IMG/VR virus record: IMGVR_UViG_3300009154_000121
Span: 1-38,335 of that record
Length of the DNA stretch: 38,335 nucleotides
Source: a virus
Strand: one strand, 5' to 3'
Positions 1 through 38,335 of this stretch are shown here, piece after piece. The notes beneath the pieces are model-generated. The model ran no database searches, was not told where the DNA came from, and saw only the letters and a list, made by a program, of their open reading frames with translations. The stretch's first letter is position 1; each line of letters starts with the position of its first letter. A program made the translations under genes and the position numbers.

Positions 1-40
1 AGCACTCAACCAGAGCGCGTATACATTGAAAACAACATGA
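1..40 (+). CDS. C-terminal end of an upstream CDS (partial)
   Basis: A frame open from the window edge reads ALNQSAYTLKTT and stops at a TGA at 38-40. This TGA overlaps the ATG at 37 as ATGA, the same junction used by many gene pairs in this window. That pattern is the only support. The alternative is that the next gene, whose own frame is also open to base 1, simply begins further upstream. Confidence 0.35.
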   Translation, partial: ALNQSAYTLKTT

Positions 41-387
41 AGGGTCGCACCCCCCTTCCAAGCAATACTGGTGTTTACGATATTGTTCTTACTCAGGGCG
101 ATACCTGGACTCGCGTATTTGACTTCCCGTATGACTTAACGGCTATTACTGTAAGCGCTCAGGCTAGAACATACCCAGGCTCACCTATGATTGCGGCAAC
201 ATTTGCTGTTACAGCCGTAGACTTACCTAACGGTAAAGTTCGACTATCACTAACTTCAGCCCAGACTGAGGACCTTCCTCTTAAATGTTTCTGGGATATT
301 CAACTTAAAAACGCAGACAATACTTGGAACCACACACTTGTTCGTGGCTTAGTGTTTGCTAACAGACAGGTAACGGAGGTTAACTAA
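37..387 (+). CDS. Small beta-rich virion protein, BppU/LtfC N-terminal-like
   Basis: This 116-residue protein opens with VYDIVLTQGDTWTRVFDF (about residues 13-30) and continues with alternating hydrophobic strands, ending in a short strand before TEVN. The 'D-I-x-x-x-Q-G-D-T' opening and this length are typical of the single beta-sandwich domain of phage baseplate upper proteins and LtfC-like proteins, which link fibres to the baseplate or fold as small virion proteins. It directly precedes four or more fibre genes, which fits a fibre-attachment role. The start is uncertain: no good ribosome site precedes ATG 37, and the frame stays open to base 1, so the protein may be longer at its N-terminus. 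The function is inferred from fold resemblance and context. Confidence 0.6.
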   Translation: MKGRTPLPSNTGVYDIVLTQGDTWTRVFDFPYDLTAITVSAQARTYPGSPMIAATFAVTAVDLPNGKVRLSLTSAQTEDLPLKCFWDIQLKNADNTWNHTLVRGLVFANRQVTEVN

Positions 388-1967
388 TGGCTGATGATGT
401 AACAGTAATTGTTACGGGAACTGATATTGGTCCGCAAGGTCCAATTGGAACCACCCCAGCAATTACAGTAACGGCTACAACAGTATCTCCAGGAGGCACT
501 GCTACTGCTACAATTACAGGCAGTGCTGTTGCTCCACTTATTACCTTTGGTATCCCTAGAGGCAACACTGGTGCTATGGCTGGTATGGCTTCTGTACAAC
601 CACCTCTTACTTGGAATGAGCCTTTACAACAAGTTGGTCTTGACCAAACTGGTATTTCTATTACCGCTACCCAAGTAAGTGGCACAGCTTTGACACAGGT
701 TACATCATTTGCAGGCGCTATTACAGGTACTGCTGGAGCAACTGTATTGGCTACATCTACGGTAACGACAGGTACATACCCTAAAGTTACGGTAAATAAT
801 AAAGGCATTGTTACTTCTGGTACGTCACTAGTCGCTTCTGATATCCCTACTATTACTGCATCTCAAGTATCTGGTACAGCCGCTGTTCTTAACGTTGCTA
901 ATACTTTTACAGGAACTGTAGCTGCGCCAACGGTTACCGCAACTTCAATAAACGCTACAACCGTAACCGCAACGACTGTTAATGCTACCCGTATGACAGT
1001 AACTTCTACTGCTACGTCCCCCACAGATGTTACTAATAAAGCATATGTAGATGCTACTGCTCAAGGTCTTAATGTTCATCCTTATTGTCGTGTAGCCTCT
1101 AAAGTGGCGCTTACAGGAAGCGTTACTTATACAAACGGTACGACTGACCAGTCACAAGGTTTAGGCATTGGGGCTAACTTAGTAATAACCACACAGCAAA
1201 TTGACGGGATTACTCTTGCGTATTTAGACCGTGTTCTTATTAAGAACCAGGCTAATTCTATTCATAACGGTATTTATTTTGTTAGCACTACGCCTAGTGC
1301 TACCATCACTTTGACCCGTGCCACAGATGCTAACAATAGTATTGCTGGTCAGGTAGCGGCGGGTGACTTCGTATTTATTGATACTGGTACTCAAAATAAT
1401 ACTGGTTGGATTGTAGATGCTGCTGGTACAGCTACTACTCCTGATAAAGGTATTAGAATTGGCACAGACAATATTAGTTTTACGCAGTTCTCTGGTGCTG
1501 GAACTTATACAGGAACCAACGGTGTAACGGTAGTTGGTAATGAAATTCAAGGTGTTGCGGCTTCTACAACTGCTGCTGGCGTAGCGTCCTTTAGTGCTAC
1601 TAACTTCTCTGTTACAGCGTCTGGTGTAGTTAATACTATCCAGAATATTACAACCACAGCAACCCCAATCTTTACTTCTATTAATGGCACAGTAATTCCT
1701 ACTAACAAAAATCTTGTAATAACAGAAGATATAGGATATTCTGTTCAAGGTTATGATGGTGACCTAGCGAGCATTGCTGGATTAGCGGGTACTACAGGAG
1801 CGCTTAGAAAAACGGCTGCTAATACTTGGGCGCTTGATACAGACATACATGGTATATTTGTATCGGGTACTACTCCTGGTACTGGAATTATAGACACTGG
1901 AGCGTTATGGGTTAATACTTCAACGTCGGCTACTATAGCATTTACAATTGACGGAGGCTCAGCCTAA
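387..1967 (+). CDS. Phage tail fibre protein with NKAYVD-type domain
   Basis: A 526-residue Thr/Ala/Gly-rich fibre protein. A short collagen-like GPQGPIG segment (about residues 15-21) is followed by beta-repeat sequence. Next comes a well-known fibre module starting at DVTNKAYVDA (about 213-222), with the downstream signatures LDRVLIKNQ, NGIYFV, LTRATDAN and ISFTQFSGAG. This module occurs in many tail fibre and collar proteins next to receptor-binding tips. A GGAGG ribosome site at 375-379 sits 7 bases before ATG 387, and the start overlaps the previous stop (TAATG). The last residues (about 490-526) resemble the 'G-A-L-W-x-N-T-S' fibre segments that precede the next protein's tip. It is likely a structural, trimeric adsorption fibre. 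I infer the trimer from the family and do not see it in the sequence. Confidence 0.85.
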   Translation: MADDVTVIVTGTDIGPQGPIGTTPAITVTATTVSPGGTATATITGSAVAPLITFGIPRGNTGAMAGMASVQPPLTWNEPLQQVGLDQTGISITATQVSGTALTQVTSFAGAITGTAGATVLATSTVTTGTYPKVTVNNKGIVTSGTSLVASDIPTITASQVSGTAAVLNVANTFTGTVAAPTVTATSINATTVTATTVNATRMTVTSTATSPTDVTNKAYVDATAQGLNVHPYCRVASKVALTGSVTYTNGTTDQSQGLGIGANLVITTQQIDGITLAYLDRVLIKNQANSIHNGIYFVSTTPSATITLTRATDANNSIAGQVAAGDFVFIDTGTQNNTGWIVDAAGTATTPDKGIRIGTDNISFTQFSGAGTYTGTNGVTVVGNEIQGVAASTTAAGVASFSATNFSVTASGVVNTIQNITTTATPIFTSINGTVIPTNKNLVITEDIGYSVQGYDGDLASIAGLAGTTGALRKTAANTWALDTDIHGIFVSGTTPGTGIIDTGALWVNTSTSATIAFTIDGGSA

Positions 1968-2716
1968 TGCCAAACTTACAATACTACAATGGCACTACGT
2001 GGGTTCCTATTCCAGGCGTGCAAGGTGCAGCGGGCACATTTTCTGGGGATGCTTCTACAATCACCACTGGCGTAGTTCCTGTTCTTTATGGAGGAACTGG
2101 TGCGTCTACCGCATCGGGTGCACTAACTAATTTAGATGCCTATAGTGTATCGAATTATTATGGTCACACGTACCAGAGCTCTACTATCTATGACATAATC
2201 TCTAGGTCTGCTGTTAACTCTAGTACTGGCGCCATCGGTAATGGCTTTGCTCGTATGACGCTTTTTACTCCGCACCGTAACATTACGGCTACCCAATTAA
2301 ACACATGGTGTGGAACCGCACCTTCTGATACCAGCACAGCTAAAAATCGCCAAATGGGTCTTTTTACTGTGACCGCTACTCAGTTTGTTCCATTAGCAGT
2401 ATCTGCAGGTAGTTCTACTTTATTTGATGCTGGTAGTGCCATCTCTACAGCGGCGATATCTACGACAACTTTAACTGCAGGAACTACCTATGCTTTTGGA
2501 GTTTTAGCGTATGGTTCTGGTGGAGGTACTTATACATCTGGTCCACAACTTGCTGCTATGGCTAACTCAAACGCTAATACAGCAGGTTTATTTACTTTAT
2601 CTCCTGCTATTTCTTATGTAGGTTCTGTTAGCATATCTAGCTTTGCTCTAGGCACCCCTTTGAATATATCTAACTTTACTTCTACTAACACAGTGCTGTG
2701 GGGCAGGATTACCTGA
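1967..2716 (+). CDS. Tail fibre or receptor-binding protein, paralogue A
   Basis: A 249-residue protein beginning MPNLQYYNGTTWVPIPG, a typical short fibre N-terminus that caps or continues a shaft, followed by GDAST.TTGV...YGGTG fibre-shaft repeats. The C-terminal two thirds form a beta-rich tip with FTPHRNITATQLNTWCGTA and a TLTAGTTYAFGVLAY strand pair, all shared with the next gene. A GGAGG at 1953-1957 precedes ATG 1967, and the start overlaps the previous stop as TAATG. It is likely a receptor-binding tip. Host-receptor specificity cannot be read from sequence. Confidence 0.75.
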   Translation: MPNLQYYNGTTWVPIPGVQGAAGTFSGDASTITTGVVPVLYGGTGASTASGALTNLDAYSVSNYYGHTYQSSTIYDIISRSAVNSSTGAIGNGFARMTLFTPHRNITATQLNTWCGTAPSDTSTAKNRQMGLFTVTATQFVPLAVSAGSSTLFDAGSAISTAAISTTTLTAGTTYAFGVLAYGSGGGTYTSGPQLAAMANSNANTAGLFTLSPAISYVGSVSISSFALGTPLNISNFTSTNTVLWGRIT

Positions 2717-3492
2717 TGCCTACTAATGGAACTATTAGTGCTAACGTACTTTACTATGATGGAAATGTTTTTGCAGATAATATTTCTGGACCAACTGGTG
2801 GTGTTGGTAATTTTATTGGAGACGCTTCTACAGTTAACTCTGGAATACTTGCTACCGCTAGAGGCGGAACTAATTACACCCAGGCTTCAGATGTTACGTC
2901 TACGTTAGATATACTTAGCAAAACAAGTTATTTAAACTTAACTTACCAATCATCTACTATTTTAGAGCCAGTTCAAAGATTATATGTTAATTCCGTAGTT
3001 GGTCTAACTAATAATGGTGTTCGTATTGTAATCTTTACCCCATCAAGAAACTTTACAGTATCTAAACTTGCTACTTGGTGTGGCACTGCTGGTACAGATA
3101 CTGGTGGAACAACTACCAGACGTATGGGCTTATTTACTCAAGATACACCAGGTGGGACATCTTGGACTTGCGTAGCCCGTACTGCAAGTGACGCTACTTT
3201 ATGGAATTCTACAGGATTAGCCGAAAGGTCACTAGATACTACTGGTGGATTTCCAAGCACTTACACCCTAACTGCTGGAACTACATACGCTTTAGGTGTT
3301 GTTTCTTATAATACAGGCGGAACTTACGGCGCTCCATCTTTGGCGTCAGAATCATCATCAGCTACCGTATACGCTGGTATGTACTCAACAGCACCTGCAA
3401 TGCAATACCTAGGGAGTGCGACAGAGTTTACGGGCACCAGCCAAACAATTGGTACGGTATCTTCTAATGCGGTTTGGTTTAGGTTGACATAA
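2716..3492 (+). CDS. Tail fibre or receptor-binding protein, paralogue B
   Basis: A paralogue of the preceding gene: the same N-terminal plan (YYDGNVFADN, GDAST.NSG, ARGGT), the same FTPSRNFTVSKLATWCGTA segment and the same LTAGTTYALGVVSY segment. I place the start at ATG 2716, which overlaps the upstream TGA (TGATG), rather than at the in-frame GTG 2698 inside the neighbour; MPTNG then matches its sister's MPNLQ opening. The Cys in 'W-C-G-T-A' is conserved in both copies. Only a weak AGGA-type ribosome site is seen, so translation is probably coupled to the previous gene. Tandem duplication followed by divergence is a common route to two receptor specificities. Confidence 0.75.
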   Translation: MPTNGTISANVLYYDGNVFADNISGPTGGVGNFIGDASTVNSGILATARGGTNYTQASDVTSTLDILSKTSYLNLTYQSSTILEPVQRLYVNSVVGLTNNGVRIVIFTPSRNFTVSKLATWCGTAGTDTGGTTTRRMGLFTQDTPGGTSWTCVARTASDATLWNSTGLAERSLDTTGGFPSTYTLTAGTTYALGVVSYNTGGTYGAPSLASESSSATVYAGMYSTAPAMQYLGSATEFTGTSQTIGTVSSNAVWFRLT

Positions 3493-4301
3493 TGCCTAGA
3501 GTATCTGAAATTAAAGTTCGTAGGTCTCCTAGAATTACTGCTGGAGATGTGCCAGGGTGGGAAACTGTTAACCCAATACTTGCTGTTGGCGAACTTGGTT
3601 TAAATACGGATAATAAAGACTTAAAAATTGGGGATAACTATACTGCTTGGAATAGCCTTCCAGGAATTACTGCTAAAACACTAACTACAACTTTGCCTAC
3701 GTCCCTTGGTGGAAGTGGCGGTGGAAGTACATCTTATTCTGGACCTTTGTCTATGATTTCACTAGCATCTGATTATACTTTAACTGGTGCTGGTGGTAGT
3801 GGTGCAGGGTCATTTGCTAGTACGGATACTGTACCGCTTTTTCCTAGTGGAGCCGCACTTTTAGCCAATACTGTTTATGAAATTGATGCTGATATTTTTT
3901 ATAGGCTTACTCCAAGCAATTCATCTTCACCCAGATTTTACACCTTAGCAACTAACGGACTAACTTTACAGGCGTCTGGGGCTGACCTTTTTATATTAGC
4001 TGGTAACCAAACCACCACCTCTGTTCCATCCGCTTTTGTAAAAGGTGAGCGCTGGAACACTGGGGCTAGTGCGGTAGCCCTAACAGTGACTACTGCGACT
4101 CTTCCTGGCGCATCTAACCCAGGTCTCAAGCTTACTATTAGAGGAGTAATTAGGACTAACGCTGCTGGTACATTTAACTTAGGTATATCTATTAGTACTG
4201 GTACAACCACAAACTCTAAAACTGTAGCAGGTTCTTATATGAAATTAACTAGAATTGGAGCTGTAGATAGTTCCGCGGACTCTATTGGAAGTTGGTCATA
4301 A
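3492..4301 (+). CDS. Tail fibre protein with Mtd/hyaluronidase-type N-terminal domain, paralogue C
   Basis: A 269-residue protein. The N-terminus MPRVSEIKVRRSPRITAG followed by ILAVGELGLNTDNKDLKIGD (about residues 30-49) is the small domain found at the start of many phage fibres and of the Mtd receptor-binding protein, with the pattern 'L-x-x-G-E-x-G-x-x-x-D-x-x-x-x-K-I-G-D'. A shaft-like LGGSGGGS segment follows, and then a beta-sandwich tip ending near GSYMKLTRIG. The tip is clearly related to that of the next gene, including the near-identical IRTNAAGTF strand. The start overlaps the upstream stop as TAATG. It is probably an adsorption protein. No reverse transcriptase or template repeat is visible, so the Mtd-like N-terminus does not imply a diversity-generating system. 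Confidence 0.75.
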   Translation: MPRVSEIKVRRSPRITAGDVPGWETVNPILAVGELGLNTDNKDLKIGDNYTAWNSLPGITAKTLTTTLPTSLGGSGGGSTSYSGPLSMISLASDYTLTGAGGSGAGSFASTDTVPLFPSGAALLANTVYEIDADIFYRLTPSNSSSPRFYTLATNGLTLQASGADLFILAGNQTTTSVPSAFVKGERWNTGASAVALTVTTATLPGASNPGLKLTIRGVIRTNAAGTFNLGISISTGTTTNSKTVAGSYMKLTRIGAVDSSADSIGSWS

Positions 4302-5380
4302 TGGCTAGAAATCAATTAATTCAAGTTAGACGGGACGCTGAAGCCAACTGGGTTTCTGCCCAAGCCGCTGCTCTACCTAATGCAATACTTGCTCAAGGTG
4401 AGTTTGGTTATGCTATAGACACTAAGATACTTAAAGTTGGTGACGGCTCTACTTTATGGGGAGACCTTCCTGCGGTTACTGCTGGAACCTTATCTACATC
4501 TTTGTCTACTACGCTCGGTGGTACAGGCTCTATCTATGGTGCGGCTCCAGCATTCTCATACTATACAATAAATAGTTCACCCAGCATTACTGCGGCTACA
4601 GTCACAGCCGCTACTGGTGCGTCTGGAACAGTGACATACACAGCCGCAAACAACTTCTTACCTGGTCATGTTGTAACTATTACTGGTTTAGGTACAGCCA
4701 GTGGCTCTTCCCTTAATTTATCTAGCGTTACAGTCGCAACTGCTACGTCTACCCAGTTTACTGTCAGCACTGCTACCGTAGGTGTTTCTTCTGGTAGTGG
4801 GTTAGCGACTTTACAGTCGTCAACTGCTCCTCGTCATCTGGCGTACACTTGGACTGGTGCGGCTGGAACTAATGGTTCTTTTACCACTACAGATGATGTT
4901 AAAGTGTTTGGTAAGGGTGCAGCGCTTCTTGCTAACACCGCATATGACATTGACATGCTAATTTCTTACCAGCTTACAGTTAGTGCTAACTGTACTCCTC
5001 GGCTATCTTTTACAGCCAGTAACGGATTAACCTTTCAAACTGGCGGCATTGATGTAGGTATGCTTATGTACTACTCAACATCAGCGGACACTACGCTTGT
5101 GACTAACACAAAAGCAGAGTTTTGGTTTACTGGAAATGCTCTAACTAATCAGCAGTTAACTCCTACAACTACAACTTTGACTACTACAACTCCGCTTTGG
5201 TATCTAAAAACTTGGGTTAAAGGTACAATTAGAACAAACGCTGCTGGTACTTTTACCCCTACCATAAATGTTAGCGCTGGTACATCTACAATTTCTCAGA
5301 TGCTTGACGGCTCTTACATTAAATTAACCCCTATTGGTACTGGCACATCTGCACCAACAACAATTGGAACGTGGGCATAA
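4301..5380 (+). CDS. Tail fibre protein with Mtd-like N-terminal domain and inserted beta domain, paralogue D
   Basis: A paralogue of the previous gene: the same N-terminal module (ILAQGEFGYAIDTKILKVGD, about residues 29-48) and the same tip with GTIRTNAAGTF and GSYIKLTPIG. Between shaft and tip, at about residues 97-172 (4589-4816), is an extra beta-rich domain containing FLPGHVVTITGL and STQFTVSTATVG. It is absent from the sister gene but recognisable in the 1209-aa baseplate protein at 21343-21549. The start is taken as ATG 4301 in a TAATG overlap; an in-frame TTG at 4292 lies inside the neighbour and is less likely. The likely role is receptor binding or fibre assembly. Confidence 0.75.
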   Translation: MARNQLIQVRRDAEANWVSAQAAALPNAILAQGEFGYAIDTKILKVGDGSTLWGDLPAVTAGTLSTSLSTTLGGTGSIYGAAPAFSYYTINSSPSITAATVTAATGASGTVTYTAANNFLPGHVVTITGLGTASGSSLNLSSVTVATATSTQFTVSTATVGVSSGSGLATLQSSTAPRHLAYTWTGAAGTNGSFTTTDDVKVFGKGAALLANTAYDIDMLISYQLTVSANCTPRLSFTASNGLTFQTGGIDVGMLMYYSTSADTTLVTNTKAEFWFTGNALTNQQLTPTTTTLTTTTPLWYLKTWVKGTIRTNAAGTFTPTINVSAGTSTISQMLDGSYIKLTPIGTGTSAPTTIGTWA

Positions 5381-5478
5381 TGGCGTGTAGAACAGGTTGT
5401 CCAACTCAGGACTGTGAAGATTACGCGGCTTGCTGTCGTGGAATTATGATTGACCGCACTAGTTTGCAGGTGAAGTAA
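5380..5478 (+). CDS. Hidden 32-residue cysteine-rich protein
   Basis: An ORF of 32 codons reading MACRTGCPTQDCEDYAACCR and ending LQVK. It is bounded on both sides by TAATG overlaps (stop of the fibre gene at 5378-5380, start of the neck gene at 5478), so it fits the translational coupling of its neighbours exactly. Five cysteines at residues 3, 7, 12, 18 and 19 suggest zinc binding. Small 'C-R-T-G-C-x-T-Q-D' proteins are, from memory, a recurring type in actinophage structural regions, but their function is unknown to me. Length cutoffs would normally hide it. Confidence 0.75.
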   Translation: MACRTGCPTQDCEDYAACCRGIMIDRTSLQVK

Positions 5479-6239
5479 TGTCTAGACCATACACCCCTAG
5501 TGGTCGTTTTGATACTGAGTTTGAAACAGAAGAAATCCACGACGCCATTACTAAAGACCTAACTAATCCAGTAGGTACTAATATACAGTGGTTTGTATGG
5601 AATGGCGTTACTACTGATGTTGACCCGATTTATGATGTGGGCTCAAACTACATAACCAGCACTACTGGGGTTAATAGAAATACTACTATGTCTGCGGCTG
5701 TGGGAACTACCGTGGTTACTGTGGCTTCTAATACTGGTCTAGTTGTAGGTATGGCGGCTAATGGTAACGGTATTCCAAACGGCGCTTTAATTAAATCTAT
5801 TTCTGGTACCAGCGTACGCCTTACTGCTAGGACTATTAAAACCATTACAGCAGGTACGGCAGTCAACTTTACCAATGATGGTAGGCAGTGGAAAGCCCCA
5901 GTTACCGTACCTGTTATCAAGGCTGTCTTGGGTCAAGGCTCAACTAACCTTGTACAGCAAGGTTTTTACAACGCTGACTCTATTACTTTTGTTATTGACC
6001 ACGATGTATTAACTGAGACCATTCCTGAAATGTTATACAAATTAAACCCGCTAAATGATGAGAACCCAGACCCACTTAACCGTGATAGAATTGTATGGAA
6101 GAACCAGGTTTATCGCCCGCTTCAGAATAACTATGCTGGTATTATTGCAGAGCGGTTTACTTTGCTGACATTCCAGTGCCAACAGATTATGCCAGAAGAG
6201 TTGGTCAACGACCCGCAGTTCCAAGCATACGCAAACTAG
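5478..6239 (+). CDS. Neck or head-tail connector-type virion protein with inserted Ig-like domain
   Basis: A 253-residue protein. The N- and C-terminal parts (residues 1-58 and about 133-253) look like one conserved globular virion protein, with WFVWNG, DPIYDVG, GRQWKAPVTVPVIKAV and a C-terminal Gln-rich LLTFQCQQIMPEELVNDPQF. Between DPIYDVG and GRQWKAP lies a Thr/Val-rich beta domain (about residues 60-132) containing TTVVTVASNTGLVVGM and GNGIPNGALIKSISG. This is the phage Ig-like module that appears to have been inserted. Its position between fibres and sheath and its similarity in style to neck proteins suggest a head-tail joining role. That role is inference. The start overlaps the Cys-rich gene's stop as TAATG. 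Confidence 0.6.
   Translation: MSRPYTPSGRFDTEFETEEIHDAITKDLTNPVGTNIQWFVWNGVTTDVDPIYDVGSNYITSTTGVNRNTTMSAAVGTTVVTVASNTGLVVGMAANGNGIPNGALIKSISGTSVRLTARTIKTITAGTAVNFTNDGRQWKAPVTVPVIKAVLGQGSTNLVQQGFYNADSITFVIDHDVLTETIPEMLYKLNPLNDENPDPLNRDRIVWKNQVYRPLQNNYAGIIAERFTLLTFQCQQIMPEELVNDPQFQAYAN
5655..5873 (+). other. Inserted beta-sandwich (Ig-like) domain in the neck-type protein
   Basis: This segment codes for residues 60-132 of the preceding CDS. Its pattern 'T-T-V-V-T-V-A-S-x-T-G-L-V-V-G-M ... G-I-P-x-G' differs in composition from the flanking sequence, being Thr/Val/Ala/Gly-rich. It resembles the inserts in the tail sheath (8713-9411) and in the gpJ-like baseplate protein (18536-18763). The boundaries are by eye. 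Confidence 0.55.
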
Positions 6240-6247
6240 GAGTAACT

Positions 6248-6367
6248 ATGTGTACAACATGTGGCTGTGGAGCCCCAAAAAACAAGCACGGGCAGAAAAC
6301 CCTTGCGGCGGCTAACAAAAAGTTTGCTGTTAAAAAACCTACTACAAAGAAATCAGGTAAAAAGTAA
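6248..6367 (+). CDS. Tiny Cys-cluster, Lys-rich protein 1
   Basis: A 39-residue protein: MCTTCGCGAPKNKHG followed by a basic tail with 11 lysines in total, ending KKSGKK. I chose ATG 6248 because AGGAG at 6238-6242 lies 5 bases upstream; the longer frame from 6176 overlaps the neck gene and is unlikely. Three cysteines at residues 2, 5 and 7 plus His14 could bind a metal, and the basic tail could bind DNA or RNA. It is the first of three coupled genes of similar design. Function unknown. Confidence 0.7.
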   Translation: MCTTCGCGAPKNKHGQKTLAAANKKFAVKKPTTKKSGKK

Positions 6368-6579
6368 TGTGTAAAAATTGCGGTAAAGCAAAGTGCAGTT
6401 GTAAGGCTGCTGACAAGAAGCAAGATGCCAAAACCACTAAAGGCATGACTCCTGCACAGAAGGCTAAGTTCGCCAAAGAAGATAAGAAGATGGACAAGAA
6501 GCCTATGTCTCGCAAAGAAGACGCTAAGAAAGACGCCGCTCTTGCTAAGAAAGTTGCACCTAAAAAAGGTAAGAAGTAA
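6367..6579 (+). CDS. Tiny Cys-cluster, Lys-rich protein 2
   Basis: A 70-residue protein starting MCKNCGKAKCSCKAADKK (Cys at 2, 5, 10 and 12), followed by a charged Lys/Asp/Ala helix-like tail ending KKGKK. It overlaps both neighbours by one base (TAATG). It shares its N-terminal Cys cluster and C-terminal Lys run with the previous gene, which suggests duplication. Candidate roles are DNA binding, packaging into the virion as an internal basic protein, or a metal-binding accessory factor. None is demonstrable from the sequence. Confidence 0.75.
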   Translation: MCKNCGKAKCSCKAADKKQDAKTTKGMTPAQKAKFAKEDKKMDKKPMSRKEDAKKDAALAKKVAPKKGKK

Positions 6580-6794
6580 TGGCTAAAGAAGATTACATTG
6601 CTCGTACACCTAAAGCAAGTAGCATCAAGGCTAAACCTGCCAAGGTAGAAAAAGTTATGGGCGAGTACAAAAAGGGTGAACTTCACTCAGGTAAGCCAGG
6701 TCCTGGAAAAGGTCCTGTAGTTAAGTCAAAGAAACAAGCCACGGCTATCGCTCTTTCTGAGGGTCGCAAGGCTACTAAGAAAGGTAATAAATAA
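6579..6794 (+). CDS. DUF6496-like small basic protein
   Basis: A 71-residue protein. The stretch VMGEYKKGELHSGKPGPGKG (residues 26-45) followed by PVVKSKKQATAIALSEGRKA matches my memory of the DUF6496 pattern 'V-M-x-E-x-x-x-G-x-L-x-S-G ... V-x-x-x-x-Q-A-x-A-I-A-L-S-E-A', common in phages and some bacteria and of unknown function. It begins in a TAATG overlap with the previous Lys-rich gene and ends in another with the next. It lacks the N-terminal Cys cluster of its two neighbours. Confidence 0.75.
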   Translation: MAKEDYIARTPKASSIKAKPAKVEKVMGEYKKGELHSGKPGPGKGPVVKSKKQATAIALSEGRKATKKGNK

Positions 6795-7084
6795 TGGCGT
6801 ATAACCATGTTAATCTTACTGTGCAGACTACCCCTACAGCACTTGTAACCATTCCAGCGGGTAATCCTAATACTTTTGTAACTATTCAAAATAACCATAG
6901 CGCGGCTTTGTTTATCGGTGACGGTACTGTAACTGCAACAACTGCAGGCGCAACATCAGGGGTTAGTGTTGCGGCGGCAGGCTCAATTTCATTGTGGCTG
7001 CAGTCAAACTCTACTGTTTACGGGGTTACGGTTGCTACGACTGCTGCTGGTGTAGTTAAAGCTATCTACTCAACAGTAGTTTAA
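6794..7084 (+). CDS. Small beta-rich protein, possible head decoration or virion protein
   Basis: A 96-residue protein made almost wholly of short beta strands, with TALVTIPAG, FVTIQNNHSAALFIGDG, a Gly/Ser loop and GSISLWLQSNSTVYGV. The 'x-I-x-N-x-x-x-A-x-L-x-I-G-D-x-x-V-T' style is typical of small phage beta-barrel proteins annotated as decoration or minor virion proteins. It is the last gene before a strong terminator, so it ends this operon. The role is inferred from composition and place. Confidence 0.55.
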   Translation: MAYNHVNLTVQTTPTALVTIPAGNPNTFVTIQNNHSAALFIGDGTVTATTAGATSGVSVAAAGSISLWLQSNSTVYGVTVATTAAGVVKAIYSTVV

Positions 7085-7101
7085 AAACTAATATTGATTT
7101 A

Positions 7102-7122
7102 GCGGGCGAAAGCCCGCTTTTT
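7102..7122 (+). terminator. Rho-independent terminator with GAAA tetraloop
   Basis: A perfect 6-bp GC stem (GCGGGC at 7102-7107, GCCCGC at 7112-7117) closed by a GAAA tetraloop is followed directly by TTTTT. It lies 17 bases after the stop of the beta-rich gene. This is the clearest intrinsic terminator in the window, and it separates the fibre and small-protein block from the tail operon. Confidence 0.9.
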
Positions 7123-7137
7123 CATTTATCCTTGTAG

Positions 7138-7187
7138 TAGTTCCATGCGGGAACTAAAGCACTACCCTTGCCGAATACCTTGCGAAT
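7138..7187 (+). promoter_or_regulatory. Regulatory gap: inverted repeat and direct repeat upstream of the tail operon
   Basis: TAGTTCC (7138-7144) and GGAACTA (7150-7156) form a perfect 7-bp inverted repeat with a 5-base loop. An imperfect direct repeat follows: CCTTGCCGAAT at 7166-7176 and CCTTGCGAAT at 7178-7187. The stretch lies between the terminator and the next ribosome site, so it may hold an operator or leader structure. No convincing -35/-10 pair is seen here. Confidence 0.4.
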
Positions 7188-7206
7188 CTCCACCAAAGGA
7201 GTTTAA

Positions 7207-7317
7207 ATGCCGAGTTCCATCTCAGAGCCGTCTATGGCTGAGTTTAAATACGGGGCTTTACATCATCAGGATGTTGGGTTTTTGGTGGGTTTGATTCTAG
7301 GATATCGGCGGGGTTAA
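7207..7317 (+). CDS. Hidden 36-residue protein with hydrophobic C-terminal segment
   Basis: A 36-codon ORF: MPSSISEPSMAEFKYGALHH, then a hydrophobic stretch DVGFLVGLILGYRRG. AAAGGAG at 7195-7201 lies 5 bases before ATG 7207, one of the best ribosome sites in the window, and the stop at 7315-7317 is followed at once by the GTG start of the next gene. The hydrophobic stretch (about residues 23-32) is short for a full membrane span. Function unknown. It would be the first gene of the operon after the terminator. Confidence 0.65.
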   Translation: MPSSISEPSMAEFKYGALHHQDVGFLVGLILGYRRG

Positions 7318-7638
7318 GTGAAAACAAGAGATATTAAAAACCTATTAAATCAAGCCATAAGTAGCGCAGCAGCCGACCTTAATACATCTTGGTCAGAGAC
7401 TGCAGCCGACCATGGATGGGATGCTAAATCCGCCAGTTCAGTTTCTGTAAAGGCTGACAATAACGGTTTAGATTTTGATTACAGCCCTGATGTGGCTCAA
7501 AAAATATTTGATAATGAGTACGGGTATAAAAACTCTAGCCCCAAACCTGCTATGCGTACGTTAGCGGCTAATAGCACGGACAGAATAGACAGCGCAATAT
7601 ATGAAGTTGTTTCTAAATGCCTTGAGGAATTTATATGA
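7318..7638 (+). CDS. Probable head-tail joining or tail-completion protein (HK97 gp10-like?)
   Basis: A 106-residue protein starting at GTG 7318, directly after the previous stop. The middle reads FDYSPDVAQKIFDNEYGYKN then PKPAMRTL, and it ends with a long helix (STDRIDSAIYEVVSKCLEEF). An 'E-x-G ... P-x-P-x-x-R' motif between beta strands and a C-terminal helix is the plan of HK97 gp10-type tail-completion proteins. The gene sits upstream of a tail-terminator candidate and the sheath, where such proteins are usual. Similarity is weak by eye. It overlaps the next gene as ATGA. Confidence 0.5.
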   Translation: MKTRDIKNLLNQAISSAAADLNTSWSETAADHGWDAKSASSVSVKADNNGLDFDYSPDVAQKIFDNEYGYKNSSPKPAMRTLAANSTDRIDSAIYEVVSKCLEEFI

Positions 7639-8261
7639 CATTCCTACTCTCTGAAGACGCAGCCCTTAAAACCTACCTTTCAGGTATTACAGTAGCAGAT
7701 GAGAAGTCTGCTAGCCGTCCTGTCAAAGTGTGGTTTGGTTACCCTGACGTTGAAATTCGTGCCCAAGACTTTCCTTTTATTACTATTGACCTTTTGAATA
7801 TTCGTCAAGCACTGTACCGACAAACATCGGGAGAATTGTACGACGGAAATTATATGGGAACCAAGGCAATTCAAACAGGAAAGTGGTACAATTATGAGGT
7901 GCCAGTAGCGTACGACTTGGTCTACCAGATTACGTCATACTCTAGGCACCCCCGCCATGACAGGGCAATACTTTATCAGTTACATGAAAAGTTTCCTGGA
8001 AGACGCGGACATCTTCCCGTAAACGATGACCTAGGAACTTCCACGGGTTATCGTCATATGTTCCTAGAGAGCATGACAAAAAATGATAGGGCAGAGGGTG
8101 AGCACGGAAACAAGCGCATCTTACGCAATATCTTTACCGTAAGTGTAGCAAGTGAGTTAACTCCGTCAATCGCTAGCGATTTGATTCCTGAAGTTATCTC
8201 AGTTGTTATTAATAAAGCCCCCCTATCTGTGTCATTTCCAAGTGACAAGACTGCTGTATAA
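7635..8261 (+). CDS. Probable tail terminator or neck protein
   Basis: A 208-residue protein upstream of the sheath. It shows PVKVWFGYPDVEIRAQDFPF then ITIDLLNI near the N-terminus, and EVPVAYDLVYQITSYSRHPR with a following long helix (DRAILYQLHEKF). The alternating beta-alpha pattern 'Y-x-L-x-Y-Q-I-x-x-x-S' followed by 'D-R-x-L-x-x-x-L' is typical of tail terminator proteins that cap the tube and contact the neck. The GAGGA at 7624-7628 precedes ATG 7635, which overlaps the previous stop. The assignment rests on pattern and on gene order (neck, terminator, sheath, tube). Confidence 0.55.
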   Translation: MTFLLSEDAALKTYLSGITVADEKSASRPVKVWFGYPDVEIRAQDFPFITIDLLNIRQALYRQTSGELYDGNYMGTKAIQTGKWYNYEVPVAYDLVYQITSYSRHPRHDRAILYQLHEKFPGRRGHLPVNDDLGTSTGYRHMFLESMTKNDRAEGEHGNKRILRNIFTVSVASELTPSIASDLIPEVISVVINKAPLSVSFPSDKTAV

Positions 8262-8280
8262 ACCCTATTAAGGAGAAATA

Positions 8281-10827
8281 ATGGCTACATTCAACAAGCC
8301 AGGCGTGTACATTCAAGAAGTGTTATCGCCAAATTTGCCAGTAACTAACATTAATGGCGCATCTGTAGGTGCCTTTATTGGTATTGCAGACCGTGGACCT
8401 ACTGCCGTAGTAAGCGGAAACGTAGTAGGCGTGCCTACACTTGTCTCAAGTTGGGACGAGTTTGTTAACACCTTTAGTTTTGGTGCCGTGGCGAATGCGT
8501 TCTCCCCAGATATCTTTGGCGCTAACCCTAACCCTAACTTCTTAGGAACAGCCACTAGCGACCTAAAGAACGCCGTGTACACATTCTTTGCTAATGGTGG
8601 TGCTAATGCCTACATTGGTCGTAAGGTAAATGCTGGCGCTTCCAAAGCTAGTGTTACTGTTGCTGACAACCAAGGAGTAACTACAATTCCTCTTGGCTCT
8701 AGTCCAGAAGTTACTACTACAACTACACTGGTTTCAGCAAGCGGTGCTACCACGGTTCTAGTAGCAACAACTACAGGTATTGTTGCGGGACAACCTGTTA
8801 CGGGAACTGGTATTAACCCAATTGCTACTGTTAGCTCTATTACGTCTACTGCACTCACTGCTATTGCAACTAACAGTGCCGCTTCTGCCTCTGCGACGCT
8901 TACAATTGCCACAGCAACTGCGGCAGTTGGTCAGATGGTTACTGGTACAACCAGCATTACTGTGGGGACTTACATTACGGCAATTGGTACAGGTAACGTT
9001 ACCCTGTCAGCTACTACAGCATCTCCAATTACTAACCAACCTATTGTGTTTACAACTAATACATTGTCGCTATCTGCGTCTAATACCGCCCCTGTTACTC
9101 TTGGCTCTACTTTAGGTTTTGATAACTCTACGCTTTCTTTTAGCGTGGCTACAAATCAAATTAGTATTACTGGAACAACGTTTAGTAGCACTTTACTAAA
9201 TAACGTAGTTTCATTTTCTGGGGTTAACACAACAGACGCTACAACAAATACCGTGCTTTCTTCGGCTAACAGTTATATTGTTACCAGTGTTTTTGGTGGG
9301 GGTGTAGGAATAACTCTTGCTTACTCTGGCAGCACAGCAGGCACTCCAGTAACTCAAACCAGTGGTACTGTCACTATTACAGGAACGCCTTCTGCTAGCA
9401 CATCAGCCGCTCTAGTCATTTCGGCTAACAGCCACGGTGCTTGGGGTAACAATATCTGGGTAGGTATTACCCCTAACCAGACCCCTAACTACTTTGACCT
9501 AACGGTGTACTACGGTACGGATGCAACGATTACTGCCTCTACTGCCACATCATCTAGCCTGTCTTCAAGTAACATTGTGGAAATTATTCCTCAGTTAAGC
9601 CTTAATCCATCGGATGCACGTTTTGTAACTAATGTGGTTAACTCTAACTGGATTACGGTTAGCCTTAACGCTGGAACCGCAAGTAACCCTGCTACTCGTG
9701 TACCAGCATTTACATCTACTTGGCAGACAGCAAGTGCTAACGTTGCTGCTGGCACTAATGGAACTTTTAAGTGGTCATCTAATGGAGTTGTTACAGGAAC
9801 TACTGCAGTACGCCTTGGCGGCTATGGAGTTACGCTTACGTATACCGCTTCAAACACATCAGCTGCGGCTATTGCTACATCTAGTGCTGGTACCATATTT
9901 AGTACTACAACATCATTTGTTGCACGTACAGTAGGTGTTGCTGGAACTAGTGCTACGGGTGACCCAACCATTGCACTACAGCAGTTTGATGCGGTAGAAA
10001 ATCAGCTAATCCTCAATTACCCTAACGCTTTTGACTCTACTACTATCACTAAGATTACAGATTATGCGGCTAGTCGTGGGGATTCGTTTGCGGTAATTGA
10101 CCCAGGAACTGTGTACACTACCCCAACCGCATTGACAACGGCGTTAGATGGGTTGACTATTGCAAATCAAAATTACGGTGCAGTTTACTTCCCGAACTTA
10201 ACAATTGCAGACCCAGCGTCAACCGTGGTAGGAAAGACTATTAACGTGGCTCCTGGAGGTTCCGTAGTAGCAGAATATTCTGCTACAGATACATCTGTTG
10301 GAGCATTTAAATCTCCAGCGGGTATTACCAATAATATTGGTGGAGCCGTTCCTGTAACAACTTTGTTATCAAATGATTTTGATATAATAAGTTCCGCACT
10401 CAAGAATGTAAATATTATTAGAACCGTCCCTGGCTACGGAACCTGCATTATGGGAGCCCGTACAATTGGAAGCGCATACTCGGATAAGTATATCTCGGTT
10501 CGTCGTACACTTAACTACCTTGAGTACAACTTAAAAAACAATACCCAGTTTGCAGTGTTTGAGCCTAACGACGCAAATCTATGGAGCGACGTAGCGGCAG
10601 TAGCCAGCGGTATTTTGAATGACTACTGGTCAAAGGGCGGTCTTGCAGGAGCAACGGCTGACCAAGCGTTTTATGTTAAGTGCGATAGCACTATTAACAC
10701 GCCAACAACCATTGGGGCGGGTGAACTTCATCTTGAAGTTGGCGTAGCCCTACAGCGTCCAGCAGAATTTGTGGTTATTAAAATTGGTCAAATCAACGGC
10801 GGAACCACGGTAACCACTACTCTTTAA
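8281..10827 (+). CDS. Tail sheath protein with a large inserted beta-domain region
   Basis: The 848-residue contractile sheath subunit. The N-terminus FNKPGVYIQEV and ASVGAFIGIADRGP (residues 4-40), FANGGANAYIGR (103-114), SHGAWGNNIWVGI (384-396) and the C-terminal block (ISVRRTLNYLEYNLKN, NLWSDVAAVASGIL, AGELHLEVGVALQRPAEFVV) are classic sheath features. The C-terminal block forms the interlocking handshake between subunits. Residues about 145-377 are a Thr/Ser/Ala-rich beta region with several Ig-like units such as TTVLVATTTGIVAGQPVTGT. This makes the protein much longer than simple sheaths of about 400-500 residues; the insert probably decorates the outside of the sheath. AAGGAG at 8270-8275 lies 5 bases before ATG. 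Confidence 0.95.
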   Translation: MATFNKPGVYIQEVLSPNLPVTNINGASVGAFIGIADRGPTAVVSGNVVGVPTLVSSWDEFVNTFSFGAVANAFSPDIFGANPNPNFLGTATSDLKNAVYTFFANGGANAYIGRKVNAGASKASVTVADNQGVTTIPLGSSPEVTTTTTLVSASGATTVLVATTTGIVAGQPVTGTGINPIATVSSITSTALTAIATNSAASASATLTIATATAAVGQMVTGTTSITVGTYITAIGTGNVTLSATTASPITNQPIVFTTNTLSLSASNTAPVTLGSTLGFDNSTLSFSVATNQISITGTTFSSTLLNNVVSFSGVNTTDATTNTVLSSANSYIVTSVFGGGVGITLAYSGSTAGTPVTQTSGTVTITGTPSASTSAALVISANSHGAWGNNIWVGITPNQTPNYFDLTVYYGTDATITASTATSSSLSSSNIVEIIPQLSLNPSDARFVTNVVNSNWITVSLNAGTASNPATRVPAFTSTWQTASANVAAGTNGTFKWSSNGVVTGTTAVRLGGYGVTLTYTASNTSAAAIATSSAGTIFSTTTSFVARTVGVAGTSATGDPTIALQQFDAVENQLILNYPNAFDSTTITKITDYAASRGDSFAVIDPGTVYTTPTALTTALDGLTIANQNYGAVYFPNLTIADPASTVVGKTINVAPGGSVVAEYSATDTSVGAFKSPAGITNNIGGAVPVTTLLSNDFDIISSALKNVNIIRTVPGYGTCIMGARTIGSAYSDKYISVRRTLNYLEYNLKNNTQFAVFEPNDANLWSDVAAVASGILNDYWSKGGLAGATADQAFYVKCDSTINTPTTIGAGELHLEVGVALQRPAEFVVIKIGQINGGTTVTTTL
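8713..9411 (+). other. Inserted multi-domain beta-sandwich region in the sheath
   Basis: Codes for about residues 145-377 of the sheath. It starts after SSPEVTTTTT and ends before ALVISANSHGAWGN, where canonical sheath sequence resumes. At least two units show the 'V-x-G-Q-x-V-T-G-T' plus 'I-x-A-I-G-T-G-N-V-T-L' pattern. The composition is nearly free of charged residues, unlike the sheath core. Boundaries are by eye. Confidence 0.6.
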
Positions 10828-10840
10828 GGAGATATAGGAA

Positions 10841-11464
10841 ATGTCAGAAACAAAAAAGAATATTAATTCAATTGATACTAGAGGTACAATTGAAACAGAC
10901 CCATTACGTAACTTTAGGTTCCGTGCAAAGTTTACTCCAGTAGGTGCTAACGGAGTATTTAATAAAGCAATTACTAGTTTTAGTGGCGGGTTTTCAGGCA
11001 TCACTGGTTTACAGATAACTACCGAACCTCTTGCCTATCGTGAGGGCGGCTACAATACCACTGCCCATCAGATTCCAGGTCAGACTAGGTTTGAAAATAT
11101 TACGTTTACTCGTGGAGCGTTATTTGGAAACGATAGTGCACTTACTTGGATGCGAGGATTATTTGCAGTTACGTCTGGAGAAGGTTTACAGGTATCTGAT
11201 TCGGGTAAGTCGTCTTTCCGTTGCAATGTTACCATTGAACTTATGGACCATCCTCAAGCCAACACTGTGAACAATAAACCTCGTATGGGATTTTATATTC
11301 ATAACGCATGGATTACAAGCCTAAGGTACCAAGACTTGGACGCAGGTAGCCAAGGCGGAATTATGTACGAATCAATGACCCTTGTGCATGAAGGTCTATC
11401 AGTAGCGTTCCTTGATTACGACGGCTCAGTACATAGCGGTTCGGTAAAGCCAAAAGGATTCTAA
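10841..11464 (+). CDS. Tail tube protein (T4 gp19-like family)
   Basis: A 207-residue protein. DPLRNFRFRAKFTP (about residues 21-34), SGGFSGITGLQITTEPLAYR (48-67), EGGYNTTAHQIPGQTRFENI (68-87) and TFTRGALFGN form the hallmark of the contractile-tail tube family. Its beta-barrels stack in hexameric rings inside the sheath and carry DNA on injection. It directly follows the sheath gene, the usual order, with AAGGAG at 10826-10831. The roughly 20-residue N-terminal extension before DPLRNF is not part of the core domain. Confidence 0.9.
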   Translation: MSETKKNINSIDTRGTIETDPLRNFRFRAKFTPVGANGVFNKAITSFSGGFSGITGLQITTEPLAYREGGYNTTAHQIPGQTRFENITFTRGALFGNDSALTWMRGLFAVTSGEGLQVSDSGKSSFRCNVTIELMDHPQANTVNNKPRMGFYIHNAWITSLRYQDLDAGSQGGIMYESMTLVHEGLSVAFLDYDGSVHSGSVKPKGF

Positions 11465-11495
11465 GGTATAATTAACTGGACAATAAGGAATTAAA

Positions 11496-12293
11496 ATGAC
11501 TGAACTAATAAACGACCCACAAGAAATCAACAAACTTGCAGAAGCATTTCAGACGGTATCTCAAGATGTTAACGTAACTACGGAACCGCCAGCAAATAAC
11601 ATAGTTAACTTGCCAGGCGGGTACATCTTTAAAGATGGTTCTGTAGGAACTACCGCTGAAGTACGAGAACTAAACGGGTTTGACGAAGAAGCCCTCGCTA
11701 AAGCAAATTCTATAAACAGTGCGTTAAAAATTATTTTTGAACGCGGACTAGTGTCAGTAGCCGACGAGACCTTATCTAAATCAGATTTGGACTCTATGCT
11801 AATGGGTGACCGAGATGCTATCCTTTTAGCAATTCGTAGTATTACATTCGGACAGTTTGTAGATGTAGACGTTGTGTGTAACTCCTGTAACACAAGCCAA
11901 AGTTTAGAAATTGATTTAACAAATGATATTCCAGTTAAAACATTGGACGACAGAGTTAATGACAGGCTAATTACAGTTGAACTAAAGTCTGGTGTAGCAG
12001 AAGTTGTTTTACCTAACCTTATTACTAACAAACGGCTAATGGACATTCCTAATGCTACTTACGCAGAGACGTTAACCGAAATACTTGCGGGTTGCCTTGT
12101 CTCAGTAAATAACTCACATTCCTTGGGTAAGATTACGGCTCAACAACTTGGGTTATCAGACAGAGAAGCAATTGCAAGTGCACTATACGATGGTGCACCA
12201 GGTCCACGCCTTGCGGAGGTGAGCAAGGCTTGTGAGGCATGCGATAACAATATCAAGATATCGCTAGGTCTCGCCAGCTTGTTTCGCCTATGA
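11496..12293 (+). CDS. PF12322/T4 gp26-like protein, probable tail assembly chaperone
   Basis: A 265-residue protein between tube and tape measure, the standard place of tail assembly chaperones. GDRDAILLAIRSITFGQFVD (104-123) followed by VCNSCNTSQSLEIDL matches the 'G-D-R-x-x-x-L-x-x-I-R-x-x-x-x-G ... C-x-x-C' core of T4-type baseplate hub assembly proteins. A second CxxC (CEAC, 246-249) near the C-terminus could complete a zinc site with C128/C131. The gene ends in tandem in-frame stops (TGATGA), and a +1 frame is open across its end, which suggests a programmed frameshift into the next small ORF. AAGGA lies upstream of ATG 11496. Confidence 0.75.
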   Translation: MTELINDPQEINKLAEAFQTVSQDVNVTTEPPANNIVNLPGGYIFKDGSVGTTAEVRELNGFDEEALAKANSINSALKIIFERGLVSVADETLSKSDLDSMLMGDRDAILLAIRSITFGQFVDVDVVCNSCNTSQSLEIDLTNDIPVKTLDDRVNDRLITVELKSGVAEVVLPNLITNKRLMDIPNATYAETLTEILAGCLVSVNNSHSLGKITAQQLGLSDREAIASALYDGAPGPRLAEVSKACEACDNNIKISLGLASLFRL

Positions 12294-12438
12294 TGACGAC
12301 GACTACATAAGGTTGATGGATAGTTACGAAGTACTCACCAGAATGTTTCCTGGTTGGACTTTAAAAGATATAAAGGGGCTTTCTTGTAGAGAAAGAAACA
12401 ATTGGATGATTAGGTCAACTAGATTTTTTAAGGAGTAG
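12268..12438 (+). CDS. Frameshift extension of the tail assembly chaperone (or separate small ORF)
   Basis: The +1 frame relative to the previous gene is open from 12268 to a TAG at 12436-12438. Past the shift region it reads YDDDDYIRLMDSYEVLTRMF, then PGWTLKDIKGLS and RERNNWMIRSTRFFKE. The acidic linker plus an aromatic-rich short helical unit, set just before the tape measure, is what the second product of chaperone frameshifts looks like. Independent starts are poor: ATG 12316 has only AAGG 3 bases upstream. A fused product after a shift at UUU-C would be about 313 residues. Started at ATG 12316, it would be 40 residues. Confidence 0.6.
   Translation, partial: VSPACFAYDDDDYIRLMDSYEVLTRMFPGWTLKDIKGLSCRERNNWMIRSTRFFKE
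12282..12294 (+). promoter_or_regulatory. Candidate +1 programmed frameshift site
   Basis: The zero frame reads TTG TTT CGC CTA TGA TGA. At TTT-C (12282-12285) the Phe tRNA can slip from UUU to the better-paired UUC, entering the frame GCC TAT GAT. At CTA-TGA (12288-12293) a slow stop codon could favour a +1 slip as in prfB. Both sites lie within the 26-base overlap (12268-12293) of the two open frames. No strong downstream pseudoknot was identified by eye. Confidence 0.4.
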
Positions 12439-12440
12439 GC

Positions 12441-14033
12441 ATGGGAATGTTGAATGACAGTTTGTCTAAAATGGGTGACTTAATTGACTCGTTGACAGTT
12501 AAGATGGACAAACTTGGCGATGCAGCAAGCAACATGTCTACTAAAGTTACGGGCTCAAACTATTCGCAACAAGTAAATGCTGGGGCTCCTGGAGCGCCCA
12601 GTCAATCGGGTTTTGGAGTAGGTCCAAGAACAGGCGCTGTTGCTAATTATGCTGCAAGTTCCGCTAAGTCCGCATTTAGCGGCGGTGGTGGAGAAGGCAT
12701 GCTAAGTATCTTAAAAAGTCTAGGGACTGGAATTCAAGACACTGTAGCGTTATTACCCACCACTCAAGAAACTGTTAATGCGTCTGCGGTTGCTGAACGT
12801 ATGCGGTTTTACTCTAATAATTTAGGTGTAGTAAACGATAAAAACCCTTTGTCTAATAAAAATACTGGGCGAGGTTTTGGTGGTGCAAACCCCTACCTGC
12901 CATACTACCAATACAGCATTATGAATGAGGCAATGCGTACGGGTACTGCTGTAGGTCCTGATGATGTTCTTCAAGCAATTAACACTGGCGCTACTTCTGG
13001 ATTAACTACAGGTCTAAAAAACTTTAACTCTGGTGCAGGGTTCTCTGGCGTTATGGGTGGCGCAGCCTTAGCGTCTAACTTATCTCCAGGCATTGGGTTG
13101 ACTGGTGGTATGGGCGTAATGGCTAACCTTAACCAGCCTCAAAATGTTAACATGCTTCGTATGCTTGGTGTTCAAGTTCGCGGCAATAACGGTACTACTA
13201 TGAATGACCTGCCTCAAATTATTGAGCAACTCTACACGCTTATTACAAAGAACAATCCTAATCCAACGCCACAAGATATTGCCGTGTCAATGATGCCTGG
13301 AAATGCTTTAGATAGTTTAATTAGACAATACGTTGGCGATGACGAAAACACTCGTCAAACTATTGTTTCTGGTCTTATTCAGAGGGTAAAGTCTAAAGAA
13401 ACCTTACGAACAAGCGGTACAAAAGCAAGGCTAAATGAATTTGGTGGGACTACAACTCCACTAGAGTCTTTATCTATGCGTAACACCGCAGAATTACAAC
13501 TTGTTCAGTCTTACACTGAATCAACCAATAAAGCCATGGTAGGGACAGATAACTTTATTCAAGGTTTGTACAGAATATTAGGTACAGGCGGTTTAAATAG
13601 CGGTCCATTTAGCGACATGATGAAAGGCGCACAAGAAATATCTACGGGGCTAACTACCTTTGGTGGTATTCGCGGTGGTGCTGGCGCGGTAATTTTAAAA
13701 GATTTAGCTGGCGCGGCTGGAAAAGGTCTTCAAGGTATTATAAAAAGCGGTGCTCTTAGCGGGCTTTCACTTGGAAAACTAGCTCTTGGTGGCGCCGCTG
13801 TAGGCGCGTTAGGCGCGGGGACTATGGGTTCTGGGGCACTTGACCAAGTAATGGGTATGAATCAGGCAAACGAAGTAGGGCTACCAAAAGAAATGGAACC
13901 TAACCGAGCGCCAGGCTCAACTCCGTCTACCCTGCCAAAACAATTTAATGGAGACATTACTATCAATATTTCAGTTCCACCAGGCTCAGACCCAACTGCT
14001 TACAAAGCAGCCTTAGTAGATGCGCTTTCATAG
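12441..14033 (+). CDS. Tape measure protein (short)
   Basis: A 530-residue protein with a heptad-like N-terminus (NDSLSKMGDLIDSLTVKMDK). Gly/Ser/Ala/Asn-rich low-complexity stretches follow, then a hydrophobic Gly/Ala/Leu-rich segment near residues 435-465 (LAGAAGKGLQGI to ALGAGTMGSGAL), and a C-terminal beta tail DITINISVPPGSD. It lies between the chaperone and baseplate genes, the invariant place of the tape measure, which sets tail length. At about 1.5 angstrom per residue the length predicts a tail near 80 nm, comparable with T4, whose gp29 is similarly short. AAGGAG at 12430-12435 lies 5 bases before ATG 12441. The assignment is from position and composition. Confidence 0.7.
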   Translation: MGMLNDSLSKMGDLIDSLTVKMDKLGDAASNMSTKVTGSNYSQQVNAGAPGAPSQSGFGVGPRTGAVANYAASSAKSAFSGGGGEGMLSILKSLGTGIQDTVALLPTTQETVNASAVAERMRFYSNNLGVVNDKNPLSNKNTGRGFGGANPYLPYYQYSIMNEAMRTGTAVGPDDVLQAINTGATSGLTTGLKNFNSGAGFSGVMGGAALASNLSPGIGLTGGMGVMANLNQPQNVNMLRMLGVQVRGNNGTTMNDLPQIIEQLYTLITKNNPNPTPQDIAVSMMPGNALDSLIRQYVGDDENTRQTIVSGLIQRVKSKETLRTSGTKARLNEFGGTTTPLESLSMRNTAELQLVQSYTESTNKAMVGTDNFIQGLYRILGTGGLNSGPFSDMMKGAQEISTGLTTFGGIRGGAGAVILKDLAGAAGKGLQGIIKSGALSGLSLGKLALGGAAVGALGAGTMGSGALDQVMGMNQANEVGLPKEMEPNRAPGSTPSTLPKQFNGDITINISVPPGSDPTAYKAALVDALS

Positions 14034-14044
14034 GAGACTTAATA

Positions 14045-14944
14045 ATGACTAGTAAAGTACCAGGCTTATTAAAACAAAGCGTAGGAACTCAGATTTTAAG
14101 ACCAGACGGTGGTTCAGAAGTAACAACTTTTCTATCTCAATACCAATGGAACCTGCCTCCACACGAATGGAGCATGCCTGTTGAACCCTACAACGTTGAC
14201 CCTTTAGTTGTAAACACTGAGAGTTATTTATTAGGTTCATCCCATAAATGGCGTAGAGGTCGCATATATTGGTTGGCTAGAACTGACAACGCATATTTAA
14301 ATAGTGCTCAATATAATAACGGCAGTGATAAAAAAGACCCACGTTATGGATTTCAATTTTTGTGGAATCCTAATAGTATTGATATTAATGTGGCTATGAA
14401 CGCAAGTATTACCCCGTCGTTTGCTGATAAGTTTGTAGATGTTGCTGGCGCATTTCCAAGTGGTGAGTACTTAACGTTTACTCTTACTATTGACAGAACT
14501 AATGACTTTGCCGCTATTAAATCTATTCCTCCACAGGCTCCTTACGCTGCTGGATATGTAAGTACTTACGATAAATTAGCAAATAGATACGCGAGCGGTG
14601 CATTTTATAATGGCGGTAATAGCCACGACAGTGGTTTTGCGAGCACCTTTGTAAAGAAAATAAAAGACCTGCAGACTTTGGGAACCATTGCTGACATTGA
14701 GTATCTGTACAAAGCTATCAATGGTCCAGGCTGGGTAAACCAGGCTACTGGTCGTGAAAGTTCTGACATCGGTTTCTTAAGCCCTACGTTGTTACGGGTA
14801 GACATTGGTCCCCTTAGTTACTTGGGTTATGTAAATACTCTAGGTATTCGTCATGTAAGATTTTCTAAAGGGATGATTCCTATTACCAGTGAAGTTACTA
14901 TTCAATTCAACTTAATGGCTACGGCTGGATTGGCGACAAAGTAA
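14045..14944 (+). CDS. Baseplate tube-adaptor protein, contractile injection system tube-like
   Basis: A 299-residue protein. The segment YGFQFLWNPNSIDINVAM (101-118) recalls the 'F-x-F-N-P-x-x-I' start of the beta-barrel in contractile injection system tube and baseplate inner-tube proteins. A second beta block YLTFTLTIDRTNDF and the C-terminal RHVRFSKGMIPITSEVTIQF complete a barrel. It is followed by a LysM protein and the gpD-like hub, as in many myovirus and CIS clusters, where it joins tube and hub. AGGAG spans the upstream stop. It ends in a TAATG overlap with the LysM gene. The family name is from memory. Confidence 0.65.
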   Translation: MTSKVPGLLKQSVGTQILRPDGGSEVTTFLSQYQWNLPPHEWSMPVEPYNVDPLVVNTESYLLGSSHKWRRGRIYWLARTDNAYLNSAQYNNGSDKKDPRYGFQFLWNPNSIDINVAMNASITPSFADKFVDVAGAFPSGEYLTFTLTIDRTNDFAAIKSIPPQAPYAAGYVSTYDKLANRYASGAFYNGGNSHDSGFASTFVKKIKDLQTLGTIADIEYLYKAINGPGWVNQATGRESSDIGFLSPTLLRVDIGPLSYLGYVNTLGIRHVRFSKGMIPITSEVTIQFNLMATAGLATK

Positions 14945-15225
14945 TGGCTATTACATCAGGCTCTCGCTATGAAGACTCTATAGTAGATTATTTTAGAAAA
15001 GAACCAGGTGGTAAAACTTACCCAATAGTCTTTTATAGTTTTGACGATTTAACTGACATCTCATTCTTTTACCACACTTATAGACGAGAAGAAACTTTGC
15101 ACGAGATATCTCAGCGTTATTTACGTACGCCTTCTTTGTGGTGGGCTATTGCAGAATACAACCCAGAGGTAACTGACTTTTTGCATATTCCTGACGGGAC
15201 GCTGTTAAGGATACCTAATGCTTAA
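14944..15225 (+). CDS. LysM-domain baseplate protein (T4 gp53-like role)
   Basis: A 93-residue protein with a single LysM-type unit at about residues 49-90: EETLHEISQRYLRTPSLWWA, then IAEYNPEV and IPDGTLLRIP. The pattern is 'T-L-x-x-I-x-x-x-Y ... W-W-x-I-A-x-x-N ... I-x-x-G-x-x-L-x-I-P', as in baseplate proteins such as T4 gp53 and XkdP-like proteins. These LysM proteins usually act in baseplate assembly and do not bind the cell wall. It overlaps the next gene by 8 bases. Confidence 0.8.
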   Translation: MAITSGSRYEDSIVDYFRKEPGGKTYPIVFYSFDDLTDISFFYHTYRREETLHEISQRYLRTPSLWWAIAEYNPEVTDFLHIPDGTLLRIPNA

Positions 15226-16507
15226 TTACGTTACTATTGAATTTCCTTTATCCCAAAAACCTCCTGCCCGTATAAGTTCTTTTATTTTTTCTCAGAACCG
15301 TTACGCGCATGAAATCATTACCATTAGTTTTAGGGACTGGGACCTTCAATACTCTAACGTAAAACCAGGCGACCCTGCTAAGGCAGTTCTACGCAGTACT
15401 TCTAAAAACCATACTTTTGTTGGGTACATCCACGACATCCGTCCAGACATAACTCCTGGAAAAAGGTTTACGAGAGTAACTTTAATTGGCGCGTCTTATA
15501 CCTTGAAACAACCACAGCAACGTGTATTTGAAAATGTTACCGCGTCTGATGTAGTTCGTAAAATTGCTGCTGAACATAACTTTGCCGTTGACGTTGAGGA
15601 CCACCCAAGAGTCTATCCGCAGATAGTACAAGCTGGAATTACTGACTTGCAGTTAATGGCACGTCTTGCACAGCAGTGTGGCTACTTATTCAGGGTTGAG
15701 AATACTACGGTAAAATTTAAAAAAGTTACTACTGATTACAATTTGCATAGGGCTTCCGCACCTATATTTGAAATGCGTAACGCTAACGACCCTAAAGGTT
15801 CCACTATCTATTCATTTAATTTAGCTATTGGTGAAAGCGTTAAATACTCTGATGCTTACAAGTCCGCAACTCAAGTTGGTGGAGTAGACCCAATTACAAA
15901 ATTGGCGTCTGTAGTAACTAATCAAGAACGCGCTAAAACTATTCGTGCCCAATCAAAAACTGAGTTCTTTGACAGTTACGCTACTGATACTGTAGCCCCA
16001 GATGCGGTAAGTGCTTACTACGAAGCTGTGTCTGCTGATGAGCGCAATCGCTTTCCTTACCGAGCAAGCGTACAGGTTCTTGGAGACCCAACCCTAGCCC
16101 CAGGTATGCCCGTGTATCTAGACGGAATAGATAGAATGTACAACGGATACTGGATTGTTTTATCGGCTGAGCACCACGTACAAGAAGCAAAACCAAATGT
16201 ATTAACCTACACCACGTTCCTACAAGTAGGCACAGACTCTTTAGGTGGGGCTAACTCTTTAGATAACGTAAAAGTTTTAAAGCCGTCTAAGATTAAAAAA
16301 CGTGCTTTAGTACCTAATACTCGTAACACCCCTTCTTCAAGCTCAACTCTTAAAAAGGGAACAGACAAATACGGTAACTCGTTTAGTCAGATAACTAGAC
16401 GTGGTAAGGGCTCTGACTATACTAACAAAGTTCCACACATCTGGATTTTTGACGGGCTAACTACTAAACAATTTGTAAATCCTAGTGGCGTTAAGAGGCG
16501 AGGCTAA
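15218..16507 (+). CDS. Baseplate hub protein, gpD/VgrG-N-like (late control D family)
   Basis: A 429-residue protein. The layout fits the gpD fold: an N-terminal beta barrel (FRDWDLQYSNVKPGDPAKAV, then FVGYIHDIRPDITPG), a characteristic ASDVVRKIAAEHNFAVDVED helix (about 108-127), then TDLQLMARLAQQCGYLFRVE, the classic 'x-D-x-x-x-L-x-R-L-A-x-x-x-G-Y-x-F' motif, and a second barrel. It forms the trimeric hub above the spike. The C-terminal Lys/Ser/Thr-rich region (about 345-429) is outside the core. The start at ATG 15218 lies inside the LysM gene's end, with AAGGA upstream. Confidence 0.85.
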   Translation: MLNYVTIEFPLSQKPPARISSFIFSQNRYAHEIITISFRDWDLQYSNVKPGDPAKAVLRSTSKNHTFVGYIHDIRPDITPGKRFTRVTLIGASYTLKQPQQRVFENVTASDVVRKIAAEHNFAVDVEDHPRVYPQIVQAGITDLQLMARLAQQCGYLFRVENTTVKFKKVTTDYNLHRASAPIFEMRNANDPKGSTIYSFNLAIGESVKYSDAYKSATQVGGVDPITKLASVVTNQERAKTIRAQSKTEFFDSYATDTVAPDAVSAYYEAVSADERNRFPYRASVQVLGDPTLAPGMPVYLDGIDRMYNGYWIVLSAEHHVQEAKPNVLTYTTFLQVGTDSLGGANSLDNVKVLKPSKIKKRALVPNTRNTPSSSSTLKKGTDKYGNSFSQITRRGKGSDYTNKVPHIWIFDGLTTKQFVNPSGVKRRG

Positions 16508-16761
16508 TGTATAACAGTCTTACTACTGGTGACCCACAAGATAAACGATTCTTTGGTATCTACCGTGGCGTAGTTGCAGATACTGCTGACCCTTTGAATC
16601 AAGGTAGAGTTCGTATGCTGGTTCCACAAATTCTTGGGGAGGCTGTGACTGGTTGGGCTTACTCAATTAATAATACTTCCCCAAACGTTGTTGGTACAGG
16701 AGTCTGGGCGATGTTTGAAGGCGGAGACCCTAATTTCCCACTATGGCTAGGAGCGTTCTAA
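16507..16761 (+). CDS. Baseplate spike OB-fold protein (gp5 N-terminal-like)
   Basis: An 84-residue protein: FFGIYRGVVADTADPLNQGR, VRMLVPQI, TGWAY, then GTGVWAMFEGGDPNFPLWLG. This is the 'Y-x-G-x-V-x-x-x-x-D-P-x-x-x-G-R-V-R-V ... G-x-x-V-W-V-x-F-E-G-G-D-P-x-x-P-V-W-x-G' pattern of the OB domain at the start of T4 gp5 and VgrG proteins, where the central spike meets the hub. It lacks the lysozyme and beta-helix parts of T4 gp5, so the puncturing tip must be elsewhere or absent. It is coupled to both neighbours by TAATG overlaps. Confidence 0.85.
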   Translation: MYNSLTTGDPQDKRFFGIYRGVVADTADPLNQGRVRMLVPQILGEAVTGWAYSINNTSPNVVGTGVWAMFEGGDPNFPLWLGAF

Positions 16762-17174
16762 TGGCTACACCAAAAACAACATATGTAATTGACTTACCTT
16801 TTGATTTATCTACTAAAGGTGGAGTAACAGTTGTGCCTGATAATAGTGCACAAGCTTGGAAAAACAAGATATTGTCGTTACTATCCACAGGAACTGACGA
16901 GCGTATTTGGTATCATAATTATGGGGCAAATTTATCTAGCCTAGTATTTGAAACATCATCTGCTGCTGTAGAAGATGCAAGAATAGCCATAGGTTCTATG
17001 TTTGCTACTTGGCTTCCAGAGTTAACTTTACGCGAAGTTAATGCGGGTTTTGATTCAGTAGTTGGGTCTGTAACTATGAGTATTTCTTATGGGCTACCAT
17101 CTGGGGTCACGGACTCTGTTAAAATTAATACTGCGTCCTTAACACGCGCAGGCGAAACGATTGAGGTTAAATAA
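16761..17174 (+). CDS. Baseplate wedge protein, gp25/GpW-like
   Basis: A 137-residue protein from ATG 16761, which overlaps the previous stop. An in-frame ATG at 16743 within the neighbour would add six residues and is less likely. The pattern GTDERIWYHNYGANLSSLVF (about 43-62), the helix VEDARIAIGSMFATWLPELT and the beta hairpin VTMSISYGLP match the gp25-like wedge family, whose usual 'E-R-x-M-x-P-x-x-G' core is varied here to E-R-I-W-Y-H-N-Y-G. In T4, gp25 contacts the sheath's first ring and primes sheath assembly. Confidence 0.75.
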   Translation: MATPKTTYVIDLPFDLSTKGGVTVVPDNSAQAWKNKILSLLSTGTDERIWYHNYGANLSSLVFETSSAAVEDARIAIGSMFATWLPELTLREVNAGFDSVVGSVTMSISYGLPSGVTDSVKINTASLTRAGETIEVK

Positions 17175-18862
17175 TGGCTGATGAATTGTATATACCCCAG
17201 GTGGACTACACCTCTAGGGAATTTACAGCAATTCGTGATGACCTTATTGGTCTTATCCCTAACTTTGCTCCTCAATGGACAAGCCGTGATTCTAGTGACT
17301 TTGGTATTGTCTTGCTTGAATTGTTTTCATACTTTGGCGATTTAGTAAATTACCAAATTGACCGTGCTGCTAATGAAGCATTTATTGACACGGCTACTCA
17401 GCGCGACACTGTAATTAAACTAGCAAACTTGCTAGGGTACATTCCTAACTCTGGTTCAGCCGCTACGGGTGACGTGACTTTTACTAACTCAACTAGTTCT
17501 GATGTAACTGTTGCTAAGGGTACTCAAATAAGCACTCAGGGAGACAGCGTCAACCCTGCTATTATTTTTACTTTAGATAGTGCAGTGACAGCCACCGCTA
17601 ACGCTACAACCGCTGGAAAAGTAACTCAAGGTTTACTTGTATCTGCTGAGCCTGTTGGAGATTCGAACGGTACGGCTAACCAAGTATTTCAATTAAAAAA
17701 TTCAAATATATTTATTGATAGTGCGATGTCAATCTCTGTAGGTAGCCTAACCTACACAAGATTTAATAATTTAATTGATGCTACTTCTACTGATTTAGCC
17801 TATGTTGCTGCCACAGATGGCGCTGGGAATACTTTTATACAATTTGGCGATGGAGTATCAGGAAAGATACCTCCAGGTGGTGTTAACATTACGGCTGATT
17901 ACAGGTACACTACTACTGCTCCAAGTTTAGGTAACGTTTCTGCAGGTACCCTTAAAACACTAGGAATAGCTACAACAGTATCGGTAACCAACTCAAAAAC
18001 ATTTAGTGGCGGTGCTGACGCAGAGTCTACTGATTCAATTAGAACAAACGCATCTAAAGCACTGACTACCGCAAACCGCGCAGTGTCGTTGACCGACTAC
18101 GCAAACTTAGCGGTAAAAGAGAGTGGTGTATCTAAAGCAATTGCACTCGCTAACTCTTTTGCCTCTGTATCCATTTACGTTGTGGGCGAGGGTGGCGGAG
18201 CACTATCTTCATCTCTTAAAACAAGTGTGCAAAACGCTTTCACAAATAAAACTCCTCCAGGAACTACAGTGAGCGTAAAAGATTACACTCCTGTGTATCC
18301 ATATTTAAATGTTGCCGTTAACGTATTGCCTCAGTACAACAGCGATAATGTTATTTCTGCCGTTCAATCTGCGCTTAAAGATTTGTTTTCTTTTGACAAT
18401 GTATCGTTTAACGATTTTATTACTGAAGGTGAAATCTATTCAACATGTAAATCAGTTGATGGAGTATCTTGGATTACGGTAAACGACTACGAAAAGCTAT
18501 CCAAGAACCCTAACTCTGGTAGTGGTATATACACTCAGACAGGAACTTTGTCCGCAACGTGTACGGCGTCTACTACAGTTTTACTTGCCTCAGGCACAGC
18601 GGGTATCTTTAAGGGAGCCACTATTGTTTCAGTAAGTGGAGATACAGCACATGCTGCTGTAGGAAAAACAGTTGGGGTAGTATCTACCGACGGATTGACC
18701 CTTACGTTAAACACTGCTACAACTATCGCATCTGGAGCGGTACTAGTTGTTAAAGGTAATAATGGCTTGGTTGCTGGGTCACGAGATTTGTCCTGCGCTA
18801 TTAACGAAGTTCCAATCTACGAGCCTACATACATCACAGTTACTGCTGACGGAGGTTCATAA
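17174..18862 (+). CDS. Baseplate wedge protein, gpJ/gp6-like, with inserted beta domain
   Basis: A 562-residue protein. Recognisable parts of the Baseplate_J family are the N-terminus (VDYTSREFTAIRDDLIGLIP, SSDFGIVLLELFSYFGDLVN, QIDRAANEAFIDTATQRDTV), the middle FIQFGDGVSGKIPPGG (221-236), NRAVSLTDYANLAVKESGVS (301-320) and the PPGTTVSV segment. Residues about 455-530 are a Thr/Ala-rich beta insert with STTVLLASGTAGIFKGATIV, placed before the terminal RDLSCAINEVPIYE and GG end. The protein forms the inner baseplate ring that triggers contraction. GAGG lies before ATG 17174, in a TAATG overlap. Confidence 0.85.
   Translation: MADELYIPQVDYTSREFTAIRDDLIGLIPNFAPQWTSRDSSDFGIVLLELFSYFGDLVNYQIDRAANEAFIDTATQRDTVIKLANLLGYIPNSGSAATGDVTFTNSTSSDVTVAKGTQISTQGDSVNPAIIFTLDSAVTATANATTAGKVTQGLLVSAEPVGDSNGTANQVFQLKNSNIFIDSAMSISVGSLTYTRFNNLIDATSTDLAYVAATDGAGNTFIQFGDGVSGKIPPGGVNITADYRYTTTAPSLGNVSAGTLKTLGIATTVSVTNSKTFSGGADAESTDSIRTNASKALTTANRAVSLTDYANLAVKESGVSKAIALANSFASVSIYVVGEGGGALSSSLKTSVQNAFTNKTPPGTTVSVKDYTPVYPYLNVAVNVLPQYNSDNVISAVQSALKDLFSFDNVSFNDFITEGEIYSTCKSVDGVSWITVNDYEKLSKNPNSGSGIYTQTGTLSATCTASTTVLLASGTAGIFKGATIVSVSGDTAHAAVGKTVGVVSTDGLTLTLNTATTIASGAVLVVKGNNGLVAGSRDLSCAINEVPIYEPTYITVTADGGS
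18536..18763 (+). other. Inserted beta-sandwich domain in the gpJ-like protein
   Basis: Codes for residues 455-530 of the gpJ-like protein. It has the same plan as the inserts in the neck-type and sheath proteins: a Thr/Ala-rich strand, a TTVLLASGTAGIFKGA strand-turn, then LTLTLNTATTIASGAVLVV. The flanks KNPNSGSGIY and GLVAGSRDLS read as natural wedge sequence. Boundaries are by eye. Confidence 0.55.
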
Positions 18863-18864
18863 CA

Positions 18865-21800
18865 ATGGCTCCATTATCAATGGTAGACCCTGTATTTAAA
18901 GTTGCTATGGATGCTCGCCCATCTAACTATGAGACAACTCATATTAGTTGGGAAAGACCAGCCTCAAATTTAAATTGGTTTAGATATGTTGTAGTACGTA
19001 GCCCTAGTGGTTACCCCCAGTCTCCTGATGATGGGGCTGTTATTTTTCCAGACCCAACAAATGCTGGGTGGACTACCAGCGACTATAAAAATATTGGTAT
19101 TACTGATGATGTAATCTTTAGAGTTGCAAGCGCCCCTGGGGGTGCGGTTTCTACATCAGGAGGGCTAACTACTGTAAGTATTGGCGCTGCTGTTGGCGCA
19201 ACTGCCACAGCGGTTAGCCCAGTATCTGTAGGTAACCTTAAAGGAAAAAATCTTTTAGTAGATATTGCTAGTAACGGCGCTATTGCTGTCTATAATAATA
19301 ATGGCGGAGACTATGCAGTTGGTGACTACTTACGTATTCCAGGAAATTCTTTAAAAGACCCTACAGGAGTTTCTACAGCAACACTTCCTGGAGTCACTAG
19401 CAACACTCAACTTGGCGTTACTAATACGTATCACCTATATGACAATGGTGCTACTTATGCTACTACTGCTAACCCTGGTGTTACTGCAGGAGCTAACCCA
19501 TACGCTAAACAATACAACAAATATTACTACTCGTTGTTTGCCTATGTTGCCCCGTCAAACTCTACCACAGCGGCATCTGTAAGTGATGTTTATCTTGCTA
19601 AAGGGGATGTCCATTACTCAGACTTTACATGGATTAAACTTGGTGAAGCGTCATCTGTTGTAGTTCACCAGAACACTACTCGTAGTACTAAAGATGTTTT
19701 ACTTGACCACTTACCTGCGTTTTATAACACAAAAAACAATACAAGCACAAATAAAGATTTGTCAGACTTCTTAAGTTTGTTTGCTTTCCATCTTGACATA
19801 TACCTTGCTGAAGCTAAAGCGGTATTTAATATGGCTGACCCAGCATTAACTGATGAGGTTTTGCTTAAACAGTTTTTAAAGCAATTTGGCTCAGAGTTAT
19901 TAAACATATCTGATTTAACCCAAGCCCGAAAAGTATTAGCAAATATTATTAGAAATTATTCTTTGAATGGTTCAACGCTTGGATTAAAAAATCTAATTGA
20001 GTCCTACACTGGTAACGGCGTAAACTTACTTCCTGCTATGAACCTACTTCCTGATTACAACACATCGTCTTTTGTTGAAAACATTGGCAACTGGTACCCA
20101 GTACCTAGCACCACAACCACAGGTAGTTATGACGCATCTTATCCGTACAACTACACAACTACTCCTGCAAGTGTAGTGTCCCCGTTTAATGATGATTCAG
20201 TTGCTCTGCTGTCCAACCCTGCGTTTAACACAATAAACATAAGTCCACACGCGTCTTACTTAGGAAAGTTAGCCTATACGGGTACAGGAACTGTAACTAA
20301 TAACTACGAAACAACAGCAGTTACCTCTGCAATTGTTACTACATCTACCGCTTCTACTTCTGTCTCTAGTTATACTGTTGTAGTAAATGACACATCTAAA
20401 ATTAAATTGGGCTCTATTCCACTAGTTGTTTCTAACACAGGAACATTTAGTGCTCAAACAGTTGTCACGTACATAGCTAAAGACAGCAAAACTTTTAAAA
20501 TAAATATTCCCCCGTCTGTTGAAATTCCGTCTGGTGCGACAATAGCATTTTCTAACTCTATTACTTCAAGTAGTTTAAGTTTATGGGCAGCCAATACAGC
20601 AACCACAAGAACAATTAGTTTCTACAACGGAATACGTAAGGGTTACACATCCGCTACCACTGTTGCGTCAACCTCTAGCATTGTTAATGGATACCAATAT
20701 ATTTCAGCAATAAAACCAAATATTGCTAAAGTTGGAGACTACGTATCAGGGCACTCTTCTATCCCTAGTGGAACTAAAGTTATAGGTTTTGGTACAAATG
20801 CCACTACAAGAACTAAATTAAGCAATAAATTAACTGCGGACCTTCCAATAAATACTTTGTTGAACTTTTCCTCTAAGCAGTCTACTGAACTGGGTGCGGC
20901 TGTTGATATGATTTCTGTTTCACCAAGTACTCCGTACGCCTTTGGTATTCATCACAACGCCAATAACGGTACGCCTAAATCCGTATCGGTTAATTTAACT
21001 TGGTATGATATTACTGGAAATATACTTTCTACTATTGAAGCCACGTCAAGCGCTGTGTCAACCACGGCACCGCTTGCAAACAACGTGGATTATTTAAAAA
21101 CTTGGTATCCTACCTATATACAAGGAACTAGCCCAAGCAATGCGGCATATGTGTCTCCAGGGTTTTCTGTATTAAGCGCTGATGGTGGTAGTGTAACTAA
21201 TAGGTATTGTGTAGATAGCGCGTTCTTTGTTAGACCTATAAATATTATTAAAAAATCAAGAACTTCTAATATTGCTACGTTAACAACAGATGTTCCACAT
21301 AACTTTTTATTTGATTCCGCAAGTAAAGTAACCATAAATGCGGCGACTGGTAACGGAACAAGCATTACATACTATGCGACAAATTCGTATACTGCTGGAC
21401 AGGTTGTTAGCATCTCTGGGCTTCCCGTAACCACTGGCGCAGATTTAAATATACAAGACGCAATAATTGCTACTGTATCAGGTTCTCAATTTACGGTGGC
21501 TAATTCTAACGTTGGTTTTTCTTCGGGTAATGGTCAAGCGATTCTTAATACTCTTGCGGGTAAAGTTGCAGTTGTTGTTTCTGACGATAGTTCGTTTAAT
21601 ACAAGTTCAGCAACCATATCTAGTGTTACCCAAGACGCTTTAGGAAATTATACCTTTAGTTATGTAAACGGTACTTCAAATCCTAACGTTACGTCTACAA
21701 CTACGTCTGGGTATGTTGCATCATTCCCAATGGTAAAGCTTTCTCTTTCGTCTACTAACAATAGATACCTTACTAATTTTCAAGACGCTAGAGATACCAC

Positions 21801-22494
21801 GTTAGAGGTTATTGCTGACCGTATTAATCTTGTTCTAAACCCATCCTTTGACAATGATACCTCAACTCCATATGACTGGGGGGTATACGGGTCTGGTACG
21901 GTAACGTTAGTTACTCAATCTTCAGGTGACTTAGCGCATACTGGAACTAAATATTTAAAACCAGCTAAATCAGCCACGTCTCCAGGGTACTCGATAGGCA
22001 TAGCGCAAACAGCCCCTATGGCGGTTGTTGCTGGAAAAACTTACACTGCAAGTACCTATGTTAAACCTATTGTTGGAGCTCCTGGAAGCCCATCTGTAAA
22101 AATTGGAATTCAATGGGGAACAGCCACCGCCCCTATTGGTTTAGGTCCTGTGTATGGAACTGCAAGTGGCGCTCTGGGTGGTGGAGATTACTGGTCAAGA
22201 ATCACTACAACCCAAGTAGCACCTGCGGGAGCAACTAGGGCATACATAGTTATTACTAGTGATACCTCGTACACTACCGCTTTATCTTACGGTATTGACG
22301 GCGTACTGTTTGAAGAAGCCACTAGTGCCTTGACGTATTTCAACGGAGACTTTGACGGGTTTAACTATTTATCCACTAGAGATTCTATGTGGCAAGGTAC
22401 ACCTGGTCAAAGTAGGTCGCACCTGTACAAAAATCGCTCGTTAAATAAAGATAACATAGATAGTTTAGCTATAAGAGGTATTAATTATGCTTAA
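18865..22494 (+). CDS. Large gpI-like baseplate protein with FN3-like N-terminus and carbohydrate-binding-like C-terminus
   Basis: A 1209-residue multi-domain protein. Residues 1-260 look FN3-like (NYETTHISWERPASN, WFRYVVVRSPSGYPQSPDDG, KYYYSLFAYVAP). Residues about 275-385 resemble tail protein I (LLDHLPAFYNT, DEVLLKQFLKQFGSELLNI, RNYSLNGSTLGLKNLIESYT). A long beta-rich middle follows, including a domain shared with a tail fibre (827-895). Residues about 985-1155 look like a CBM-type jelly roll (LNPSFDNDTSTPYDWGV, GKTYTASTYVKP, SYGIDGVLFEEA), ending near YFNGDFDGFN. GGAGG at 18851-18855 precedes ATG. It likely links wedge to fibres and may bind host glycans. The glycan binding is inference. 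Confidence 0.75.
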   Translation: MAPLSMVDPVFKVAMDARPSNYETTHISWERPASNLNWFRYVVVRSPSGYPQSPDDGAVIFPDPTNAGWTTSDYKNIGITDDVIFRVASAPGGAVSTSGGLTTVSIGAAVGATATAVSPVSVGNLKGKNLLVDIASNGAIAVYNNNGGDYAVGDYLRIPGNSLKDPTGVSTATLPGVTSNTQLGVTNTYHLYDNGATYATTANPGVTAGANPYAKQYNKYYYSLFAYVAPSNSTTAASVSDVYLAKGDVHYSDFTWIKLGEASSVVVHQNTTRSTKDVLLDHLPAFYNTKNNTSTNKDLSDFLSLFAFHLDIYLAEAKAVFNMADPALTDEVLLKQFLKQFGSELLNISDLTQARKVLANIIRNYSLNGSTLGLKNLIESYTGNGVNLLPAMNLLPDYNTSSFVENIGNWYPVPSTTTTGSYDASYPYNYTTTPASVVSPFNDDSVALLSNPAFNTINISPHASYLGKLAYTGTGTVTNNYETTAVTSAIVTTSTASTSVSSYTVVVNDTSKIKLGSIPLVVSNTGTFSAQTVVTYIAKDSKTFKINIPPSVEIPSGATIAFSNSITSSSLSLWAANTATTRTISFYNGIRKGYTSATTVASTSSIVNGYQYISAIKPNIAKVGDYVSGHSSIPSGTKVIGFGTNATTRTKLSNKLTADLPINTLLNFSSKQSTELGAAVDMISVSPSTPYAFGIHHNANNGTPKSVSVNLTWYDITGNILSTIEATSSAVSTTAPLANNVDYLKTWYPTYIQGTSPSNAAYVSPGFSVLSADGGSVTNRYCVDSAFFVRPINIIKKSRTSNIATLTTDVPHNFLFDSASKVTINAATGNGTSITYYATNSYTAGQVVSISGLPVTTGADLNIQDAIIATVSGSQFTVANSNVGFSSGNGQAILNTLAGKVAVVVSDDSSFNTSSATISSVTQDALGNYTFSYVNGTSNPNVTSTTTSGYVASFPMVKLSLSSTNNRYLTNFQDARDTTLEVIADRINLVLNPSFDNDTSTPYDWGVYGSGTVTLVTQSSGDLAHTGTKYLKPAKSATSPGYSIGIAQTAPMAVVAGKTYTASTYVKPIVGAPGSPSVKIGIQWGTATAPIGLGPVYGTASGALGGGDYWSRITTTQVAPAGATRAYIVITSDTSYTTALSYGIDGVLFEEATSALTYFNGDFDGFNYLSTRDSMWQGTPGQSRSHLYKNRSLNKDNIDSLAIRGINYA
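21343..21549 (+). other. Fibre-type beta domain shared with the tail fibre at 4589-4816
   Basis: Codes for residues 827-895 of the 1209-aa protein. It reads SITYYATNSYTAGQVVSISG and SQFTVANSNVGFSSGNGQAI. The fibre paralogue D has TVTYTAANNFLPGHVVTITG and TQFTVSTATVGVSSGSGLAT at matching positions. The similarity is strong at protein level but not close at DNA level, so the transfer or duplication is old. Confidence 0.65.
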
Positions 22495-22957
22495 CAATAA
22501 AAAGATGAGCACGGGTAACGCAGCCGCAAAAGTTGTATACTCATCCCCTACAGGAGTTACTACTAAATTTGTACCAAAAGCTAATAACTCTAACGTCCCT
22601 CTTATCTATGACACATCTAACGTTACCCCTGTTTATTTAAGAGTTGCTACCCAAGACCCACATAACTTTTTTGTAGGTTCTCTTGTAACTGTTACGGGTC
22701 TACAGCAATACTGGTATGGTACTGGGACTGCTGTGTATTTTATTGCACCTATTATTGCTACCCCTATTGTAAGAATTGATGACCCCTACTCATTCTGCAT
22801 TGACCATCCTTATGAGGGATTTAGTTCTTTATTGCGTTATTGGGATTACAACAATTTTGGTGGAATTAGTAGTGCTGGTTATGTGTACCCTTACGCCACA
22901 GCCTACTTAGTCAACGGTCCCTTAAACTCGGTAAATATTAAATACGCTCAGCCGTAA
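22487..22957 (+). CDS. Virion-associated beta-rich protein of unknown function
   Basis: A 156-residue protein overlapping the previous gene by 8 bases, with AAGAGG in the region 22472-22478 before ATG 22487; ATG 22505 (MSTG) is an alternative start. It contains DPHNFFVGSLVTVTGL, similar to the DVPHNFLF and AGQVVSISGL segments of the preceding 1209-aa protein, and an aromatic-rich second half (QQYWYGTG, SSLLRYWDYNNFGG, GYVYPYATAYLV). It is the last gene of the structural half. It is likely a baseplate or fibre accessory protein built from the same beta-domain type. No family is recognised. Confidence 0.55.
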   Translation: MLNNKKMSTGNAAAKVVYSSPTGVTTKFVPKANNSNVPLIYDTSNVTPVYLRVATQDPHNFFVGSLVTVTGLQQYWYGTGTAVYFIAPIIATPIVRIDDPYSFCIDHPYEGFSSLLRYWDYNNFGGISSAGYVYPYATAYLVNGPLNSVNIKYAQP

Positions 22958-22958
22958 T

Positions 22959-22986
22959 TTGCCACAGTCAGTTCTTTGTGTATGAT
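22959..22986 (+). promoter_or_regulatory. Sigma70-type promoter at the structural/replication boundary
   Basis: TTGCCA (22959-22964) and TATGAT (22981-22986) are separated by 16 bases, each matching the consensus at five of six positions. They lie in the 55-base gap after the last structural gene and 26 bases before ATG 23013, which also has a strong AAGGAG. This suits an early promoter that starts the replication-side operon. Confidence 0.6.
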
Positions 22987-23012
22987 GGTACCCTACCGTC
23001 TAAGGAGACAAG

Positions 23013-23615
23013 ATGACTGAAGCAATTATTATCGCGGGAAATGGTACCACTACTAGGGCAAATGTTGAAGCCCTGATAGACGATTATTTCTACGCCAACA
23101 AAAAACTAAAAGTATACATCGCAGTAAATTCCGCCATCTCTGAGGGTCAGATTTGGGCGGCTCAGTACGCTGTAGACAACGAGATTTCTGTTATAGCCTA
23201 CATGACTCAAGGCGCCAAGATGACTGGTCTGCCTTTGGAAGCCACTCGTCAGAATGATGAAGACCCTGTGCGTACAGCACTTCAGGCGCATAAAGATGTT
23301 ATCGGTTTTTTACTGTGGAATGACGAAGACGTAGAGTCCCTAAATGCTCTGGGAGTACTGGACGAATACGGTATCCAAGCCCTAGACCTGACCAATGGTC
23401 TGGCAACTATCTCGTCAGCCAAGCCAATCAAGCAGGTAAAAGCCCCTGAGATTCCTAAAGAAGAGCAAGTTGTAGAGCCAGAACCAGAGCCCACGCCAGA
23501 ACTTGATGCAGACGTTGAAGAGTACGAGGACCCGCTGTACGAGGCTATCCGAACCATTGCAGGTATCTTTGCAGAAGAACTAGCGGAGAAGTTGGCTGAG
23601 GTACTCCGTAAATGA
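23013..23615 (+). CDS. Hypothetical protein with Rossmann-like N-terminus and acidic linker
   Basis: A 200-residue protein. The first 110 residues alternate strands and helices (AIIIAGNGTTTRANVEALID, LKVYIAVNSAISEGQIWAAQ, ISVIAYMTQGA), resembling a nucleotide-binding or SLOG-type Rossmann fold, though no catalytic motif is clear. A Glu/Pro-rich linker (EEQVVEPEPEPTPELDADVE, about 151-170) leads to a C-terminal amphipathic helix (FAEELAEKLAEVLRK). It is the first gene after the candidate promoter, with AAGGAG at 23002-23007, and it overlaps the next gene as ATGA. No function is assigned. Confidence 0.6.
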   Translation: MTEAIIIAGNGTTTRANVEALIDDYFYANKKLKVYIAVNSAISEGQIWAAQYAVDNEISVIAYMTQGAKMTGLPLEATRQNDEDPVRTALQAHKDVIGFLLWNDEDVESLNALGVLDEYGIQALDLTNGLATISSAKPIKQVKAPEIPKEEQVVEPEPEPTPELDADVEEYEDPLYEAIRTIAGIFAEELAEKLAEVLRK

Positions 23616-24514
23616 CCTCAGCGCGTGCTACAGGCGTTTTGGTGGCTTGTGTGTACCTGGGGGTTAAACCCACTGTAGAAGCCGTACAGAGCCATTTTGG
23701 GCAGGGTGGGCGACACATGTACCTTAGCGCCTTAAAAGAACTAGAAGACCTGGGTTTTCTATGCCGTAAAAAGATGCGGATTGGGAACGACTTACGCACC
23801 GAATGTGTGATAACTGAGTCGGCTTTGGTCTACCTTGTGGGGTCGGGTTTTCCGACGCCTGAAAACCTGTCAGTATATGTCGCTACGGGAGTCGGGTTTT
23901 CCGACTTCCTTTTTAGGCAGAAACAGCTAGGTAGCAGTAATAGCCAATATAAGCTAGATAGTAAAACATACTCTGACGAGAGTTATCAAAGTGTGTACGT
24001 GAACGTAGAAGCGAAGGTTGAGGATATGCCGTACGAGTTCTTTGAGTCGTCTGTTACAGATGACCATTTGCAGGACCGAGCCGATGATTTGAAGAAGTCA
24101 CGGGAGCGTTATCAGGAGAAGCAAAAGGAAAAGCGCGAGCGCAAGATTATCCGCCGTCAGGATGTTCCAAAAGACATGTGGACGTGTAGCGATGTTGCGT
24201 ACGAGTTTGCCTACCGATTAGAGTTCCATTGGCATATTCCACCTTGGTCAGTCAGGTCTACAGATTTTGTCAAGGCGCTTGGCGGTATGCGGAATAGACT
24301 TAGCACCAACGGAGAGATTGAGTTTGAAATGATTAATCTTTTCTGCGATGCTATTAACTTCCAGGACTACAAGAACGCCGAGCATTTATGGCGGTTGTTT
24401 ATTAAACGTGCTGATGAATTTGCATCTAAGGCACGAGGTATGGTTGTATCAGAAGAAGAACTTGAGGAAGCAATGTCTCAAGCAAAGAAATCACAGGAGT
24501 GGTTGTATGAGTAA
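23612..24514 (+). CDS. Winged-helix-type protein, possible replication initiation or loader factor
   Basis: A 300-residue protein. Residues 1-75 look like a winged-helix domain (GVKPTVEAVQSHFGQGGRHM, YLSALKELEDLGFLCRKKMR, ECVITESAL). A long Lys/Arg/Glu coiled segment follows (DDLKKSRERYQEKQKEKRER, about 158-177), and then a C-terminal helical domain with DVPKDMWTCSDVAYEFAYRL and HIPPWSV. It sits just before a DnaC-like ATPase and a DnaB helicase. This fits an origin-binding or helicase-recruiting protein, although a transcription factor is also possible. It starts in an ATGA overlap with the previous gene. Confidence 0.55.
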   Translation: MTSARATGVLVACVYLGVKPTVEAVQSHFGQGGRHMYLSALKELEDLGFLCRKKMRIGNDLRTECVITESALVYLVGSGFPTPENLSVYVATGVGFSDFLFRQKQLGSSNSQYKLDSKTYSDESYQSVYVNVEAKVEDMPYEFFESSVTDDHLQDRADDLKKSRERYQEKQKEKRERKIIRRQDVPKDMWTCSDVAYEFAYRLEFHWHIPPWSVRSTDFVKALGGMRNRLSTNGEIEFEMINLFCDAINFQDYKNAEHLWRLFIKRADEFASKARGMVVSEEELEEAMSQAKKSQEWLYE

Positions 24515-24647
24515 CATGAAGCGTGAGTGGGAAGAAGAGCAGGAAAAGAACTACCGTGAGGCAGGTCTTACCAAAGAAACCATTGAGCGCATAAGCAAAT
24601 GGATTGAAAACTCAACTAAGGAGAATGACGATGATAAGTCTGAATGA
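24507..24647 (+). CDS. Small charged helical protein (46 aa)
   Basis: A 46-residue protein: MSNMKREWEEEQEKNYREAG, then LTKETIERISKWIENSTKEN, ending DDDKSE. ATG 24507 is chosen because AGGAG at 24494-24498 lies 8 bases upstream; the frame's earlier starts lie inside the previous gene. It overlaps the winged-helix gene's end by 8 bases and the loader gene's start by 17. It is highly charged and predicted helical, so it is probably a binding partner of a neighbour. Function unknown. Confidence 0.6.
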   Translation: MSNMKREWEEEQEKNYREAGLTKETIERISKWIENSTKENDDDKSE

Positions 24648-25320
24648 TTTACCTGTACGCCGTAGTTCTTGGGTTCGTATCGCTAACATACCTAAGGCTC
24701 GCATTGGATGGGAGTTTTCTGATTGCGTAGATGTCACAGAAGATGACATGTCTGCGTGTAAAGGATGGGTTCGCGCAGTTCGTGAGGGGAGAGTTATCAG
24801 GGCTGAGGGCTTTAAGTCCTGTGGCAAAGGGCTACTTCTTGTAGGTAAGCCTGGTCAAGGCAAAACTGCTTTGGCTTTAACTATCATCCAAGAGATTATA
24901 CGCACACTACCGCTAGACGCTTTTGATGTGGCTGAGGGTAAGTCTTTAGTCAAGCCTTGTTACTTCACTACGTTTAGTGACATTGTTGCACTTAAGGGTG
25001 CGTTGATTAACGAGCACACAGATGAAGGTGAGAGATTGTTTCTGGGTTTACATGGTAACTGCAAAGATGATGCTTACAATATTCGCGTACTAGTCATTGA
25101 CGATGTGGGTAAAGAGCACACATCAACCAGCGGTTGGCAAAGCACCTTACTCCATGATATCTTACGAGCAAGATTTAATAATGGCTTACCAACTATTGTT
25201 ACTACAAACCTTCCTGTAAAGGCATGGGAAGCAGAGTACGGAGAAGCAACTGGTTCGTTTATACACGAAGCTTTTGCCACAATTGAACTACAATCTAGTA
25301 AAGGAGACTTACGAAAATAA
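24631..25320 (+). CDS. DnaC/IstB-like AAA+ helicase loader
   Basis: A 229-residue ATPase. Walker A is VGKPGQGKT (71-79), Walker B VLVIDDVG (153-160), and a sensor-1-like TIVTTNLPV follows near residues 188-196. This order and size fit the DnaC family, which loads DnaB helicase onto DNA; the DnaB gene lies about 700 bases downstream. I take ATG 24631 as the start because AAGGAG at 24618-24623 gives a 7-base spacing. ATG 24625 would leave only one base, and TTG 24604 has no site. The N-terminus (PVRRSSWVRIANIPKARIG) is typical of loader N-terminal regions that bind helicase or DNA. Confidence 0.8.
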   Translation: MISLNDLPVRRSSWVRIANIPKARIGWEFSDCVDVTEDDMSACKGWVRAVREGRVIRAEGFKSCGKGLLLVGKPGQGKTALALTIIQEIIRTLPLDAFDVAEGKSLVKPCYFTTFSDIVALKGALINEHTDEGERLFLGLHGNCKDDAYNIRVLVIDDVGKEHTSTSGWQSTLLHDILRARFNNGLPTIVTTNLPVKAWEAEYGEATGSFIHEAFATIELQSSKGDLRK

Positions 25321-25622
25321 TGGAGGGTACCGTGGAAGACACTAAACTAGTTCAAATATTTTTAAGTCATGGCTCTGCGCTAGGTATTTATGAAGTAAGC
25401 ATTACAAAGGATAAAGTTTTTGTATGCACCTGCCCTGGGTATACTGCTAAACACTCATGCAAGCACATCAACTTTGTGAAGTCTCGCGTAAAGAATAACG
25501 AGGGAGTGTATCCGTTAGAGATATCTACTCGTTGCAAAGACTCTGATGCCGACAAGGCTATGGAGTCCCCTGAATCATTTCGCGAATTCATAATTAAATT
25601 TGGAAAAATAGAGGTCTGTTAA
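25320..25622 (+). CDS. SWIM-type zinc finger protein
   Basis: A 100-residue protein with C36-T-C38 and S46-C47-K-H49, matching the SWIM pattern CxCxnCxH, within VFVCTCPGYTAKHSCKHINF. SWIM domains bind DNA or proteins and occur with recombinases and helicases. Two starts are possible: ATG 25320 in a TAATG overlap, or GTG 25332, which has GGAGG (25322-25326) 5 bases upstream and would give 96 residues. The second has the better ribosome site. It lies between loader and helicase genes, so a role in replication or recombination is likely but inferred. Confidence 0.75.
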   Translation: MEGTVEDTKLVQIFLSHGSALGIYEVSITKDKVFVCTCPGYTAKHSCKHINFVKSRVKNNEGVYPLEISTRCKDSDADKAMESPESFREFIIKFGKIEVC

Positions 25623-25623
25623 A

Positions 25624-26019
25624 ATGTACAAAGGGGACATAAGCAATGACATGCCAAAGCGTGTGTTGATTGCGGAAGACTTAGTAATTATCAAACAACC
25701 TCGTATTGAAAAGATTTTTGGGATTATACCTAGAGTCAAGTACGACATTGTGTACGACAGAATATTTCTAAACAAGTTATACCAGTACACTGTGAACCAA
25801 GGCATATCTCTTGAGTTGATTTCTTTTGAGCATGACTATGATGATTTACAAGAGGTATACAACGAGTTAGACAGGAACGGAGTTAACCCTTTTCGCGGGT
25901 TCTCTTACTACAAGTCACCCAAGACATTAGCGTCCGACTTACCTCACCGACCAGAGGTGCTGGGTGTAATTGACCCAGACCACCAACTAATGTATGGTCG
26001 TTGGGGCATGGACCTTTAG
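25624..26019 (+). CDS. Conserved actinophage-type protein, function unknown (HAD-like?)
   Basis: A 131-residue protein beginning MYKGDISNDMPKRVLIAEDL. The middle alternates helices and strands (NQGISLELISFEHDYDDLQE, NPFRGFSYYKSP) and the end is PHRPEVLGVIDPDHQLMYGR then WGMDL. The 'L-x-L-I-S-F-E' strand, the 'Y-K-S-P-K' lysine and 'V-x-G-V-I-D' before 'Y-G' loosely recall HAD-type motifs II to IV, but the motif I DxDxT is absent. Similar proteins occur, to my memory, in actinophage replication regions without known function. I see no catalytic site to support a reaction. Confidence 0.5.
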   Translation: MYKGDISNDMPKRVLIAEDLVIIKQPRIEKIFGIIPRVKYDIVYDRIFLNKLYQYTVNQGISLELISFEHDYDDLQEVYNELDRNGVNPFRGFSYYKSPKTLASDLPHRPEVLGVIDPDHQLMYGRWGMDL

Positions 26020-26028
26020 GAGAACAAT

Positions 26029-27258
26029 ATGAATTATGAAAACCGATTACTAAGCAAGGCTCTACACGAACGCGACCTGTCTCCTTTGTTTAACCGTGGC
26101 GTTACTGAGAAGTGGTTTGGCAACGAAGAAGACAAGCGCGTCTTTGTATTTGTTAAAGAGCACTTCAAGAAGTACAGCGAGTGCCCTAGTGAAGTTGTAG
26201 TACTAGAGAACTACCCGACCTACAAGTTTGAGTCAATTCCAGATTCATTTGAGTTTCTTATTGACAAGGTAGTTGAGGCTAAGCGCTCAGCTATTATTAA
26301 CAACTCAATGCGTGGAGCAATTGAAGAGATTGAACTACGTCAGAACCCTGAGAGTGCTGTCAATGTATTCCAGCGCGGTATCGCTCGCTTGGCTGAAGAT
26401 GGTTTGTCTGATGCTACTGACGTAGACCTGACTGCAGATACTATGACTCGTTGGGAAGAGTATTTACAGCGCAAGAATTTGCCTGACGGTCTACTTGGTT
26501 TGCCTACGGGATTCCCGTCCATTGACAAGGTAACCAGTGGTATGCAGAACGGTCAGTTGATTACTATTGTTGCTCCACCTAAGACAGGTAAGTCAACCCT
26601 TGCATTGCAGTGGGCACACAACGTTCACAAGCACGGCGCTGTCCCAATGTTCCAATCTTTTGAGATGAGCAACCAAGAGCAGTTGAGCCGTTACGACGCC
26701 ATGCGTTCTCGTTTGTCGCACCACCGTTTGATTACAGGTACGTTGACTGATGAAGAAGAATCACGCTACCAAGCAAAGCTTCGTAGTCTTGAGTCTATGC
26801 GCCACAAGTTTTGGCTTACTGATTCAATCGCGGCTGGAACTATCACAGGTATTGCTAATAAGATTCAGGCACTACAGCCAGACATCGTATTTATTGACGG
26901 TGTGTACTTAATGACTGACGAGCAATCAGGTGAGCGCAATACTCCAATTGCTTTGACTAACATCACCCGTAGTTTGAAGCGTGTGGCACAGCAGTTCCAA
27001 GTACCTGTTGTAATGTCTACGCAGGCGCTTACTTGGAAGATGAAGAATGGCAGTGTTACCGCAGACTCTATTGGTTACTCGTCGTCGTTTTTCCAGGACT
27101 CAGATGTCTTGTATGGTTTACAGCGTGAAGACGAGAACGTAGACGACACTCGTTTGTTTAAGATTATGGCTGGTCGTAACGTAAGCCCTATGGAAGTATC
27201 GTTACTATGGGACTGGAACACAGGTGACTTCCGAGAGATAAGCGCAGATGACCTATGA
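26029..27258 (+). CDS. dnaB: Replicative DNA helicase, DnaB-like
   Basis: A 409-residue RecA-fold hexameric helicase. An N-terminal helical domain (residues 1-130, with EEDKRVFVFVKEHFKKYSEC) precedes a linker (MTRWEEYLQRKNLPDGLLGL) and the core. Core motifs are LPTGFPSIDKVTSGMQNGQL (158-177), Walker A APPKTGKST (182-190), FQSFEMS (motif II region), Walker B DIVFIDGVYLM (285-295) and VPVVMSTQ. It unwinds DNA at the fork with the adjacent primase and loader. AGGAG lies before ATG 26029. It ends in an ATGA overlap with a hidden small gene. Confidence 0.9.
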   Translation: MNYENRLLSKALHERDLSPLFNRGVTEKWFGNEEDKRVFVFVKEHFKKYSECPSEVVVLENYPTYKFESIPDSFEFLIDKVVEAKRSAIINNSMRGAIEEIELRQNPESAVNVFQRGIARLAEDGLSDATDVDLTADTMTRWEEYLQRKNLPDGLLGLPTGFPSIDKVTSGMQNGQLITIVAPPKTGKSTLALQWAHNVHKHGAVPMFQSFEMSNQEQLSRYDAMRSRLSHHRLITGTLTDEEESRYQAKLRSLESMRHKFWLTDSIAAGTITGIANKIQALQPDIVFIDGVYLMTDEQSGERNTPIALTNITRSLKRVAQQFQVPVVMSTQALTWKMKNGSVTADSIGYSSSFFQDSDVLYGLQREDENVDDTRLFKIMAGRNVSPMEVSLLWDWNTGDFREISADDL

Positions 27259-27371
27259 TTAAGCATTTAATGTACAGGTTGGTACACAGAATTTGTAACT
27301 GGGCAATGGGTGCAAAAGGCGGAGAAGATGCTACAAGAGTTGGCGTCTATTACATACAGGACTGGGAATGA
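27255..27371 (+). CDS. Hidden 38-residue protein between helicase and primase
   Basis: A 38-codon ORF: MIKHLMYRLVHRICNWAMGA then KGGEDATRVGVYYIQDWE. It starts inside the helicase stop (ATGA at 27255-27258) and ends inside the primase start (ATGA at 27368-27371), filling the gap exactly in the style of its neighbours. The first half is an amphipathic, weakly basic helix and the second half is short and charged. The function is unknown. Its place suggests a small replisome partner. Confidence 0.65.
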   Translation: MIKHLMYRLVHRICNWAMGAKGGEDATRVGVYYIQDWE

Positions 27372-28306
27372 CAGTAGATGAGATGGAAAGAGTGCTTGAC
27401 ACTTTAGGTGTTGAGTACGTCAGTTCGTACGGCGACGAGATTCGTGGGTACTGCCCTGCTCACAAAGCACGGACAGGCAAAGACGACCGTAACCCTTCTT
27501 GGTACATCAATGCTGAGACTGGGGCACACATTTGTTTCTCATGCCAGTTCAAGGGTAGTACGGTGTCTTTGGTTTCTAACATCAAGGGAATTGACTTTGA
27601 TGAGGCTCGTGAGTGGTTAACCGAGGGTGGCGAACTGCTAGAACTATTTGAGCGTGCCGTTAACAAACCTAAAGAAGCCTTTGAAGAAGTTATTTATATC
27701 TCTGAGGCATCTCTAGCCGCGTTTACCATACCACCTGAACATGCGCTAAAGGCTCGTGGGCTAACTGCACAGGCGTGCGAGAAGCACCAAGTACTTTGGG
27801 ATAGGCGTAGAGAGTTGTGGATTATTCCTCAGCGAGAATTAGGCACAGACAAGTTGCTTGGTTGGCAGGAGAAGGGTTTCTCTAGCCGTTACTTCAAGAA
27901 CTACCCAGCAGGTGTCAAGAAGAGCGAATGCCTATTCGGATACCAGCAGTATTCAGGTGGAGACATGATTGTAGTGGAGTCACCGTTAGACGTTATTCGC
28001 CTTGAATCTATTGGTATTTCTGGGGCTGTGGCTGTGTATGGTTCACAGGTATCAGACAAACAGTTAACGTTCATCAGAAATGCTGATAGAATAATTTTTG
28101 CTATGGATTCAGACCATGCTGGTGTTGCCGCATCTAACAAGATGCTAAAGGCTACTCAGTATCTGGACTTTGAAGCGTGGTTTTTTAACTACGACCATAC
28201 AGATATGAAGGATGTGGGTGGCATGAGTAAGACTGAAGTTCTGCATGGTATAGAATCAGCAGTACACTCAGTTCGATACATGTTACCTTTCGTAACAACA
28301 CACTAG
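27368..28306 (+). CDS. DNA primase, CHC2 zinc finger plus TOPRIM
   Basis: A 312-residue primase. The CHC2-type zinc site is C29-P-A-H32 with C56-F-S-C59, in GYCPAHKA and HICFSCQFKG. The TOPRIM core has MIVVESPLDVIRLE (E204) and IIFAMDSDHAG (D247, D249) for metal-dependent RNA primer synthesis. There is no fused helicase; that activity is on the separate DnaB gene upstream. This length is typical for compact phage primases lacking the DnaG C-terminal helicase-binding domain. It starts in an ATGA overlap with the hidden 38-aa gene. Confidence 0.9.
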   Translation: MTVDEMERVLDTLGVEYVSSYGDEIRGYCPAHKARTGKDDRNPSWYINAETGAHICFSCQFKGSTVSLVSNIKGIDFDEAREWLTEGGELLELFERAVNKPKEAFEEVIYISEASLAAFTIPPEHALKARGLTAQACEKHQVLWDRRRELWIIPQRELGTDKLLGWQEKGFSSRYFKNYPAGVKKSECLFGYQQYSGGDMIVVESPLDVIRLESIGISGAVAVYGSQVSDKQLTFIRNADRIIFAMDSDHAGVAASNKMLKATQYLDFEAWFFNYDHTDMKDVGGMSKTEVLHGIESAVHSVRYMLPFVTTH

Positions 28307-28315
28307 GAGAAATAA

Positions 28316-28930
28316 ATGGTAGCACCAGTACCAAGTAAGTATAGAATCACTACGCCCTATGGCAAGCGTGGACCCATGTGGTCTTCTGGACATCACCAAG
28401 GAGTTGACTACGCTTGTCCAATTGGCACAGATTTGTACGCGCCTATCGATGCAACTGTCGTTGGTGTAGGTGTACAGGGCGGTTGGGGCACAGCCTTTGG
28501 TCGCTTTGAAATTATTCTGCAGTTTACTGCAAAGCGTTCACCACTTCTTCCTGCTCGTACCTACTACGCAATTCTTGCTCATGGCTCTAAGTCATACGTA
28601 AAGATTGGTGACAAGGTTAAGGCTGGACAACTTATTGGTAAGTCAGGCGCTGAGGGTAATGTCTCAGGTCCTCACCTACATTTTGAAGTACAGACTTCTC
28701 GCTTCTGGTCCAAGACCAACGATGTAGACCCGCAGTTTGTAATTGACTACCAGCCACCTTTAGCGTCTAATCCACTGCCTGCTAACCCAACAGCGCCTGC
28801 TAAACCAAGTGCTGTTAAGCCTCCTGTAAAGAAGGCTCCAGCAAAGAAGCCTGCCAAGGCTCCTGCTAAAAAGCCAGTGAAGAAGGCTCCAGCAAAGCCT
28901 GTTAAGAAAGCACCAGCGAAGAAGAAATAA
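28316..28930 (+). CDS. M23-family peptidase with Lys/Ala/Pro-rich C-terminal tail
   Basis: A 204-residue protein. The LytM/M23 zinc site is visible: H27 and D31 in HHQGVDYACP, H89 in ILAHGS, and H120/H122 in GPHLHFEVQ. A proline-rich linker (PPLASNPLPANPTAPAKPSA) leads to a basic tail of APAKK/PVKKA repeats, about residues 157-204. It probably cleaves cell-wall peptide cross-bridges. No signal peptide is seen, so it would need a holin or virion packaging to reach the wall. The tail could bind DNA or acidic wall polymers. AGGAG at 28305-28309 precedes ATG. Its place between primase and helicase is odd. Confidence 0.8.
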   Translation: MVAPVPSKYRITTPYGKRGPMWSSGHHQGVDYACPIGTDLYAPIDATVVGVGVQGGWGTAFGRFEIILQFTAKRSPLLPARTYYAILAHGSKSYVKIGDKVKAGQLIGKSGAEGNVSGPHLHFEVQTSRFWSKTNDVDPQFVIDYQPPLASNPLPANPTAPAKPSAVKPPVKKAPAKKPAKAPAKKPVKKAPAKPVKKAPAKKK

Positions 28931-30507
28931 TGTTTACAGGTACGCTGCTTCCGTACCAGGTCGAAGCCGTGGGTCGTATGTGCGAGCAAAAGAAACTGCT
29001 TGTTGCATACGACCTCGGTCTAGGCAAGACGGTATTAACAATCGCGGCACTGGAGTCAATGAAACAAGACTTGACACCAGGGCTTATCATTTGCCTGTCC
29101 AGTTTGAAGTACCAATGGGCTAACCAGATTGAAAAGTTTACCGATGGCACATCACGGTCTTTAGTAATTGATGGCACCCCTAAGCAACGTCAAGCCCAGT
29201 ACGCAGAAGCAATGGACTGGGAAATGTCTGGCGTTGACTACATCATTATGAACTACGAGCAGGTAGTTAATGACTGGGAGCATGTAAAGAAACTCCCACG
29301 CGGTTTTGTTGTACTAGATGAAGCAACCGCTATTAAGTCTTTTAAGTCTAAGCGCTCTAAGCAGGTCAAGAAACTTGCAGACGCTCCAATTAAGTTTGCC
29401 CTTACTGGCACCCCAATTGAAAATGGTAAGCCAGAAGAGTTGTACTCAATCATGCAGTTTGTAGACAGCAAAGTGCTGGGTCGGTTTGACATCTTTGACC
29501 AAACTTTTATTGTGCGTAACACTTGGGGTGGAGTAGACCGTTACCGTAATCTCCCTACACTACATACCAAGATGAAAGATGCGTCTGTACGCAAGTCTCA
29601 GAAGGACCCTGATGTAGCGCCGTACCTGCCTGACTCTATTCACAAAGACCCCTTACTTGTTTACCTTGACCGTAAGTCTGCCAAGCTATACAAAAAGATT
29701 GTAGATGATTTGGTTTTAGACTTAGACAATGCTCAAGCGTTGTTTGGCGGTTCCTTTAACATCTTGGCTCACTACGGATACCAAAGCCAATCAGGTAGTA
29801 GGGCAGACGAAGTACGCGGGGCTATTATGTCTAAGGTACAGAGCCTTAAGATGTTGTGCTCGCACCCTGAACTGCTACGCATTAGCGCAGAAAAGTTTAA
29901 AGGATTGACAGGTGAGGGTTCTCAATACGCCTACGGTTTATTAGACGATGGGTTGCTAGATGGGATTACCGCGTCCCCTAAACTTAATGCGTTAACTGAA
30001 TACGTTAACGATTTTCTAGACTTACGTCCAGATAACAAGTGCGTTATTTTTGCTACATACGTAGACATGGTGGACATACTTCAAAACACTCTTGGGGTTG
30101 ACCGTTCTAAAATATACACGGGCAACTTAGATGCTAAGACTAAAGAGGAGAATAAAATTGCTTTCAATACCGACCCTAACGTCCGTATCCTTATCAGCAG
30201 TGACGCTGGTGGTTATGGTGTGGACCTTCCTGCCGCTAATCTTTTGGTTAATTATGATTTACCTTGGTCGTCGGGACTTGCGGTCCAAAGAAACGGAAGA
30301 ATCAAACGAGCATCGTCAACATGGGAAACCATTGTAGTTCAAGACATACTAGTTGCAGGTTCTATTGAAGTACGCCAGCATTCCGCGTTACAACAGAAAA
30401 ACTCTGTGGCTAGCGCAGTTATTGACGGTGAGGGAATCAATGATAAAGGCGGGGTGGAACTTAATTTAGGTACACTTAGAGCCTTTATTTCCAACACTTC
30501 GGTTTAG
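28930..30507 (+). CDS. SNF2/DEAD-type superfamily 2 helicase
   Basis: A 525-residue two-lobed ATPase. Q-motif-like LLPYQVEAVGRM (6-17), motif I YDLGLGKTV (27-35), motif II VLDEATAIK (128-136), motif III ALTGTPIENG (157-166), motif V SSDAGGYGVDLPAANLLVNY and motif VI LAVQRNGRIKRASS (near 447-460) are all present. SNF2-like helicases are common in actinophage replication regions and may remodel DNA-protein complexes or branched intermediates. It begins in a TAATG overlap with the M23 gene. Confidence 0.85.
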   Translation: MFTGTLLPYQVEAVGRMCEQKKLLVAYDLGLGKTVLTIAALESMKQDLTPGLIICLSSLKYQWANQIEKFTDGTSRSLVIDGTPKQRQAQYAEAMDWEMSGVDYIIMNYEQVVNDWEHVKKLPRGFVVLDEATAIKSFKSKRSKQVKKLADAPIKFALTGTPIENGKPEELYSIMQFVDSKVLGRFDIFDQTFIVRNTWGGVDRYRNLPTLHTKMKDASVRKSQKDPDVAPYLPDSIHKDPLLVYLDRKSAKLYKKIVDDLVLDLDNAQALFGGSFNILAHYGYQSQSGSRADEVRGAIMSKVQSLKMLCSHPELLRISAEKFKGLTGEGSQYAYGLLDDGLLDGITASPKLNALTEYVNDFLDLRPDNKCVIFATYVDMVDILQNTLGVDRSKIYTGNLDAKTKEENKIAFNTDPNVRILISSDAGGYGVDLPAANLLVNYDLPWSSGLAVQRNGRIKRASSTWETIVVQDILVAGSIEVRQHSALQQKNSVASAVIDGEGINDKGGVELNLGTLRAFISNTSV

Positions 30508-30521
30508 GTATTGGATTTTTT
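30491..30521 (+). terminator. Probable intrinsic terminator overlapping the helicase stop
   Basis: CCAACACTT (30491-30499) can pair with AGGTATTGG (30506-30514), giving nine pairs including one G-T wobble and one mismatch, around loop CGGTTT. It is followed by ATTTTTT (30515-30521). The helicase TAG at 30505-30507 lies within the hairpin. The stem is modest, so this is a moderate call. Confidence 0.45.
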
Positions 30522-30540
30522 CACCTATCTGTGTTAGGGT
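30511..30540 (+). promoter_or_regulatory. Candidate actinobacterial promoter upstream of the secreted protein
   Basis: TTGGAT (30511-30516) and TAGGGT (30535-30540) are 18 bases apart. TAGGGT fits the actinobacterial -10 form TAGRRT. The predicted start point lies at about 30547-30548, right at the ATG at 30548. The transcript would therefore be leaderless or have only a base or two of leader. It overlaps the terminator stem. Confidence 0.4.
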
Positions 30541-30547
30541 AGAAGTA

Positions 30548-31000
30548 ATGTTAGACAAAACCAAACGTCTGATTCCCGCTATTGCGCTTCTTACTAGCCT
30601 GCTAGTATCGCTACCAATAGCCCAGAGTCAGGCTAACGCTAATGCGAAACAGTGCAAGACGCAAGCATCATCTAGGTCGTACACTCGTGTACCCTATGCC
30701 TCACCCACCTATAACAAAAGATTAGCCCATGCAACTATGGCGGCTAGATATAATTGGTGCGGTTCTCAATACAAATGTCTAGAGACACTATGGAACCATG
30801 AAAGTGGTTGGCGGGTTACTGCCCACAATTCCTCATCAGGTGCTCATGGCATACCTCAGGCTCTCCCAGGAAATAAAATGGGTAAGGGTTGGCAGTCCAG
30901 TCCAGAGACTCAGATTAACTGGGGGTTACGGTACATCAAGAAACGTTACGGAACTCCATGCCAAGCACTTGGTTTCTGGAACAACCATAACTGGTACTAA
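30548..31000 (+). CDS. Secreted transglycosylase-like (lysozyme-like) protein
   Basis: A 150-residue protein with an N-terminal signal peptide: basic MLDKTKR, a hydrophobic core LIPAIALLTSLLVSLPIA and small residues near AQSQANANA (cleavage about residues 30-33). The mature part has CLETLWNHESGWRVTAHN (E85 probable catalytic acid), SSSGAHGIPQALPG, NWGLRYIKKRYG and a terminal FWNNHNWY. These match the lytic transglycosylase/Rpf-like type found in actinobacterial secreted proteins. Cysteines C71/C77 may form a disulphide. It may support phage lysis, entry or exclusion, and is unusual in having its own Sec signal. Confidence 0.8.
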   Translation: MLDKTKRLIPAIALLTSLLVSLPIAQSQANANAKQCKTQASSRSYTRVPYASPTYNKRLAHATMAARYNWCGSQYKCLETLWNHESGWRVTAHNSSSGAHGIPQALPGNKMGKGWQSSPETQINWGLRYIKKRYGTPCQALGFWNNHNWY

Positions 31001-31009
31001 AGTAGTACC
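30993..31009 (+). repeat. Short perfect hairpin before the tRNA
   Basis: GGTACTA (30993-30999) and TAGTACC (31003-31009) form a 7-bp stem with loop AAG. It overlaps the stop codon of the secreted protein and ends one base before the tRNA. It may be a processing or pausing hairpin. No T tract follows. Confidence 0.5.
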
Positions 31010-31010
31010 T

Positions 31011-31083
31011 GCCCCCTTAGCTCAGGGGATAGAGCAGCAGGTTTCTACCCTGCGTGGCGCTGGTTCGAATCCAGCAGGGGGTA
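31011..31083 (+). tRNA. tRNA-Arg(UCU)
   Basis: A full cloverleaf can be drawn: acceptor stem GCCCCCT with AGGGGGT (first pair a G-U wobble), D stem GCTC/GAGC, anticodon stem GCAGG/CCTGC with loop TTTCTAC (anticodon TCT), variable loop GTGGC, T stem GCTGG/CCAGC with loop TTCGAAT, and discriminator A. No CCA is encoded. It reads AGA, a codon used often in the fibre genes and likely rarer in a typical actinobacterial host. It is the only tRNA I found in the window. Confidence 0.9.
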
Positions 31084-31113
31084 CTTTAGTATGTTTTTGT
31101 CAGTACAGGTGTG

Positions 31114-31119
31114 TATACT
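31114..31119 (+). promoter_or_regulatory. Candidate -10 box for a leaderless transcript
   Basis: TATACT lies exactly 6 bases before ATG 31126, so transcription would begin at or next to the A of the ATG. No ribosome site is visible between them. Leaderless mRNAs are common in actinobacteria. No good -35 is found at normal spacing. Confidence 0.4.
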
Positions 31120-31125
31120 ATAGGT

Positions 31126-31320
31126 ATGCCTAATGCACCTAAAACACCTACCCGTACTATCAGGGTTGATGACGAACTTTGGCACGCCGTACAGGCGCAA
31201 GCCCAAATTGACGGAATCACCGTGACCAGTATAATTATTGATGGGTTACTGCGGTATCTTAAAGACTCCCGCAACCGTGACTTGTCGGAACAATTTGACG
31301 CACAATCTGTGGTAGAGTAA
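31126..31320 (+). CDS. Ribbon-helix-helix DNA-binding protein
   Basis: A 64-residue protein. TRTIRVDDELWHAVQAQAQI (9-28) followed by DGITVTSIIIDGLLRYL gives the strand-helix-helix order of CopG/Arc-type repressors, with the strand TRTIRV contacting DNA. It likely acts as a dimer and represses a nearby promoter, often its own. The start is ATG 31126, since the in-frame GTG at 31111 lies in the promoter-like sequence. It is preceded by the tRNA. Confidence 0.75.
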   Translation: MPNAPKTPTRTIRVDDELWHAVQAQAQIDGITVTSIIIDGLLRYLKDSRNRDLSEQFDAQSVVE

Positions 31321-31343
31321 CATCTAAACAGACGGGATATTAA

Positions 31344-31745
31344 ATGGATATCAAAGAACTTACGGAGTATGTACGACAGAACGCCGTACTTGCTGAGCGT
31401 ATTGCAGAACTTAGTGCAATTCAATCAGAACTTAAGAACAACATTAGGGAAGGCGTTAAAGAACTTGGCGTTGAGTCCGACAAAGGACATATCGTTGTAG
31501 AACTTAATGACGAAGTTTCTGGTGTTAGAAACGTAATGCAACAAAAAAAAGTGTCAAAAAATCTTGACATGGATGTTGCAGAAGAACTACTAAAGTCTAA
31601 AGGCTTGTACGATAAGTGTGTTGAAATGGTTCCTCAATTAAATGAGGACGAGATTATGAACGCTTATTGGGAAGAGCAGATTACTGAAGAAGACATTGAC
31701 GCAATGTTCCCGTCTAAGGTAGTCTGGGCGTTAGTAGTTAAGTAA
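31344..31745 (+). CDS. Hypothetical protein with N-terminal coiled-coil-like helix
   Basis: A 133-residue protein. Residues 1-40 form a heptad-like helix (ELTEYVRQNAVLAERIAELS), then a beta hairpin (KGHIVVELNDEVSGVRNVMQ) and an acidic helical C-terminus (EEQITEEDIDAMFPSKVVWA). No family is recognised. It lies among small regulatory and DNA-binding genes and overlaps the next start as TAATG. Only a weak ribosome site (GGGA) lies upstream. Confidence 0.55.
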   Translation: MDIKELTEYVRQNAVLAERIAELSAIQSELKNNIREGVKELGVESDKGHIVVELNDEVSGVRNVMQQKKVSKNLDMDVAEELLKSKGLYDKCVEMVPQLNEDEIMNAYWEEQITEEDIDAMFPSKVVWALVVK

Positions 31746-32206
31746 TGAGCGATGACCTCATTGACGAGTTTTTCTCTGAGATGGACGAGTACTACCCAGG
31801 TAGTAAGCGTAAGCGCAGAGAAATAAAAGAGAAGCCTAAGCCTCAGGAAACTAAGACTTGGGATTCTCGTCCATATGTTAAGCCACTCAATGGCAAGGAC
31901 GTAGAGTTCTTTACCATTGGGGCACTGGCTGAAGCATTGGGTAGACCTATCATTACAATCAGGTATTGGATTGATAACGGGTACATCCCGACATCTACCT
32001 ACAAAATGCCAAGTACCATAGATAAGAATGGTGACACACGGCAGGGACGTTGGCTCTACACTAGGGCTATGATAGACTCTGCAGTGGACCTGTTCACTAC
32101 GAATGGACTTAGGGACGTTGTTAGGATAGACTGGTCTAAGAACAGGCAGGTGTCACAAGCACTTGCCGAAGCGTGGAGCAATCTGCGTATAATTGAAAAC
32201 CAATGA
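31745..32206 (+). CDS. MerR/excisionase-type helix-turn-helix protein
   Basis: A 153-residue protein with a basic segment (SKRKRREIKEKPKPQE, 20-35) and a MerR-like winged HTH at about 56-82: FTIGALAEALGRPIITIRYW then IDNGYIP. The pattern 'x-T-I-G-x-L-A-x-x-L-G-R-x-x-x-T-I-R-x-W' is typical of MerR and Xis proteins. It has no effector domain, so it may act as a regulator, excisionase-like factor or DNA-binding adaptor. It is coupled to the previous gene by a TAATG overlap. Confidence 0.65.
   Translation: MSDDLIDEFFSEMDEYYPGSKRKRREIKEKPKPQETKTWDSRPYVKPLNGKDVEFFTIGALAEALGRPIITIRYWIDNGYIPTSTYKMPSTIDKNGDTRQGRWLYTRAMIDSAVDLFTTNGLRDVVRIDWSKNRQVSQALAEAWSNLRIIENQ
32163..32193 (+). promoter_or_regulatory. 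Possible promoter upstream of the SSB candidate
   Basis: TTGCCG (32163-32168) and a perfect TATAAT (32188-32193) with 19 bases between them, inside the 3' end of the MerR-type gene. The predicted start point is about 32200, 35 bases before ATG 32235. The spacing is slightly long. Confidence 0.35.
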
Positions 32207-32234
32207 TAATAACTAATCACATTAAGGAAATGAC

Positions 32235-32912
32235 ATGACAGTCAACCGAAAGATAGAAGACGAAAAGTACGCCGAAGCAGTTCGCTTAGACGACTTTGAC
32301 ATTGACGCTCGCCCTACACAGGCTACGAGCACCGCAGTTGGTGCAGGTTGGGAATCAGCAGAAAGCTTGACCCCACCATCGAAAGATTTTCCAACTGAAT
32401 TCCGACAGGGTGAAAAGCCACAACTCATCAAGTTTATTGGTGACGGACCTTTTGCTACATACAAGATGCACTTCCTAAGTCAGAAAACTTCTGGCAAGCG
32501 TTCTTATGTATGTTTAGACCCTATGAATAGCAAGAACTGCCCACTGTGCACCATGCTTAACCACAAGGCTGAAGACAAGCGTTCGTTTACGATTGTTAAC
32601 TTCAGTGCTGAGGGCGGGTTCCAGAAGCAGATTCTTACTGCCACCCCTCGTTTATACCGCACCCTTGCATCTGCGAATGCAGACAAGTTCGGTCCACTTA
32701 ACAAGCACTTCTGGTCATTAAGCCGTAGTGGCGTAAAGCAAACTACCGTTTACAACTTGATTCCTGTTAAGGAACGCGACCTTACTGAAGAGTACGAACT
32801 TAGCGCTGATGAAGTTAGTGACTTCATTGCTACAGTTGAGGCTTATGACCGCTCCACAATCCGCGAGCACTCATACGCTGACCTTGTAGAAATTGCTAAC
32901 GACCTTCTCTAA
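32235..32912 (+). CDS. Zinc-containing ssDNA-binding protein candidate
   Basis: A 225-residue protein. Likely zinc ligands are C93, C102, C105 and H110 in YVCLDPMNSKNCPLCTML, set in an OB-like region (LIKFIGDGPFATYKMHFL). It ends with an acidic helical tail (TEEYELSADEVSDFIATVEA). This arrangement resembles T4 gp32-type ssDNA-binding proteins, with a zinc element inserted in the OB fold. It directly precedes the DNA polymerase, with AAGGAA upstream of ATG 32235. The assignment is inferred from motif layout and context, not from a search. Confidence 0.6.
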   Translation: MTVNRKIEDEKYAEAVRLDDFDIDARPTQATSTAVGAGWESAESLTPPSKDFPTEFRQGEKPQLIKFIGDGPFATYKMHFLSQKTSGKRSYVCLDPMNSKNCPLCTMLNHKAEDKRSFTIVNFSAEGGFQKQILTATPRLYRTLASANADKFGPLNKHFWSLSRSGVKQTTVYNLIPVKERDLTEEYELSADEVSDFIATVEAYDRSTIREHSYADLVEIANDLL

Positions 32913-32925
32913 TCGCACACAGACC

Positions 32926-32962
32926 GCCCACCTAGCAGGTTTCCCCTTCCTGCTAGGTGGGC
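32926..32962 (+). terminator. Strong 14-bp hairpin between SSB and DNA polymerase
   Basis: GCCCACCTAGCAGG (32926-32939) and CCTGCTAGGTGGGC (32949-32962) form a perfect 14-bp stem with loop TTTCCCCTT. Only TT follows, not a T run, so it may be a terminator of the kind lacking a U tract, an attenuator, or an mRNA-stability element. It ends 15 bases before ATG 32978, with AAGGGG (32966-32971) between. Confidence 0.55.
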
Positions 32963-32977
32963 TTCAAGGGGTATAAC

Positions 32978-34957
32978 ATGAACATTATTACTACAGGTGA
33001 CCAACTGTTTGAAATGGTCGATTATTATTTAACACAAGATGCTTTTGCATTTGACGTAGAAACAGTTGGAGATAACCGTGGTCTCACGCCTATTAACGAA
33101 GTGCTATGGATTACTTTTGCGACGCATGGACGTTGTGACGTTATTCCTATGGGTCATCCTAATGGTGATTTTATTGAAGAGCGATTCCCGCTGACAGGTC
33201 AGGGACAGGCTCGCGTAGATGCAGGGCTTACCGCTCGCCCTAGCGATTACTCTCGTGATAAGAAAAAAGCCACAAAGCTTTTTGGTGACCCACCAAAGCA
33301 GTTGGCACCTAAGTTTGTATTTGACGCGCTTGAACCTTTGATGTTCAACGATACTATTCTTACCGTAGGTCATAACTTAATCTTTGACCTTACATCCGTA
33401 GCCAAGTATTACGGTGGCAGGGTTCCAGTAGGTCCATACTTTGACACCATGATTGCATCTTTCGTATCTGATAACCGTAACAAGAACAAGTGTGGTCTTG
33501 ATGCCTGTTTACAGCGCGAGTTTGGATATGAGATGGTCAAAGGTGTAGGTAAAGAAGTAGAGGTGTACTCGTTTGACGAGGTTGCTAAGTACGCATTCCT
33601 TGATGCCAAGTATACGTTCCTGCTATGGAAGTCTCTACGCCAGAAGATTGAAGATGGCGGGCTTTCTACGGTGTTTGATTTAGAGATGGACGTACTAACC
33701 GTACTGTGCGATATTAAGTTGACAGGTGCACCTATTGATGTGGAAGCACTTACTGCTCTGGATGCTCAACTCCGCGAGGACATTGAGGTTTCTAGGGCTG
33801 AAATCTTTAGTATTGCTGAGCGTGTGTTCAACATTAACTCTAACTCTGAAAAGCAGTTCCTACTGTACTCTCCAAAGTCTGAGGGTGGGCGTGGTCTTAA
33901 GCCAAAGATTCTTACTCCAGCAGGTGAGAAGAAAGAGGCGCTAGGGCAGGAATTAACGTACGCCGACTACTCTGTATCTGCGGAGGCGTTAGAATATTAC
34001 CGAGGGCAAGACCCATTAGTGTCCGCGTTACTTAAGTACGCCGACCTTAATAAGTTGAGTACTACTTACGTTGTGCCATACCTTGGTGGTGAAGTAGTTC
34101 GTACAGTAAGTGGAAAGGAAAAGCGTGAACATAAAGAAAGCCTCCTTATTAACGGGCGCATCCATTGTGACTTTGTCCAGCACGGTGCGGAAACGGGTCG
34201 CTTCAGTAGTCGCAACCCGAATCTTCAGAATGTACCTGCGCCTCACACTCCGCACGGAAAAGCCATTCGGAACCTCTTCTATGCCCCAGAAGGATACAAA
34301 CTTGTGGTCGCGGACTACAGCCAGATTGAGCCGCGTGTTATTGCGTCTATGGCTAAAGACCCGATTATGATGAACAACTACCTAAATGGTAAAGATATCT
34401 ACACTACGGTTGGCGAGACTATGGGTGTAGACCGCAAGGCAGGTAAGGTGCTAGTGCTGTCTATGGCTTACGGCGTAGGTCCAGCAAAGATTGCTAGCCA
34501 GATTGGCTGTTCTGTAACTGAGGCGCGTGACTTGTTGAGCAAGTTCTCATCTGAGTTTTCGTCAGTGGCTTCATATAGACTAAAGTTGCTAGAAGTTTCT
34601 CGCCGTCAAAAGATTCCTTACGTCACTACCCTTCTGGGACGTAAGCGTTACCTACCAGACATGTTGTCAAAGGACCAAGGTCTACGGGCTAGTGCTGAGC
34701 GCCAAGCGTTCAACACCCGTATCCAGGGTTCAGCGGCTGACATTATTAAGCTGGCTATGATTCGTGCGTATGGTAGGATTCCAGAAGGTGCCAAGTTACT
34801 TCTGACTGTTCACGACGAACTAGTCACACTAGCCCCAGATGATAAGGTGGAAGAGACTGTGGAAGCAATCCGTGAAGCAATGGAAGACATTAAGTTATTA
34901 GCCGTACCCCTAATAGCAGACATTACAGTAGTAGAAAGATGGGGTGAAGCAAAATGA
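32978..34957 (+). CDS. polA: Family A DNA polymerase with 3'-5' exonuclease
   Basis: A 659-residue polymerase. Exonuclease motifs are FAFDVETV (D26, E28), GHNLIFDL (D137) and YAFLDAKYT (Y205, D209), all intact. Polymerase motif A is KLVVADYSQIEPRVIA (D446, E451), motif B is DRKAGKVLVLSMAYG (R486, K490, Y498) and motif C is LTVHDELV (H612, D613, E614). The position matching E. coli F762 is Leu494. There is no 5'-3' exonuclease domain. I chose ATG 32978, which has AAGGGG 6 bases upstream; the upstream GTG in the hairpin is not credible. Confidence 0.95.
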   Translation: MNIITTGDQLFEMVDYYLTQDAFAFDVETVGDNRGLTPINEVLWITFATHGRCDVIPMGHPNGDFIEERFPLTGQGQARVDAGLTARPSDYSRDKKKATKLFGDPPKQLAPKFVFDALEPLMFNDTILTVGHNLIFDLTSVAKYYGGRVPVGPYFDTMIASFVSDNRNKNKCGLDACLQREFGYEMVKGVGKEVEVYSFDEVAKYAFLDAKYTFLLWKSLRQKIEDGGLSTVFDLEMDVLTVLCDIKLTGAPIDVEALTALDAQLREDIEVSRAEIFSIAERVFNINSNSEKQFLLYSPKSEGGRGLKPKILTPAGEKKEALGQELTYADYSVSAEALEYYRGQDPLVSALLKYADLNKLSTTYVVPYLGGEVVRTVSGKEKREHKESLLINGRIHCDFVQHGAETGRFSSRNPNLQNVPAPHTPHGKAIRNLFYAPEGYKLVVADYSQIEPRVIASMAKDPIMMNNYLNGKDIYTTVGETMGVDRKAGKVLVLSMAYGVGPAKIASQIGCSVTEARDLLSKFSSEFSSVASYRLKLLEVSRRQKIPYVTTLLGRKRYLPDMLSKDQGLRASAERQAFNTRIQGSAADIIKLAMIRAYGRIPEGAKLLLTVHDELVTLAPDDKVEETVEAIREAMEDIKLLAVPLIADITVVERWGEAK

Positions 34958-35421
34958 ATTGGAAGTTTTGGGAAAAGAAATCAAAGTCTACTGAGGTATA
35001 CATTGATACATCAGCAATTCCTACAAGCACTTTGTTACGTTGGGCGTTGTACGACACGGGCATACCTGACCCTAACGAGTACGCATTGGCTCTTGGCTTT
35101 ACTCCAATTAGTAAAGAGGGTGAAGAAATGGAGTTGCGTGAAAGCCGTGCTCGTATGGCTCGCCTTGACCCCTACATTGATTTCATTGAACTTGTTTCAA
35201 GTATTAACGGTGAAATTTTGGCAGAGACATTTAGTAGTATTTTAGACAAGTTAGACATTGAAGTTAATGATAAAGACTTAGTTGAGGGTAGAGAGATGTT
35301 GTCTGAACTATACGCAGGGGTAGCATTGTCTTGCATTGTCCCAGCGTTCTCAGCCGCTCTACATTTAGGTATAATTGTTAATCCAGGTGCGTATGTAGTG
35401 GAGGCAGACAATGAGTTCTAG
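34954..35421 (+). CDS. Hypothetical protein after the polymerase
   Basis: A 155-residue helical protein beginning MNWKFWEKKSKSTEVYIDTS, with a hydrophobic C-terminal helix (LYAGVALSCIVPAFSAALHL then GIIVNPGAYVV). It overlaps the polymerase gene as ATGA. The hydrophobic stretch may be a buried helix or a membrane-associated one. No family is recognised; it may be a polymerase accessory factor by position only. Confidence 0.5.
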   Translation: MNWKFWEKKSKSTEVYIDTSAIPTSTLLRWALYDTGIPDPNEYALALGFTPISKEGEEMELRESRARMARLDPYIDFIELVSSINGEILAETFSSILDKLDIEVNDKDLVEGREMLSELYAGVALSCIVPAFSAALHLGIIVNPGAYVVEADNEF

Positions 35422-35779
35422 TAATTGGTGGGCAAATAAAATGGGCACTAGTGCCCCTGTACCGCCTACCCCACCTACATCTGTACCGCAGACTCCTGTG
35501 TACAACCCTGTGCCTCAACAACCACAGGAACCGCCACGTCTACCACAAAGCGCTGTGGCTGCTTCTCGTTGCCCTGGGTGTGGTAGTGGCAACTACGGTT
35601 CATCAGACCCTAACACTAAGGCTCGTTGCTACGACTGCGGGTATCCAATCCAACAGTCTGGTTCTGGTTTAGGCACAGGTATTACAGGCAACCAAGCATC
35701 TGGTCCAGCACAGCCAGCCCGACAAATTTCAAAATCAAATAACTGGAATCCACAAAACGTAGACAAATCATTCTTATAA
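35411..35779 (+). CDS. Zinc-ribbon protein with Pro-rich N-terminus
   Basis: A 122-residue protein. A Trp/Pro-rich start (MSSSNWWANKMGTSAPVPPT) leads to a zinc ribbon with C54/C57 in RCPGCGSGNY and C73/C76 in RCYDCGYP, then a Gly/Gln-rich disordered tail. Zinc ribbons of this kind bind DNA, RNA or proteins. GAGG lies before ATG 35411. Similar short 'W-W ... Pro-rich ... zinc ribbon' proteins are, from memory, known in actinophages, with no defined role. Confidence 0.65.
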   Translation: MSSSNWWANKMGTSAPVPPTPPTSVPQTPVYNPVPQQPQEPPRLPQSAVAASRCPGCGSGNYGSSDPNTKARCYDCGYPIQQSGSGLGTGITGNQASGPAQPARQISKSNNWNPQNVDKSFL

Positions 35780-35789
35780 GGAGTAACAC

Positions 35790-36845
35790 ATGGACGCAGA
35801 ACTATTAAAAGCAATCACACTATTGAATAAAAAGTTTGGCTCAGACACTATTGTTCTTGGCGCAGACATCAAAGATGAAGTAATGGGTAGGATGACCACA
35901 GGGTCTCTTGCTCTTGATGTCATTTTGGGCGGGGGGTTTCCTGTTAACCAGTGGCATGAGATTGTAGGTGAAGCGTCTAATGGCAAGACTGCCATTGCAC
36001 TTAAGACCGTAGCGGCTAACCAACAGCGTGACCCAGAGTTTATGACTGTATGGGTGGCGGCTGAGTCTTGGGTGCCGTCTTATGCAGAGATGTGTGGTGT
36101 AGATTTGTCCCGCGTATTCGTAGTGGCAACTAACGTTATGGAAGAAGCATACGAAGCCGTCATCAACCTTGTTGAGACTAAAGCAGTTGACTGCGTTGTT
36201 ATTGACTCACTCCCAGCCCTTGTACCTATGACCGAAGATGAAAAGAACATGGACGAGGCTACTGTTGGTCGTGGTGCTCTGCTCACAGGTAAGTTTTTTC
36301 GCAAGGTTGGCAAGGCTTCACGACGGTCCCTTACAGAATCTGAGCGTCCTTTCATAGGTTTGATTATCAACCAGTACCGTATGAAGATTGGTGTTATGTA
36401 CGGTGACCCTCGTACAACTCCAGGTGGAGAGGCTAAGAACTACGCTTTCTTTACCCGCATTGAGGTCAAGCGAGACGAGTGGCTTGAGACTGGCACTGGT
36501 CAAGAGAAGCACAAGGTAGGTCAGACTATCAAGATTCGTACCTTAAAGAACAAGTCAGCCCCACCATCACAGGTAGCCTATGTAGATTTCTACTTTGATA
36601 ACGGCGAGTGTTACGCGGGAGACTTTGACTTTGCTAAAGAGATTGTGGCGTTGGGTATTCTTAACAAAATCATCACTAGAGCAGGCGCCTACTACAGTTA
36701 TGGTGACCGTAAATGGCAGGGGGCAAATGCAGTGGTACAATCTATTAGAGAAGAGGTTGACCTCAAAGACGCACTAGAGAAGGATGTTCGTACGGTTGTA
36801 CGGGCTGGCTCTAAGTATGTGGCTGAGGTCTCTGATGCGGTCTGA
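35790..36845 (+). CDS. recA: RecA-like recombinase (UvsX/RecA type)
   Basis: A 351-residue protein. GRMTTGSLALDVILGGGFPV (33-52) and Walker A GEASNGKT (60-67) are followed by VWVAAESW (E92, the probable catalytic Glu), Walker B CVVIDSLPAL (135-144), and the L2-type LIINQYRMKIGVMYGDPRTT then PGG (Q194 as sensor). It catalyses strand exchange. Walker A differs from E. coli's GPESSGKT but keeps the essential GKT. AAGGAG lies before ATG. The downstream resolvase gene starts inside its end. Confidence 0.9.
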   Translation: MDAELLKAITLLNKKFGSDTIVLGADIKDEVMGRMTTGSLALDVILGGGFPVNQWHEIVGEASNGKTAIALKTVAANQQRDPEFMTVWVAAESWVPSYAEMCGVDLSRVFVVATNVMEEAYEAVINLVETKAVDCVVIDSLPALVPMTEDEKNMDEATVGRGALLTGKFFRKVGKASRRSLTESERPFIGLIINQYRMKIGVMYGDPRTTPGGEAKNYAFFTRIEVKRDEWLETGTGQEKHKVGQTIKIRTLKNKSAPPSQVAYVDFYFDNGECYAGDFDFAKEIVALGILNKIITRAGAYYSYGDRKWQGANAVVQSIREEVDLKDALEKDVRTVVRAGSKYVAEVSDAV

Positions 36846-37167
36846 GGGTCAGCGTCAGTCAAAGAAGCATGAGAACAGACTAGCCAAGGCAGTCGGCGGG
36901 GGAACCGTCGCTGCTAGCGGAGCCTTTTGGAGCCGTAAGGGTGATGTCCGTTCAAGTGACCTGCTTATAGAACATAAGTGGACAGGCAAAAAACAGATAA
37001 CCGTTAAGTCGGATGTTCTGGAAAAAATAGTCAGGGAAGCAATCCTTGACGGCAGGTTGCCTGTCCTTGGGTTTCACCTTAACGGTGAGAACTATGTGGC
37101 GTTAACTGAAGATGATTTTCTGGAGATGCGGCAAAATCTCCAGGAGTGTAAGTGCGAGACCCCCTAG
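36835..37167 (+). CDS. PD-(D/E)XK Holliday-junction resolvase-like nuclease
   Basis: A 110-residue protein starting at ATG 36835, 8 bases before the RecA stop codon. Active-site residues are E13 in KKHENRLAKAVGGG, D37 in SRKGDVRSS, and E46-x-K48 in LLIEHKWTG. The 'E ... GG ... SGAFWxRKGD ... D-L-L-I-E-x-K' pattern is that of phage-encoded junction resolvases and Hjc-like nucleases. It follows RecA, so it probably resolves recombination intermediates or debranches DNA before packaging. It overlaps the WhiB gene by 16 bases. Confidence 0.75.
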   Translation: MRSEGQRQSKKHENRLAKAVGGGTVAASGAFWSRKGDVRSSDLLIEHKWTGKKQITVKSDVLEKIVREAILDGRLPVLGFHLNGENYVALTEDDFLEMRQNLQECKCETP

Positions 37168-37460
37168 ATGTAGAAAACTGGCGTGCAGATGCTAAGTGTA
37201 TGGGTATGGATACCGAGATGTGGTTTCCACCCAGAGACAAAGACTTGTATACTGACATAGCAACACAGTCCAAAGCAGTCTGCTTAGGCAAGGACGGTAG
37301 ACCACCTTGTTCAGTGCGACTAGAGTGTTTACTGTATGCTCACAATAAAAATGAAGAGTACGGTATCTGGGGCGGGCTAAGTAGGAGAGAAAGAAACGCT
37401 TTGGCAAGAAAAGCTGAGCGTAACGGAATGACCTTAGAGGAATGGGTTGAAGAGCACTAA
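37152..37460 (+). CDS. whiB: WhiB-family iron-sulphur transcription regulator
   Basis: A 102-residue protein from GTG 37152, with AGGAG ending at 37146 and 5 bases of spacing. Cysteines C16 (ADAKCMG), C44 (KAVCLGKDG), C53 (PPCSVR) and C59 (LECLLYA) are the cluster ligands. The YGIWGGLSRRER turn and basic C-terminus complete the family signature. WhiB proteins bind a [4Fe-4S] cluster and the sigma factor region 4, and they are restricted to actinobacteria and their phages. Here the C44-x8-C53 spacing is longer than the usual CxxC. Confidence 0.9.
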   Translation: MRDPLDVENWRADAKCMGMDTEMWFPPRDKDLYTDIATQSKAVCLGKDGRPPCSVRLECLLYAHNKNEEYGIWGGLSRRERNALARKAERNGMTLEEWVEEH

Positions 37461-37476
37461 CCGTATGTGCTAGAAT
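37447..37476 (+). promoter_or_regulatory. Promoter with extended -10 upstream of a zinc protein gene
   Basis: TTGAAG (37447-37452) and TAGAAT (37471-37476) are 18 bases apart, and TGC directly before TAGAAT gives an extended -10. TAGAAT fits the TAGRRT form. It lies at the end of the WhiB gene, 26 bases before ATG 37503. Confidence 0.5.
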
Positions 37477-37502
37477 ACAGATGAAAGAACTAGGAGAACA
37501 AT

Positions 37503-37802
37503 ATGGAATACACGCCGTTTAAATGTCCAGACTGTAAAGTTTGGTGGCGCAGTGAGACTCACAAGTGTGATGTACCTAATGTAACAGTTACAGTTAATCC
37601 ACCAGCAAACGCTGAAAGGGATGAAAAAGGTTACTGGAAAGTAAAAACAGACTGGAGCAAGCATTACACGTGCGTTAAGTGCAAAGAGCCGCTTTCTAAG
37701 CAAGATATGCTTGAACAACACACACGTTGTGGAAGTTGTCGGAGTAAACGAAATAAGGGGTATGGAGAATATGGGTACAAGTCACCCAACGGGAACGCTT
37801 AA
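37503..37802 (+). CDS. Double zinc-finger-like small protein
   Basis: A 99-residue protein with two possible zinc sites: C8/C11 with H20/C22 (KCPDCKVWW ... THKC) and C57/C60 with H73/C76/C79 (YTCVKCKEPL ... HTRCGSC). Both resemble short zinc ribbons or fingers, followed by a basic end (RSKRNKGYGEYGYKSPNG). AGGAG lies upstream of ATG 37503. Function unknown; DNA or RNA binding is likely. It overlaps the next gene by 32 bases. Confidence 0.6.
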   Translation: MEYTPFKCPDCKVWWRSETHKCDVPNVTVTVNPPANAERDEKGYWKVKTDWSKHYTCVKCKEPLSKQDMLEQHTRCGSCRSKRNKGYGEYGYKSPNGNA

Positions 37803-38335
37803 GAAGTTAGTTGACGCGGGTAAGAAAAACACTCGCGTACTTGGCTCAGTAGAACGCTGGGTACTAGCACAGCCAAAGGACACTAGTCGTCCTACGAATG
37901 TAATTCACCCATCAGCAATGGTTAAGTCTGATTGGTGTCATCGTGCTGAGTACTACACTCTGCAGGGTGCTGAGCCTGCTCCATCTAAGTTCAAGGCTTC
38001 TATGAAGCAGTACTTAGTATTTGAAGAGGGTCATCGTATTCACGACCGTTGGCAGACTTGGTTCTGGAACATGGGAAAGCTTTACGGTAAGTGGCAGTGC
38101 CTTAGCCCACTATGTAGCAAGACGTTCTACGAGTTAAGCCCATCAGTATGTTTGTACTGCGGTTCTGTCATTAAGTATCGTGAAGTTCCTGTACATAGCC
38201 CTGCACATAGTATCTCTGGTCATTCTGATGGTTGGATTAAAGGTCTTAAAGACGACTTACTTCTTGAGATTAAGTCTGTTGGCGAGGGCACCATTCGTTG
38301 GGAAGACCCAGCGGGTTGGGGTAACTACGAGCAGA
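37771..38335 (+). CDS. Cas4/RecB-like PD-(D/E)XK exonuclease (3' end cut by window)
   Basis: An open frame of at least 188 residues from ATG 37771, with GGAGA at 37764-37768 just upstream. Candidate nuclease residues are H88 (EEGHRIHD), D153 in SISGHSDGW and E166-x-K168 in LLLEIKSV. Cysteines C56 (DWCHR), C110, C115, C127 and C130 may bind an iron-sulphur cluster or zinc. This H...D...ExK order with Cys resembles Cas4/RecB-type nucleases annotated in many actinophages, here probably for recombination or DNA degradation. No CRISPR array is present. The C-terminus lies beyond the window. Confidence 0.75.
   Translation, partial: MGTSHPTGTLKKLVDAGKKNTRVLGSVERWVLAQPKDTSRPTNVIHPSAMVKSDWCHRAEYYTLQGAEPAPSKFKASMKQYLVFEEGHRIHDRWQTWFWNMGKLYGKWQCLSPLCSKTFYELSPSVCLYCGSVIKYREVPVHSPAHSISGHSDGWIKGLKDDLLLEIKSVGEGTIRWEDPAGWGNYEQ

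Follow-up and report, generated by a model that had tools for sequence, protein, structure and literature searches.

The question raised by this locus is what is regulated, and what is encoded, in the short stretch that separates the head genes from the tail genes of a contractile-tail phage. The window, by which we mean the whole stretch of DNA analyzed (G000, which is the virus record of 38,335 bases), has in this gap a terminator, TTTANNNT in its T-tract, a hairpin, three TGC motifs, a hairpin over the ribosome site and a micro-ORF, in that order, with a neck-like gene and then a tail-terminator-like gene 3' of the micro-ORF (Table 1). We consider it probable, with appreciable room for doubt, that the gap combines a promoter for the tail operon, a structured 5' leader and a genuine small first cistron.

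Table 1. Features in and around the head-to-tail gap of the window, with the basis of each assignment.
Feature	Position	Strand	Basis or remark
Intrinsic terminator, stem-loop AGCGGGC-GAAA-GCCCGCT followed by a T-rich tract	7101-7118	+	Ends the upstream operon; fold and scan
Proposed -10 box TATCCT, within TTTNNTTTANNNT (7120-7132)	7127-7132	+	TTTANNNT in 50/50 distinct leaders
Predicted transcription start, A, base 1 of the hairpin	7139	+	Inferred by counting 7 on from the final T of the box
Leader hairpin, arms 7139-7144 and 7150-7155, loop ATGCG	7139-7155	+	Covariation in 7/7 pairs
Additional leader-hairpin pair	7138/7156	+	Extends the arms by 1
TGC motif 1, inside the hairpin loop	7146-7148	+	Invariant in 47/47
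TGC motif 2	7169-7171	+	Invariant in 47/47; spacing in 45/45
TGC motif 3	7181-7183	+	Nearly invariant in the alignment of 47; spacing in 45/45
Weak hairpin CTCC-ACCAAA-GGAG over the ribosome site	7188-7201	+	CTYY enrichment; centroid fold
Ribosome site AAAGGAG, 5 bases 5' of the ATG at 7207	7195-7201	+	Sequence
Micro-gene, 36 aa; apolar GFLVGLILG encoded by 7276-7302	7207-7317	+	Relatives and selection
Neck or tail-completion-like protein, 106 aa; tentatively HK97-gp10-like by fold	7318-7638	+	GTG abuts the micro-gene stop
208-aa protein, tail-terminator-like from its position alone; anchor for finding relatives	7635-8261	+	Position

The elements that an earlier note had listed for this gap are all present in the sequence, namely an inverted repeat (TAGTTCC-ATGCG-GGAACTA, 7138-7156), an imperfect direct repeat (CCTTGCCGAATA at 7166-7177 and CCTTGCGAATCT at 7178-7189), a strong ribosome site, a 36-codon ORF and a GTG start without a gap. 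The micro-ORF (7207-7317) ends in GFLVGLILGYRRG, and the GTG at 7318 immediately follows its TAA and shares its frame. A repeat search restricted to 9 nt or longer leaves out both the 7-bp inverted repeat and the imperfect direct repeat, and pairs TGCCGAATACC at 7169 with 7208. An exact 10-base direct repeat, GAGTTTAAAT, occurs at 7199-7208, where it overlaps both the ribosome site and the start codon, and again at 7240-7249 inside the micro-gene.

Relatives were collected with the 208-aa protein, whose scans gave 25 loci, and with a subsequent alignment-based scan from which the best 80 of 306 were taken. The scripted set comprises 96 entries (the window, L013-L027 and L036-L115), several of which are the same contig or identical; L003-L012 were excluded because their contigs recur among L036-L060. 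In 91 of these 96 partly redundant loci, a neck-like gene and a micro-ORF with its leader lie between head and tail genes, and the 91 positive loci correspond to 51 distinct leader-plus-start strings. Inspection by hand of L043 and L044 shows the leader and a 42-aa micro-ORF directly 5' of the 208-aa gene, with the neck-like gene undetected across the whole of the corresponding records G001 and G002 (93 kb and 62 kb, which may be fragments). The upstream sequence of L089 and L093 is too short to judge the block, while the element is absent from L027, the most distant locus at 34% identity, and present in L034 and L035, which were found via the tube protein.

A covariance model built from 17 leaders gives a single match in each of 64 of the 67 sources scanned at E up to 1, the sources including repeats of the same contig, and 61 of the 64 reach 1e-4 or better; the leader scores just 24.7 bits in L033, L039 and L040. 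No match was found among the 67 in L027, in the Streptomyces phage BRock (L116) or in L030, where the upstream part is missing. When 22 whole records are scanned, the expected site is a clear single match in 21, and in G021 it scores 24.7 bits with a second place at 20 bits. No second clear copy was seen in any of the 22 records, so the leader does not recur phage-wide in them; the weak second matches at 3840-3926 in G021 (E 0.11) and 65884-65953 in G017 (E 0.12) are possibly due to chance. A second fetch, in which the best 80 of 230 loci contained 38 new contigs, serves as a further set. The model matches 35 of the 38, with 31 of 34 in a first batch and 4 of 4 in a further one, these being all that reach far enough upstream (in L128, L189 and L197 the anchor is preceded by only about 130-460 bases). 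Each of the 35 has a GGAG site and a micro-ORF that is 38-53 codons long.

By these comparisons the element is common to many related phages from environmental samples. A DNA search of named phages did not find it, the one match being of 28 bases in a Morganella phage (E 0.07), and in BRock gene 140 starts 10 bp after gene 141 without such a gap. Queries with two distant members returned the same contigs and nothing further, and literature searches by title found no publication on this element. The earlier note had proposed that the gap is regulatory and the micro-gene real, and had held that poor conservation of the ORF and repeats would speak against this; both are kept in relatives, and the conserved order, the motifs and the covariation of the stem lend the proposal support. 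The gap thus stands above chance, since its order and motifs are conserved in relatives and the changes in its stem are compensatory.

The covarying stems that the earlier note had suggested looking for in an alignment of relatives are found in the leader hairpin. In a model-guided alignment of 50 distinct rows, 98.8% of the cells of the hairpin are paired, compared with a shuffled mean of 75.3%, and all 7 of its 7 pairs show changes on both sides, with 103 such cells against 30.2 in shuffles; sliding the partners by 1-3 columns lowers the pairing to 28-62%. As this alignment leans to the model, we added an arm-swap control and a regular-expression check. When arms are swapped among 26 distinct hairpins, pairing falls from the observed 99% to 75%, with no more than 83% reached in 2,000 shuffles; the stems are the best match around a TGC, which somewhat favors pairing, and all of the shuffle statistics are inflated by the relatedness of the sequences. 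The regular expression, which demands a stem of at least 5 pairs, finds 30 of the 31 hairpins in the first batch of the second set (22 distinct), L146 failing because of one stem mismatch.

The 26 hairpins have 15 distinct six-letter 5' arms with the pairing kept, and since the arms vary freely but jointly, the hairpin should act as RNA. A structural RNA element is thereby well supported from comparison. RNAalifold on the plain MAFFT alignment does not recover the hairpin, because gaps split its arms, and proposes 4 other pairs without covariation. In the window alone the leader hairpin is unremarkable, as 7139-7209 does not fold more stably than its shuffles (z -0.67). Rfam gives no match at gathering score in the gap, the only one at E up to 1 having 17.1 bits against a gathering score of 114 and lying on the minus strand. 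The hairpin was also considered as a second terminator, which is ruled out by the absence of a T-tract 3' of it.

The terminator upstream is itself strong, with a folding energy of -16.5 kcal/mol (z -5.24) and the GC-rich stem-loop and T-tract of an intrinsic, Rho-independent terminator; in relatives the letters of its stem vary and the stem is retained. In a plain alignment of 47 leaders, made without the use of TTTANNNT, the letters T10, T11, T12, A13 and T17 are invariant, which is the motif itself. It is found in 50 of 50 distinct leaders, with its box 5-8 bases 3' of the terminator stem, compared with 1 of 45 other terminator-like sites, where the controls include chance intragenic stems and the 48 leader-type sites of that comparison are defined by TTTA...T, so that the motif is invariant in them by construction. 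TTTANNNT matches the TANNNT -10 box, and in L061 the box reads TATAAT. Because the box lies in the T-tract of the terminator, the -35 region (positions -36 to -31) is the terminator stem.

Counting 7 from the last T, we predict a +1 that falls on a purine in 45 of 50 leaders and one base before a purine in the other 5; in the second set it is a purine in all 22 distinct leaders found by script. From this +1, the loop begins 6 bases on in 38 of the 50, 7 in 10 and 8 in 2, so that the RNA would start with a flush stem. We infer promoter activity, with a start at about 7139, from this close fit to motif and purine. From a weaker TRTANT-like box at -6 to -1 the RNA would start near the loop and lose the 5' arm, and the covariation would then have no explanation. 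In the window TTTNNTTTAYNNT occurs once, against 1.8 times expected by chance, and so does not act as a promoter motif throughout the phage; termination may be the reason why part of it is kept.

Promoters of this kind have a counterpart in actinobacteria. In Mycobacterium tuberculosis, TANNNT without a conserved -35 motif is given for 73% of primary starts, centered 7-12 bp before the start (PMC3898074). The candidate box of the gap resembles these in its distance from the predicted start and in the absence of a -35 motif, whereas it sits in the T-tract of a terminator with an invariant TT before it.

In every one of 45 distinct leaders, 19-24 bases separate TGC motifs 1 and 2, and 10-13 separate motifs 2 and 3. 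A hairpin between motifs 2 and 3, which appears in some single folds, was rejected since its flanking pairs occur in 29 of 45 leaders against 30.2 shuffled and in 11 of 45 against 12.5. The weak hairpin over the ribosome site (7188-7201) appears in the centroid fold of the window. Of the 45 leaders with GGAG, 36 have a CTYY placed 3-8 nt 5' of it that could cover the ribosome site, compared with 26 of 208 control ORFs; in the remaining GGAG leaders the complementarity to the ribosome site is shorter or none. We tentatively suggest, as an idea with a modest chance of being right, that the three UGC motifs are sites for an RNA-binding factor of phage or host that sets tail against head production post-transcriptionally. 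If true, a large group of uncultured phages, probably of actinobacteria, would have an assembly checkpoint based on the leader.

The products of the micro-gene number 44 distinct proteins in the first set; the second set has 23, at least 1 of them shared, and lengths run from 26 to 55 residues. Most have I[SD]xxS...F near the start, an apolar stretch rich in glycine or alanine and a basic end. The start motif is absent from L036 and L193, and the L036 protein is 10 residues shorter than that of the window, mainly near its start, with the C-terminal part kept. The last 12 residues are net positive in 49 of 49 micro-genes examined, in an analysis of basic end and upstream box that was likewise anchored on TTTA...T and in which the invariance of that motif is by construction. 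For 16 disjoint pairs pN/pS is 0.35 (pS 0.201, pN 0.070), the pairs being restricted to at least 55% protein identity, which lowers pN; exceptions are L086/L088, where pN exceeds pS, and L048/L051, which differ by one replacement. Purifying selection, and with it a genuine small gene, is well supported by these substitution patterns.

The micro-protein of the window has no Pfam or PHROGs match, and 32 members gave 7 isolated weak family matches, each in a single member (best E 0.007). AlphaFold2 predicts one helix over residues 10-35 at a modest pLDDT of 70.5. The earlier note had offered a small membrane protein as one of its two readings, and this is possible; the apolar stretch is short and glycine-rich, with a best 15-residue mean hydropathy of 1.23. 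A reading in which one gene is split by the in-frame TAA at 7315 was discarded, as a joint query with the stop as X found 0 relatives and the relatives show two separate, often overlapping ORFs. An upstream ORF that starts in the hairpin loop (7145-7294, 49 aa) was also set aside, its frame not being kept in relatives. The comparison adds a family of phage proteins of 26-55 residues. Proteins of this size are often missed by gene callers.

The 106-aa protein that follows is modeled with confidence (pLDDT 92). In VIA-align the top row, PDB 9mu2_P, a neck tail completion protein from SaPI1, aligns over 94 residues at an rmsd of 2.6; its Z of 8.1 falls within the range of common arrangements, and the identity is only 10%. 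The strongest BFVD rows are uncharacterized phage proteins, with weak rows for HK97 gp10 or a tail component; Foldseek against the PDB gave 0 matches at E 0.001, profile searches of PDB sequences gave nothing convincing, and the window protein has no PHROGs match. Since its predicted fold and its position are alike those of the SaPI1 protein and the HK97-gp10 family, it is probably a neck or tail completion protein.

Other accounts of the gap have to be weighed against the one we prefer. The tail genes might be reached by read-through of a leaky terminator in the absence of any promoter, with the second hairpin serving in a long mRNA as an element for processing or stability by which the ratio of head to tail is set. 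A terminator that is strong and conserved would fit, as would a sigma-70 consensus scan of the window that finds no promoter on the + strand in the gap, and the T-tract could account for part of the conserved T letters. It is harder to see why read-through would leave TTTA...T without variation in the plain alignment of 47, place it 6-8 nt 5' of the stem and put a purine at +1 in 45 of the 50 leaders, and why TTTANNNT would be found at just 1 of the 45 other terminator-like sites, and we regard this account as rather unlikely. The palindrome and the TGC repeats might instead be DNA sites for a transcription factor at the promoter, which would agree with a single site at the head of an operon and with TGC spacings of 19-24 and 10-13 nt, close to two helical turns and to one. 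A DNA operator would be expected to keep its letters, and the free changes in the hairpin arms, where the letters vary widely with pairing kept, argue against one, as do the drifting spacings; this seems to us improbable.

The other reading of the earlier note was a leader peptide that controls the operon. Attenuation of this kind, by the micro-ORF or by an ORF that begins in the hairpin loop, is suggested by a micro-ORF that comes first, has a strong ribosome site and is close to the next start, and by a hairpin loop that reads NTG. The evidence runs the other way at several points: the micro-protein is under purifying selection, its length spans 26-55 codons, the fold of the ORF region in the window is ordinary (z -0.29), and the micro-ORF persists in the two contigs where the next gene is undetected. 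As the spacings between TGC motifs 1 and 2 take all values from 19 to 24, no frame from the loop is kept. The window also has no terminator-like site between 7207 and 7318. The leader-peptide proposal is thus very hard to maintain, and the first cistron is most likely a small helical protein.

Our preferred reading of promoter, leader and small cistron draws on what comparison among relatives demonstrates, namely the conserved order, RNA-like covariation, the invariance of TTTANNNT and of the TGC motifs, and a micro-protein under selection. The head operon would end at the terminator at 7101-7118 and the tail operon would begin within the gap, where a -10-only (TANNNT) promoter in the T-tract would start transcription at about A7139, so that the tail mRNA would begin flush with the hairpin AGUUCC-AUGCG-GGAACU. 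Such a 5' hairpin should protect the end of the mRNA against decay and would present the UGC of its loop. The two further UGC motifs of the 68-nt leader, where they may be recognized, and its weak ribosome-site hairpin would fit a tuning of translation by some factor, and the micro-protein would be translated beside or overlapping the neck-like gene and may have a role in virion assembly.

The stem-loop at the 5' terminus of ompA is the classic case of an mRNA-stabilizing structure. Stabilizing stem-loops of the 5' UTR, as reviewed in PMC7509114, likewise lie in the leader; here the stem-loop is predicted to be flush with the 5' end, and conserved UGC motifs and a weak ribosome-site hairpin are extra. 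The SAS and ESAS elements of Cluster K mycobacteriophages are also similar in that an inverted repeat and then a ribosome-site region precede the starts (PMC3203893). In that paper, SAS is a fixed 13-mer with 11-19 copies per genome, ESAS repeats have a consensus, and the function is given as unknown, in contrast to the one clear copy per record with variable arms found here. The SAS 13-mer GGGATAGGAGCCC has 2 matches in the window at up to 3 mismatches against 4.9 expected, and none in the gap.

For the uncultured phages of this group, the control of late genes can be tested solely by way of their sequences. A covarying block of some 90 bases, fixed in place and with invariant motifs, provides a testable model for three questions, namely where the tail mRNA starts, whether it gains protection from the hairpin and what recognizes the UGC motifs. 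As to the host, queries with the tube and the 208-aa protein find Streptomyces phages as the named records, at 30-38% amino-acid identity. An actinobacterial host for the window phage is likely since these nearest named phages infect Streptomyces, with this weak protein similarity as its one basis, and a genome-contig scan for the host returned 0 relatives.

Elsewhere in the window, PHROGs profiles assign the tail sheath (8281-10827) and the tube (10841-11464), and Pfam finds a baseplate hub, baseplate J, DNA polymerase A, RecA and a SNF2-type helicase. The sheath is 848 aa long and contains a long stretch rich in S, T and A; the match to the sheath profile phrog_23 (positions 20-458 of 496) is spread across residues 1-833. 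The sole tRNA gene detected, for tRNA-Arg (TCT), is at 31011-31084. Three small lysine-rich ORFs lie 5' of the last head-operon gene (6176-6794), two of them with cysteine pairs (CTTCGC; CKNCGKAKCSC), and in several related loci lysine-rich ORFs stop just 5' of the terminator. Finally, the protein encoded at 4292-5380 has an Mtd_N domain (major tropism determinant N-terminal, E 9.3e-11).
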